Source: Paramacrobiotus metropolitanus (lineage: Eukaryota; Tardigrada; Eutardigrada; Parachela; Macrobiotidae). From it: DNA of 64,000 nucleotides. The stretch is taken from contig NW_026570274.1 in the NCBI RefSeq assembly GCF_019649055.1, forward strand, positions 186,001 to 250,000, read 5' to 3'. The notes under the pieces are model-generated. The model was given only the letters and a program-made list of their open reading frames with translations. It was not told where the DNA came from and ran no database searches. The stretch's first letter is position 1; the number at the start of each line of letters is the position of its first letter. A program made the translations under genes and the position numbers. Of this stretch, positions 1-64,000 are shown one piece after another.

Positions 1-100
1 AATATGTAAGCAATCGAATCACAAGTTTAGTGCTCCGTAAATTAACGCGGTTCAAAGTCAATTTATGAGAAGCATAATATGCGTAAGTAACTACTTGCAG

Positions 101-3100
101 GTGTATTTGGGTATGGAAACCATGCGAAACAAACGAATCCTCGGCGACTTTAACTGGAAGTACAACGATGATAACGATTCGGTAAAGTACCTTTTAAAAG
201 GCTTACGGGTGGCTATTGTTGACTAGTGACTGTTGCGGTTGTCTAGACTGCCTTCCGCGCTTATCAGTCACTTCTTCTCGTTCAGCCAAAAAACGTTGAT
301 ATGGCTCCCAATTTTGATCTCGGGATGGAATTTATTCGTCGTTCGGCACGAGAATATAATTTCACGTACAACATTACCGATCAGGTGAATGAGACTGAAT
401 GGATCTACTGCAAAGTAATAAGAGTAAATGCCGAACTACAAAGTATGCACAACGTTTGAATGCACGTAAGAGATCTCCCGTACGTTCTTACATTAAATTT
501 TGACAACGTAAACAGTATTACCGATTTAACTGTTTTGCCGAATTTGAGTACCGTTTTACGGAATAATAATAATTTACTTTGTAGAGCTTTCCAAATCTCA
601 TCACTAGTTATTGGGCAATTTGCGCTATCGCAGCGGTAAGAAAATTGTAAAACGTTTATTGTGCAAAGCCCCTTAACTACGTACAGCTTTAGTCGATGGT
701 TGCTAAACTGAACGTACGTGATGTGTGCGCTGCTTAGTAACAATTAGCAATCCCCCCGCACTCCGAAATTACTAATGTTTAGCTGTGGTAGGAGCTACTC
801 AATCGGAATAACGGTTTACAGGCATTTCGTTTAACAGTTTATTAACGAATCGCTGTCACGAGGAGAGGAAGTAAATTACCAAGACGGCAAAGCTTTAGCA
901 CGCCTTTTCCTGAATCGAAGTTATTCTGATGAATACGGCAAAATGTACATCGACAACACTGGACAACGGCGTACCGACTTCGTTGTCACCTACTTTAACT
1001 CTACCGGAATACGCACAGTAAAACAATATGTTTCCTGAGTAATCAAAGTATTCTGTATAGAACACGGAGATATTAAATTGGTCCAGTTAAATATATCCGT
1101 AATCTATGTATATCCAGTCTCGTATAAAGTATCCACTTTAATTTTTCCAGCCATTTTTAACCAGAACGGGTATGAGCGAAATCTTAGTGGAGGTCGTCAA
1201 TTTAACAAAGTGGGCTTCTGTGGGCGCTGAATTTCCTCCACTCAATGAACCGGCGTGTGGCTATTTGAATAACAAACCCATATGTTGGCATACTGGTGAG
1301 GATAGTAGATAATAGTCCGTTACATAGCGCTGACTTTTTAAAAGGTGCTGAGAAAAGTGTCAGAATCAAAGTCCATTGAGATAACGCACAACAACCACTA
1401 CCGTGATAACACATGAACTGTTATGACGGCATCTGTGAACGCAAAGTGAAAACACCTACTGGACATCTAAGTGGAGCAAGCTGGCATCTATGATGCGTGC
1501 AGTGCCGAAACAAAAAGCTACTCGGGAGTAGGTTTTCATTCCGGCACAACGTTTACAAAGTTGTGGGTGTGCTATATTTCATATAGCCAATCCGTGCTCT
1601 CGCGCTTATCTCGAATGAACTTTGGTTTTGACGGTTAGAAAGGCAAACAGATAAACCGTCACGGCATGTAACGGACTAATATTTTCAATTCTTGTTTGCA
1701 ATATAGTGTTTGCAAAATTCCAGGTACAATGATGACAACGTACATTACTGCGGCGACCTTACTAGGCATTTTCATTATTGCAGCAATGTTCGGAGTTGCT
1801 CGCTGGAGGTAATCTTGAGAATTTCCTTACTTAAGGATCTTTTTATTTATTAAATGGATTATGCATCTCCTTACAGAAGAGACTTCAAGAGAGTAAAACT
1901 TGTAACATCAATTTTTTTCTACGCACAGTTGAAAGCGATGCCATCTACCATAGTAGTATTCACTATATTCGAGTGTCATGATATGACCGCAAGTACGAAT
2001 TCGTTTTTTTAAACAGATATGTCAGATTGAAAGATGAAGGTAAGCTTCTGCTCACTCCATGGTGGGAAGTGGAGATTGAGGATCTGAAGCCGCTGTCACA
2101 TTTCCATTCCAACGCTTCGTCGTTCTTTGCTGTTCCAAAGATAACTTGTGACGCGGTTTCCGTTTCATGTCAGTCGGTTAGTATCACGAAGTTTTGAGTA
2201 TCGGTTAGTATCACGCAGGTTGAGTATCACGAAGTATGGGTTTTTTGAGCGGTAGCTGTCATATTCAGTTTGAGGTTATGACCACGTAGTTTCCGTTAAA
2301 CGTTCCGCTCCGAAAAGTAGGCCAACTGACCACAGATTTACGCAACGGCAAAAAGTAGATACTCAGTAGATACTCAATAACTCAGTAGATATTCTACTCA
2401 GTAGATACTCTATAAATCTTGATATCACACACAGAATCGTTTTTCAAACGACTGTGACACAACTATGTGCTCGGCATGATACATTCGTACGTTTTGTATC
2501 TGAAAATCCACGCGATGGTTTGCCAGAAAACTCCCTTGCCTGCGCGCTTTGCACTGATATGTGAAGCCATTGATGAAAACCCATCAATGCACTAACCTGT
2601 ATGCTTTGTTAATGATGTTATAATATGCAGATCAAACATTCTTAGGAGCCAGCGATACGATTTCTTTCTCTCCGAGGAAAAGCTGTTGCGGCCATTTCGG
2701 TGGCTCGCGGAAAAAGTTTGCTGAATTTCAAGGACCTTGCCAGCAACCACAACCTACTTAAGTTGTTTAGAAAGGTGAGGTACATATTATATATACGAGC
2801 TTTGTATTCCCGGCACTGAGGTGGAGTAATATTTTACCGGACCCATTAGCCTAAACTGAAAAATGTTTCGCAGTATTGGAGAATGGAACACCAGAATCTT
2901 TGCCGGTTCTACGGATTAAGCATCTCCCTAAACAGCACTTCCGGGTGTGACGTCCTTGTTGTGTTTTCCTGTCCATCACGAGGCAATCTACCTCAAGTGT
3001 ACAGCAATACGATTATAGGCAAAGACTTCGCCTTCAATAGTTCCTTTGTTATGGATTTCCTCGAGGTATGCGCTATCAAGCTGTCCAACACCGATCACTG

Positions 3101-5405
3101 CGAAATCAGCCGTAGCTGCGATCTTACTATTACTGTCACCGAAACAGGCTTTTTATTTTTCTTACAGGGTCTAAGTTTTATTCACCATTCGAAGCTGCAC
3201 TATCATGGTAGACTGAGTATCTTCAGTTGTTGGATTGATAAGAATTTTACCCTCAAGCTCATGAATCTGGCTACCGATCGGATCCTTGACCAGATGGACA
3301 ACATTGTCACTGTTGGTAACGAATATAACGGTATACAATCAGTTTGGGAGGAATATTTTTGGTTCGTCCCGGAGCAAAACGAAATCGACCAGTGGGATCG
3401 CGCTGCAAAGTCCATGCAAGCGGTCGATATATTTTCTGCTGGATTGGTTCTGTACGATATATTAACGGGAGGATGTCTATACAAAAAGATGCAGGATACA
3501 TTTGGTAAAGTCTGCTTTCGACGGTTTAAAGAACTGCCGCTTCTTCTTTAACTGAGTTTGATGCATTTTAGACCCGGCAACCTTTTTTAATAAAGATGAC
3601 TGCCACGATAATCCACTCACAGCAGCTGTAGATTACATGCACGTCGCCGAGTTGGCCACTGTTATCCACAGTTGCCTAAGCAATGCTCCCGAGAACCGCC
3701 CGAACGTCAAGCAACTCTGCGCGCAACTGAAAGAGCTTTCGCCACTGCTGGCACCCGAACTGAACCAGGATAAATTGTTCGATAAAGTCTATAGGCGATT
3801 CTGCCTGTATTCGAACCGGTTGGAGCGTGAGGTCGCCGCACGCTCAAAAGAACTGAGGGAAGCTCGAAGGCGTTGTGACGCACTCGTCCGGCAATTCCTA
3901 CCAAGGTACAACGGTTCTACGTGGATTGGTGCAAAAAGAAAATGCACATCAAATTTAATTATGCATTAATGCTTTTACTCGGTAGAGAAATTGTCGACAA
4001 GCTGCGTAACGGCCAGTTTGTCGAGCCGGAACTGTTCGATTGCGTCACCATTATGTTCACCCAGATCAACGAACTGATCAATTTTGCGCGTGCGGCCTCT
4101 CCGGAGGAAGTGATCGCGTTGGTTTCGAAGACAGAGGATTTTTTGGATCTGCTGTCTACGACATTCAACGTTTACAAGGTGGAGGCTGTCATGGATTCAT
4201 TTTTGGTAATACACATCGCTGCGTATGGTTATGTCTCACTTTGAACTATTTTATTCCAACGTTTAAGCGTTCTTTACGCAGACCACAGAGCGGCAAAGAC
4301 TTGCAGTTACATTCTGTTAATTATTTTTTCGTACAAGTGTGCGGTGAAGGCCAGTACATGCGCATGCTTAATTTTAACGCATCGAACAGCGACAGAAAGT
4401 TGCATTTTTTAAACGACAAAGAGGCGACGCTAATATTTTACATATGTAATAATATACGGGACGGGCTTCAAAACGGAGCTTTCTAAAGGTCACTTGGGAC
4501 GGTGAAGGTAATCTCGCCGGCAAAGGCAAACGTAAAGGTAAAGTTGAAAAAGGCACAGTGTAAAAGCAAAGGCAAAGGGCGGGCAAAGGTGAAGTAGGCC
4601 GACCCCGTGCTAATACGGAATCACTGATCATAACGAGCCGCAGACTGTCGTATGGTTTCTGCTCATTTTTAGGTTTTGGTTTTTACTTACGTATAGATAT
4701 GGCCCGGTATGGGCTCCTATGGATCTAATCATCTAGCAACATAACAGCAATTGACTGCTGTTAAGTGTTGATGTACGTACAGGTAGCAAGTGGACTGCCG
4801 AATCGCATTGGCGCAGAACATGTCCGGCGAGTGGCGAACTTTGCTCTACGAGTGTTGGAGCTTGAGCCAATGCTGGAATTGCCGCAGCAACTGAGCATCA
4901 AGACAGGAATGCATTCAGGTTGCGAATTTGTAGTTTTTTACTTTGCAATTTTTATACAAGTCTGCTGTTTAGGGCCGTGTGCAGCCGGAGTCATCGGTGT
5001 TCGGCGGCCCCGTTACTGCATGTACGACTTTAGCATTGGTCAAAATTTAACTTGTAAATTTTTATCATGTATAATAAATCCAGCTGCAGCTTGCAACTCT
5101 CGAAAATTTGAAGCGAATATCTTAGCAAGTGGTACATGAACTACTTGAATTTTTCATATCTGTTACCTAGATTTGGTGACACTATTAACGTCGCGTCGCG
5201 AATGTGCAGCCAAGGGATGCCGGGACGAATACATCTCAGTCATAATTCCGCACTCCTTTTGAAAGAATTCGAAGAGTATGACTATATTGTGGTGCTTCGA
5301 GGATTGTTGAAAGTGAAAGGGAGAGGAGACATGACCACCTACTGGCTATTCAGCAAGACATTTACACCGGCACTGACAACACCCACACGAACTAAAACTA
5401 TGTAG
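101..5405 (+). CDS. Receptor-type (membrane) guanylyl cyclase, 5'-truncated by window edge, probably impaired catalysis
   Basis: Fourteen exons join in frame (803 codons visible): 101-181, 286-414, 838-1017, 1151-1295, 1724-1808, 2017-2176, 2646-2774, 2874-3065, 3168-3504, 3572-3905, 3986-4205, 4783-4918, 4973-5021, 5171-5405. The order is that of membrane guanylyl cyclases: ANF-type ligand-binding ectodomain (exons 1-4, with GQRRTDFVVTYFNSTG), one membrane span (exon 5, ITAATLLGIFIIAAM), kinase-homology domain (exons 7-10), a dimerisation helix rich in R/E (end of exon 10), then a class III cyclase domain (exons 11-14). Such receptors convert GTP to cGMP at the plasma membrane. The cyclase domain keeps KVE, PRYC and FGDTINVASRM, but the usual SDIVGF, which holds the first metal-binding Asp, reads TQINEL (Gln codon 4062-4064). 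The second Asp (DSFL) is present. Signal peptide and first exons lie left of the window. An AATAAA follows the stop at about 5414. Family assignment is firm; loss of activity is inferred. Confidence 0.9.
2354..2410. repeat. Short direct repeat of AGTAGATACTC in a guanylyl cyclase intron
   Basis: Intron 6 of the cyclase gene contains several copies of AGTAGATACTC with small spacers. Just upstream (about 2177-2235) GTTAGTATCACG and GAGTATCACGAAG also recur. These look like local slippage repeats with no visible function. Confidence 0.6.
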
Positions 5406-6805
5406 AGTTTGGGTAATAAAAATTTTACCTTTTGTAGGATTGCCCGATGAGATGCGACGTGCTTTTATACATGTAAAAACTGTTATTTGTAGATTCCACT
5501 GTTAATAATTAATTATCGTATCGTAGTGCCATTTGGTGTTTCTAATATTTGTTTGCCAAATATCTTCGCTGATTTTTCGCCCAAAACAAAACGTGTCCCG
5601 CTACGCCACTTACAAAAAAAACTGGTTTAAAACCATCGAGTTGTGCTTAAACCTATGTTTAAACCCATATTTAACCTACGCCAAACCTGTGTTCCTGTTT
5701 CATAAAATAATAACAACCCTTAAAAAAATACGGGGGAGACCAATAACTTCGTAAATGTCCCAGGAGGGAACTACTCGTATTTGCGAGGAGGGGGACATAA
5801 ACTGATAAAATACGGTAACTAAGAAAAGAGTGTGCAATGACAGAAGACTGCTGCATCGGCCCATTGTATTCCGGAATCTGTTATGGAGCAACAATCGGAT
5901 AGGATTCCGTTCAACCTGTATACGTTGGAGCGGGTGCATAGACCCTCAAGGTCAGTAAAAATCTTCTCCCTGTCTTCTCACTGTAATGTCTTTAAGCAGG
6001 AAAAAAAACAGATAAACGACAAAAAAAGGTACAGGTAATTCGATTAACCGGCTCTTCAACACTGCAACAAACTGCGTTTTGGAACAGATCCAAATAACTA
6101 CTCAGTAGGGAAGTGCAGCACTATAAGACTGAAGCAAAGCCAGAAACGGGCTGTATCGGTAAATACGTATACATACCGCTACCTCATCCATGAAGTAACC
6201 AGGCAAATTAGTATTAAATTATCGTTTTAACTGATTATGTAATTTTTTTAGGAATTATTAGTGCGTGACCGACGTGGCAAAAGGTCCGGTATTCTTGAAC
6301 ATAGAGGACCTGGTTTTGCTTCGGTCGATGATATATGCAGATTGTGAAAAAATCGGCTGTCATTCATATTGCACAGGATTCCAGGCAGCGTTGTACTCTG
6401 TAAAATTTTATAGTATACTCGAACTCTCGAAGTATGTTCAGCATAAGAGTCGCCTTACTTGTTAGTATTATGCCGTATCGTTATAACGCTGATCATGTAG
6501 TATTTATTAGCACAAGCCATTTACAATAAACAAATTTTATATCAACAATGGAGTTGTGGTCAACAATCATGTGCTCGCTTATTAAGCGAACACAGAATAA
6601 TAATATTGATATTGAGTGCGACACTCGTATTGTGCCACAGGCAACCAAACGGCAGCCACCTGCTTCCACTATCCAGGTATCGTGTAGCAGCTCGCTGAGC
6701 GCTTAACGCTTAGAAGAAATTCTACAACCTAAAAAATTTAATGATTGTTGTTTGATGTTCGCTGTTACTTACTAGTAACACAACAGTGTTGCTTTATAAT
6801 CCATC
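5406..6805. other. Intergenic, no supported gene
   Basis: Between the cyclase stop and the first SDR start I see no convincing coding exon. Two short stretches (about 5843-5951, ending in a good AAG-GTCAGT donor, and 6250-6352, after a strong T-rich acceptor and with a GKR dibasic site) look exon-like, but their best phases do not join cleanly, so no gene is called. Confidence 0.5.
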
Positions 6806-7964
6806 ATGGAAAGATGGAAGGGACGTGTAGCTCTCGTAACGGGAGCATCTGCCGGGATAGGTTATGCCATTGCTGATGCGCTGGCTCGAAACGGCATGAA
6901 AGTGATTGGCTGCGCGCGGAACACCGAGAAAATTCTAGTAAAGTTTAATGGAAAACTACCGCAATTTTGCTTTCAATTTTGATTTCAAATTATTTTGTCA
7001 TTACAATTTAGGAACTAGGCAAAATGCATAAGAGCGGTCCTGGCAGCGTAGAAGCGGTCGTGTGCGACGTTAGCCAGCCTGAACAGATCACCGCTATGTT
7101 CGAGCATATAGAGAAACGCTATAAATACATCGATGTGTTGGTCAACAACGCGGGAATTGCATCATTTGCTTCGTTACTGTCAGGGAAGACTGAGCAATGG
7201 AGGAAACTTTTTGAGGCAGGTGGACAATGTTATTCGCCATTAGCCAATGTTATTCACTACAACTGAAAAGTTAGGTACAGTAGATTTGCTGGTTAAATAA
7301 TGCAGGTGAATGTTCTGGGATTATGTATCTGCGCGAGAGAAGCTTTGAATCTCATTCAAAAGAATGGTGTCACCGACGGCAATATCATTAATATCGGCAG
7401 GTAACAAAACCTTAAAACTGATAATTAATCATTTAATTAGCAACTAGAATCCTTTAACACCACTAGAACTGGCAGTTTACATGTACATCGTAATCTGTAC
7501 CATATTGTACGTCTGAATTGCTGAATTGTTTTTCCGCTCCGTTGCAGTACTGCTGGGCATTCTCATTTAAACTTTCCCGATGGACATTTTTATTCGGGCA
7601 CCAAGCATATGGTCACTTCGCTGACGGAATCTCTGCACCGAGAAGTGCGGGCCATGGAGCCGAAAAACAACATTCGAATCACGGTACAAACAATAACACT
7701 GGGTATTTGTCTGGATCCCAAATATTATTGGAAACGATTTGCGTATATTTACAGGATATTAGTCCTGGAGTTGTAAAGACCGAGATTGTACAGCGGTCTT
7801 TAGCTGAGATCGGTGAATCTCAGGAACAGTTGGATTTTCTGCACGACTACCAAACATTAAGCAGCGAAGAAATAGCAGACAGCGTGCTGTATGTACTGTC
7901 CGCTCCTCAGCATGTTAACGTCAAAACGCTCATCATTGCTCCCACGCAGCAACCGGAGATGTGA
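6806..7964 (+). CDS. Classical short-chain dehydrogenase/reductase (DHRS11-like), copy 1
   Basis: Five exons: 6806-6937, 7012-7215, 7306-7400, 7548-7683, 7755-7964; 258 residues, the normal length for a classical SDR. The cofactor motif TGASAGIG is at residues 12-19, an Arg after strand 2 (GCARN) suggests NADP(H), NNAG is at 89-92, and the catalytic YSGTK is at 159-163 with a Ser at 144. The ISPGVV segment and the end VLSAPQHVNVKTL resemble the DHRS11 branch, cytosolic oxidoreductases of carbonyl/steroid-type substrates; the substrate here is unknown. Exon phases (0,0,2,0) are shared by all four copies in the window, which fixes the splice sites. Intron 2 must start with GC (GAG-GCAGGT) to keep the frame, because its paralogues have GT at that place. 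An AATAAA lies about 10 bases after the stop. Confidence 0.92.
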
Positions 7965-8389
7965 CTTCCGCTTACAATAAAAAGTCGATCAATATGTACT
8001 TTCAAAAGCTGCAAAAACATCATCAACGTGCAGTTTATCAATAGTCACCATTTTAAGTGTAAAAACAGATATGCGGGAGAGCTGACAGATAAAGTAATCA
8101 ATAAAAATTTATATAAACAATGAAACTGCAGTAAAACTAAGTAACCGTGTCGCTTACTCCTGCGAGCTGGCGACTCGTAAAGAAGCCTAACGGTTTCGTG
8201 TAATTGTTTTCACAAAACTCTGATTTTAATGCCGCCCGGGTAACATGCACATAAATTTCCTTTTTTTTCTACGATAGAACTAAAATGTGAGTTTGAATTT
8301 CCGCAACTTAAAAGGTACATATGTACATGAGTGTACAGCAGAGTTGCCCCATTTCCAGTTTCGAATGGAGATGGGCCCTATTTTTCCCC

Positions 8390-8600
8390 CATTTCCCATT
8401 CACCGCTGCAGCGTTCGAAATTTATGGCCCATGGAGTGACGAGACTAAACACATAGTGCAAAAGGTCGGGAACGGTATCGCCACTGCCACAGGCCAGAAA
8501 CGAGCGAAAGAGTTTTTTTAGACAGCGGTTATCTATCCAAATGCAACGGGGAACGCGACATGTGTTATGGGTACAATCCCCGAGCAGGATAACATTGAAA
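8390..8600 (+). pseudogene. Degenerate C-terminal fragment of a retroelement reverse transcriptase ORF
   Basis: Within the 7965-9033 intergenic stretch, a reading frame gives FEIYGPWSDETKHIV followed by GNGIATATGQKRAKEFF. After a stop, other frames give QRLSIQMQRG and NATCVMGT. The order GPWS..., ATG.KRA..F, QRLS..QRGNA..V.GT is a familiar tail of reverse-transcriptase polyproteins in invertebrate retroelements (recalled pattern, not searched). It is broken by at least one stop and one frameshift. No other part of the element is recognisable nearby; the rest of 7965-9033 shows nothing. Confidence 0.45.
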
Positions 8601-9831
8601 AAGTGGCTTTGTTATAAATCTCGTTTTTTCTTGTACTCAGTTTGTACTTACATGACGATACTTATTAAAGGCAGAGAACGAGTACATTACCGTGTTGTTA
8701 TTCGATTTAATATGGTGCTCGCATTGGTATTCAACCGGTTACAGCCACAAAAACCGGTTCGGGTTAAGAATATAATAGAATATAATACTTGCTTTTATAT
8801 CCAATATTCTACACGATTGCTTGTGTTGGTGCATGAGACACACTGTGGGCTGAGCGTCCTTTGCACAGCGCACCTATTAACCGCAAATTTGCCTCGAGCG
8901 CTAACAGCACCGAGCACTGTTTTGATGGACAGTATCTGTATGTGCCGTTAAATTTCGGCAATCAGAAAATTACAGAGCGTGATACCACAATTGATACAAA
9001 TATTCAGCTCTTGAGTACACTTCCATTGCCGCTATGGAAAGATGGCAAGGAAAAACTGCTCTCGTAACGGGAGCATCGGCAGGAATTGGTTACGCTATTG
9101 CCGATGCGCTAGCTCGTAGCGGAATGAAAGTGATTGGTTGTGCGCGCAACACCGAGAAAATTCTGGTAAGTAACTCTAATTAATCGGCTGGATTTTTCAG
9201 TCAAGCGAAAAGTTGTTAATCTTCGGCTCAATAAATGGTGTGGCCTCAATAAAGGAGCTGGCAAAGAAGTACAAGAGCGGACCCGGTTGTGTGGATGCGG
9301 TGCAGTGTGATGTCACCAAAACTGAACAGATTACAGCCATTTTTGAGCACATTGAAAAACATTACAAGCATGTCGATGTGCTAGTTAACAACGCCGGGAT
9401 CGCGAAATATGACACCTTGGTGTCCGGAAGAACCGAAAAATGGCGGGAAATGTTTGAGGTATGGTTGACTTTAGCCTATACGTTGCTTCAATATGTTCAG
9501 TGTAACTGCGCTCAGTTAAAATAATTTAGATAAACGTCCTCGGACTGTGTATTTGCGCGAGGGAGGCACTAAAGCTCATGCAAAAATACAACATTACGGA
9601 CGGCAACATCGTAAACATAAACAGGTAAAATGCAGCGAATAGTTAGCGATTCGTCTGCAGAAAAATAACTGTTTTTACCTGCCAGTTTAGCAGCGTGAGA
9701 TTTTCTGAGGTTGATTAATTCAGTGTTTTGCAATAAACGGTAAGGTTATGCTTGTGATTCTTGCTGGGCTAAAATTGTTATTTGTTGCAGCTACACAGGA
9801 CACTTCCACATGAATTTGAGCAATTTGAGCA

Positions 9832-9871
9832 TCATTCTCGCTTTGAGCAGCTCATTCTCGCTTTGAGCAGC
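9832..9871 (+). repeat. Two tandem 20-bp units in the retrotransposon 5' UTR
   Basis: TCATTCTCGCTTTGAGCAGC occurs twice head to tail, and fragments of it (TTGAGCA) precede it. Repeats near the 5' end of non-LTR elements often belong to internal promoters. That role is only a guess here. Confidence 0.75.
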
Positions 9872-9985
9872 TCGAATACGGATCTTATTTTTTTTTAGCA
9901 CTGTAAACCGTGTATCCGTGTACATCAAGCTGTATGTTAACTGCAGTGACCTTTAACAATATTTTGATTGGAAACTTTAAATATC

Positions 9986-11185
9986 ATGGGTAACCCCGAA
10001 GACGGGGACGACTCTCATGTGGAAGACTTATCTGACCTACAGTATGTTGATCTGATCAAGAAACTATCCGATATTATTGACGAATTGTACGACAACCTGC
10101 CATCCAAAGGTTCCAAGACCAAAATTCTGCCGATTTTGACCGATAACGAGGAGGCCTTGAAGCGCATTCCGTCCCTGCTGAAGGACCATCACATTCGCCT
10201 GTATGAAAACGCCCTGAAAACGGAGACCCAGCTGACCTGTGAGAAGGAACGTGTAATCCAACTGACCCGCGCAAATGTCGGCACTGCCAGTGCTTCTACC
10301 AACGACTACGATACGGAGGAACCATCCCGCCAGCGAGCAACCTACGCCAAGGTGGTCACCAGCTCCAGGCCGCCAAACCAAAAGAAAGTCCTGCTGTTAC
10401 ATCCTAAAGATGCCGCCCCGTCCAACCGTGCCCGTAAGTCCGCCAACGAGATGGCTGATTTCTGCAAAACTCTGACAGAAATTCTTCCCAATGGAATGGA
10501 AACTGCTAACATCACCCATATGAGACCGGCGTCTGGTAAGTCAGTACTGGTAGAATTCAAAAGCGAAGAAGATGCTGTGAGAGGAGAAGCTATGTTTGGT
10601 AAACATGCAGACAAACTTGGTGTGTCTATTAAGAAGCCCGCTTCCCGAAAATACAGAATGATTGTACGCAGAGTGCCAGTTGCTTTAACGGAAGATGAGT
10701 TTTTACGTGAGCTATCGTCAAAAAATTTGCCAGAAAAAAGCGAAGTCAAAGTGGTAACTTTTTTGAAAAGTAGACGTGCCGATTGTAGTACTTGTGCAGT
10801 TGTAATCGAAGTTGACCTTGCGACAAGAAATTATCTGTTAAACGACAGACAAACTGTGAAATTAGGGTGGTTTCTGTGTCCCGTTTCTGATCATTTCTAT
10901 ATTCCTCAGTGCAAAAAATGCTGCGAATTTTTCCATAATGAAAGAGATTGTAAAAGCAAGCCTATGTGTGCGTATTGTGCTAAAGATCATTTGTCAAGTG
11001 ATTGTACAGAGGATGATAACTTTGCTTGTGTGTGCGCAAATTGCCGTAAAGCCGGGAAGTCCTCACCTGAAAATATGCATTCGGCCTTTGCACACGACTG
11101 GTGTGATGTCTACGTAGATCTAAAAAATTCGAAAACCTTTTACAATAGCTATCGAAAAAACGAAGTAAGATCCCGGAACCTATAA
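9986..11185 (+). CDS. Retrotransposon ORF1 protein with CCHC zinc knuckles
   Basis: An intact 399-residue ORF; the frame is open from a TTG at 9968, but the first ATG is 9986. The N-terminal half is acidic and probably helical. The C-terminal quarter has gag-like zinc knuckles starting at about residue 309: C-x2-C-x4-H-x4-C, then C-x2-C-x3-H-x4-C (CAYCAKDHLSSDC), then a third Cys/His group ending HDWC. Such proteins bind the element RNA and form the ribonucleoprotein used in target-primed reverse transcription. The middle (about residues 180-290) has an RNA-recognition-like alternation of strands and helices, which is only suggestive. It is followed after 20 bases by ORF2. Confidence 0.88.
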   Translation: MGNPEDGDDSHVEDLSDLQYVDLIKKLSDIIDELYDNLPSKGSKTKILPILTDNEEALKRIPSLLKDHHIRLYENALKTETQLTCEKERVIQLTRANVGTASASTNDYDTEEPSRQRATYAKVVTSSRPPNQKKVLLLHPKDAAPSNRARKSANEMADFCKTLTEILPNGMETANITHMRPASGKSVLVEFKSEEDAVRGEAMFGKHADKLGVSIKKPASRKYRMIVRRVPVALTEDEFLRELSSKNLPEKSEVKVVTFLKSRRADCSTCAVVIEVDLATRNYLLNDRQTVKLGWFLCPVSDHFYIPQCKKCCEFFHNERDCKSKPMCAYCAKDHLSSDCTEDDNFACVCANCRKAGKSSPENMHSAFAHDWCDVYVDLKNSKTFYNSYRKNEVRSRNL

Positions 11186-11205
11186 AAGCTGATCCAACAA
11201 TCATC

Positions 11206-14175
11206 ATGAAAGAGAATTCTACCCTGAAACCTGACGTGAAAATTTCTAGCCGGTTACGTAATGTTTGTACAGTTAAGGTCCGTTATTCCAATGTAAGAAG
11301 TGTTAACAAAAAAGACAGCGAAATAAAATTTTTTTGTTCCGAAGCGGATATTATTGGTCTAACTGAGACTTGGGACGTTGATGAATTTGTTGATGAAAAG
11401 TTCGCGGATCTTCGTTCTTTTAACGTTTTCAGGAAGAAGCGAGTCGGTAAATTAGGTGGTGGAGTTGCATTAATTGTTCGACAAAACCTTAGACCTTTTA
11501 GATTAACAGAACTGGAAACGGATACTCTTGAAGCAATTTTTGTTAAAATTTCTGCCATTGACAGAATTGTGATGTGTGTGTACATTTCTCCTGAGAAAGT
11601 TCAATCAACAATTCCGATCCTGTTACAACATCTTGAAGAAAAAATTCCAGTTGATGACATGTCTAAATTAATAATTATTGGCGATTTTAATTTGCCAGGC
11701 CTTGACTGGCTGAATATGAAAGGTCAATCACAGGTTGGCGACGATTTGATCTTTTTTTTAAAAGAATTTTCTTTAAGCCAAATAATTAATTTTCCAACTC
11801 GTGAAAAAAACTGTTTAGATTTATGCATGCTTTCCCCTAAGACGTGCGTGGCATATGTGAAGCCAATTAATCCACCGTCGGTCAAATGCGATCATATCGC
11901 CTTTGAACTCTCCATTTCAGTCAAACGAGCAAAGTCTGTACCGTATATGCCGCCGAGTTGGCATATCTCCAATGCCGATGTACAAAGTTTTGTAAATGAT
12001 TTAAGCGGGGTAAACTGGGTTGACCTTTTGAAATCTTCGAGTACCAACAACCGTGTAGAAACGTTCGAAAAAGTATTTGTTGAAATTGCTGAACGATACT
12101 TTGTTTACAAAAGGAAAAAACTTCGCGGCCCTGTTCCCTATCCAATTAATATAAAAAAGTCAATTAAACGTAGAAATAAAGCTTTCAAAAATTATCGTGC
12201 TTTTATTACCAGTTCGGACGAAGCGCTAAAACGTCGCCTTAAAATGATATGGAAGAATTTGTCAAGAAAAGCTGAGCGACTGATATGTAAATTTGAACGT
12301 AGTCGCTTGACTGACGCTGCTACAGCAAGTCGTAATAATCCTAAAAAGTTTTGGCGTTTCGTTAAATCTACCAGTAATAAAATCGGTATCCCCCCGCTGA
12401 AGCTAAATGACGGAAGTTTTGTTTCTTCTGATTCCCAGAAAGCATCTATTTTAAACCATATTTATTCTGAGTCTCAGGGACCATGCAAGAGCCACTGTAT
12501 AGGGTCAGGTCTAAATTTGCAGACAGAGAACAATGAGCCGGCCATAATAACGGAAAGCATGATTTATTACCATATTGCACGCTGTTCGTCCACATCTTCC
12601 AGTGGTCCTTTTAAAATCACTAACACCTTATTAAAACTAGCTGCTCCAGCGATTATCAAGCCGTTAAAAATTGTTTTCGAAGGCGCTCTAAATGAAGGTT
12701 GTTTCCCAACAAAATGGAAGCAATCTTTTATTGTCCCCATTCCGAAAAGCTCGAAAGACCATATGAATCCGAATAATTTTCGCCCGATCTCCATGTTAAG
12801 CCCTTTATCAAAAATTTTTGAACGTTGCATAGACCAACATATTCGCGAATACCTCAAAAAACACCTTAAATTAACTGACCACCAGTTTGCTTATCGCGAG
12901 AAACGTTCGTGCGAACTACAAAATTTTTGGTTAATTAAATCTGTTAGTGACTTTATCGAACGTGGTACCGATGTGCATGCCATTTTTCTTGATTGCTCGA
13001 AAGCATTTGACAAATGTGACCATGAAAAAATTCTGGAAGCACTGATCAAATTGGGAATCTGCAGTCAGGTAGTTCACATAATAGATGATTATTTACGAAA
13101 CCGTGTCCAGTGTGTTATTATAAATGGTAATGTTTCGGATTTTTTGAAGGTAACTAGTGGAGTCCCGCAGGGTTCTGTCTTAGGACCATGCTTGTTTATT
13201 TGCCTGCTAAATTTCCTTTCTTTTATTCTTACCCACGGCAGCGAACTATTAATTTTCGCCGATGATATCGCTATTTATCGCCCAATAATAACAGAAGGTG
13301 ATAAAAATGCGCTACAGGTGGATATCGGTAATGTAAAAAACTGGGCCGATGAGAATAAACTTTTCTTTAACGTTAGCAAAACCTTTCATGTTTGTTTCTC
13401 GAAGAAAAGGTCACTTACGAGTACGCATGAGTATTTTCTTGATGGTACTGCAATAGAGCGCTGTGAAAGTGTAAAGTACCTGGGTATCGTCGTAGACCGC
13501 TCATTAAAATGGAAGGAAAATACGGACGCTGTCGTTTCCAAATGCAGAAAAAGAATCCGTTGGATAAATTTTCTATTTAAAAGAATAAATTCTGCTGCCC
13601 GCATTCAGTTATTTAAATCCTTAGTGCTACCTGTCTTTGACTATTGTTGTAATGTTGTCCCTCCCTTTCATAAAACCAGCCGAGATAAACTTGACCAATG
13701 TATGGAGCGATTTCTAAAAACCGTCCCTTTGGGCCATAGCGACTTTCAAGGTCAATTAAAAGAGTTAAACTGGGACTGTTTCGAAGTTCGCAGGATGAAG
13801 AAATGTCTAATCCTCGCCTACAAATTAATATTTTGTCGCATCCCGCTTGGGGAGAGATTTTATCTTCCATATGAACACGATTCTGCTGGTTTTGTTTCTG
13901 TTGCAGGTAACACCCGATCCGTACATCGACTCCTGAATCACCCATATCCAATTCGTCCAGCCCCGACAGTGCTTTGCGGAACCTCGGTAATACCGACGCC
14001 GGAATCCCATATTCATGAAATCTGCGAGTTATGGAATGAAATAATCTTACCGAAGGAATCATATTCTTCAGTAAACACGTTCAAGAATGCCCTCGACAGA
14101 GTCACCTGGAGTAAACTGCAGTGGAGTAAGCTGCAGCGGACCAAGAAAAACTGCGATACGGACCTGTTGTACTAA
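11206..14175 (+). CDS. Retrotransposon ORF2: endonuclease and reverse transcriptase
   Basis: An uninterrupted 989-residue ORF starting at the ATG 20 bases after ORF1. An apurinic/apyrimidinic-type endonuclease occupies roughly residues 20-240 (IIGLTETWD, GGGVALIVR, GDFNLPGLDW at 159-168, CDHIAFEL). The reverse transcriptase follows at about 500-780 (NNFRPISMLSPLSKIFER, AIFLDCSKAFDKCDH, SGVPQGSVLGP, and the catalytic FADD at 684-687). There is no RNase H or zinc-finger C-terminus typical of other clades. All key residues I can see are present, so the copy may still be able to move (inference). Confidence 0.95.
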   Translation: MKENSTLKPDVKISSRLRNVCTVKVRYSNVRSVNKKDSEIKFFCSEADIIGLTETWDVDEFVDEKFADLRSFNVFRKKRVGKLGGGVALIVRQNLRPFRLTELETDTLEAIFVKISAIDRIVMCVYISPEKVQSTIPILLQHLEEKIPVDDMSKLIIIGDFNLPGLDWLNMKGQSQVGDDLIFFLKEFSLSQIINFPTREKNCLDLCMLSPKTCVAYVKPINPPSVKCDHIAFELSISVKRAKSVPYMPPSWHISNADVQSFVNDLSGVNWVDLLKSSSTNNRVETFEKVFVEIAERYFVYKRKKLRGPVPYPINIKKSIKRRNKAFKNYRAFITSSDEALKRRLKMIWKNLSRKAERLICKFERSRLTDAATASRNNPKKFWRFVKSTSNKIGIPPLKLNDGSFVSSDSQKASILNHIYSESQGPCKSHCIGSGLNLQTENNEPAIITESMIYYHIARCSSTSSSGPFKITNTLLKLAAPAIIKPLKIVFEGALNEGCFPTKWKQSFIVPIPKSSKDHMNPNNFRPISMLSPLSKIFERCIDQHIREYLKKHLKLTDHQFAYREKRSCELQNFWLIKSVSDFIERGTDVHAIFLDCSKAFDKCDHEKILEALIKLGICSQVVHIIDDYLRNRVQCVIINGNVSDFLKVTSGVPQGSVLGPCLFICLLNFLSFILTHGSELLIFADDIAIYRPIITEGDKNALQVDIGNVKNWADENKLFFNVSKTFHVCFSKKRSLTSTHEYFLDGTAIERCESVKYLGIVVDRSLKWKENTDAVVSKCRKRIRWINFLFKRINSAARIQLFKSLVLPVFDYCCNVVPPFHKTSRDKLDQCMERFLKTVPLGHSDFQGQLKELNWDCFEVRRMKKCLILAYKLIFCRIPLGERFYLPYEHDSAGFVSVAGNTRSVHRLLNHPYPIRPAPTVLCGTSVIPTPESHIHEICELWNEIILPKESYSSVNTFKNALDRVTWSKLQWSKLQRTKKNCDTDLLY

Positions 14176-14906
14176 ATTTTAAATTGTATAATATTTCTAC
14201 TGACAACGAACGACTTTGACGACTGCTTCCACTTTGTTTTTGCATGTTTTTGTTTGCCGAAATATGAGCATCTAACACGTAAACGTGAAATGACCTTTAA
14301 CAAATGTTAAAACTTTTCTTTATGATAATTTCAACTTTTGTTCCTTTTGTCTCGAGTGTCAAATGCTTTGAGGGGACTGTGTCCCGATGCATAAGACAAT
14401 AAATTCAATTCAATTTTCCTCAAGGACATTTTTATTCGGGTACCAAGCATATGGTCACGTCGTTGACAGAGTCGTTGCACCGTGAAGTTCGAGCCATGGA
14501 ACCCAAAAACAATATTAGAATTACGGTACTCGCACCACTGAGTCATTAAAGATTTCTGTCTATTGTGTTGCTCTAGCATACTGTGTACACGAATTACGTA
14601 CAATATCCTCGACTACTTTAGCCTGCTAATCCACTGTGCGCGATTTTCAAAAAAGACTAATGTACAAGAATCCCGAATCTCAACTTTGATTTACAGGATA
14701 TCAGTCCGGGAGTTGTCGACACAGAAATCGTGCAGAGGTCCCTGGCTGATCTTAAGGAACCACAGCCCGAGCCGGCCTTTAATAGAGATTATAAAAAGAT
14801 GAGTAGTAACGATGTAGCGGATAGTGTGCTATACGTGTTGTCGGCTCCACAACATGTGAATGTTAAGACGCTCATTGTTGCTCCCACACAACAGCCAGAG
14901 TTGTGA

Positions 14907-15644
14907 GTGGAGCGCTGTCAGTAATAATAAAGGTCGCATTGTCCGGAAAAATACGTTTAATAATGATTTTTCTTCTGATATGAGGCACAGTTAGGGACCG
15001 CTACATATGCATGTACATATTACAGACAAGAAAAAACAGTTGCTGTAGAAATACTATTAGCAGGCCGATCTTATACTTTCACCTGAACAATTAATAACTG
15101 CATCATTCTGAAACAAACCTAATTTAGTAGAATACGCGCAAGGGTAAATACAAAATCTACTTACTTGTTGGTTTTAATAGGAAAACGTACAAAAAAAAGC
15201 CTGTGCTGCACACAGATTCAACATTACCACCGCACTAATGTATAAGAGGGTCATGTTTGTTGCATAGCGGAAACCGGTTATTATTTATCGGCAACAATAT
15301 TGGACTTTGGTGGATGAGTGTGATTATTATATTTTTCATTATCCAGACACAGATGCTACACCGGCTGCCTGCAGCGTTTTTCGAGGCTTTGAGATTACTT
15401 GCTTAGCAAGAATTGCTAAGCGATATATACCTGCACAGTAGTTCTGCAAAACAAGTATCTGTAAAACGTAGCTTCTTTACTGAGCTCTGTTTATGGCACT
15501 ACTTAGGCTTACTGGCCACATTGAGCTTAACTTCAAAAACTTTAGTCTTGTTTTGTGCTACAATAAGAAGAACTCTTAATTCGTTAACCAAAATCTGCAG
15601 AACTCGGCAGGTTTTCATAGCAAAATCCTCCTACCACATTGGCC
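14907..15644. other. Intergenic between SDR copies 2 and 3
   Basis: This holds an AATAAA (about 14930) serving SDR copy 2 and then AT-rich sequence without recognisable coding or repeat structure. It must contain the promoter of SDR copy 3, but I see no clear core motif. Confidence 0.4.
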
Positions 15645-17019
15645 ATGGATCGATGGAAGGGACGAGTGGCTCTGGTAACCGGCGCTTCCGCTGGAATCGG
15701 CTATGCCATCGCCGATGCGCTTGCGCGTAGTGGAATGGTGGTGATCGGTTGCGCCCGCAATACCGAGAAAATTCTGGTAAGTTTCACAATTGTGTCGCAT
15801 TCAAAATTTTAATGTCGTGTAAATCTGCTCTGCAGGAATTAAGCAAGAAGTATGGGAAGGGAGCTGGCAGTCTGGAAGCCATACAGTGCGATCTGAGCCA
15901 ACCAGACCAAATTACGGCGATGTTTCAACAAATTACCAAAAAGCATAAACAGGTTGATGTGCTGGTAAATAATGCCGGACTGCTCCGGATGGATGATTTA
16001 CTGACGGGTCGCATTGAGAAATGGAGGGAAATGTTGGAGGTCAGTGTTCCACGAGTCATACACCGTATTCAACTGCCTTTAAAGTGTTTACTCACATAAA
16101 GAGCCAAGAACGTGCATGAAGTTATTTCAGTTTTGTAATGTTTCATACACAGGTTAACGTTCTTGGGTTAAGTATCTGCGCGAGGGAAGCACTTAAATTA
16201 ATGCCGCAAGATGGAAACATTATCAACATTAACAGGTTTGTGATGCTGCACCAATAATGTTCATACAGCGAGTGCTCAGTAATTATCAATTTTAATAATA
16301 ACAAAACACAAAAAGCCCGACTTTAATACATTATAGGAGCATTGTTCATTTTTTCGGGTGCGCTTAGTTTGTTATTGTTACTGGTAATAATTATGATCGT
16401 TTTTACGTTTATTATGAGGCATTCGTTTAATTGTAATTGCGGTTATTTTAGCACGGAAAGTCCATACAGTTCAAATTTCTGACAGTGATTTTCTTTTTAC
16501 AGTTACGTTGGGCACTTTCACACCAATTTCAAGGGCAGCCATTTTTACACGGGCACGAAACATATGATTACGTCGCTTACGGAATCCCTACACCGCGAAG
16601 TGCGCGCTATGGAGCCGAAAAACAATATCCGAATTACAGTGAGAACACGGCCTTTTAAATGGCTACTATATCTGTAGTGTAAATGTAACTAACAGTCTAT
16701 TAGCACGACATTATACGCCCGCCAGAAATTGTCCCGTTAACACTTTACAAGTTTGTTGATTATACGGTGTAACAGGAGAATTATAAGCTCTTATATACAG
16801 GACATTAGTCCGGGAGTTGTGGAAACAGAGATTATGCAGCGGTCGCTGGCTGATGCTCCGCAAGCAACGGATATATCAACCATGCCATCCAGAAGCTGGG
16901 AGTATGAGAAGTTGAAAGGTCAAGATATTGCGGACAGCGTACTGTATGTCTTGTCGGCACCGCAGCATGTCAACGTCAAAACCTTGATCGTTGCACCCAC
17001 ACAGCAACCCGAACTTTGA
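15645..17019 (+). CDS. Classical short-chain dehydrogenase/reductase (DHRS11-like), copy 3
   Basis: Five exons: 15645-15776, 15836-16039, 16153-16235, 16503-16638, 16801-17019; 257 residues. It carries TGASAGIG, GCARN, NNAG, YTGTK (active-site Tyr and Lys) and the DISPGVVETE / VLSAPQHVNVKTL ending. Exon 3 is 12 nt shorter than in the other copies (a four-residue loop deletion before GNIINI), and exon 5 is 9 nt longer. All splice sites are GT-AG. It appears intact and functional. It lies in the same direction as copies 1 and 2, 738 bp after copy 2, consistent with tandem duplication. The substrate cannot be told from sequence. Confidence 0.93.
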
Positions 17020-17218
17020 ATATGTGAAAGCCTGACATCTACAGTCGTAATATATGACATAAATGCCCGCACGCCGCCTTTGAAATTAATATTTAGCTGT
17101 TACATAAGGCATTTGTTTTCACTGGATATTTTGAGTTATAATATTATAAAATTATACAGATTGTGGATTTTTCACCAAGCGGATTAAATAAATGACAATT
17201 CATTACACGTTAAAGGGC

Positions 17219-18669
17219 CTAGATGCGAGAGCAGAAGGAAGTATCCAGCGAAGTATTTGTCACATTTTCGTAAATCGCAATCACTGTGTTAACCAGCTGC
17301 AGCGTATCGTTCTGGTCTTTTCCTGGTTTGCTTTTGTCGTCGTTGATTTCAGCGGACAAAAGTATGTAGCCAAACAAGGTACAAAAAATCTATTAAAAAC
17401 ATTACAGATACATTAAAAATTGGCCCCCAAAACTGGTGTAATTATATACCGACCGTAACTGCCGCCTCGCGGTTCACGGAGACGCCTCCAATTGTCACCT
17501 CCGATCTAGTGTTTTTGCAGAGCCGGATGTGTTTTCGTACTTGGCGTATTTCATCATCCGAACATTTATCGAGAAAGACCATTTCTCTTAGTTTTAGGAG
17601 AAAATCCTCTTCCTGGAGCAAAAAAGGCAAAAATAGATAGATAAGTTTTAAAACGGTACGATGACTTTTCTCCGAATATTTTAACCTGGGTGGATGGGAC
17701 TCGAGCCAATGCAAAAGGTTTACTTATTAATGTTAAAAAATGGTAAATGCATACCGCTTCTACAACAAAAACCATAGACACAATTTGTACGATGATGAGA
17801 GCCAGATTCCACGAAATGGAAATCAGTGCAGCTGCGTCCAAATCGATGCCGCTAGCGGCGTCCTCGCACACTTTCTCCACCCACATCAAAAAGTAGCACA
17901 CCGACTCCACGAACACCACCAGGATAATTAAAGAAAAATCCTTATTAAAATCCTGGATCATTTCCGCCAGCTGACGATGATCGGCTAAACACTGGTGCAA
18001 AACTTTTCCAACTTGGGCTGGCTGGAAATCCGTTTGTGCCAGGATTTGTTTTATTTGACGAATCGCCATAGCCATCATTAGCGTTATTACAGCCAGATAG
18101 CAGCCAACGCTTTGAAACCCAATGGTATTCGAGCGCGACAAAAATAATTCGACAATGATGAATTCTCTAGCGTAGTCGGCCAGAAATGTTCCATTATGCC
18201 GACTGGCAAAGTCACCTGTGGCTAATTTAAAGGTATTTTTCGTGAACAAGTCGGATAAGAGTTTATTTGCGCCTACGCAGCATAATAAGACAAGGCCGGT
18301 GCCAATGATTACGGCAAGCTGTTTCGGTGGAAACCGACCGATAACGGTCGCGGTTAAAGACTTGGTGACACTCGATAAACTGCGTCTCATAAACAGCATT
18401 TTGAGAGCGCAGAGCGTCTGCAGGTAAGGATAGGCGTAAACCGGGCAGGTTAAGATCATGCCGGCTGTGCTGGAACTGAACAAGCGCCGATCACTTTCTC
18501 GGAATGCCAAAATAAGTAATCGGAACAATAGGAAGACCGCCAAACTAATGCGAAGCCATAATCGGTGGATGGTGTAAGCGTTATACGTGCAAAACTGCAT
18601 TATATACAACCACAGTGCATTATGGAACTGCAATACACGAAGACCGATATGTTGCTGTTTCCCGTTCAT
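17219..18669 (-). CDS. Gustatory-receptor-like seven-transmembrane protein A
   Basis: Minus-strand exons 18669-17755, 17612-17454 and 17389-17219 join in phase 0 to 414 residues. The first exon (305 codons) holds most hydrophobic segments. Exon 2 carries EEDFLLKLREM and ends TIGGVSVNREAAVT. The last exon begins with the seventh span, IFCTLFGYILLSAEI, followed by a polar tail with N-glycosylation-type sequons. GYILLSAE sits where insect gustatory receptors have the TY-hydrophobic-QF hallmark, and the G-x4-R motif before it is also in the right place. The same three-exon structure and exon-2 motif recur in four more genes in this window, which is the main support. The likely role is a membrane chemosensory ion channel; the ligand is unknown. 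Confidence 0.8.
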
Positions 18670-19280
18670 TGCTGATACGTGCGTGGTTGGTTTCTATACG
18701 TCAAGGGAAAAGCAACGTTGTGTTTAAGTAGAATTCAAAATTATGATTCAATATCTGCGCTTCGCTAAAATATCAGCTATCAGGTCACACGGAACAGAGA
18801 AAACGAGAAAGTTCTGCGGTTTAAAAACGTGCTTGATCTTGTAATATGGTTATTGGTTGGCCTGGTAAAACTTCTGTCATAGTATCAATTACCGTACCTT
18901 TGGTAACTTTTATGACGTTATGTTATGTGTTATGTGGCTGTCTCAGATTCGGCATGGGAATAATCCAGTGTCAGCTGTCAAAATTGATTCTTTTGGAATA
19001 TTTAATTATAAATTAAATTGTCTCAACACTCAGTTCAACTAAACTGGCGCACAAGGTACATATAAATTATAAGCGGAACAGCTGTAAGCCGAAGTTGCGA
19101 AATACGGCGCCGAAATTATGCGGTATTAGTCAACCCTATAAACGTGTATTGTGCATAATATCACGATTTATGTTCTAAGACAAAAAGGTTGCTACCTTGT
19201 GGGAACGAAATCATTCAATCGTAAAAGAGGCACGACTAGCAAAGAAAGACCAAGGTTGTTAAAAGTTAATTGAAGTATCC
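18670..19280. other. Intergenic between two gustatory-receptor-like genes
   Basis: AT-rich, without recognisable coding or repeats. It separates two minus-strand receptor genes, so it should contain the promoter of gene A and the 3' end of gene B. Confidence 0.4.
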
Positions 19281-20623
19281 TCATTTAGTGTTACTCGTAA
19301 TATTCATTATGGTTAAGACGATCGTCTGAATATTTTCCATGGTTCCATTGGAATTATGGCCGTGAGAGCTTTGGTCAGCGATAGCAGCGGTCAACAGAAT
19401 GTATCCAAAAACAGACCCGGCAATCTTTGGACATGTTAAAAGGAAAGGATCAACTAATATTGTCGTTACTAGCATCAATATAAATAGCAGGAAAAACATA
19501 ATAAAGTTACCGTAATTAATGATTCGCGGGTGACGGTTATTCCAGCCATTGTTACACGTGACCGGCAACCTTTATACACTGCCAGATGATGGAAAATTGC
19601 GTGTGCAGTTTTCTCGGGTGTATCGGAATTGAAAGACAGCTCCCGGAGATATTGCAAAAATGCGTCTTCCTGCAAAATATAAATCGAATACGTAAGGTGC
19701 GCATTTGTCCAACAAGCCAATAGATGTTTGTTAACCTGCTCCAAAAGAAACACCGGTGCCGCAGTAACGGCAGCTAATTTTACTGCCGTCAATATAACGT
19801 CGGTAATACCGACGTTCTGCGGCGTTTGTCCCATTGACAGTTCCCGACACAGCTGCTCGGAGCCGCCCATAAATGAAGTCAGCTCTTCGAAAAATATGAC
19901 GGCAATGATGCCGCAAAAATGTTGATCTACGGCTTCGATTATGCGACTTAATTGTATGTGCTGCGATAAGTACAGCGTCACCGATGTCCGGCAGTTCTTT
20001 CTAATGCTGCGTAATAGCCCTCGAAAGGTCACGCCTAGAGTAACCGACAGCAAGACGACAAATCCAAGGATAAGCTGAAATCCACCCGCACTAATCTGAC
20101 CAGCAATGTCTGATATGATACATAATTCAGGTGTAAACTGGGACAACACAGACAAGTGCGAAGAAAACCACTTTAACCGCTCAGGGAAGTCTTGTACAAT
20201 CTCTGTTGCGTTTACAATGGGAATGCTAAAAGCATGCACGAATAAAGCACATCCTAATGCAATCACGATCGTTAATTCGATTCGATTAAAATAGATCCCG
20301 AAGATGGCTGCATAGGATTTCATCCACATCGGCAAATCTTTTTCCGCGAGCGCCATCTGTACAATGCACACAAACCAGGTAAGCGGCGCGAGATACGACG
20401 GCCATGCCAGGATCATTGCAGTGATGCTGGAGGTCACCGGTGGACGCTCCAGCTGAGCTCGAACAGCACCCAGCAGCTGCAAAGTTATGTATATGCTGAA
20501 GAAGCTCCATCCGAGAAAGCTGAGGCAGCGATGGCAATGTCGCTGGGGAAAGCACAAGAATCCGCAGGCGTGGATGGTGCACAGCCATACAGTCAGATGC
20601 CAGTGCAAGATGCGGGCTGCCAT
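19281..20623 (-). CDS. Gustatory-receptor-like seven-transmembrane protein B
   Basis: Exons on the minus strand: 20623-19736, 19669-19511, 19424-19281; 396 residues. The start is the ATG at 20623, because the longer open frame begins only at a TTG. Exon 2 is 159 nt, exactly as in gene A, and carries EDAFLQYLREL and TMAGITVTRES. The last exon starts IAGSVFGYILLTAAI, the probable seventh span with a degenerate TY..QF hallmark. Intron 1 (19670-19735, 66 bp) has no stop and is a multiple of three, so an unspliced product would stay in frame; comparison with paralogues (donor after the E-Q pair, acceptor before E) shows it is an intron. It is quite diverged from gene A outside the C-terminus. Confidence 0.8.
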
Positions 20624-21246
20624 AATGATGTAAGTGTATTGCAACAATGAATTTCCGGGAAGTGCTGCTTTGCAAGTCTTTCCCAGTTTGTGAACAACTG
20701 TCTCATGCGGTACCGCTACAATTTAACGGCGTTTCCGTACGAGGAAAACCGGCTCGCAAAATTCCACTAATGCGTCGCAGTTTCGAATGCATGACACAAA
20801 AATTTTGGTAAATTTTATGCAACAGGAATAATTACGTTATGTGCCCTTTGATATAGATTACAGCTGTTGTAGCAGCTGCCCAGTTATTGTATCAATTTTG
20901 TCACTGTAGGCAAGTTAAAGCAATCGGCGATGATATAGCTCATGATTATAAGTTACAACTGTGTCAGCTGCGCCTTCTAGTGCAAACCGCTGCCCTATTC
21001 AATATGTTGGCATTGACAATTAGCGGGCGACTAGCGAAGGTCCAGCGATACCGGTCTTATGACATAACTGTATAGAATTTATTGAATATTGCTAAAACTT
21101 AAATACATTTATTAAATCTGATGACTGTTTGCTCAACACGCGACATGAGGAATTCCACATCTAAACAATGTGCGTTTTAAAGCATACGAGTATACGTTTG
21201 TTTTCGATCGTGTACTTCTCATCAGCTCATAATTATAGCGACATCT
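20624..21246. other. Intergenic, nothing recognised
   Basis: Holds the likely promoter of receptor gene B (minus strand) and the 3' flank of the GPCR gene below. No coding, RNA or repeat feature can be supported. Confidence 0.4.
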
Positions 21247-22317
21247 TTAAGCCTTCGTGCTTTTAATTTTATTCTGAGTGATACTCGTTCTTTCGTTCCA
21301 CGCGCTGACGACGGTAATCCGGTTAATACGTCCTGTCGCGCGATGCAGCATATTCTTCAGTTCAGCCTGATACTGCGTCCCCAGTAAAATGAAAATTACC
21401 TGCAAATCAAAACACATTCAACTTTAAACGCGGTGGCTCTGATTCAAATCACTATTAATTTTGTACTTTACCGGTGTTCCAGCGGCGCCGCACAGCTCCA
21501 GCACTTTAACTCCGAGCATCATCCGTTCTCGTCCCATCCAAAATCCAGGAGCGATTGTATTCGTAACCGGCACTGGGAGAAAGCACAGCAGATTCCAAAA
21601 GTACGAAATAATTAATATTTTGCCCAGTGCGCTGTGTCGCTGATGTTTAGCCCCATCCTCACTGGCAATAAGATGATTTTTGCGCAACAATCGTGCCGCC
21701 AGAAATAAATGTGCCACACCTTGTACAGCTAGGACAAACCAGACATTAATCACCGTGATAGCGGTCGCCAGTGGTCGAATAATCGGCATAATTCCGCAGT
21801 TGCCCAAGGGGAACAACCGTGGTGACCATCCGGCAATCTTAAACGCAATTAACAATTGAAATCCAGTTGGTATCAACCAGCAGATGCTCATATACACCGC
21901 ATTTTTCGTCGGCGTGAATAGTTTTTTGTACTGATGCGGAAAATAGCCGGCGATGAAGCGGTTAATGGCCAGAACGGCGGCTGACCAGTAGGTGATCCCA
22001 ATATCCGATGACCTGAAAAAGTTCAGCGTGGGACAATGAATGATGTCCCGGAATCCCAACTGTGTTCGCAGAATCAGGATGTTATCAGTTGGAGCAAGGA
22101 ACGTAACATTGAGGAATACCACCATTAATAGCTGGCATATCAAAACATTGCTACCATGTTTTCGTTGGCTTTTCTTGAAGAGGATGGCAATTAATAGGAT
22201 ACTGGCGCCGGCTCCGATGAGGCTTACACAGCAGGTCGCAGCAAACCAGGTGCATAATGTTGGTAGTGTGGCAACAGTGGCGAAAGTAGCAGAAGAATTC
22301 AAAGATGTTCTGTTCAT
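21247..22317 (-). CDS. Rhodopsin-like (class A) orphan GPCR, copy 1
   Basis: Two exons: 22317-21472 and 21399-21247; 332 residues. I chose the ATG at 22317 (MNRTSLNSS, an extracellular N-terminus with N-glycosylation sequons) because the longer frame starts at TTG. Seven hydrophobic spans can be traced. Features: a Cys before TM3 (IIHCPTLNFF) and one in extracellular loop 2 (LGNCGIMP) for the usual disulphide, AINRF in place of E/DRY at the end of TM3, HSALGKILIISYFWNLLCFLP in TM6, and GTPVIFILLGTQYQ in place of NPxxY in TM7. The intron cuts directly after GTP. The lost D/E of DRY and the altered NPxxY mark a divergent, possibly lineage-specific receptor family. The ligand is unknown. Confidence 0.85.
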
Positions 22318-24796
22318 TTTAGCTGTGAATAATATTAAGTGCAAGACATTGGTTTGATCCAAAGAAAGCTTCAATATATTGGCTCGTGGAGTAATGGAAT
22401 TTAATCAAAAGAAACCCTGGTCATGCATAAGATGCTTCGTTTTCACATCTTGTGATGTTGGAATGTGTCGGTCGTATCCAGATTCGTAGCTCCACTGCAG
22501 CCAATTTCCGGTGATGATGCAACTGCAACGGTTAATCGGATCCTGGTGCTGATTAATAAGCACCAGGATCTGATAAATTTCGGGTCCGCAGTAACATTCG
22601 GTATATTAGTTCATCCAGATCCTGTTACATGTGCGGAAACTGTTGCACCTGGATCTGCTTCGTTTAATTATAGAAGACGTTTAAGGAACGCTTCTACGTC
22701 AGGGATATGTAGTGTTTCCGCTACTATCCGAAACTCAGATGACCAACGCAGATGATCCCTGCATTTTTGTTGCACATCCGTTAAGTCACGGCCTCGAACT
22801 TTTCCATTTACCCTTTGCTTTGGGATTTTGCTAACTCATGATCGCGTGTAATTTGTTCATTTTGTGCCTAGTACACAATATTTGAGAACAGACAAAGCAG
22901 ATTAAAAACATGTTATTATAATAACTTACTATAAAAGCCACAGCGCACGTATTCAATCGTGATTTATGACGTGAAGACGGAACAGCATGAATTATATTAA
23001 AGCGCGCGAAGGTAACCTTTGACAAAATATTACACAAAGGATTACAGTCGCCTGTGGTTTCATGGTCACAACAATCGTACTTGACATTCTACGTACTTGA
23101 CATTGTGAACGCCACTGGGCACTGAATGGTAAATTTCACCGACCACGTTTTAACCGATGTTTTCATCCATGTAGAAATTACTTGGTTTCAGTGCAATTAA
23201 GTCCCAAAGGTAGCAGTGCGTGAGCTGAATTAACCTTATATTTGATAACAACACTGACAGTTTTGAAACAGAGTCTACCGTTTTATCACGAAAAGAAAGC
23301 TGTCAATAAGGTGATGACCTGTTCAGATGTTTTGAGATAGCGTCGTGGTAGCAAAATATATTATGTTTTGTTAGCGCTACGTACTTCGTACAGAAGTTCG
23401 GTGCACCATGCTCTTTAGGCGCAATTATTACTGAGTTCGCAGCAGAATGTAAAGTATCTTATGCATAAGGCCATAAAACCCTGTCAGAAGCGACTCAGGT
23501 AAAAAGTTCTTTTGGATATCTGCGAAATGCGGCTTTCGAATATGTATCTGCTTGAATAAATGGATGCGGCAGAGAAACAAAAACAAGAACATAACCCACC
23601 AGATTATATATACTGTAATAAGAAGGTGCCTATTATTTTTTTTAGCTTATTGTGACACTGCTGCTTTGACAGGTGTATTCATGCGCTGCACCTCACTATA
23701 AGGTTTCCAGCTTCAGCGGAGTCGCTAACAGAGTGTACGTTGAATCCTAAATTCCCAAGCACAGAGTGTATGTCCATGCTTAGACGGATTTTTTAAAGTA
23801 CAGAGTACGAGTAAAAGGATCTCAAAGCTGTATTGGGCAAATCCCTTAAATCGCAGGCGGAACCCATAATCCACCCTCGCGAGCAGGCAATTCATTTCAT
23901 TCGAACCACTTAATACAATTGTACGGCACAGTTCTCCAGGTGTTTCACACTTAACGTGAAAAGAAAACGCTAATTCACAGCGCTAATTTTATATGTACTT
24001 GCTAACAACTGCCGGGCAACTGAGCCGCGTTGAAGTTTTGTAACCGGTTAGACCTGAGCCTGAATTCCGCAAGCTGCTGAAGGAACTGCATTTCCGGTCC
24101 CTGTGTTATAAGTGCTTAACAATAATCCAGCTGCGCAGCCCAAATGGCGTAAAATTGTCCGACAGTACAAGCAACTAAATGCAAAATGATTTTGCGCTGG
24201 GTGGCGAAATTTGTTTGTAGAGCACACATAATTACCATAATGCAGTGATTATTGAATTGCTGTTACGTATAACGTATAACCCAACTCATTTTCGAATCAG
24301 GTAACCAAATAACCGAATAAAGCAATCGGAAAGTGCAACGGCTTTTTCAGTGTACGTAATATGTATTTAAGCAATCGCAATACGATAGAAAAATTTGGTG
24401 TTCAGAATGAATCAACAAGCATAAAATCATAAGTATAAGTAAAATAACTGTAAATTAAAACTTTGTAGGTATAAAATATTTGATAATTATTAACTATTTT
24501 GTACTGATTACACGCTCAGTAAAAGTCGGCGTTGAACAAATTTTTGTAGAAAATCCACCAAAGATGTGTATGAAGGGAGAACTTAAACTTAGTGTAACAG
24601 ATGACTTTCATACCGTTGTCGCACAGCTACATTACGTACATGATTGGAATTGCTATAACCACTAGCATTTACGGAGGAAAAGAAGTACCTGCGATACTGC
24701 AAATTTTTTCCTGAAAATATTCTCCATTAACTGTTCCCAGATAGACATAATACTAAGAAAATACCCGTAAGAACAGAAGAACAATCTAAATTGATA
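22318..24796. other. 2.5 kb intergenic stretch between two GPCR genes
   Basis: No gene, RNA or transposon is recognisable. An open frame at 22465-22755 (+) contains a perfect hairpin and several loosely repeated ATCCTG/CAGGATC motifs and shows no protein-like pattern. The rest is AT-rich non-coding sequence. Confidence 0.4.
22539..22570. repeat. Perfect 12-bp-arm hairpin
   Basis: GATCCTGGTGCT (22539-22550) and its exact reverse complement (22559-22570) flank an 8-base loop. Further GATCCTG and CTGGATC pieces follow at about 22616-22660, suggesting the remnant of a small inverted-repeat element. Confidence 0.6.
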
Positions 24797-25877
24797 TTAG
24801 AACGAAGCTTGTGTTTGCTTGGTCGGATGATGGGTGGCGCTGGTTCTTTCGTGGAACGCGCTGACCACCGATATCTTATTAGTGCGACCCCTCGCTCGAC
24901 GGATCATATTCCTCAAGTGCATCTGGTACTGTGTCCCCAGAAGAATAAAAATAACCTGTAAGCACAGAGAAATGTTGTCAGCGCAGAAGATGTTTGAAAA
25001 ATGTGAATAATTTTACCGGCGTTCCTGCCGAACCGCTCAGTTCCAGTGCTTTCAAGCTCAACATCAGCATGTAACGACCAGTTAACAGTTCCGGCATGGC
25101 TGTATGAATTACCGGGATCGGGAGGAAACAGATCAAATTCCACATGTACGAGACGACCAATATCTTTGCCAGTTTACTGTGGCGTTGCTTTTTGACGGTT
25201 GCGTCCGTGTTTGTCTGGTCGTTCTTGGCTTTCGTTGCTAATTTAATCGCTAGTAAAACGTGCGCCAGTCCCTGAACGCCCAAAGGCAGCCACACCTCGA
25301 CGGCAGTCAGGACATAAAATAACGACTGGATGATGGGTTTCACGCCGCAGTTACCTAATGGGAACAACCGTGGTGATGTACCGGCAATGTTTAGCACCAC
25401 TAAAATTTCCAGAACAACCGGGACGATCCAGCAACCAGCGACGAATAATGCGGTTTTTGCGGGAGTGAAGACACGCCTGTATTGGTGCGGGAAATAACTG
25501 GCAACAAAACGGTTAGCAGCGAGAATGGCGGCCGAATAGTAGGTGGCGCTGATGTTGACTGACCGAAATAAATTAACCGCTGGACAATTAATGGCATCAA
25601 TAATACCGAACTGCGTGCGCAAAATAATGATTCGATCGCTCAGCGAAAACAAGGCGACATTCAGGAAATCCAGAATGAGTAAATGGCAGATCAAGACGTT
25701 GCTGCCAAATTTTTTTGAATTTTCTTTCATAACAATAATAATTAGGAGAATGCTGGTGAATGCTCCAATAAAACTAATAAGAAAGGTGACGCTGAACCAC
25801 GTGTACAGCGCCGGAAATGACGCTATCGGTTTGAAAACGGTGGAATTCAGGGGCAAGATGAAACTGTTGTTTGCCAT
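24797..25877 (-). CDS. Rhodopsin-like (class A) orphan GPCR, copy 2
   Basis: Two exons: 25877-25017 and 24955-24797; 339 residues. It is a clear paralogue of the GPCR 2.5 kb away: the same intron directly after GTP, the same NCP and LGNCG disulphide pair, AANRF instead of E/DRY, SYMWNLICFLPIPV in TM6 and VIFILLGTQYQ at the end of TM7. Both share FPHQYRR/FPHQYKK in the second intracellular loop. The ATG at 25877 starts MANNSF, followed by an extracellular N-terminus with an NST sequon. Both copies are open with good splice sites and same orientation, a tandem duplication. Ligand and coupling cannot be inferred. Confidence 0.86.
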
Positions 25878-26604
25878 TATTCGACGTTATCAGTGACGGT
25901 CAGTAATCGTGGAGAGTGTTAATCTGTTGAATAGTAAAATGCAAATAAACGGTTAAAACAACAGAATGATGTTAAGTAACAGGACATTTTAAAATATTAA
26001 ATAAATTTTGATCACGATCTCTTCAACTGTACGTTCCGATTAAAGAGCCGCATTACCTGTACCAACAGCAAAATTTGTTGAATGTGCTACTATGTAAATC
26101 CTACAGAAACTGCGATCATACAGCTTCAGCAATATGTGGCCGCATGCTGTATTTATTTGTTTGCGGTTCGTATTCCCGGAAGAGGAAGTAGGATGGTGTC
26201 AGTTGTATTGAATCGTGATAAGTAAGCCAGTTTTAGTACAAGCTTAAGGATCCTGTCGGCAACTTCCTTCAAGCAGATAGATTACCACTGTACTTGAAGC
26301 GATCCACATTCCCTGCGTTGCGGTCGCACCCAATTATCCACGTTTATCCACGTTCACGAGCAGGTGACGAACTACGATTAAGCCACTCAAAAAAGTGAGG
26401 CGGCAAAATTTTTCAGTTCATTTGTGCGTCAGTCAAAAGATAGTTCAGAGAACGTCCTTTTTTATTTACTAGGTGCTGTTAGTATATATCAGCGATTCAA
26501 TAACCAGTGAGCGCCGTAACTTCCATAACCAGTCATATTGTAGCCGCAACGTGAAGGTTACTGAATCGTATCAATTCGGAGCTATATTTATTAAGCCTGT
26601 GATA

Positions 26605-26805
26605 GCAATCAGTGGCGAAATTAAGGTGGGTGGGGATTCCTGGGCTAATGCCCCCCGTCGCTCGGACCTAAAAAAAATTCGCAAGAGGGAGTGCACTGCA
26701 AATTATTTTACGGCGGATGTCGCCAAAAAGGCGAGAGAATACTCCTCCTTTTGGTATGAGTTCTCTAGACCCCTCCGAAACCCGCCTAGGTTCGCCACTG
26801 ATTGC
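26605..26805. mobile_element. Short inverted-repeat element (hAT-type MITE candidate), 201 bp
   Basis: GCAATCAGTGGCGAA at 26605-26619 is exactly inverted at 26791-26805. The inner part starting CAGTGGCGAA resembles the CAG-starting ends of hAT transposons, and the next bases (AAGGTGGGT against CCTAGGCGGGT) continue the inverted match imperfectly. There is no transposase. I could not find a convincing 8-bp target duplication, so the class is tentative. The open frame running through it is not treated as a gene. Flanking 25878-26604 and 26806-27065 hold nothing else I recognise. Confidence 0.6.
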
Positions 26806-27065
26806 ATTTTGATTGCATAAAACGTTTTAGCGCAATCCAGGTGCAATGAAACTGATAAGAGCACTTTAATGCAAAGCCCTGTTCACATTTTTTTCTGTTT
26901 CTTGAAGGTTGAAGTGAAGGAAATATTGGTTTAGCAGCAAACCATACAAGATAGCACGGCTTTTTGCAGTTAACTGGTTGTTTTCCAATTTTATATTTTT
27001 AATTAACAAGTAGTTGCGTTTTTTGACTAATATAAAACCGAGCGGCTGTCACTGTGCACTTACAG

Positions 27066-27132
27066 TATTAATATTAATATATATTATATATTAATATATA
27101 TATATATAATATATATTAATATATATAATATA
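27066..27132. repeat. AT-only palindromic tract
   Basis: Sixty-odd bases built of TATATTAATA units in both orientations, able to fold into several alternative hairpins. Simple-sequence DNA, prone to slippage and assembly error. Confidence 0.8.
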
Positions 27133-27598
27133 GAAGTACTCATCATTACATGGCATCCCGTTTCCACTACCGGATAGCAAAGTTCAGTACGATAACCGAC
27201 ATTGAAATAATATTTGTCAAAAAAAGGACACTTCAATTTCAAATACGTATATTATGATAAAAGCACTGTGTAATCAAGTACAAGTGCGCATAGGTAGATA
27301 TAAAAGCAAATTTTACTGTATTTATGTATTTGTATATGTTACTCAGTTTGCTCACAGGGCTGTGCGCGTTACAAATTAAAGGTTGTTACAACCGGCGAGT
27401 GTTCCTTGTGGGGATTTATATTTGGGGCTGACCGACTCCACACAGCAACAAACTTCCTCAAATATTTAAAAGACATTAAGATGCTGATCCAACTATGACG
27501 ACAAACAGGACACTCATCCTATTAGAAAGCCATTACGAATCCACTAGAATCCACTTATCATAAAATAACAAAACATATAGCGATGATAAAGTAAATGA

Positions 27599-27899
27599 GT
27601 ACAAGGCAAGCGGCATCTCTTTCCCTCTCTTTAGTACCGTTTATCTCTTTCCCCGGCTGCATCGCTGCCGTGTGTGAGCGCACACGTGAAGCTTTGATTC
27701 AGCCTTTTCATAGGCGGCACAGCGCTCTTATCTGTGCACAGGATCAGTTGCGTAATCTGCCGCAGCCGCAAAACCGGTTTGGATGTGAAATAGCTGAATG
27801 AAATGTGTCACGTGTGCGCTCACACACGGCAGCGATGCAGCCGGGGAAAGAGATAAACGGTACTAAAGGGAGGGGAAAGAGATGGCGTTTGCCTTGTAC
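27599..27899. mobile_element. Foldback element with ~90-bp inverted arms
   Basis: The left arm (27599-27688, starting GTACAAGGCAAGCGGCATC) is inverted almost perfectly at 27809-27899 (ending GCCTTGTAC), around a 120-bp centre without coding sequence. The outermost TA could be a TA target site, as in Tc1/mariner-derived MITEs. Arm identity is very high, with only a few mismatches (for example GCGGC against GCGTT), so it is young or still exchanging. The open frame across the left arm is not a gene. Confidence 0.8.
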
Positions 27900-28061
27900 G
27901 GGTAGACTGTCGTAACTTGTCATAGACTATCATAATGGACGCGTATTGCAATTGCATCGTGTTAGTATTGTGTCAATTGTGCAACTTCCGGTTCATATCG
28001 ATACACAATTTCCGGCGAGTCTCACATACATGGATTAAGGCTGCTGCTAATGCAAAAAAAA

Positions 28062-28101
28062 GCATTAAAGTGCGTTGAAATTGCTTAACGCACTTTAATG
28101 C
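28062..28101. repeat. Perfect 15-bp-arm hairpin
   Basis: GCATTAAAGTGCGTT (28062-28076) is exactly inverted at 28087-28101 around a 10-base loop. It abuts the larger hairpin at 28098-28167. Confidence 0.85.
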
Positions 28102-28167
28102 GGTACTGTTATCTTGTTGGATGTGTCCAGTTTCTTAGACACATCCAACAAGATAACAGTACCGCAT
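28098..28167. repeat. Perfect 30-bp-arm hairpin
   Basis: The 30 bases at 28098-28127 are exactly inverted at 28138-28167 around a 10-base loop (CAGTTTCTTA). With the hairpin on its left it shares the ATGC at 28098-28101, so the two could be alternative folds. Transcribed RNA would make a long perfect stem. No open element or gene explains it. Confidence 0.9.
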
Positions 28168-28603
28168 ATCGCAGTTATGAACCTGCCTTTTAATTTCAGC
28201 GACCGGAAATTCGGGATAGCCCTTGCGGTGGATTGATGGAAAGTTTTCTTGCGTACCAAAGCGTAAGAAACCGTAGTGATTTTGTATGAAGTGAAAAATC
28301 TACAGTACATGGAAATATTGAACACGTACAACTGCAATCTGCAACGGGAAAGCCACTTCGCTATTGATTCCAGTTGAAGCGTCAACATGCTATGTACGAG
28401 TACCATCTTAATATGTAGCAGTCTGAACGACTTTATTTTACCATATGATCGGGTTAAAAAATACATGCAACGGAGATTTTGCTGACAACCAAGATAAGGT
28501 CAACGAAAAGCGTTCATTCCAAAAACGTTCGCAATAAAAATCATACCAAATAGTCCTGCTGACGTTATAGATTTACTGTATTCTTGCCTTTAAATAAATT
28601 TCA

Positions 28604-30186
28604 CTACAATTCCGGCTGCTGTGTTGCACATACAATTAGAGTTTTAACATTAACGTGCGGCGGCGCAGATAAGACGTATATAACACTATCGGCAATGTCC
28701 TTTGGGCTCAGTTTCTCAAACTCCGGTTGCTTCGAATAAGGCTGATCGGACGACAAATCTTGGACGTCGGCCATGGATCGCTGAAAAATTTCCGTTGCCA
28801 CAATACCCGGACTAATATCCTAAAATAATGCCGCAAAACTGTAATACTAATGTACAAGAGGAATTTAGTGTGTACCCTGACATATTATAAGACGAATTCA
28901 GCGTAGCATTATGCAAATTTGTATAACTTTCTTGTACTACGCTAGTCATCCGCTCGAAGATTTGTGTGGTAATATTCTTGTCCGAATGATGGAAAAGTCC
29001 GATAACGGGAGCAGGAGGAAGGTGTATAATGCGTGATGCGACATGGAATTTTTTATCCTTAACTACAGCAGTAATTTGTCGGAATTATAAAAGTATTTTG
29101 ATGCTGCTATATACCGTAATTCTTATATCGTTTTTTGGTTCCATTCCTCGAACTTCTCGATGTAGAGACTCCGTTAGGGAAGTCACCATGTGCTTGGTTC
29201 CGGAATAAAAGTGGCTTCCAGGGAAATTTACATGGAAATGACCAACTCGACTGCAAATATTTTTTATATTTATATTCTTACAATATTTATCTCGCATTCA
29301 TAGTTGTGTATTAGCAGATAAAGATGGCTTTACTTGCGAGGCTTTACTTGCTTTACGGTTTACTTGCTTTACTTGTATACATTATACTTTAGTATAATGT
29401 ATACAAGTATACATTATACTTTAGTATAATGTATACATTATACTTTAGTATAATGTATACATTATACTATAGTATAATGTATACATCGTTGTTGACAAGT
29501 GACAAGTATTTTACTAGGTTTATGATTATTAGCTGGAGATGCGTTTTTAACCGAAAGAAATGTCATGCGAATAGCCGAGAATCTACCTGTTAATGTTGAT
29601 GATGGTTCCATCACTGATTCCATCTTCTTGCATAAGTTTCAACGCTTCCCGTGCACACATGCACAATCCCATGATGTTAACCTGTGATGACCATCTTTAT
29701 GTAACCATAGTTGTGATTGTCGTTATTACTGAGAGGATGCCATTTCTGCAAATGCACATACCAATTTAAAAAGTAAATAATGCTGGTCTTACTTCTAGCA
29801 TTTCACGCCATTTCTCTGTTCGACCCGCTACCAAGGAATCCAGCTTGATCAGTCCGGCATTGTTAATCAAGACGTCGATATGTTTATACTGTTTCTTGAT
29901 ATGCTCGAACATTGCGCGGACTTCATTCTCGTTAGTAACATCGCACTTAATGGCATTCACGTTTCCAGGACCATTTGCATGTTTCTTCGCCAATTCCTGT
30001 CATAACCACAGATATATTATTCCAGCTGCTAGTGAAATTATAAGGCAAACTTTCCAGAATTTTGTCCGTAGTGCGTGCGCATCCAATCACGGTCATTCCG
30101 CTGTAGGCCAGCGCATCGGCGACACCGTACCCGATGCCGGATGATGCACCGGTGACCAGTGCGGTTCGTCCTTTCCAGCGCTCCAT
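28604..30186 (-). CDS. Short-chain dehydrogenase/reductase (DHRS11-like), copy 4, with a defective first splice donor
   Basis: Exons on the minus strand by comparison with the other copies: 30186-30055, 29996-29793, 29681-29587, 29250-29115, 28819-28604; 260 residues if spliced as in its paralogues. Motifs: TGASSGIG, GCARTT, INNAG, YSGTK, DISPGIVATE, VLSAPPHVNVKTL. It is the most diverged of the four (AYSGMT for ARSGMK, IKCDVT). At the exon 1 boundary the usual CTG-GTAAGT reads CTG-GAAAGT, so position +2 of the donor is A. Reading on, or using the next GT four bases later, shifts the frame. All other sites are GT-AG and the coding exons are open. It may be newly inactivated, use a rare GA-AG splice, or reflect a base error. 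It lies about 11.6 kb from the tandem trio and in opposite orientation. Confidence 0.82.
29375..29486. repeat. Array of palindromic 24-bp units in an SDR intron
   Basis: GTATACATTATACT and AGTATAATGTATAC alternate about four times; each unit is itself a palindrome, and the whole array folds in many ways. It lies in intron 3 of SDR copy 4 and is preceded by short TTTACTTGC repeats. A tandem array of perfect palindromes is unstable DNA and may be a repeat expansion. Confidence 0.85.
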
Positions 30187-31908
30187 ATTCCAACGTAATA
30201 TTGTGACAGTATGTACGCTCTGCGCGCAATTGTTTCCGGGTTGAATTTATATTTCAATGACTCCTAAACCGAATAGGCAAAGAGCACAGCACTTTCCTGC
30301 ACTAGAAAGTTTCTGCTCTGTCATTGGAAGCGTACTGTTTATAGTTACCGTCTTTACGCTCCAGACGATCGTCAGCCGGCGATTAGATTTTAACTGAACG
30401 GCAACTGTACCGAAGAAGTACCTGTTAATAGTTACCGTACACAGTGTGCTCTGCAGGAGTGCACGACATAAAAGCAACACAGTCTATCATAGAACCATTT
30501 TTATACATGCTATGAGTCTGTAGTTTTTAATACAATGTCATGGGACATGCTTATTGTGTTTACAAGTAGATGAAAAATTGGATGACAACCGCCACAACGC
30601 AGTAGATGCAACGCCGGCTTAATTCAGTATTATCTTGGACGCAAACAGTAGTAAACAATGGGTGAAAATGAGAAATTTCACGTGATTTCTCCAGTCAGTA
30701 CCATTGCTAGTAGTACTGATCGCCGCCCTTGGTAGTTTGACGGTTGTGCTACCGGTGACACGAATATGTCTAGCTGTGCGCACAAGGAAACCTTGCATTT
30801 GAATATGCGCAGTCAGATTAATAAAGTAATACGCGTTACCATTTCCCTGACCTTGTCATGCCTGACAGTTTCAGTAAACAACCGTCACCTACCTGTAATT
30901 GCCATTTGCCTTAACGTAAATAACAGCAAAATACTTCAGTTACGCATTTCTTCTTACAATGAATTAAATGTAAATGTAATCCACAAAAAGAATAACATTG
31001 TTAATAGACATAACCATATGTGTTTAGAGCGATTGGATAAAGCGTAACATTTTTTATGAAGCAATTTTGTCTTGTGACACAATCTGAATCTCATATTTTG
31101 AAAGTTATCATTGAATAGTAAGTATTATTACGGTTATTTTTGCCATCTGCTCTTAAGCAGTAAGGTTTTGCCACTGAATTCAATAATACGATTACTTCGC
31201 ATACAGACAATTTGCTGCTTTTACAAGGTGGCTGCTGATCAGCGAATGACAGCCACTGTCAGCCAGATACAGTGTAACTGGAGAAAACATTATATCATTT
31301 ATATGAGTCCTTGTTGTAAAGGTTACGATGTATAAGGCGTTGACGCACAACGCCCTGCCTTGAAGAAATTAACTTTATCATGCCAGTATTACGTGCGCAT
31401 GTCTTTCCATAGCGCGCTAAGTAGCTTGACCTTTTGACAGTCATTCCATCGAAAGCCAGTTAAGAAACAAACCGTGAATCATGTAATGGTTTTCTAACTT
31501 AAAATTGAAGAGACGTTAATGTAGCACGTTCACATTGCGCAACATTACATCACAGGGCTCAGTATGCTGTCTGCGTGTTTATTGCACTTTTCGAATGACC
31601 GAACGACGGAAATGCAAGTAATGGTAAACTCTATCAACAAGGCGAACAGACACTCCACTATTACATGTACCGGCAAAAAAGCACATTTTTTACTTAGGGA
31701 ACACAGCGATATTTTACTCGGAAACTGAAAGCCAAGACTGTGAAATTGACCTGCCACGAGGTCGACAACATTGGTGTCTGGTTTTGTGCGAGTAACGCCC
31801 GGCGCGATAGTACAGATATTTTCGGCGAATGCCAACAAGAGGAACTTTCCCGGTCACCGCTGGGGAACAATGGTCAATGGCGAACGCGGTCATGCAGGAG
31901 CGACAGGT
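30187..31908. other. Gene-poor stretch upstream of inverted SDR copy 4
   Basis: AT-rich, with scattered short open frames on both strands. None shows conserved motifs, a signal peptide or consistent splice sites. I see no RNA gene or repeat. Confidence 0.35.
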
Positions 31909-32069
31909 TTATCCGTTTTTCGACATCTTGCGCAGTTGATCGAAGTAATCCAATAACTTGAGACGGCAATCCACATGGGACGCGCAGTCCATTAGCGGGG
32001 AATTGTTGTTGAGACGTTTACTGCCCAAAGTGTTCTTCGGATCCTCTCTGGATGAACTACCGGCTCTGT
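31909..32069 (-). CDS. Candidate terminal exon of a small secreted peptide precursor
   Basis: On the minus strand a T-rich acceptor (TTTTATTTGTGTAG) is followed by an open exon ending in TAA at 31911-31909. It reads RAGSSSREDPKNTLG, then a dibasic site (SKR), then LNNNSPLMDCASHVDC and a helix-prone end LKLLDYFDQLRKMSKNG. A C-x5-C ring followed by an amphipathic helix and a final Gly (amidation donor) after a KR cleavage site recalls calcitonin-type peptides. That is a resemblance only. The exon is in phase 1 and I could not find its partner with a signal peptide, so the gene is incomplete and may not be real. Confidence 0.25.
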
Positions 32070-33196
32070 CTACACAAATAAAAAGTACTCGATTATTTTA
32101 TTATCACACCATAGCAGCATTTAGTTTCTTCGCTGAACTGATTTTAAAGCTGCCGGTGTAGAAACTGTTGACTAAACTGTGGGAGCGGCTATTGTAAAAA
32201 CTTCCTGCATTGTCGGTGTAACTTTAGCTACGTTTTAGTGCAGTAATGTAAAACGGTTTCATACAAATGCTCTTAAATCATAGCGGTGTTTTTTAGCTTT
32301 GACATCGGCACCAGCAGCAAAAAGCGTTTCGTAAAGGTATTTTTAGGATATCCTTTTACGCTTTACTGGAGTGTGCTGCAGAATTTTTAGTTATGCAAGT
32401 GTATAATTCTGATGCAACTATGGATTATACCATAATTTAGCGGTATGCCGAAACTGCCTTGTCGTTAATTACTGTAAACTGAGCGGGTGCCCTACAGGAT
32501 AATACATGCACAGCACGTAAAAGAACACAGCAAGATACACAATTTATTCCATGCAACAGGAACGTGTGGCGTTGATTACTGATCACAGACGGGAAGTAAG
32601 TTTTTCTATATGTTAATTACACCATATCTCCCACTGTGAACTCGCCCTGTGGTCCCGGATTTCTTCCTGTTTGCGTAGGTGGACCACATGACTGAGCGCC
32701 AATATCAGCATGATTTTACCACCTAGCTAATTTGTCTGCAATAACCCTGACCTTAACGTTCACCATGCTTATCTAAAACCCTGGTGTATTCTGCAGAATA
32801 TCCTGAATGCTGCCGATTGTTTCATCCGAACCTGGACATACGCACGCCCGATCTACATATTAGTAGACGTATTCGTTAAGCGAATTAACGGATATGATTT
32901 ACTGGGCTCCTTTTGTCCGTTTTGTGCCGTCAAGAAAGCAAAAGAACGCAGCAACAATTCAGCTTTCAAAGAAACGGTACAAGCTTTCACAGAAAGGTTA
33001 CTGTTTGCGTAGCCAAACTTAAAAATAGCCCCTTAAGCCGATGCCTGGATGTATTATTTCATTGACATTGTAACTCGATGGTAACCGTACTAAGTATAAA
33101 TAATTCGATCAAATAACTAAGAATTTTTAAAATTATCTGCGAAAGCATCGACATCGTTAGTTACTCTTCTAATTAATCATTAATTCTGCCAAGTTT
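32070..33196. other. Intergenic, no supported feature
   Basis: Any upstream exon of the candidate peptide precursor should lie here on the minus strand, but no start codon is followed by a convincing signal peptide. There are no repeats or RNA genes that I can support. Confidence 0.35.
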
Positions 33197-33445
33197 CTAC
33201 GGCTTCCAAAAGCAGTATACTGTAGTATTATACGAGTGTAATATAATTATTGAGCTAGGTGTGAGAAATACGTTTTGCAAAAGAGCTTCCGCTTGGTCTA
33301 CTCGGTTAAAATTTGCTGCTGATAAATTCTCACCTTTATCGTCTCGTCCAGGATGTGTGAAGGCCATCGAGTAAGGTACCATGTACGCTGATGCAAGCTG
33401 TGCCAACAGCACACTGGAGGCAGCCAGGAGAATTATGCAGTTCAT
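33197..33445 (-). CDS. Small secreted protein or peptide precursor
   Basis: An 82-residue open frame from the ATG at 33445. Residues 1-20 form a textbook signal peptide (MNCIILLAASSVLLAQLASA), followed by YMVPYSMAFTHPGRDDK. A strong donor (AAAG-GTGAGA, exon end 33334) and an acceptor (ACTACAG, just before TATACTGC) allow splicing to a 44-residue form in the same frame; both forms end VYCFWKP. The unspliced middle contains NFNRVDQAEALLQN. It could be a neuropeptide or secreted peptide precursor. Similarity to the Cys-rich precursors near 62 kb is at best slight. No family recognised. Confidence 0.5.
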   Translation of the reverse strand: MNCIILLAASSVLLAQLASAYMVPYSMAFTHPGRDDKGENLSAANFNRVDQAEALLQNVFLTPSSIIILHSYNTTVYCFWKP

Positions 33446-35028
33446 CTTCACTGGTAGATAGCGCTGGGCTTAAGTTGTATGTGAATGTTAAAACGTCAAG
33501 GTAACGAGACAAGTATAGGCTTAATATAGCACTCCACCGCAGCACTGACAACTGAACGCCAGGTGTCGATGGAAGCTACCTTTATAGACGCAGCGCTGTT
33601 TGTCATCCGGAATCTCCATTGACAGGGATCAGCCGGCGATCTCATCGTCATATCCGCCACTGATGTGGAGCGTGATGTACGTGGCCCCATTCACCCGGCC
33701 GCGGCGCACAGTAATTCGCCGGCTAATGCATCCCCTGACTTTTTCATCTCCACCTGAGCAACAGGAAACCATTAATCCGCTTCGTTACTGACGCACACGA
33801 CCCCGGCATTGACCATCCAAATGTCGGGTTCAATTTGCATGATGCCGTAATCAATGGTATCATAACCATTCACAGGGCAGATTTTTTGCAGAAAAGTAAA
33901 ATTTCTTTATAGAAGTTTGTATGCCTTCAACCGCGCCTCATTAAGTGAACCACGTAGAAGTACTCATGACTGTAATTCAGTTATATACTGCATTCCACCT
34001 TATACATACAAAGGCATCTAAAAGCGTCAACGTAAAAGTTACTTGACCTCTCTGATATTAGAACAAGGATCCAAAAATAACAGCATACCAAAAACGCCCC
34101 GCAGAAGCAGCACATACCTTTTCATTTTCATATGTAACATTTTTCATTTTAAAACGAGTTTTGCGTAATATTACTTATCATGATATTTTTTTGTGTTATT
34201 TATTGTATTTATTAATATATTACATATTTCTTTGTCATTATTTATTGTAAAAAAATGTAATTTGAATCCTGTAGAAATTATTTAATCCCGCTATTCATTG
34301 CGCGTACAAGGTGTTAACTTGTTGCGGTGCATGGCAGTTAGCTCTCCAATACCATTATATACTTTATACGGTAAAAATAAACGCTTTAAAAAATTAAGTG
34401 TAGAAAAAGCCAGTTCTACGGATCTACATACGTATGGGCTTGCAACATTCGGCTACGATTCTGCGAGTATACTCGTCGTCGTAGCTTTTTAACAGAATAT
34501 AGATCGTTCAAGGCCAAGTGTCCAGTATTACATAACCGAGTATTAAAATTATCGACCAACAACATAAAAAAGTACAATATCTTAGTGACGATGTAGTGAC
34601 GACGTGAGTCAATCTACCTTTGAATGCTTAGGATAATACAAACAGTGAGTGCTTCTCGTCAGCAACGGCCATGCAATGGTAAAGCCATGCCTTTTAACAA
34701 TCATGATCAGGTGATTCTTCAAGGTTACTTCACGGGTCAAAACTGGCAGGTCACGTTGATCCTGGCAGAAAATGTGGATTATTTTCCGCAAAGTGTGGCA
34801 TGAAAATTAAGGCAGCTGAGCAAACGTTCTGTCTCTCGTCATATTTTTTACCATATGGAGTGCTTACAGTCGTGTCGACCAAGTACTGTTGCAAAACCGT
34901 TTGTTGTCTAGCGGTGCTACCGTTGCACTGCAACGGCATTCACTAAACACTGTTAACTGTTGCGTTTAAAAATGTGATCGCTTCCGCAAAGTTCCTGCAC
35001 TTTCTCTTAATTAACGAAAACAATCAAG
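33446..35028. other. Intergenic before the plus-strand receptor cluster
   Basis: 33446-34680 shows no gene; AT-rich runs lie at 34140-34270. From about 34683 the sequence matches the DNA upstream of the third receptor of the cluster (see the upstream module). Confidence 0.4.
34683..34945 (+). promoter_or_regulatory. Duplicated upstream module, copy 1
   Basis: About 260 bp lying 80-350 bp before receptor gene C matches 42242-42490 before gene E closely (shared TTAACAATCATG, CACGGGTCAAAACTGGCAGG, GGCAGCTGAGCAAACGTTCT and CTCGTCATATTTT blocks) and more weakly 37206-37345 before gene D. The retained position before all three starts fits a shared promoter region carried along by tandem duplication. 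Confidence 0.65.
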
Positions 35029-36472
35029 ATGCGAAAAGAGTGGAAAGTTTTGACCTTTTGGTTTTTAACGCTCAAAGTCTTTGGATATGGCGGTCTGCGG
35101 AAAGGTCACAGTGCTCTTCGCAATAAGACAGAAAATACCGCTGTTTGTTGTTTTGTTACCCTACAGTTCGTGGCTACCATACTAGATTCCTTAGAGATGT
35201 CTCCCAATCCGAAGGTGTTGACGAATCTGACGGAATCCTTGCTGCATGTTAACGGCTACTTTATGCCGATTATTTACGTGTTCAGCATCGGTGTTTTCTG
35301 GCGCTGCCAGAAAACTGTTCGCCATTTCACAGAAGTGCTAAACCACTGTTGCGTGGATTATTTAAGCAGAAGCGACATGCAGGTTGTCTGTGTTTTTTCG
35401 TTGGCACTGTTTGTGATTGTTCCGGTTACAGCGATCATGTCGTTTATCAGTGCAACTCAAACTGGTAAATTTGACGGTATTATTTATATGAAGGGTGCTA
35501 TCGATTATCTTAACGAGTACATGATTCTCTCGCTTCGCACACAAAGAATTTTATCCACGGTCGGCTTCATTTTTGCTCTAATGGCGATCGCTGCAAAACT
35601 GTTTGTCCAGTGCTATTTCTGTGTGGTGACCTTTATTACCGGCCGGGTTTTGTTTCGGCTGAACCGCGAGCTGAGAAACACCAAAAAGATTGAGCTAATT
35701 GAGTTATGCTTGGAAAACTACGCAGTATTTAGCAAAGCTGTTCACGATTATGATAGCGACCTTCAATGGCTGCATGGCATCTTTTTAGCGGAGCGACTGA
35801 CACGAATTTTGTTCGTAATCTATCAGTTCTGCAATGCCTTCAGAGGACCGGGATCCGTTAGTGTTTTCGTGTATTTTCGACTGATAAGTGGTTTTGTGGC
35901 GATCTTTATCAATGTGGTTGCTCTGATTCATGCAGCCGAGCAGGTAAGCCGTTTTTGCTGCGTGGTTTTTACAGGCTTCACGTTTGAATTTTGGGAGCTG
36001 TTTTACCGTTTTAGGAGCAGCTCATGGATCGCACCTTGTCGAAGTATACCAGAGACATGTACGCACATAACCACAATCTCACAGGTTGGCGTTCCTTAAG
36101 ACAGCGTGTTGAAGAACTGCAAGAGCAACGTCCACAAATCACGGTAGCCGGTATTCGCTTAACACGGGAATCAGCCGTTGCTGTAAGTGATTCCTTCAGA
36201 TAAACTGTCTGTCAGTGTTTCTAACCGACAGTTTGGAATGTGCAGCGCTATTAAACTGTAGAAAAGAATTTTAGCCGCTTTAATCATTGAGCAGACTGTT
36301 TGATTTTCTCGTGCAAATAATATGCAGTGAAAAGGCCATTGATTGTTTGCAGGTGTTTACCAGTCTTTTGAGCTACGCGATCATCATTTCGGAGCTGCAT
36401 TTGGGCGACGTTCGCTGCTCTGTCCTAAACAGCACATCAGCGCAAGATGATTTGGATGAACGATTGGCTTGA
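35029..36472 (+). CDS. Gustatory-receptor-like seven-transmembrane protein C
   Basis: Exons 35029-35943, 36015-36182 and 36353-36472; 400 residues. The start ATG begins MRKEWKVLTFWFLTLK. Exon 1 is 915 nt, identical in length to those of genes A, D and E, and ends in the pair EQ, with the donor directly after. Exon 2 holds QITVAGIRLTRESAVA. Exon 3 starts VFTSLLSYAIIISEL, where SY-hydrophobic-E corresponds to the TY..QF hallmark of gustatory receptors in TM7. Intermediate conserved stretches include NPKVLTNLTESLL, GRVLFRLNREL and RLTRILFVIYQFC. It is intact. It is probably a chemosensory channel subunit in sensory cells; the tuning is unknown. Confidence 0.83.
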
Positions 36473-37511
36473 TCTGCGATTATCAGTAACTAATTCCACA
36501 ACGATCCGGATAGTATAGTTGAAAGTGATTCTTACCACTTTACCGTAATTACTTTGTGCAGAGTATTAACACGCAATGCGCAAAATACGCGCATTACGTA
36601 CGTGTTGTGATGCATGTGTTATCTGTTCGGTTATGTACGATTTGCTGTTCTTATCTAACGCATTTGATCGCTGATTCCATTCGTGATTTTGGTTTAGCTA
36701 ATCAGTCCGAACTCTAGAGTTTCTAACTTCAACTAAATCTCTGAACTTGTTTCTAGCTGAAAGGTCGGTGTGACTATAGGTTAGAAGGAAGTTCATTCAT
36801 TCGTCTGTTCTGCTTTGTTCTATTTGTATTGTTCGTTCGGTTTGATGATAAAACATTTGGGAAGTTCCTGAGTGTTTCGGTTCCGGTAACTTTCGTTAGG
36901 CACATCAATCCGTTCGTACCTTGCGGAAGTAGGTACTTGTACCACTTACGTAGTCCAGAGCATATTCCCACTCTACCGATTGAGTAGGTGCTGTCATCTA
37001 ATGCGGATCTCGCGGTGCGACTTCCGCAAAGCATGTCAGTATTGTACAGAGTACACTAAACGCAAAATTTGTGCTTCGTGTACTTCGTGTACACATTTAA
37101 TGTGTTAAATATTTCTTTTTCTCTTGAACTACTCCGCACGTCAAGCCATCACCTGGTCCGCATTCGCTTTGAACAACTGCCAAGTTTAAACCAACACTTT
37201 ATTTAGCAAGATCAGGTGATCCCCAATTAAGGTTACTGTACGTGACAAGGCTGGCAGGTGACGTTGATCCTTGCACAAAAACTTGCATTGTCTTTGCCGG
37301 TAGGTGAGGCACCACAAGACAGCTGAACAAATCTCCAGTTCTTCACCATAACGTTCACAAAAGAAAACCCTTTTAGACCAAATGCACCTGTCAAATGTCC
37401 AGCGGTGCTGTAAACAGCAGACGCGAAACGTCGTTCACTTTTCGCTATAGCAACACAGTTTTTGTTTCCGCAAGTTTTATACAATTTTTCTTATTTAAAG
37501 AAACGTCCAAC
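36473..37511. other. Intergenic between receptor genes C and D
   Basis: Non-coding. The weakly conserved copy of the shared upstream module lies at about 37206-37345. An open frame on the minus strand at 36774-37034 is rich in N, T and R from TTCGTT/TTGTTC-like repeats and is not credited. Confidence 0.4.
37206..37345 (+). promoter_or_regulatory. Duplicated upstream module, copy 2 (diverged)
   Basis: The blocks GATCAGGTGAT, TTAAGGTTACT, GGCTGGCAGGT and ACGTTGATCCT appear in the same order as upstream of receptor gene C and, more diverged, gene E. The rest has drifted, matching the greater divergence of gene D. Possible shared regulatory DNA. Confidence 0.45.
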
Positions 37512-38901
37512 ATGCGAATCGAGTGGAAAGCTTTAACTTTCTGGTACTTAACGCTGAAAATCTTTGGGTACGGCGGTTTGCGATTAGGTCAAAACGCTCT
37601 TCGCTATAAAATAGAGAACTCCGCAGTTTGTTTATTCGTTATTATACAGTTCATTGCCACCATTTTGGATTCCTTGGAAGTTTCTCCGAATCCGAAAAAA
37701 TTAACAAACCTGACGGAATCCCTACTGCTTGTCCAAGCTTACTTCATACCAGTTATATTTACGTTTATGATCGGTATGTTCTGGCGCAACCAAGCATCCG
37801 TTCGCCATTTCACGGAAGTGTTGAGCCATTGTTGTGAACAGTATTTAAGCGGAACTGATATGAAGTTTATTTTTATTTTTTCTCTTGCACTAGCCCTGAT
37901 TATTCCGGTAACGGCGGCAATATCCTATATCAGTGCAGTTGAACTGGCTAATACTGAAGGGGCCCTCTATATGAAAGGCGCTTTCAACTACCTTAACGAA
38001 TATGTTACACTCTCGGTTTTCATACAGAAAATCTTGTCCACTCTCGGACTGGTTTTCGCTGTGGTGGCGGTAATTGGAAAATTGTTCGCACAGTGCGTCA
38101 TTCACGTAATGACCTTTATAACCGGTCGGGTTTTGTACCGCTTAAACCAGGAGCTAAAAAAATCCAAAAAGCTGGAGTCTAGTGAGGCATGTTTAGAAAA
38201 CTACGCGGTACTCAGTAAGGCGGTTTATGATTTTGATGACAGTTTTCGGTGGATGCACGGCATGTTTTTACTTGAGCGGCTGACACGAATGCTCTTCATT
38301 ATCTATCAATTCTGCCAGGCTTTCAGTAGACCGGCATCCCTTGGTTATCAGCTTTACGTTCGAATGTTTGGTGGTTTTGCGGCGATATTCATTAACGTGG
38401 TTGTTCTGATCTACGCAAATGAGCAGGTACATATTCCTTGTATTTCACTGCACGTTTTTATCGGTTTCACAGCCAAAGTTGCGAAAGTTTCTCACGTTTC
38501 AGGAGCAGCTCATGGATCGTGCCTTGTCGAAGTTAGTCAGAGTAACCAGCGACCACGCTCTCGCAGGCTGGCGTTCTTTACGATATCGTGTAGAAGAAGT
38601 GCAAGAGCAACGTCCACAAATCACGGTAGCCGGTATCCGCTTAACAAGGGAATCCGCGGTTGCGGTAAGTATTTCTTTATTGTGTGCATAGAATACTAAC
38701 CGGCATCAGCTGCGCATAATTGTAGCGTTGTTTAATAGCGTTATATAAATTATGTAGGCGCTATTGTTAAGACGATTTTGTTTGCAGATATTTTCCAGTC
38801 TTTTGAGCTACGCGATCATCATTTTGGTTACTGATCGATACGTTGGTCCGGATACTTGTTATTATGGGCGTATTTACAACACTCTCTGTATTTCTAAATA
38901 A
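37512..38901 (+). CDS. Gustatory-receptor-like seven-transmembrane protein D
   Basis: Exons 37512-38426, 38503-38664 and 38788-38901; 396 residues. The start MRIEWKALTFWYLTLK is aligned with genes C and E, so this ATG was preferred to the upstream in-frame ATG at 37395. Exon 1 is 915 nt and ends EQ. Exon 2 starts EQLMDRALSK and carries QITVAGIRLTRESAVA, almost the same at DNA level as gene C (the block CGTCCACAAATCACGGTAGC is shared). Exon 3 starts IFSSLLSYAIIILV, after which the tail differs from genes C and E: the SEL continuation is replaced by a Tyr/Cys-rich end (CYYGRIYNTLC). Open and probably functional. Confidence 0.83.
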
Positions 38902-39366
38902 AAGTGTAAGTACGGTACCACTCCCAGCCTCAGGTATGTTTGCCAATTTGGGAGCTGACCGTTTGAATACGACATTTTGTAAAGCACCATGTCGATGATC
39001 AGTTTCGCGTCTGTATGAATAACGCTCATCAGAAGAAACAGCACTATGTTTATTAAAAACGATTTTTTGTTTGTTGTTTTAAAGATTGTGGTTGCGGCGA
39101 AAGCTAAACATCCACCTAAAAAAATACGGTATAATATTATTAGTTGGACGTAATTAATCCAGGATGAGACAGTTCGGCATCTGTTTTCTTCAACACAAGT
39201 AGCAATTAAAGGTAAAATGATACGATTGTTGCAGCACACAGTCTGACTGTGTGTATCAATTGTCGGTTGGACAATTATGCCGGGATTCGCCAAGCCATCC
39301 ACTGTGGTTAAAAAACAGCGACTGTGTTTCCATCATCGGCATACAGTTTCTTGTGTCTACAAATAT
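38874..39366 (-). pseudogene. Membrane-protein pseudogene fragment, copy 1
   Basis: On the minus strand an open stretch reads CCNNRIILPLIATCVEEN, then two clear hydrophobic spans (YVQLIILYRIFLGGCLAF and SFLINIVLFLLMSVIHT) and an amphipathic end. No ATG starts this frame. The homologous upstream part (NCMPMMETQSLF) is out of frame because GT is missing compared with copy 2 at 45.9 kb. The 3' end overlaps the last bases of receptor gene D on the other strand. It may derive from a GPCR or another multi-span protein; the family is not identified. Confidence 0.5.
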
Positions 39367-39940
39367 GCAGTATCTAGTGGAGACGGGAGTGCTCGCTTCA
39401 CGTTATTATCGGGCATACAGTGGTAAAACATCTGGCTATATTAAATGACAATTAACAACGTTAATTGATGTTAATGTTAGCTGGAGGATGTGTGCTCCCG
39501 CGTTTCCCTTCTGCCGTGTGTAGGCAGCTACCTGTGTTGGTGGCGCTGCGAGTCGCTGTGGCCGCTTAGATCAAAGCAGCCGCCGGCACTCACGCGCCTG
39601 CTTATTGCTCTCGGCACTGTTTCTGTGCCCGCGTTGGGTTCTGCATTTCTGGCCGATGTTCTTTGCATTTCTTGTTCGTGTGCGCGCGAGTGATTTGTTC
39701 TTTGGGTTTTCCCTTGGAAAGATTTCCTTTGGGAGTAAGATTTTTATCTCCTCTGATATGCCTCTTGGATTTTGGACTACGAGATGTTCCGCACGCTAAC
39801 TTTCTGTGCTGTTCAACTGTGATCGCGGCTATCTAGCCGATCACTGCGCTCGTTTCTATCTTGCTGCTATCTGCGCGATGATTCAGCTTCTCATTCAGCG
39901 CTTATGTTATCATCGGCACCGGCTAAATTCTTACCAGAAT

Positions 39941-39985
39941 TTCATATTAGCGCATTCATATTAGCGCATTTCATATTAGCGCATT
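39941..39985 (+). repeat. Three tandem TTCATATTAGCGCA units
   Basis: Three head-to-tail copies of a 14-16 base unit inside the 5' part of the GC-rich element. Possibly a subterminal repeat. Confidence 0.75.
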
Positions 39986-40338
39986 CTGTCATCCAAATTC
40001 GCACTTTATCCGAAGGAGTCAGTAGAACAGCTCCCGATCTTGGCAGCTCTTGAACGCAGCTCTTTCGTTAAGCAGCCATACATAGACCCATTAGTGCGAA
40101 GCGAACAGCGGACAAGATCAACCACCACTCAGCGCAATAACACGACGAGCGGGGAATTTGCCATCCGCTAGCAGCCGCAAACGGCAATACCAAGGAAAGC
40201 TTCACCTACCTTTGACGCGGGACAAGGCGGCAACCAACTAACGAAGCCTGCAATTCTATTGCGCGGCCAGCGAGGCCCTCAATTGCGGCCCCTCCTACCC
40301 TCGACGCACACGGCGGCCCCTCCTACTCTCGACGTAAA

Positions 40339-40471
40339 ACGGCCGCACCTTCGTCGGACGGCAGTCAGGCCCCCTAACCACGGCGGCGCTCTCCTCCGAC
40401 GGCAAGCAGGCCCACCATTGACGGCCGCACCTTCGTCGGACGGCAGTCAGGCCCCCTAACCACGGCGGCGC
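40339..40471 (+). repeat. Duplicated 51-bp block in a GC-rich minisatellite
   Basis: The 51 bases at 40339-40389 recur at 40421-40471 (both begin ACGGCCGCACCTTCGTCGG). Around them, from about 40250 to 41230, diverged units built of CTCCGACGGCA and CTACGGC.GCAC modules follow one another every 35-50 bases. Confidence 0.75.
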
Positions 40472-41280
40472 CCTCCGACGGCACGCAGCCCCCTAGCAAC
40501 GGCGGCTCTCTTCATTTGCCAGCTAGTTAGACCTTCTACTACATCTGCACTTTTCTGGGACGGCTAGGCAGGCTCCCAGTGACGCCTGCTCCACCTTCTG
40601 GGCGGCAAGGCATCACACCTACTACGGCGGCACGTCGAAGCAGCTCTCTAACTACGGCCGCACCTACCTCTCCGACGGGAAAGATAGGCTTTAGAGAAAG
40701 CTGCCTTACTTCGTACGGATTGGTAGCATTTCAACTACAGTAGCATCGTCTTTTAATGACAAGATAAACCACCAAGGAACGCCCGCACCTTCCTTGGACG
40801 GCAAAGCAGACCATTTACTGTTTACTGAGGCTGCATCTGCCTCCGACGGCAAGATGGAGCTGCAAGGATGGCTGCACCTTTCTAGGACGGCAGACAAGCA
40901 CCACAGCACGGGCGGCGCCCCCCCCCTCCGACGGCAAGCTACGCTATTTCCGTTGCCAAAGAATGCACCCAACTACGCCTTTAAATCCTACGGGCAGCAA
41001 GACGGTTCGTCCATTTTCGACTGCACCTACCTCAGTCGGTAAAATAGGCCTCCAGCAACGGCTGTATCATTCTTCGCGGCAAGGTGATCTTCCGACTTCG
41101 GCCGCACCTGATTACGACAGCAAAGCCGGCCGCCATTGGCTGCAGCATTTCCTTCAACTACAAAGCAAGACACCAACGACAAACTGCACCATTTCTGACG
41201 ATAAGGTGGAATGGTTCCGTCACCTAGCACAAACCTAAAATCTCCATTGCGACGCCCGTACAGCACAGTTCACCTGCAGT

Positions 41281-42046
41281 ATGAACGGCTCCGGACGTCA
41301 TCGGTTTACTGTATACTGCCGAGCGCATGGCGAAGGCAGCCTGCCGGCGACAGTGGAAACCCTGCTCTTGCTACTGCATATCTTGTTCCTGCCCAAGTTG
41401 CTCTATCCAGTGCATACGTTTGTTGCAAATCACGCAATGCACGGCTACCAGCGGTTATCTCGAAACCGTCGCGACTAACGTCTGCATATCACTGGGTACC
41501 ATCAATCACAAGATCTACAAGATCAATCACAAGATCTCTTGTGTGCTACCTTCACCACAACCTTTTGCGGGTTCGGGGAGTCAGCAAGTACACGGCATCA
41601 TCACCAACTTACCATGCGTACGCTGCTCCTCAAGGACATCACATTATCCTCGTTCACACGCATCGGCGACAGTATCCTCGTGTCCTTTACATCGACTAAC
41701 AGTAGGACCAGTCATGGTTACAAGCTATCACTGCGTAAGACAGGGCGCTCAGTCTATCCAGTTCATGCTCTCACGACATACGCGCGGCTAAGACTTGAAC
41801 TCGAGCAAGGACGGGCAGTTTTTATTCTGTCTAGCAGAGCTTACCTGACTCGTCAACGCGTTGAACGTACGCTGGATCATCTGCTGCGCCTCCTACCTGG
41901 CCACCACCGTCACGAAACCCATCGCTTTGCATCTGAGGCACGACAACAGCCGCTACCGCTGGGTCCAGCGACGTTGGAAAAGCAACTGTGCTGCCATCTA
42001 TTTCCGGAGCCAAGTGCCGACAGACGTAATCAATCCAGACGTCTAA
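41281..42046 (+). pseudogene. Tyrosine recombinase, one stop and one frameshift
   Basis: In the frame beginning at 41281 the sequence reads SLPATVETLLLLLHILF (like the N-terminal core-binding domain), then a TAA at 41476-41478. In the same frame follow LLLKDITLSSF, RKTGRSVYPVHALTTYARLR and FILSSRAYLTRQRVERTL, with THRFA in the place of the H-x-x-R box. Then the frame moves by one: RWVQRRWKSNCAAIYFRSQ carries the typical GRW.S.A..Y(I/F)R ending with its catalytic Tyr. This is the order of tyrosine recombinases of DIRS/Crypton elements (pattern from memory). A 21-bp tandem duplication (unit ATCAATCACAAGATCTACAAG) lies just after the stop. Inactive as it stands. Confidence 0.6.
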
Positions 42047-42116
42047 TCATGGATGTTGTTTGGGGTTTGTTTGGGGCCTTCGGTTGCGCAGGGCACTGGT
42101 CGCTCTCTTGCGCCGA

Positions 42117-42149
42117 CCCTGGGTCGGCCGGCTTCTCGCTGACCCAGGG
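42117..42149. repeat. Hairpin near the end of the recombinase element
   Basis: CCCTGGGTC (42117-42125) is exactly inverted at 42141-42149. It is G+C rich and close to the inferred right boundary, so it may be a structural end of the element. Confidence 0.6.
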
Positions 42150-42241
42150 TCACCGCACACAGCCGATCACGAGAGTACCAGCCGCCCAGCAGCCAGGGTT
42201 CCAGCACCCCCCAGTGGATTCCGGAAGCGGTAACATTAACC

Positions 42242-42490
42242 AAGCCTTTCGGTTAACAATCATGGTCAGATGATTCTCCAAGGCTACATCACGGGTCAAA
42301 ACTGGCAGGTCACGTTCATCCTGGTAGAAAGTTTGGATTATTTTCCGCAAACTGAGACATGACAAGGCAGCTGAGCAAACGTTCTGCCTCTCGTCATATT
42401 TTGCACCATAGGCCGAGTCCTTATAACCGTGTCGATCAAGTGCTGTTGCGAAACTGTTCACTGTCTGGCGATGCTGCACGGAAGGTATTC
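42242..42490 (+). promoter_or_regulatory. Duplicated upstream module, copy 3
   Basis: Close match to 34683-34945, at the same distance before a receptor start (here gene E). Its left edge coincides with the end of the GC-rich element, which marks the element boundary. Confidence 0.65.
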
Positions 42491-42575
42491 ACAGAACCGT
42501 TAAATATTGTGCTTTAACTTGTGATAATATTCGCAAGGCTGTTTTGCTTTTCCCTGATTAACGAAACCAATCACA

Positions 42576-44245
42576 ATGGGGAATGAGTGGAAGATTTTGA
42601 CCTTTTGGTTTTTAGCGCTCAAAATCTTTGGATACGGCGGCCTGCAGAAAGGTCACGGCGCCCTTTGCAGTAAACTAAAGAATGCCGCTGTTTGCTGTTT
42701 CGTTACCCTACAGTTCGTGGCTAACGTCCTGGATTCCTTAGAAATGTCTCCAAATCCCAAGAGGTTGACCAATCTGACGGAATCCCTGCTGCATATTCAC
42801 GGTTACCTCATACCAGTTATTTACCTGATCGGCATCGGTGTTTTCTGGCACCACCAAAACATTCTTTGCCATTTCACAGAAGTGTTGAGCCATTTTTGTG
42901 CAAAGTATTTGAGCCAAAGGGATGTACAATTCACTGTACTTTTATCTCTTGCACTTGTTATAGTTATTCCAGCCACAGCGACTTGGTCGTTTATCATTGA
43001 AACTGAACTTCAAAAAGCTAATGGTAGCATGTACATGAAAGACGCTTTCGGATGCCTTAATAAATACATTCTTCTCTCCAGTACCACACAAAGAATCTTA
43101 TCAACTGTCGGCCTAGTTTTTGCTGGGCTGGCAACCACTGGAAAAATGTTTGTTCACTGCTATTTCTACGTAGTAACCTTTATAACCGGGCGGATTTTGT
43201 ATCGCGTAAACCATGAGCTAAGGAACACCAAAAAAGTGGAGTTAATTGAGGCGCGTTTGGAAAGCTGCGCAGTATTTCACAAAGCGGTTTGCGATTATGA
43301 TAGCAGCTTTCAATGGCTGCATGGCGTATGTTTAGCGGAGCGACTGACTCGAATACTGTTCGTTATCTATCAGTACTGCAGTGCGTTTAGTAGACCGGAA
43401 TCCGTCGGTATTTTGATGTATGCTCGAGTTCTAAGTAATTTTGCGGCGATCTTCGTCCATGTGGCTGTTCTAATTTATGCAAATGAACAGGTACTCAATT
43501 TGTATACTACACATTGTAGTTTTCGCGAAACTTTCCGAATGTGTTTTGCGTTTTAGGAGCAGCGAATGGACTGCACCTTGTCGAAATATATCAAAGAAAC
43601 AAATAACCACAATCAAACAGGTTGTCGTTCCCTAAAACATCGTGTCGAAGGATTGCAAGAGCAGCGTCCACAAATCACGGTTGCTGGTATCCGTTTGACG
43701 CGGGAATCAGCGGTTGCTGTAAGTACAATTTTTGATGCCCGGTACTAACCGACAACATCAAATACCGGTTATAGTAGCGCTATTCTGCATTGTGTAATTT
43801 CACAGCGGCTTGACTGGTGTGCCCAACAATTTTTAAGCAGATTATTAATTTTGTCATACTCAAACCTGCATTCCGCTGTACTGCTAAATGCTATAAGCAG
43901 AACAACTTGCACAAATGCACACTTAAAGAAAACGCAAAAACGTTTAGACCTAAAAATTAGTATAATAATAATTAACGGTATATACAGCTGTATTGCACAG
44001 TGGTGTAAATAAGTATAGCTTGACCATATCCTGCCACACCGCCCCGCGGCAAGGGATAGCTGGTCTTTCTTGTAATATATATGCTTCTATCCCAAGTTCC
44101 CAACTCTTGTGCATGTGTGATCGCTTCTGTAACGATTATTAACGGTATGCAGGTATTTTCCAGTCTTTTGAGCTACGCTGTCATCATTTCGGAGCTGCAA
44201 CAAGGGGACGCTCGCTGTGCTGTGCTAAACAACACATCGCTTTAG
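42576..44245 (+). CDS. Gustatory-receptor-like seven-transmembrane protein E
   Basis: Exons 42576-43490 (915 nt), 43557-43718 and 44153-44245; 389 residues. It starts MGNEWKILTFWFLALK. It is most like gene C (shared NLTESLLHI/VHGY, CYFYVVTFITGRI, LAERLTRILFVIYQ), as are the upstream DNA modules, so C and E are the youngest pair although D lies between them. Exon 2 has QITVAGIRLTRESAVA. Exon 3 reads VFSSLLSYAVIISELQQGD and stops ten residues earlier than gene C. All splice sites are GT-AG. Intron 2 (434 bp) is longer than in C and D. Confidence 0.83.
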
Positions 44246-44806
44246 ATGGTATGGAGGAACGAATGGAATAATTTGCGGTTGCTAGTGAGGAATTCCAGTA
44301 AAAACGGGATCCTCCGTCCACAGTATGACATGAATTTTCATCACATTTTTGCCACAACATGTACCTCTGGGAATCGATAAGAAAATGATGCGACAAATTG
44401 TCGGCAAATATATTTTTCTGATGATATGTTAGATTTTTATATATATATTTATATTGTACTCTGAAGTACAACGGAAGTATGACACTTGTAATTGTCCCTG
44501 TGTTGTTATAATATCATCTGGTACTCTGTGCAGGCCCTACAAATAGTTCAGTTTTTTTGCTTTCATTAATTTTATCGATTTAAACAGTTTTTAAGGATGT
44601 AGAAATTAGCCATGGATCTGTACATATTATATGTAGCATTTCATTACAAATACCTACATATAAAGTATCTTCCAAGGGATTAATGAATTTATACAATCTA
44701 AGTACCTACAGTACCAATAAAGCGAGTGGCAAAACCGATACCATTGTCGTTAGTCGTTACGCACTGAGAATTAAGTACAAATACACTAATTTTAAGTAAG
44801 TAGCTA

Positions 44807-44862
44807 GCAGTGTCCACTGTCCACTGGTGCATCATGATGCACTTGTGGACAGTGAACACTGC
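44807..44862. repeat. 28-bp-arm palindrome
   Basis: Arms 44807-44834 and 44835-44862 are inverted repeats with few mismatches and no loop (centre CATCATGATG). They carry the GTCCACTG motif also found in the neighbouring hairpin. Confidence 0.8.
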
Positions 44863-44870
44863 CATCTTAT

Positions 44871-44910
44871 GCACTGACAGTGTCCACTGGACAGTGGACA
44901 TTGTCAGTGC
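44871..44910. repeat. 19-bp-arm hairpin next to a palindrome
   Basis: GCACTGACAGTGTCCACTG is inverted with one mismatch at the right end (44892-44910). With the palindrome 8 bases to the left it forms a compact block of GTCCAC/GTGGAC repeats, perhaps the core of a small foldback element. 44246-44806 and 44911-45430 otherwise show nothing recognisable. Confidence 0.75.
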
Positions 44911-45432
44911 ACTATTGACATCTGAAATTCACAAAACTTTTAGCACCGTTTTTTTGTTTCTGCGGGATGGTGCGATTATGATTAATTGAGCAATAATTTG
45001 AACTAACCGACAGTTTCTAAGACACGGACAAAACTCCAAACTGCGTGAAAATTTCTTGATTAGGCAGAATAACTTAATAAATAAAGAAGGGTTATGGTGG
45101 CTGAATTTCTGTTAGGATCAGTGAATCTCGTCTTAAATGAAGCATTTCAACCTCTGTATAATTCAAACCATACAAACCGCTATTCAAAAAATCCTTGAAG
45201 AACTTTATTATGGTTTAATTATTCAAATTTTTAATAGCTTGATTGTTTTTTATTCTCTCTGCATCACTTTCTTAATGTTTTTTACTGTCTGCTGAAGTTA
45301 GTCTATTTCTGCCGACATGGCCGAGGATCGTTGAATACGCCACTGAGGAATGTGTACCTCGATAAGCTACAAGCAATAAGCAGCTCAGTCGTCACGCGCG
45401 GCTACATTTATCCTCCAAGAGGGTCAGTTGGG

Positions 45433-46089
45433 TTAAACGATCCCCAAACAAGCTGTTCCTGACACGAATTTTACCATTACATGACCGTGACTAATGAAAA
45501 CTTTCACTGTAACAAAGAACCAGTGCGCTTGCTCGTCGACATTTGTAAAGCACCGTCTCAATGGGCAATTTCGAGCCGGTAAAAAATAGCGCTCATTAAG
45601 GACGACCCGCACTATGATTAATAAAAAAAGTTTTCGATTTTTTATTTTCAAATTCGGCAGCAAAAATGTTATCCACTTTGGTGAATAACACTATATGGTA
45701 TTAACTGGAAGTAATTAATCCAAGATGTTGTAATGAGGCAGTTTGGTATCCATTTTCTTCAACATAAGTAGCAATGAAAGGTAAGAAGATACGATTATTG
45801 CATGCAGACATATCGGTTGTCGGTTGGACATTATGCCGGCACTCGCCAACCCATCGACTGTGGTTAAAAAACACAGCGACTGTGTTTCCATCATCGGCAT
45901 ACAGTTTCCTGTGTCTACCGGTAATACACAATCAGCGACTGCGCCGCGCACCAACAGGTCCATAGCGTAACATACCGATGACCAACAGTACATGATTACC
46001 CGGTCCACACTGCTGAGCGGTGCATCTCTCTCATTCTCTCGCCACTCATGCCGCACGGCCCAGCTCCTTAAAGACTTCCACTGGTACAC
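45433..46089 (-). pseudogene. Membrane-protein pseudogene fragment, copy 2
   Basis: Homologue of 38874-39366, again on the minus strand downstream of a receptor gene. The 5' part is longer and open here (RVIMYCWSSVCYAMDLL, NCMPMMETQSLCFLTTVDG), then a missing T shifts the frame before CNNRIFLPFIATYVEEN, and the membrane spans further on are eroded. The two copies have different lesions, so they decayed separately after one duplication that probably also copied the receptor gene. Parent family not identified. Confidence 0.5.
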
Positions 46090-46453
46090 TCATCGACCAG
46101 CTAACCACTACGTCATTCACACAACAACAAGCCGGCGCTCTGTGGCTGAATGAGACAGAGAGAGGGACATGAATGCGCAACGGACAACACTCAGCTGGCT
46201 GCCGACGACGACGACATCCGGATTGCTACAGAGGCTACCTAAGCTGAAGCTCTCTCTCTTATAACATTGGCATCTGCTTGCTGATTGTGCTTGAATCACA
46301 TAGAAGAAGATCCCTAACTCACCCTGACTCAGCTGCCGAACGAGCAAGTTAGCGTCGCGCCAGTAACCGTTTGTCTTCTTTGCTGTCGGTTGCGTTGGGA
46401 AGAAAAATGGTGACGGGATGACCTTTTGAGGGAAAAATACACGCAGTGAGGTT

Positions 46454-49400
46454 ATGTCGTCCCGCCGCGAGGGACATATCCGGGAGTTGTTCCGCCGCCG
46501 GAGTCAGCGCGATTGGAATCGGATACGGCACAATTTGGTGCGGCGCTCACGTAAGCAGCGCAGTGGAGAAGCACGTGGTGGCGGCGGTGGGGGTGAGCCG
46601 GCGGGACATGAGGATAATGCACCGGGAACTGTGAATGATGCCTACGTCTCGGATGTGCAGACGCAGGTAAGCGCGGGACATTATGTATTCGGCTTCCGTG
46701 TTGATCACGTTTCACTTCGGTGATTTTCTATAAGAAAATACTATATCGAGTAGATTCAAAAGTTGGTGCAAAGATAAAAAACGCACGGTAAAAAATTATA
46801 TGCAGGCTTTAAATTTGTTTTTTAAATTTAAGAAAAAGTTTATAATTTTATAGTTCTTTCCTTTGGTAATGAAATTGGTAAGGGATATGTTTATCAAGCG
46901 TAATAATGACTGCAACATCTGTTGTGTCTTGAAATATCCACTGATTTTACTGTATGTTTCCTTATTTGAAAAGCTAGCAGCGTACAGAGTATAGTATAAA
47001 ATCATTGTGTTATTTTTGCCCTATAATCATGCGAAATGTACCACCACATTTATTTTACGCGGTGTTACACTAGTTTTATCGGAGGATGGCAAAGATCAGC
47101 AATATGCAAAAATCACGAGTGAAGTGTTAATCCAAATGTAAGAGTTTTTATTAGTGGAATTTCCGAAAATACTTGTGATTAGCGTCAGTATCCGCTGTTA
47201 TAGTGCGGCTTGAGACGCCCGGACGGCCTTGAGGCGACTGTAAGATATTTCTTTGCTTTATGATGAAAGCCAGATTATGCAATGGTCGTTGTGGTAGCCT
47301 TAACGCTGGTCACACGTTCAGTAGCCGGTTGCCGGCAACTGCGTGACCCAGTGTACACACCGGCTGACATTTTCACAATGCTCGCCATAATCGGCCTTTT
47401 ACACATTATTAAATCCATAACTGGAAACTAAAGATGCAGTCCGGTGAGAAACCTTCCAAGGAAAATTATCCGTCCGTCTTGAAGAATTTTACGTCACTGA
47501 CAGCTAAGAAAAATTTGCGCATTCACTTCATTTCACTCTTTTTCTCGAAAAAAAAACATCTTATTTTAATTTTGAATTTTTTTTACTGTTTGTTGTTGTT
47601 ATTTACACTAAAACTTGCGATTTTTAAAACAAACGGCAAAACTGTGCATATAATTTTTATTGAATATTTTTGGCATTTCGGATACAAAGCTTTTTTTAGT
47701 ATTTGCCTGTTCAGTAAAACTAGTGCTAATTATTTTTTGTAAATGGTATAGCTAGAATTTTGCAAAAATTTTTGTTTTTAGATTCATTTGATTTAATTTT
47801 ACGGTACTGTCACACCGGTACACATGTTCGTACAAAATAAATGTTGCAGTAGCGATTGTACAACACAGGCAATCAGGGATGTAACTGTGTTAACCGGTGT
47901 GTGCCTTGCTCCTGTAAAGTTTATTGTAATAGTTTACAAAGTGAAGAAATTATTCACGAGTGCCTGTGCACCGATAACGGTGGATGCACCGCGGCGGTTA
48001 AATGACCGCGTAACGCTCGTCTACACCGGTGGCCACGGCGATCGCCGATCTACATCCTGCGCGCCTGATTTATTCATGCCGCTGCTCGTCCATATTTACC
48101 TGCCGTTTACAGTGGGAATGAACTGTCAATTATAACCGCTGAGGATGCACGCAAAAACAATTACCAGTCCGCTATATACGCGCACACGGTACAGTTCGGC
48201 GCTATGTCAACAGTGTATTAAATCATCTCCACATTCAGTACAAAATTATAATAGCAACTGCACCGCACACGCGGTTACTAACCTCAGCGAATTGTGTGGT
48301 TAATTGTGGTGATTTTTAATTATGTTGTCGTGCACTTGAAAGAACAGTTCGGCAATCAGGTTTCCGTTGCCGGCTAATTTAAAGGTTTTTTCACTAGCTG
48401 CCGAAAATAAAATTCCTAAGGATGCACTCTGGAATAGCACCAAAATTTCAAGTGACCAAAATAAAATTGTATTCTTAAAGAATAGATTCGGTGCCAAAAA
48501 ACCAAAAATTACATTCGAAAAAATAAAATTATTTTTTGGGTACTATTATAGTCATTTTATTAAAAAATTGTTATACATTGTGTACAGACTGTAGTTTGAG
48601 AAAACTCTTTAAGAAAGCTTATAGAAGAAGCAGAGAAAACACACGTCATTTCTTAACCAAAGAGCACGAGGTGTTGCATTGATATGTCGTCGGCCTTGGT
48701 GTGCTGACCACGGCAAAACAAATTATACAAATAATAAATCTAGTACATAGGCTAATTATGTTGCCAGTTGATGACTGTACTGCAGCCGTTTGCTATCCAG
48801 TAAAAGCGATCGGACATTTATGACAATTCAAGGTAGTGCGTAAAAGCCGCTGCCAACAGTGTTTGTCGCCTTCATAGTGCCGGGCCAAACACAGTAAGCT
48901 GACGTGCAATAATGGAGTATGTGCCAAAATCCGCTCATCGATTTCATAATACACAGCGTTGGTGCCTGAATAAATCGTATGTACCGTTTTTTTGCCGGCG
49001 CACTACAGTTAGAAAAATGGTCTTTGTCTGGAGCCCGGGATAATAAACCGGAAATGGTGGTGAATTGGCGGGCGAATTTTGTCACAACAAAAACTGATTC
49101 AGAATAATATTTGCTGCCAAAATGTTCATCTAAAATTAGTCAATAAAATAATTTTATAATAATATAGTTTTATCATTTGTTATTCTGTTAGTTCACTTTA
49201 AAAATTATTTCAGTAAAACGTTTTGCCCAAGGCGAATAAAATTAATAAGCGTAAGATAAACCCACTGCCCACATTTTTTTGTAATCACGTCAACGCAAAA
49301 CACAGTATTTTAAGATTAAGCGACTTTTATAGATGTAAGTGTTGTATTTAATTTAGCAGTATATAACTAAATTATGTGCATTTTTAATAACTATTTTTAC

Positions 49401-52400
49401 ATTGTGTTATATGAAGTAAACTGCGGCAATGCGAGAATGTATGGAGTGGCTACAGTATTTAATTGAAACCGTTACAATGTTATATGTTAGCCAGCACATG
49501 CCGATGCAGTGTGATGTGGTCAGGTGTATAGCGTTACCTGAAATCTAACACAATTTCATCACGTAATCGACAGCCGACAATACCGCAAACAGGACAAACG
49601 AAATTCCATCCGACTACGGAAGTACTCCGTTTCACAATATATGTGTCATACCGCTCGCTTTTCAACACACACACATGTAAACGAACACGTACACACAACC
49701 ACCAGCCGACGACGACAGATATATTCGGCACTACTGGCTGAGAAAGAATTCGGATGTTAGGGAATCAATAAATAAACGCTGATGTGTGTGCTTTGTCGTG
49801 GAAATGGATTGTTTTCTTACACTCTTAGAACAAGTTCAAGAAATTGACGATCGCCGGCATACGCGTACAGTCTGGTTAAACCGGTGTTTGTCAATACACG
49901 CCGAGCTTTTTAGCCGGGTTTGAAGTTTTGTATACGAACAAGTGGTATCGCTGCACCCCGCTGGACGCGCCGACAATAACTATTACATAAACGACTGTTC
50001 CAAAATAATTAATTTTAAATCTAAAAAATAAAAATTTAAAAAAATTAAACTAATAATAAATCGTCATTAAAATTAGAAAATGTTTATACAGTGATAGCAA
50101 AATTAAATAGCAGAATTTTTTTAAATATTTTAACACGTTTATGAAAAATGTCCTGCTACGAAACTAATAACTCCTTTATTCTTCAGGGTAACCACCCAAA
50201 AGTGACGGCCTTTGGACACCCGGAAGATGATCTGCATTCGCATTACGAATCGGCATCGGTATTACGCGGCAGTGCCAACAATGTACCGGCATCATTATCC
50301 GGCGACCGGCTGGAAGAGACATCCGCTGCCGGCATTCCCGGCCGCATCACTGACAGGTACTTTAAAATTTCTCATATTGACCAGCCACGACAAGCTTAAT
50401 CTAATGAATACACAATCGGCAATTAATGGCCACAACCGGCGCCGGCAACGGTTCACAGCCATCTTAAGCGCCGCGCAGTGAACGGTGTAATCCCGGCACT
50501 TGACCGCTACACAGCGCACCGTGTAATCTGGTCAAGAAGGGGTCCCACGTACCGGGTGATTCCCAGTGAAGCGCGGCGCGTGCGCGCACTGATTAATAAT
50601 GTTGGAGATGGTCAATGAATTACCCGTGCATTAATGCGTTGAAATGTACATTACTTAGTCTGAGTGTGTGCGCCGGCATGGTTGCAGTGCGGCGGACATG
50701 CGTGCCGGCTGGGATGTGTTCCGCACGGTGCCCCATGCCATCGAGAACACTCAGCGCCAGGGAGCCTGCATCGAGATCTGCCTGCAGATTGTTAAATCGG
50801 TGGTCCATGTCATCACGTTCCTGCTGGTACTGATCGCCGCGGTCATCTCCAAGTCCACCGTATTGCTCATGGTCTCCCAATTGGACGCCGGGAAACGGGT
50901 GCAATCCTGTAAAAGAACTGGTAAGCTGGGATAAAAAAATAAATACAAGGGAAATATCCTTCCTGCGCACTGGGTGTCCGAAAACGCAGCTGAAAACTGG
51001 CTCATGGACACCAAAACATGTTTTGAATTTATTCTAACATGTTGAAAATCCGGAAGCACGTGCATTTAATAAAAAGAAAATCAGATTTTTAGTATGAAAA
51101 CGGAAAAGCATGGCATACCGCAAATTGCTAAGTAAAACTTACAGTTCAGGAATTAAAGCGCAAGACCGACAATTAAGTATTACAATTTGATGATTTTGTA
51201 AATGATTAACTACATGTAGTTGGTACACATTAGGATTTTTGTTTATGGTCAGTATTGTAAGCCGACTGCATAAAATGCAAATAGCCACAAATGTATCGCT
51301 AAGCGTAGAAGATTGTTAATTATGTTCATCCACGATTCGCCAAAATTTTGTTTAGTTGATTGACCTATTGCAAACCGATTTCTGCTTGTGAACAGGTACG
51401 ATAACCTTGCCGGTAACGGAAGCTGTCTATTGGCGCTGGATTCTGTTGTTCGCTTTCTGGGCGCCGCAGTTCTTCACATTCTGCTCCTGTCTGCGGCACT
51501 TTTTCTTCAAGCGCAACCGGCGACCGCCTTTTGGTCTGTTTTGCATTGTGAGTATATATACACCTGTAAATCATTAATTGTCAGGTTCACCGTGCTGTAT
51601 AAATGTCACGTGTTTGTAATCGGGAATATGTTCAAGAGTCATGCTCACGCATAGTTTTAAGGGGTACCTATTTTTAGACGCTCCTGACGGAAACACTGCA
51701 CACGGTCGGACTGGGAACGCTGTTCTTTCAAGTGCTGCCCGGATTGGATGCGGTCAAAGGCGCTATGCTGACCAACTGTATCTGTGTGGTGCCGGCAATA
51801 CTGCAGTTCTTCGCGCGATCACGCGGCGAAAGCCGACGCTTGCTCAAGTTTATACTGGATCTTTTGGCATTGACGGCTCAAGTATGAAGATGCTTGCAAA
51901 CTTTTATTATTTATATTTGCGGCACCGAAGTTTTTAAGCATAAACAAAAAAAAAATAAAAAAAAAACTAAGAAAAAGTAAAACTACCGAATGTACAATAC
52001 TAAATAATCAACAATTATGCTAAATCTGATAAATTATGGTTCGAATGTTCGATTGCATAGAAGACCACCTGTTTGAACGGACGGTAAAGCTAACGGTTTT
52101 GAATGGGTGCCCAAAAATTTATAATTAATGCTCGCTAAGTCAGAGTAAATATTGTTCGAACAAAAATATATTTTCCTTCAGCTGACTTCCTTCGAAATTT
52201 AAATTTAACAGAATACCCTCGTCGTAAATGATATTGGATGTTTTGTCTGTTATAAGCCATTGCACTACGTTTTGATATACCATACCTTGTTACAATACAG
52301 ATGCAGTTAAAATTTAGCAAATCCGACAAGGCGCTTAGCAAAAAGGCTGCAAGAAACTCAATGTCGAAATTTTTTCAAATTTACAAATAAACATGAAAAA

Positions 52401-55400
52401 CTATAAAAGAAATTAACTGTGAGAGTGAGATTGTCAATAACTTCTGCAGATTTCTGGTATCGTCTTGTGGCCCCTTGCGCTTTCCGACGTCAAAGACTTT
52501 TGGTCCTGGCCCATCGCTTTCGTCCTCACATCCATCCCGTGGTGGGAGAACTTCCTGTGCCGGACCGACTCCTCCTTCGAGTTCGTCCGCAACATCGCCA
52601 AACGGAAGGAGATCCTGCGGAAATCCCGCTACGTTACCTACCTCGTCATCTCCCTGTGGAAAGCCTTGGTCATGCTGGGTACCATGACGGCCTGGGCACA
52701 CTACTCCATCGGCGTGCCGGCGCTCTTCAACTTCACCGCCACCCCCTTCCGCCACCAGCCTATCACCCTGCCGGTGACCTTTAACACTAGCGGCACCACC
52801 ACGCCGGCGCCCTCTACCCATCCGTCGATCATCCAGCAGTATATCTCCTTGTGGGTCCTGCTGGTGCAGGTTATCGCCAGTTATATCTGCTATCAGACCG
52901 CGAAGTTTGCCTGTAAAATCGGGATGCAGCGGTTCTCCTTTGCGTTTCCGTTAAGTTTGACAGTACCGGCGGTGGCGTCGCTGTTGATTACCATTTGTGG
53001 GATGCGCGCCGGGAATGGGTGTTTTCTGACCAATGCTATCCCGGAGTCGCTGTATTGGACGTGCTTCCATGGGGATGTCATTCAGGATCTGTTCTTCCGC
53101 GATCAGACGTGGGTGTGGATTTTATGGTTGTTCTCGCAGACCTGGATTACGCTGCATATATGGATACCTAAAGCGGAGCGTCTGGCAAAAACCGACAGGT
53201 ACCTGGACGTCAAAAACAGTGCTGTGGTATGATTATCAAAAATGAAATAACTGAATACCTAAAAAGTTGAAATAACTAAATACCTAAAAATCGATAACTA
53301 AATAAATCAATAATAATTGAATTGGTACTGTACAAGTTTTTATTATTGGACCAATTACTGACAACCGGCTTTCTTTTTTAGACTGTTTATTATTCCGATG
53401 TACGAAGGCCTCCTTGTGGATCAGTCACTGTCCCTAAATCGGAGGATGGACGAAGATCCGGACGTCCAAGTCGATGTACGAATAATATCCTTTTATGTTT
53501 GAGATAAAATGATAAATAATTTTTCGAACTATTTTTGTATATGCAGGAGTTGGTCAAGCGGATTGAAGAGAAGCCAGTGATTGGCGACGAGATGTACGAA
53601 ACACCCGGTGTGGATAAGCTGCGACCCGGTATCGATGATCTCGGGAAGGGATGCGACAGCGTGACCAAGATCTTTGCCTGTGCAACAATGTGGCACGAAA
53701 CCACGGGAGAAATGATGCAGGTGCTCAAGTCTATCATGCGCATGGATGAAGATCAGAGCGCGCGCCGCAATGCACTGCAGTTTATCAACGGACTGGATCC
53801 TGACTATTATGAATTCGAAGGTAATGCTTATTTCCAGCGCCCATAATTGCACGACCGATTGTTGTTCTCCCGCTTATTCGCCAAGTTTATTTTTTTACTG
53901 ATCGCTGTTAAAATAATACGAATTAGATTTGTAAGAATTATAATATTTATATTTACATTTATATTTGTATTAATATTTGTAATAATTATAATATTTATAT
54001 TTGCAGCGCACATTATCTTCGATGACGCATTCGAAGCGATTCCGAACGACGCCCTGAACAGCGGCGAAACACGTGTAATGAATCGCTTCGTGCGACAACT
54101 CCTGGAGGTCATCGATAAAGCCGCTAGCGCCGTCCATCAGTGTAACGTCTATCTCCGCCCACCACGGAAAATTCCCACACCCTATGGCGGTCGCCTGGTG
54201 TGGACAATGCCCGGGAAAAACACTCTGGTGGTGCATCTGAAAGATACGGCGAAGATTCGTCAGCGAAAACGATGGAGTCAAGTGCGCGGAAGTCTTTTAT
54301 GCGTAGTGATATCACATGGCACTTGACTGAATGGGTTTGTTGTGTTGTGGAATTACAGGTGATGTGTTGGTACTATTTACTGGGACACCGGCTGATGGAC
54401 CAGGAAATGGATGTGGCGCGCAAGGATATTATTGCGGAAAACACGTATATTCTGACGTTGGACGGGGATATTGATTTTATGCCGCATGCGGTGCAGTTAC
54501 TAGTGGATTTGATGAAGAAGAATCCGAAAGTGGGCGCGGCATGTGGACGCATCCATCCTACCGGTGGAGGTATACCACATAACTTAAATTATTCTGTGGT
54601 CTATCTTACCAAATTACAAGAAATACACAGAAAATAAAAGCATCGAAACACATAAAAAATTCTAAACAAATTGCACAGTAAAGGCGATCTTTTTATCTTT
54701 GTGTAAGAAAATTGCGTTTCTTGGTTCTGTAAAAAATACTTGAAAACTATTAATCGGAAAATAAACATTATTAATGTTGTAAAAATTTGTAACCTATTCT
54801 AAAAATTTGGATAACTAAATAAATCAATTGATTTGCTTAAATTACTTCAAATTTTCTGTCGATTAAGAACTTATTGTTTTTCAAGACATTAAAAATCCTT
54901 GATCTATATATTTTGTGATTTCTATTTAGGCCCGATGGTGTGGTACCAGAAATTCGAATACGCGATCGGCCATTGGCTGCAAAAAGCCACCGAGCACATG
55001 ATCGGTTGCGTCCTGTGTAGTCCTGGTTGCTTCAGTCTGTTCCGCGCTAAAGCCTTGATGGACGATAACGTTATGCGCAAGTACACCACCCGCTCGGAGC
55101 GCGCCATGGACTACGTACAATTCGATCAAGGCGAAGACCGTTGGCTGTGCACCCTCCTCCTGCAGCGCGGCTACCGCGTAGAATACTGCGCCGCCGCCGA
55201 CGCATACACCCACGCTCCGGAAGGCTTTAACGAGTTCTTTAACCAACGCCGCCGATGGATCCCGTCAACACTAGCCAACATTATGGATCTGCTACTGGAT
55301 TACCGGCACACCATTAAAGCGAACGATAACATCTCCATACTGTACATTCTGTACCAGACCGCCATGATGATCGGCACAGTACTCTCCGCCGGCACCATCT

Positions 55401-57403
55401 TCCTAATGATTTGCGGTGCCATGGTGGCGGCCTTCAAGATCGACAACTGGACATCCTTCATGGCCAATGCCACGCCCATTGTGCTGTTTATCGCGTGCTG
55501 CTTCATCGGGAATGTGAAAATACAGCTGCTGTTCGCGAAGGTTCTATCCGGTGCGTACGCCATGCTGATGATGGCCGTGGCGGTGGGTACGGCCATCCAG
55601 ATCAAAGACGACGGGATTGCGTCACCCGGGACCATCTTCATGATAGCATTGGTGGGAACATTCTTCCTCGCGGCGTGTCTGCATCCACAAGAGTTCCTGT
55701 GTATCGTGCATGGATTGGAGTACTTCTTAGCGATACCGGCCATGTATTTATTGCTAATGATCTATTCTCTAACGAATTTAAATATCGTGACGTGGGGAAC
55801 GCGTGAAGTGCTGAACGGAGAAAGCGACGCCGTAACTAACGATAAACCCCAGAAAACCAATCTCATCTTTAACTGGTGGCGGAAGAAACAGAATCCCGGT
55901 CAGGTTCCCGAACAAGAAGACGGCAACGTGGTTTTCGGCTGTGGGAACCTGTGCAAGTTTATGTTCTGTATGCATCAGAAGCCGGAATCCGAGAAGACCC
56001 AGGTGCTCTGTCAAGGCATCGAGGAACTCAAGATGAAGATGGAGCAGATCGATCGGCGATTACGAGTGGAGATGGAACCACATTTTATCCCGGACTATCG
56101 CAATCTCAACACCATGGAACGGAATCTTCGTATGAACTTCCCGCGTAATCAACCACCGGTCCCTATGAATAACGGCAACCCACTGCATCCTTCATGGTTG
56201 GACGAACGGTCATTGCGATTGGCGGATTGTGATTATCTGACCGCCAATGAGACGCTGTTCTGGAAAGACCTGATAATCCGATATCTGCATCCATTGGATT
56301 ATGATGGAGAGCAGCGCGTCCGTGTGTCCAGAGAACTTAAAGCCTTAAGAAATAAAGTTGCGCTGGGATTCTTCATGATTAATTCCCTGTTCGTGCTGAT
56401 TGTGTTCCTGCTGCAGTTGCGCAAGGACGAACTGCATATCGTGTGGCCGATCGGATTCCGACAGAACCAGACATGGGTTAATTGTACGAGTGTCTTCGGA
56501 ATGGCAAAGGGCATGGCGGATCCGGCTATGTATGGGTTATTAGCCAGTTTAACGAAGAACCTATCAGCGCTACCAGTTCCGGTGGAAACTACACTGTGTC
56601 CGAAAACCGAGCTGGTTTATCTCAAACTCGAACCGATTGGTGTGGTCTTCGTATTTTTCTTCTTACTGATCTTGGTAATACAGTTCATTGCCATGTTGTT
56701 CCATCGTTTCGGTACCATTTCACATATTCTAGCGTCCACAGAATTATTCTGCTGTCGGCCAAATATCAAAGATATTTCCGATGATGAGTTTATCGAGAAG
56801 AACGCGGTGGAAATTGCGCGCGCTCTACAAGCATTGCGTGGTATCGATGAGGATGAACTGATGAGTATGGAAAGCGGAGAATTAACCGGCTCCTCGGAAG
56901 AGGGCGATCCCAGTGTGCGCAACCGTAACCGGCATATGATCCAACATCTAGAAAACCACCGAAAGACCCGTGCCAAAACCCGGACCTTGGACGTGGCGTT
57001 CCGTAAGCGCTTCCAGGCGCTCCAGCAAAGTAAAAACGAAGACGTCTCCGACTCCAACAGTCAGGGTTCCGGAGAACCCGGGGAGGAACGACGGCGCCCG
57101 GCGCGCGTCAAGTCCTTCTCGTCACCGTTCACGCCGGTGTTGGGGCTAAAGAAGAAATTCAGCAGTCGGAATAAGAAGAAAGGGATGCGGACTCTGGGTG
57201 CTAAGGATGGACCGCAGCCCGCCAATACTCAGCAGCCGACGGTGATAATGGTCGATGGATCGTCGGTGAGTTCCTCCGGACAGCAGCGCAATGTACGGAG
57301 TACTCCGTCCGGACGACCGGCTCTTCAGGGATTGTTTAATGAGCCGAGTGGGGTGAATAATGCGGGGTTTGATGATGAGGAGAATGAAGCCGGGAGCAGA
57401 TAG
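46454..57403 (+). CDS. CHS: Chitin synthase (arthropod type, family 2 glycosyltransferase)
   Basis: Eleven exons: 46454-46666, 50187-50356, 50688-50920, 51396-51547, 51678-51881, 52450-53198, 53382-53475, 53547-53820, 54007-54281, 54359-54569, 54930-57403; 1682 residues, all phases consistent. It polymerises UDP-N-acetylglucosamine into chitin at the plasma membrane, for cuticle and related matrices. The N-terminus is basic with a Gly run, then WDVF and a first block of membrane spans (about 150-570). The catalytic domain has CATMWHET (from residue 650), DGD (823-825), SPGCFSLFR, EDRWLCTLLLQ (927 on) and QRRRW (964-968). A five-span cluster follows, then WGTREV (1147-1152), a short coiled coil (about 1225), two more spans and a long polar tail rich in Ser, Arg and Lys. 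Intron 1 is 3.5 kb; all others are below 600 bp. No lesion seen. Confidence 0.96.
46667..50186 (+). other. 3.5 kb first intron of the chitin synthase gene
   Basis: Very AT-rich, without recognisable exon, transposon or RNA gene. Its size, in a gene and window whose other introns are mostly 55-600 bp, makes it the likeliest place for regulatory DNA or an alternative first exon. The exon 1/exon 2 join itself rests on a GTAAGC donor, a TTCAG acceptor and matching phase. Confidence 0.5.
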
Positions 57404-58489
57404 GAAAGGGTGTGATCGTGTTCATGGTGGAGCTTATTAGCCTTCGATAGTTCTTTTGTATAAATTTTAACGGTTGGTTTTAATAGAATGTTTAGAGATT
57501 GATAAATGCAAGTCTCATAAAACGATTTGTGCTGGACAACACAGAAAAACTGTGACATCCTCAACTGTGGTGTTTTGCGCAGCAATATAGTTGGAAGTAC
57601 GAGACATGACCACGGCAGGCAGCAGCACAAAGACGTCAATCGCTCCTACAGACACAAACATCTCGATAATACTGTCGAGGTACTGCACATGGATAATGTC
57701 ATGTAAAACAGCTAGACGACGAGTTACATATTATTACACCTACTTATCATTTGTAATCGTTTATATTACGAGTATTAGAAGAGGAATTGTGATTTCTTCT
57801 TTCACAAATCGGCAAATAAGCTAGTCAATGAAGCCCTGTTAACACTGTACCGGAACTTATACGGCGCCATAAGTAACACGCAGCTAAGTCAAATTATAAA
57901 ACATAAATCTTTATAATGGAAACACTTCGTCGATGACTGGGGATAATGTCCATTATAGGGTTTAGTAATGAGATTTACGTAAATACAAAGCTAATTACAA
58001 GTATCGGGGGTCGGTAAACTGGCTATGTTACCAACTCGATAAGTAACAAAACTTTTATGTAAACGACGGTCTTTATTGGGAGATGGCGTGATGCCGTGCG
58101 TGTGCCGGATAATTGGGAGATGGCGTGTAGTATACCTCCAAGTTTCGAACAACTTGATAAGAAAATTTATAACGACATCAGAATTTATTGTGCGAATATT
58201 TATGTTGCGTACTTCTTCTGATTCCAAATGCATTTATAATTCCAAATGAGCATTTGAATGTGATTATAATTGTATGCTATACATTCAGTGCTAAAGTATT
58301 GCCATACTAATTATACTATCATTCAAACAGTAAATGAAAGCACGAGAAGACACCGTTGGACATTATGTAAACAATGTATTTTATAGGTTACGCTTTCGCG
58401 GTATTCCATCAAAATATTTTGGTAAAATGCTACCCCTAGCCATTATTCATTTCGGGCGCACCAAAAAGCACTATCCGTTTTACGCAGTA
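57404..58489. other. Convergent intergenic region after chitin synthase
   Basis: Contains the 3' UTRs of chitin synthase (plus) and of the Cys-rich peptide gene (minus). No coding region or repeat beyond a few short AT runs. Confidence 0.4.
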
Positions 58490-61400
58490 TCATCCTCGCG
58501 GGCAACTTTGGCAGCAGAAGTGGGAATATCCGCTGGTGCAACAGCTGCTAGCCGCGTATCCGCTCTGGCAGCAGTTTCCCCATCCGCAGGAGCACTCAAT
58601 ACGGCATCCAACGTTTCGCCCGACCGACACAACCGGGTCAACAATATGACCGATAACATCTCCCCACCATGAGCGCTTCTCGCGTGGCGACAAATGATGC
58701 ACTTCGTTGTGCTGGAGCTCCAGTGGATTCAAGTAGCCAACATGGTCGCCTTCATGGAGTCTGGTGTCCAGATCGCTCGGCTTCGGTGGAACGGCTGGAG
58801 AAGTAAACCCTTATCCAGGTGAATTAATGAAATGCGAATGCATGCATGATGCAGTTACGAGTTTATCATAAAATATTTTATTGTATTATATAAAAGGGTA
58901 CCCTTATAGGCACCCCCTAAAACCCCCGTTTATTATAGGCACCCCTTTTCACACCCCGTTTATTATAGGCACCCTTTTTGGAATTAAAAGTTATAATAGT
59001 ATTATCTGAAAGGAAAATAATTCACATATTCCAAAAATTTATTCTATTATTTTATGCAGTTGCTATGACCGTAAAAACTTACTTTGAACAAAAGGTCAGT
59101 GTAATAGGGTTTTACATACATATTACATATGCATCAATAATTTGGTTCTCAATACCGGCAAATATCATATTATGGCGGGTTCAAGCAGCCCTCCGGCATC
59201 GGGGCCATCGGAAGCCTTAACTGATTTAGTATTCCCCTCACTCGACAACGTCGCTGACCTGAAGGACGAATACCCTTCATTTGAAGAATTCGAGAAAGAC
59301 TTCAAGACGTATCAGGAAGCAACGTTCCAAACATTTATAATACGACGGTCCGAAAAGTTCAAGAACGGAGAAGCACTGGAGCCGTCCCTTAAGTACAGAA
59401 AGATTTTCTACGAATGCGTGCACCACAAAGAATACGAAAAGAAGGGCGTTGGCGCTCGGACATTCACTCATAGCCGACGAAACCAGTGCCCAGCTCGCGT
59501 CAGGCTTGCAGCCAGCATTCGCGGCAACGTCCTACGGATACTGGAACGAGAAATGGGCCATAATCATCCACTGACAGCAGACAGGTGGAAAAATCTACCG
59601 GAAAATCGTCGCCTAAGCCATGTTCAGGCAGAAAAGGTAGTACAAATGCAGAAATCATTCATCCCTGCACGGGCAATTCAACGTCAAATTGCTAAAGAGA
59701 CCGGCAAAGCTGTAACAGCCCAAGACATACAAAATGTCCGCAACAAAGCGGAAAAAGTGGACCGCGGTGGCTGTACGGAAGAGGGAATGGTTAATCACGT
59801 TTTAAACGAAATACGTGTGAAAGATCCAAACGTTTTCGTGAATGTGGTCGTCTCTGACACCGGAAAGGTCAACAATATCACTATCATCACATCTGAAATG
59901 CAGAAGAATTTCCGGGACAGTCCATCTTTGTGCTTTATCGACGGAACTTACAAAATCAACGCCGAGAATTATTGCTTATACGCCGTTGTCGTGCAGGACC
60001 GACATGGAAGAGGAAGGCCGGCGGCACTGGGGCTAATGTCTTCTGAGAAGGGTGAAAACTTGGATGCTTTTTTCCAGGCATTTAAAGCATGTCACACAGA
60101 TTGGAAGTAAGCAACCGCCTAGATATCGTACATACCAATGTGATTACCGCACTGTAAAAATACACATATGCCATGATTTCTTGACAGACTGCTGGAGACC
60201 GTATTCGTGGATAAAGACTACAATGAAATAGGCGGACTGCAGCGAAACTTTCCGGACGTTCGAATTCTGTTATGCGTGTGGCACGTTTTGGCGTACATCC
60301 GCAAATAAAACTCAAAACTGTGGGCCTGGGTGAAAACGGCATAGGAGTGCCGCTGAACCTTTACGACAGCGACTTGGCTGATGTCCTGGCGGTTGGCCGG
60401 ATGCTATATGACAGAGTCATCGGCATCTTCTCATATCTATGCCAAAAAGGAAATCCAGGACGATTTACCGGCCTCGCAGATCCAGGCGACCTTGCCATCT
60501 GCAATCCCGACGCGGAGGAGGTAAGGCGCATACAGAATGATCTGGCGGCAGGAATGGAATGTATCCAGGCCCTGTATGGCTCAAACCATTTTGTACTGTC
60601 GCACAAAAGGCCATCCGAGAACACAGTTCGCTTGTATAACAGTATGAATGCTCCGCTGTCGCCGCACGTTCAACTGCAGCTGTCCATGCTGTACGGTGGC
60701 GAACAGAATCCGGTCACCGCAGTGTTTCCGATTGTCCAGCTTCAGTTGCCGGGGTCCAATCAGTGCGGCCCGATGGTGTGTTCCTATATGGCTGAACTGA
60801 TCTCTGGGGTATCGCCGGCGAGCACTGTATTCGCGAAAGCCTCAGCGCAAAGGGAATGGTTGGCCGAAGTGTTACAGGCTGAGAAAATCACACGGTGTCC
60901 TAAACGGCTTGGAAGGAAGGCAGTGAATGAGCTGACTACCGCGAAAGATGACCTTCTAGTCACAGTAGAAGACGCGATATTAATTCGTTCTACAATCTGA
61001 CTAAATGAGGACGCTACGGTCTATGTTAAAAAGCCAGCGAACAGCCTTTTTTGCCCGCTGAGGCTGGTTGATCAATGCAGCCTCTCTGTTGTGACTATAA
61101 GCAGACCGAAGACAGCGGATTCCAGTGCTGCCAAAAAGCGCAAGCTGAATGCGGCCTTGCTGTATTGATCGAGCGGCACATGTGTGTGCGAGTGGGTTAA
61201 TCCGCTCGCATTCACTTACACACGTATGAGTGTGGCTGTCTGTGCGCGTACGAGCTGTAGAAACCGGTTTTCGCTGTCTTCGCTAGAACGCACACCCTAA
61301 ACCCGTAGCTTCCTTTCTTGCTCGCATTGTAGGCTGGCTGATTTACCTAACCGTCCTATTATAGGCTGGAAAGCCTGATGTACTTGTACTTAACTCGATG

Positions 61401-61939
61401 CCAGAAAAAATTGCTGTACTATTATCCGAATAAAACTGCATTACTAATTAAGAATACAAATTCTGTTATATATAGATATATATATAGTTGTATATGGTCT
61501 GTTATTTTTACGGTCATAGCAACTGTATAAAATGATAAAATAAATTTTTGGAATATGTGAATTATATTCCTTTCACATAATATTATTATAACTTTTAATT
61601 CAAAAAAGGGTGCCTATAATTAACGGGGTGTGAAAAGGGGTGCCTATAATAAACGGGGGTTTTAGGGGGTGCCTATAACGGTTTCCTATATAAAAACATA
61701 TAATTGTATTATATAAAAACAACAAAGGATTTCTGACGGACTGAAAATTTGGTTGTACTATCGTTGCTGCGTAGTCGTATATAGCTAAAACAGTTTCTTA
61801 TACCGGCCGAAACTACTTGCATCTGCATGCACATTATCAATTTAGTATAAAAACGGTGATACTGACCGATAGCTGTTGTTGCACTTCCTACCAGAGCCAG
61901 GACGGCTCCAAACAGGAGCAAAAGTTTGCCTGCGAACAT
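58490..61939 (-). CDS. Small cysteine-rich secreted peptide precursor with a transposon in its intron
   Basis: Two exons on the minus strand: 61939-61867 (73 nt) and 58809-58490, phase 1, 130 residues. Exon 1 is a complete signal peptide (MFAGKLLLLFGAVLALVGSA). Exon 2 starts with a Pro-rich spacer, then LHEGDHVGYLNPLEL, a furin-type site REKR at 67-70, and a 60-residue mature part beginning SWWGDV. Its ten Cys follow C-x3-C-x-C-x4-CC-x8-CC-x7-CC-x2-C, with CC-x-SGY used twice, and the last residue is Gly (possible amidation). The paralogue at 62961 has an exon 1 of exactly 73 nt and the same phase, supporting the splice model. The acceptor (GGATAAG) is weak. The intron is 3057 bp, of which 2.8 kb is an inserted Mutator-like element. 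Function unknown; a disulphide-rich signalling or defence peptide is possible. Confidence 0.72.
58896..61686 (+). mobile_element. Mutator-like transposon with 181-bp terminal inverted repeats and 9-bp target duplication
   Basis: TATATAAAA at 58887-58895 is repeated at 61687-61695, a 9-bp target duplication as expected for Mutator-like elements. The 2791-bp element begins GGGTACCCTTATAGGCACC and ends with the inverted GG-AAACC-GTTATAGGCACC. Terminal inverted repeats run 58896-59076 and 61506-61686 and contain two or three subterminal copies of TTTATTATAGGCACCCC each. Inside is a MULE-type transposase followed by a ULP1-like protease. It lies in the intron of the Cys-rich peptide gene, in opposite orientation. 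Confidence 0.9.
59172..61000 (+). pseudogene. MULE-type transposase with ULP1-like cysteine protease, internally broken
   Basis: ATG at 59172 (the longer frame begins with TTG). Exon 1 (59172-60106) has a FAR1/FLYWCH-like region (RKIFYECVHHKEY, GHNHPLTADRW) and the start of the transposase core FIDGTYKIN with catalytic Asp 257. A short intron (60107-60187) leads to VFVDKDYNEIGGLQRNFP (second Asp) and ILLCVWHVLAYIRK, then TAA at 60306. A second frame from 60272 to 61000 encodes a ULP1/C48-type protease tail: GSNHFVLSH (His at 60587), VRLYNSM (Asn where Asp is usual), LPGSNQCGPMVCSY (Cys at 60764). The third acidic residue and SWIM finger expected between these are missing, so an internal deletion or frameshift near 60290-60310 is likely. 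Beyond the stop, another frame carries the NLS-like AAKKRKLN (about 61131). Confidence 0.75.
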
Positions 61940-62960
61940 TTCAAACTTCTTCGAAAAAATAGCCACTTAGATGACTTGAAGGTCGACTTATTAAAAACTA
62001 AGATAACTCAAAGGCTGTTTGCTGAAACTTTCTTTAGTTAATTCAGTTTCAGGAATAGTTAAGTAAAAAAACTAATTCCGGATGGTCCAACGGAGAGGTG
62101 TTTATATAGTATCACCAACAAATTTCCTATTTTTCTGTAGATGCTATGGAACTCCTATACTGTAAGGAAGCACCGCTTTGGGCTGCCAACAAGGATACAA
62201 TAATTAAAGACACCAATACTACAATGGATTCTTGTGGTGGATGTCATTTTTTTTGCAACAACAAGCGTCATAATTACGTAAGCAAACTCATCGGCGATCT
62301 TTTACTGTGTGGAAACCGAATTTTATGAGCAGAGACCGACTGCACGATTATCACATCCGGTCAATGGCGTAGGTTGCAATTCATGATCACGACAATAAGC
62401 AAGAAATAATGTCTCCAGCTCCCTGTGGGCTTATGACTTCATGATATGTCATACTAATCACAGCCAACAGTAGTATAATAAATACCATCCGGATTCTTGA
62501 ACAATTACTTCTGGAACTACGTAAAATAATTTTAATTTTTGGTTTGGTAAATGAATTTGCAAAAGTTTTGTTATTCGTGAAATCAGTAACGACTGGTCTG
62601 GAGCTCTGGATAAACTTAGTTTAGATAATAATGACTTACTCCCCAGTCTATATAGCCACTCCACTCCAACACAATGTGCAGAAAGTGCTAAAAAACAATC
62701 GCACAACTTTATGAAAAGGTCATAGTCATGGCATGATGTACTCGTAATACAAGTGGAGATACTTGAGCTAACAGATTGTTGTAAAATAATTATTTCCGAT
62801 TCTTTATAAAATGAGTCTGCTACGTTCGTACTCGTATATCGTCTGAACAAAGCATTTTTCGCCGCAGTAGAGTCTCAGCTGCACCAAAACAGAAATTTCA
62901 GCAAGCAGGTTGTGGACCGTGGGAACTGTACATGGATCAGCTTCATTCGACTTAACCTAA
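61940..62960. other. Intergenic region shared by two divergent peptide-gene promoters
   Basis: The two Cys-rich peptide genes have their first exons facing away from each other across this 1 kb, so it should hold both promoters. No TATA box or conserved block stands out to me. Open frames here (62146-62328, +; 62458-62850, -) lack conserved features. Confidence 0.4.
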
Positions 62961-63358
62961 ATGAATCCAGCTAGATTTTTCCTCAGCGCCGGAGCTGCCC
63001 TTTTGGTGCTAGCGGCCAATGCAGCGTCCAACGGTCAGTAGCCATTATTCACGTGCAACTGTAGTCGTTTAGTCCACACAATATCTCTTTTCCGCTTTCT
63101 AGAGAGGTATAACAATTTGCGTACCAGTGTTCATGAAGGCAATGCAGGGTCCTTAAATCCACACGAAGTGGATCGCCTGCATAGTCTATTTTTGCCTTGA
63201 CGAGCGAAGCGCGCAACGCCATGGATCCTTGTACCGCCGGGATTGTCCACAGGTCAGTGTAAATCACAGTGTTCCTGTGGACAGCCCACATGGAATTTTC
63301 GTGACTGCTGTTCCCGTGGTATCCTTACCAGTGCTGCCAGAACTGCTACAAAGGATAG
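62961..63358 (+). pseudogene. Paralogous Cys-rich secreted peptide gene with in-frame stop and frameshift
   Basis: Exon 1 (62961-63033, 73 nt) encodes a signal peptide ending LVLAANAAS. A 69-bp intron leads to exon 2 at 63103 (phase 1), with VHEGNAGSLNPHEVDRL matching the spacer of the paralogue. At the position just before the expected dibasic site a TGA (63198-63200) ends the 56-residue frame, although RAKR and then QCKSQCSCG and RDCCSRG continue in the same frame beyond it. The final CCQNCYKG-stop (63332-63358) is in another frame, so there is also an indel near 63320. A stop plus a shift suggest a pseudogene, but the truncated secreted product could still be made. Confidence 0.62.
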
Positions 63359-64000
63359 TCTCCATGTAATCCGGTATCACAGATGGCACTTGCAAGTTTA
63401 CAGCTCTTAATCTTTTCTGCAAATGGATGTTTTAACCTGAATAAAGTTGAAATATTTTGATCAGTATACACTAATGCTGGTTACTATGTACCACAATGTC
63501 CTTTTTCTATTTGGAACGGATCCCGGAGTTTAGTAATTTATCTTACCAGGGACACATCACCGGTTATAAATTCCGCGGTTATAAATTCGACAAAATTTCA
63601 AATTTTGCAAGATGACAGAGGAACAGTGGGATAAGCTTAAAAAATATGTTCATCTGTTATGGTCATTGGGCGTGACAACAACAAAATTTTAAAGTAAATT
63701 CTGCACTGTGATGTAGCCTTGATCGCTTGAAAAGTCTCTTTTATACTAATTTATTGATTAAAGGCAAGAGATTTTTGCTCATCCGTGCGAGCGAAACACA
63801 TCGCTAACGTCGGCTAAACCTCTATTCTTCTCGACAATTCCACCTGAAAATGGTTCTTATGTACCTGAGCCTACCTGCAGTATACATTATATCTGCCGCT
63901 ATTAAAGAACCTAAACTACCGGTTTAATACTGACGTTGTGCTTCATTATTGATCTATACTCTATAGTGCCTGTGAAAAAATTAAACGACGCATGAAACCT
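63359..64000. other. Right-hand end of the window, no feature supported
   Basis: AT-rich, with an AATAAA at about 63441. Short repeats such as CGGTTATAAATTCCG / CGGTTATAAATTCG (63562-63590) occur. No coding exon is convincing. Confidence 0.35.

Follow-up and report, generated by a model that had tools for sequence, protein, structure and literature searches.

What has split the fourth exon of one SDR gene in Paramacrobiotus metropolitanus, and what has become of that gene? The window, a 64,000-nucleotide stretch of contig NW_026570274.1, holds four SDR copies, and exon 4 of copy 2 is interrupted. Our reading, in which we place high confidence, is that a 4594-bp non-LTR retrotransposon was copied into this exon by target-primed reverse transcription, leaving a young null allele. 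As such, the event is an ordinary LINE insertional mutation: the process is textbook, and no new kind of system is involved.

Features of the SDR copies and of the inserted element (window positions)
Feature	Position	Strand	Remark
SDR copy 1	6806..7964	+	intron 2 donor GC
SDR copy 2 exon 1	9034..9165	+	132 nt, coding from ATG; homology model from paralogues
SDR copy 2 exon 2	9255..9458	+	204 nt; acceptor AAAG
SDR copy 2 exon 3	9530..9624	+	95 nt
SDR copy 2 exon 4, left part	9791..9817	+	ends in left AATTT
Target-site duplication, left AATTT	9813..9817	+	
Non-LTR retrotransposon	9818..14411	+	4594 bp; strand shared with SDR gene
Element 5' UTR	9818..9985	+	168 nt
First in-frame stop of interrupted, unspliced SDR frame	9864..9866	+	49 nt into element; product 168 aa
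ORF1	9986..11185	+	399 aa; two predicted RRM-like folds (low confidence), three C-terminal CCHC-type knuckles
ORF2	11206..14175	+	989 aa; reverse transcriptase preceded by an APE-type endonuclease
Element 3' UTR	14176..14411	+	236 nt; AATAAA at 14398; ends in two AATTC units; no poly(A)
Target-site duplication, right AATTT	14412..14416	+	first four letters also extend tail
SDR copy 2 exon 4, right part	14417..14525	+	contains YSGTK
SDR copy 2 exon 5 and stop	14697..14906	+	
SDR copy 3	15645..17019	+	
SDR copy 4	28604..30186	-	intron 1 donor GA

By sequence the host family is a classical SDR family, with a Rossmann SDR domain, NNAG, Ser and YxxxK. Copy 3 matches adh_short at 3.4e-46, and its nearest solved sequences are 1xg5 (ARPG836, which we take to be DHRS11) and the farnesol dehydrogenase 7w61; copy 2 differs from these relatives in being one of four local copies and in being interrupted. 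Once rejoined, it contains NNAG, INS and YSGTK, presumably the NNAG motif, the catalytic Ser and the YxxxK of SDR enzymes. None of the 25 best NCBIfam families reaches its own cut-off on rejoined copy 2, and we therefore give it no finer SDR name.

The first-pass annotation had proposed that removing the element together with one AATTT restores a 136-nt exon, and the flanks do rejoin in this way: exon 4 (9791-14525) minus 9818-14416 is 136 nt long and in frame, the length found in all three paralogues. The five rejoined exons encode a 258-aa SDR frame with neither stop nor frameshift. AATTT stands on both sides of the element, as had been claimed, but the duplication can be given only as 1-5 bp, because four of the five letters of the right-hand AATTT (AATT) also continue the period of the AATTC tail. 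Identity over 5 bp arose by chance in 263 of 200,000 random junction pairs drawn from the window. Exact restoration of the exon is stronger evidence of insertion than the short duplication, which the tail partly explains. The locus is represented here by a single assembled sequence, and a retrotransposon read misjoined into the gene would also place an element here; precise junctions, a shared 5-mer and an exactly restored exon are, however, what a real target-primed insertion is expected to leave, and we regard such an artefact as extremely improbable.

The inserted sequence is an APE-type non-LTR retrotransposon (LINE), as indicated by three features: firstly, its endonuclease lies N-terminal to its reverse transcriptase in ORF2 (PF03372/PF14529 at residues 46-232, PF00078, RVT_1, at 512-762); secondly, a repeat search of 9750-14650 found no long terminal repeats, the sole direct repeat between the end regions being an internal one of 18 nt (89%; 9942-9959 and 14286-14303); thirdly, it is flanked by a target-site duplication. 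Both ORFs, of 399 and 989 codons plus stop, are uninterrupted, as the first-pass annotation had stated, and its catalytic motifs are borne out by the Pfam domains together with the usual endonuclease and reverse transcriptase motif strings, which we picked by eye in ORF2 and to which we assign their customary functional roles by assumption. LINE-1 ORF2 chains are among the best solved relatives of ORF2. I elements carry RNase H; ORF2 has no RNase H family at E <= 0.001, and an I-clade assignment was set aside on this ground. The window contains no copy of the element other than 9818-14411; no tRNA turned up in it, nor did any Rfam family reach the gathering score.

The element probably arrived as follows. 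Its endonuclease would have made a nick in the bottom strand at ATGAATTTTCC, an A/T-rich site, and the freed 3' end (...AATT) could have paired with AAUU in the RNA tail of AAUUC repeats and primed reverse transcription, a step that we propose because target and tail sequences overlap; the AATTT duplication would then stem from second-strand joining. Read without splicing, the SDR frame now enters the element's 5' UTR and stops after 168 aa. Since the insertion point lies between the catalytic Ser and Tyr-Lys codons and the stop precedes Tyr-Lys, the allele should be an enzyme null. Both the entry of a full-length LINE into the coding exon of SDR copy 2 and the earlier claim of lost function are well supported: the copy is very probably inactivated. 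The suggestion that paralogues may compensate is weakened by the copies themselves: if the exon model is conserved, the donor is GC at intron 2 of copy 1 and GA at intron 1 of copy 4, and pairwise identity among the four proteins is no more than 66.5-78.3%.

Was copy 2 still a working gene when the element landed? The first-pass annotation saw no other lesion in it, which is right as to stops and frameshifts in the five exons but too strong overall: the intron 1 acceptor, CAATAAAG/GAG (AAAG), is the only non-YAG acceptor among the 16 of the SDR copies, and it adjoins an imperfect 18-bp tandem duplication (9227-9262). This acceptor could predate the insertion, and if it is weak the copy may already have been non-functional or dispensable, so that the insertion had little effect. 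A better-scoring AG at 9199-9200 (8.9) would leave an intron of 35 nt, which is probably too short. In a small leave-one-out score, however, AAAG reaches a mid-range 5.2, with six of the 15 other acceptors at or below 5.0; calling the acceptor broken was considered and not adopted. The intact rejoined frame, and a count of private amino-acid changes that is lowest in copy 2, likewise speak against a copy that was dead beforehand, which we judge unlikely.

In comparing the four copies we counted private changes and claim no dN/dS, NG86 having yielded no dS for any of the six pairs. The ratios of private amino-acid to private synonymous changes, the latter counted only at codons with the same amino acid in all four copies, were 7:13 for copy 2, 17:13 for copy 1, 14:10 for copy 3 and 23:15 for copy 4. 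Copy 2 is therefore the least eroded (7 amino-acid changes versus 14-23), a difference that is not significant alone (Fisher p = 0.08). For the element, the 95% bound on neutral decay of its frames is 0.88, 0.58 or 0.34% at assumed indel:substitution ratios of 0.05, 0.1 and 0.2, a bound that further assumes an 85% frameshift share and is not based on other element copies. Over the 4170 coding nt, 3.4 to 8.7 disabling changes would be expected per 1% neutral divergence under these assumed indel ratios, and none is seen. An old, fixed insertion would have to have kept its frames by chance or through gene conversion from an active relative; given this expectation, and with the flanking SDR exons likewise intact, we find it highly improbable. 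Together, the few private amino-acid changes of copy 2 and the intact element frames indicate that the insertion is probably young on an evolutionary scale; the earlier "very recent" is upheld indirectly by the same two observations.

The locus offers a clean case of a LINE disabling one gene of a local family. Should the insertion prove polymorphic, natural strains with empty and filled alleles could be used to test what this SDR does and how redundant it is, and the element could then be regarded as a candidate live retrotransposon in this species.

To which lineage does the element belong? The label "CR1/Jockey-type" of the first-pass annotation is right at the level of the Jockey superfamily (Jockey/CR1/L2), whose LINEs, as described in PMC4120745, likewise have two ORFs with APE and reverse transcriptase in ORF2; it does not extend to a specific lineage, the ORF1 being Jockey-like without a PHD, yet the tail lacking poly(A). 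Searches with ORF2 peptide patterns (the whole and a 58-aa piece in viral contigs, the whole only in prokaryote contigs) gave no confirmed relative. A DNA pattern for GVPQG(S/T)VLGP found 2 viral and 26 prokaryote-filed contigs, 21 of these 28 with a reverse transcriptase match at 1e-10; after two (L019 and L020) were dropped as shorter than 250 aa, 19 entered a tree of unlabelled sequences, which did not place the element: it branches from an open fork on a long branch (1.78). ORF2 also gave one match among phage records and six among plasmid records, each over 13-25% of its length at 26-34% identity, which is useless for lineage.

In ORF1, three CCHC-type Cys/His clusters were seen by eye, starting at residues 309, 328 and 350, the third spaced wider; no Pfam knuckle matched at E <= 1, and an ORF1 in contig L019 aligns with two of the clusters and a portion of the third. 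An AlphaFold model (two sequences, mean pLDDT 44) shows RRM strand/helix order at residues 135-216 and again, without the last strand, from 223. Seven of its eight Foldseek matches at E <= 0.001 are IMP3 or U2AF RRM proteins, but with low TM-scores relative to the query (0.14-0.17) and an rmsd of 11-17. If these low-confidence folds are RRMs, the order would be that of type I ORF1 of the Jockey superfamily, defined by at least one RRM immediately upstream of the knuckles (PMC4120745). ORF1 has no PHD family at E <= 1 and a single Cys within its first 150 residues. In this it differs from CR1 subgroup 3 and L2 subgroup 2 of mosquitoes, listed with a PHD as type IC (Table 1 of PMC4120745), and resembles Jockey type IB.

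The tail points elsewhere: the jockey-clade element Hebe ends in poly(A) (PMC2861651), unlike the AATTC tail here. Because a CR1 element of Bombyx mori, BmCR1B, has a poly(A) end as well (PMC1925062), tail type is not a strict guide to lineage. One could imagine a mosaic LINE lineage, combining a Jockey-type ORF1 without PHD, a CR1/L2-type ORF2, a repeat tail and a tandem initiator promoter, that is still jumping and making segregating null alleles in a farnesol-dehydrogenase-like family; we think this distinctly doubtful. The 5' UTR carries a 20-bp tandem repeat at 9824-9873 with two TCATTC initiator-like motifs (9832 and 9852). In PMC2861651 a 5' CATT of Hebe and Drosophila non-LTR elements is taken to serve as initiator for an internal RNA pol II promoter; the present element shares the motif near its start, but has it twice, in the 20-bp tandem units and at least 14 nt from the left junction.

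By sequence, the four SDR copies of the window, recognised by homology of their exon pieces and modelled with five coding exons each, form a classical SDR family: adh_short matches copy 3 at 3.4e-46, and the solved sequences nearest this copy are 1xg5 (ARPG836) and 7w61 (farnesol dehydrogenase). Exon 4 measures 136 nt in all three uninterrupted copies and 4735 nt in copy 2 as it stands; removal of the LINE together with one AATTT returns it to 136 nt, as the first-pass annotation had proposed, and the rejoined flanks yield a stop-free frame of 258 aa. The insert lies after INS and before YSGTK, thereby separating the catalytic Ser from the Tyr-Lys pair. Without splicing, the frame enters the element and, no more than 49 nt in, meets a stop (9864-9866), for a product of 168 aa. 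A palindromic TATACATTATACTTTAGTATAATG-type tandem array occupies 29370-29486 in intron 3 of copy 4.

Positions of the element and of the SDR copies in the window
Feature	Position	Strand	Remarks
Element	9818-14411	+	4594 bp, AATTT on both sides
AATTT, left	9813-9817		
AATTT, right	14412-14416		
Element 5' UTR			168 nt
ORF1	9986-11185	+	399 codons
ORF2	11206-14175	+	989 codons
Element 3' UTR			236 nt; AATAAA at 14398
SDR copy 1	6806-7964	+	
SDR copy 2	9034-14906	+	interrupted
SDR copy 3	15645-17019	+	
SDR copy 4	30186-28604	-	

Both element ORFs run their full reported length, and none of their 4170 nt carries a disabling change. In these frames 3.9% of single-base changes would make a stop. 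With 85% of indels counted as frameshifts and the indel:substitution ratio assumed to be 0.05, 0.1 or 0.2, each 1% of neutral divergence should bring 3.4, 5.2 or 8.7 disabling changes; because none was found, the 95% upper bounds on divergence are 0.88, 0.58 and 0.34%, respectively. Across 254/262 aligned codons, copies 1-4 have 17, 7, 14 and 23 private amino-acid changes and 13, 13, 10 and 15 private synonymous ones; copy 2 is thus the least eroded of the four, yet its 7:13 against 54:38 falls short of significance (p = 0.08). These figures fit a recent strike on a functional SDR gene; a polymorphic insertion and a still mobile element, both raised at first pass, would go further than such figures reach. 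The insertion itself is real and was well described at first pass; the recent loss of function claimed with it is probable.

The junctions are less sharp than they first appeared. The flanks do match over 5 bp, but only 1 bp of the duplication is certain, because the element ends in an AATTC-periodic tail into whose period four letters of the right AATTT also fit. This overlap of target and tail suggests that reverse transcription may have been primed by a bottom-strand end ...GGAAAATT pairing with AAUU of the RNA tail. The 5' junction is slightly ambiguous as well, since AATTTGAGC is present twice there (9813-9830).

Nor is the host gene wholly free of other oddities, as had been supposed: its rejoined frame lacks stops, but its intron 1 acceptor, AAAG, is the sole non-YAG among 16 SDR acceptors and adjoins an imperfect 18-bp duplication (CTCAATAAATGGTGTGGC/CTCAATAAAGGAGCTGGC). 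Because AAAG scores mid-range (5.2; the 15 others, -1.4 to 12.8), a defect here is possible at most. Three uninterrupted paralogues remain as candidate compensators, but under the conserved exon model copy 1 has a GC donor in intron 2 (GAG/GCAGGT, 7216-7223) and copy 4 a GA donor in intron 1 (CTG/GAAAGT for CTG/GT, 30047-30054, - strand), so neither of these two is an obviously sound stand-in. For copy 4 the donor may mean a pseudogene, or splicing from a non-canonical site.

By Pfam, ORF2 encodes an endonuclease/exonuclease/phosphatase domain (PF03372, PF14529) as well as a reverse transcriptase domain (PF00078), and its best relatives of solved structure include LINE-1 ORF2 chains. ORF1 matches no Pfam family at significance (three matches fall below threshold, one being Smg4_UPF3, E 0.016), and it carries three CCHC-like knuckles. 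It aligns with an ORF1 on L019, a LINE-like contig filed as bacterium (24% identity, 252 columns, E 3e-13), whose N-terminal Cys-rich stretch, PHD-like by eye, it lacks. A poor AlphaFold model from two sequences (mean pLDDT 44) places two folds of RRM order at 135-216 and from 223, the latter without a called last strand; Foldseek returned eight matches at E <= 0.001, including IMP3 RRM1-2 (five rows) and U2AF (two), at low TM-scores (0.14-0.17 on the query, rmsd 11-17). On this model, and with its three knuckles, ORF1 looks like type I as defined in PMC4120745. Table 1 of that paper lists Jockey subgroup 1 (75 elements) and L2 subgroup 8 (4) as having two RRMs and three CCHCs but no PHD; a PHD is added in CR1 subgroup 3 (8 elements, all Aedes) and in L2 subgroup 2 (16, mosquito-derived except one). 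The non-poly(A) tail mildly disfavours the Jockey lineage. In a tree with 19 unlabelled RTs the element forms a long branch (1.78) at an open fork, which favours no lineage. Of the initial 'CR1/Jockey-type' label we therefore keep the superfamily and single out no lineage within it.

A 20-bp unit stands in tandem at the element's 5' end (9824-9873), with TCATTC at 9832 and 9852. For a jockey-clade element that begins with CATT, PMC2861651 describes this motif as the initiator of internal pol II promoters; with the unit doubled, a transcript begun at the upstream unit would retain the downstream one.

LINE insertion inactivating a gene copy is an ordinary kind of event. Full-length LINEs with intact ORFs, including CR1, are reported from Anopheles gambiae (PMC3442997) and LINE activity of recent date from Aedes and other mosquitoes (PMC1947958); by title, none of the 20 Anopheles matches listed, out of 24, concerned a retrotransposon insertion of the present kind, with exon, pseudogene and dehydrogenase. 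Within the 64-kb window we found no further copy of the element (remaining DNA matches 19-23 nt, E >= 0.25; protein matches all E >= 1.3). The GVPQG-type RT pattern occurs in 26 contigs filed under prokaryote genomes, 21 of which match the element RT at 1e-10; these are probably eukaryote contamination, several coming from mussel-symbiont bins.

The window also holds a chitin synthase gene and a 7TM receptor gene, which suggested an insect source to the analysis, with a mosquito as a guess from gene content. A GC-rich 41/82-bp tandem array (40339-40506) sits in a 2-kb bin whose G+C reaches 55%, where the other 2-kb bins range over 38-47%. A probable MULE-type DNA transposon spans 58904-61678, with one ORF bearing MULE and ZSWIM-type RNase H-like domains (59088-60110) and another without Pfam match (60227-61000). 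Its 76-bp ends (58904-58979 and 61603-61678) are inverted copies with one difference by eye, each containing a 30-bp tandem repeat, and their near-identity suggests that it too arrived recently.
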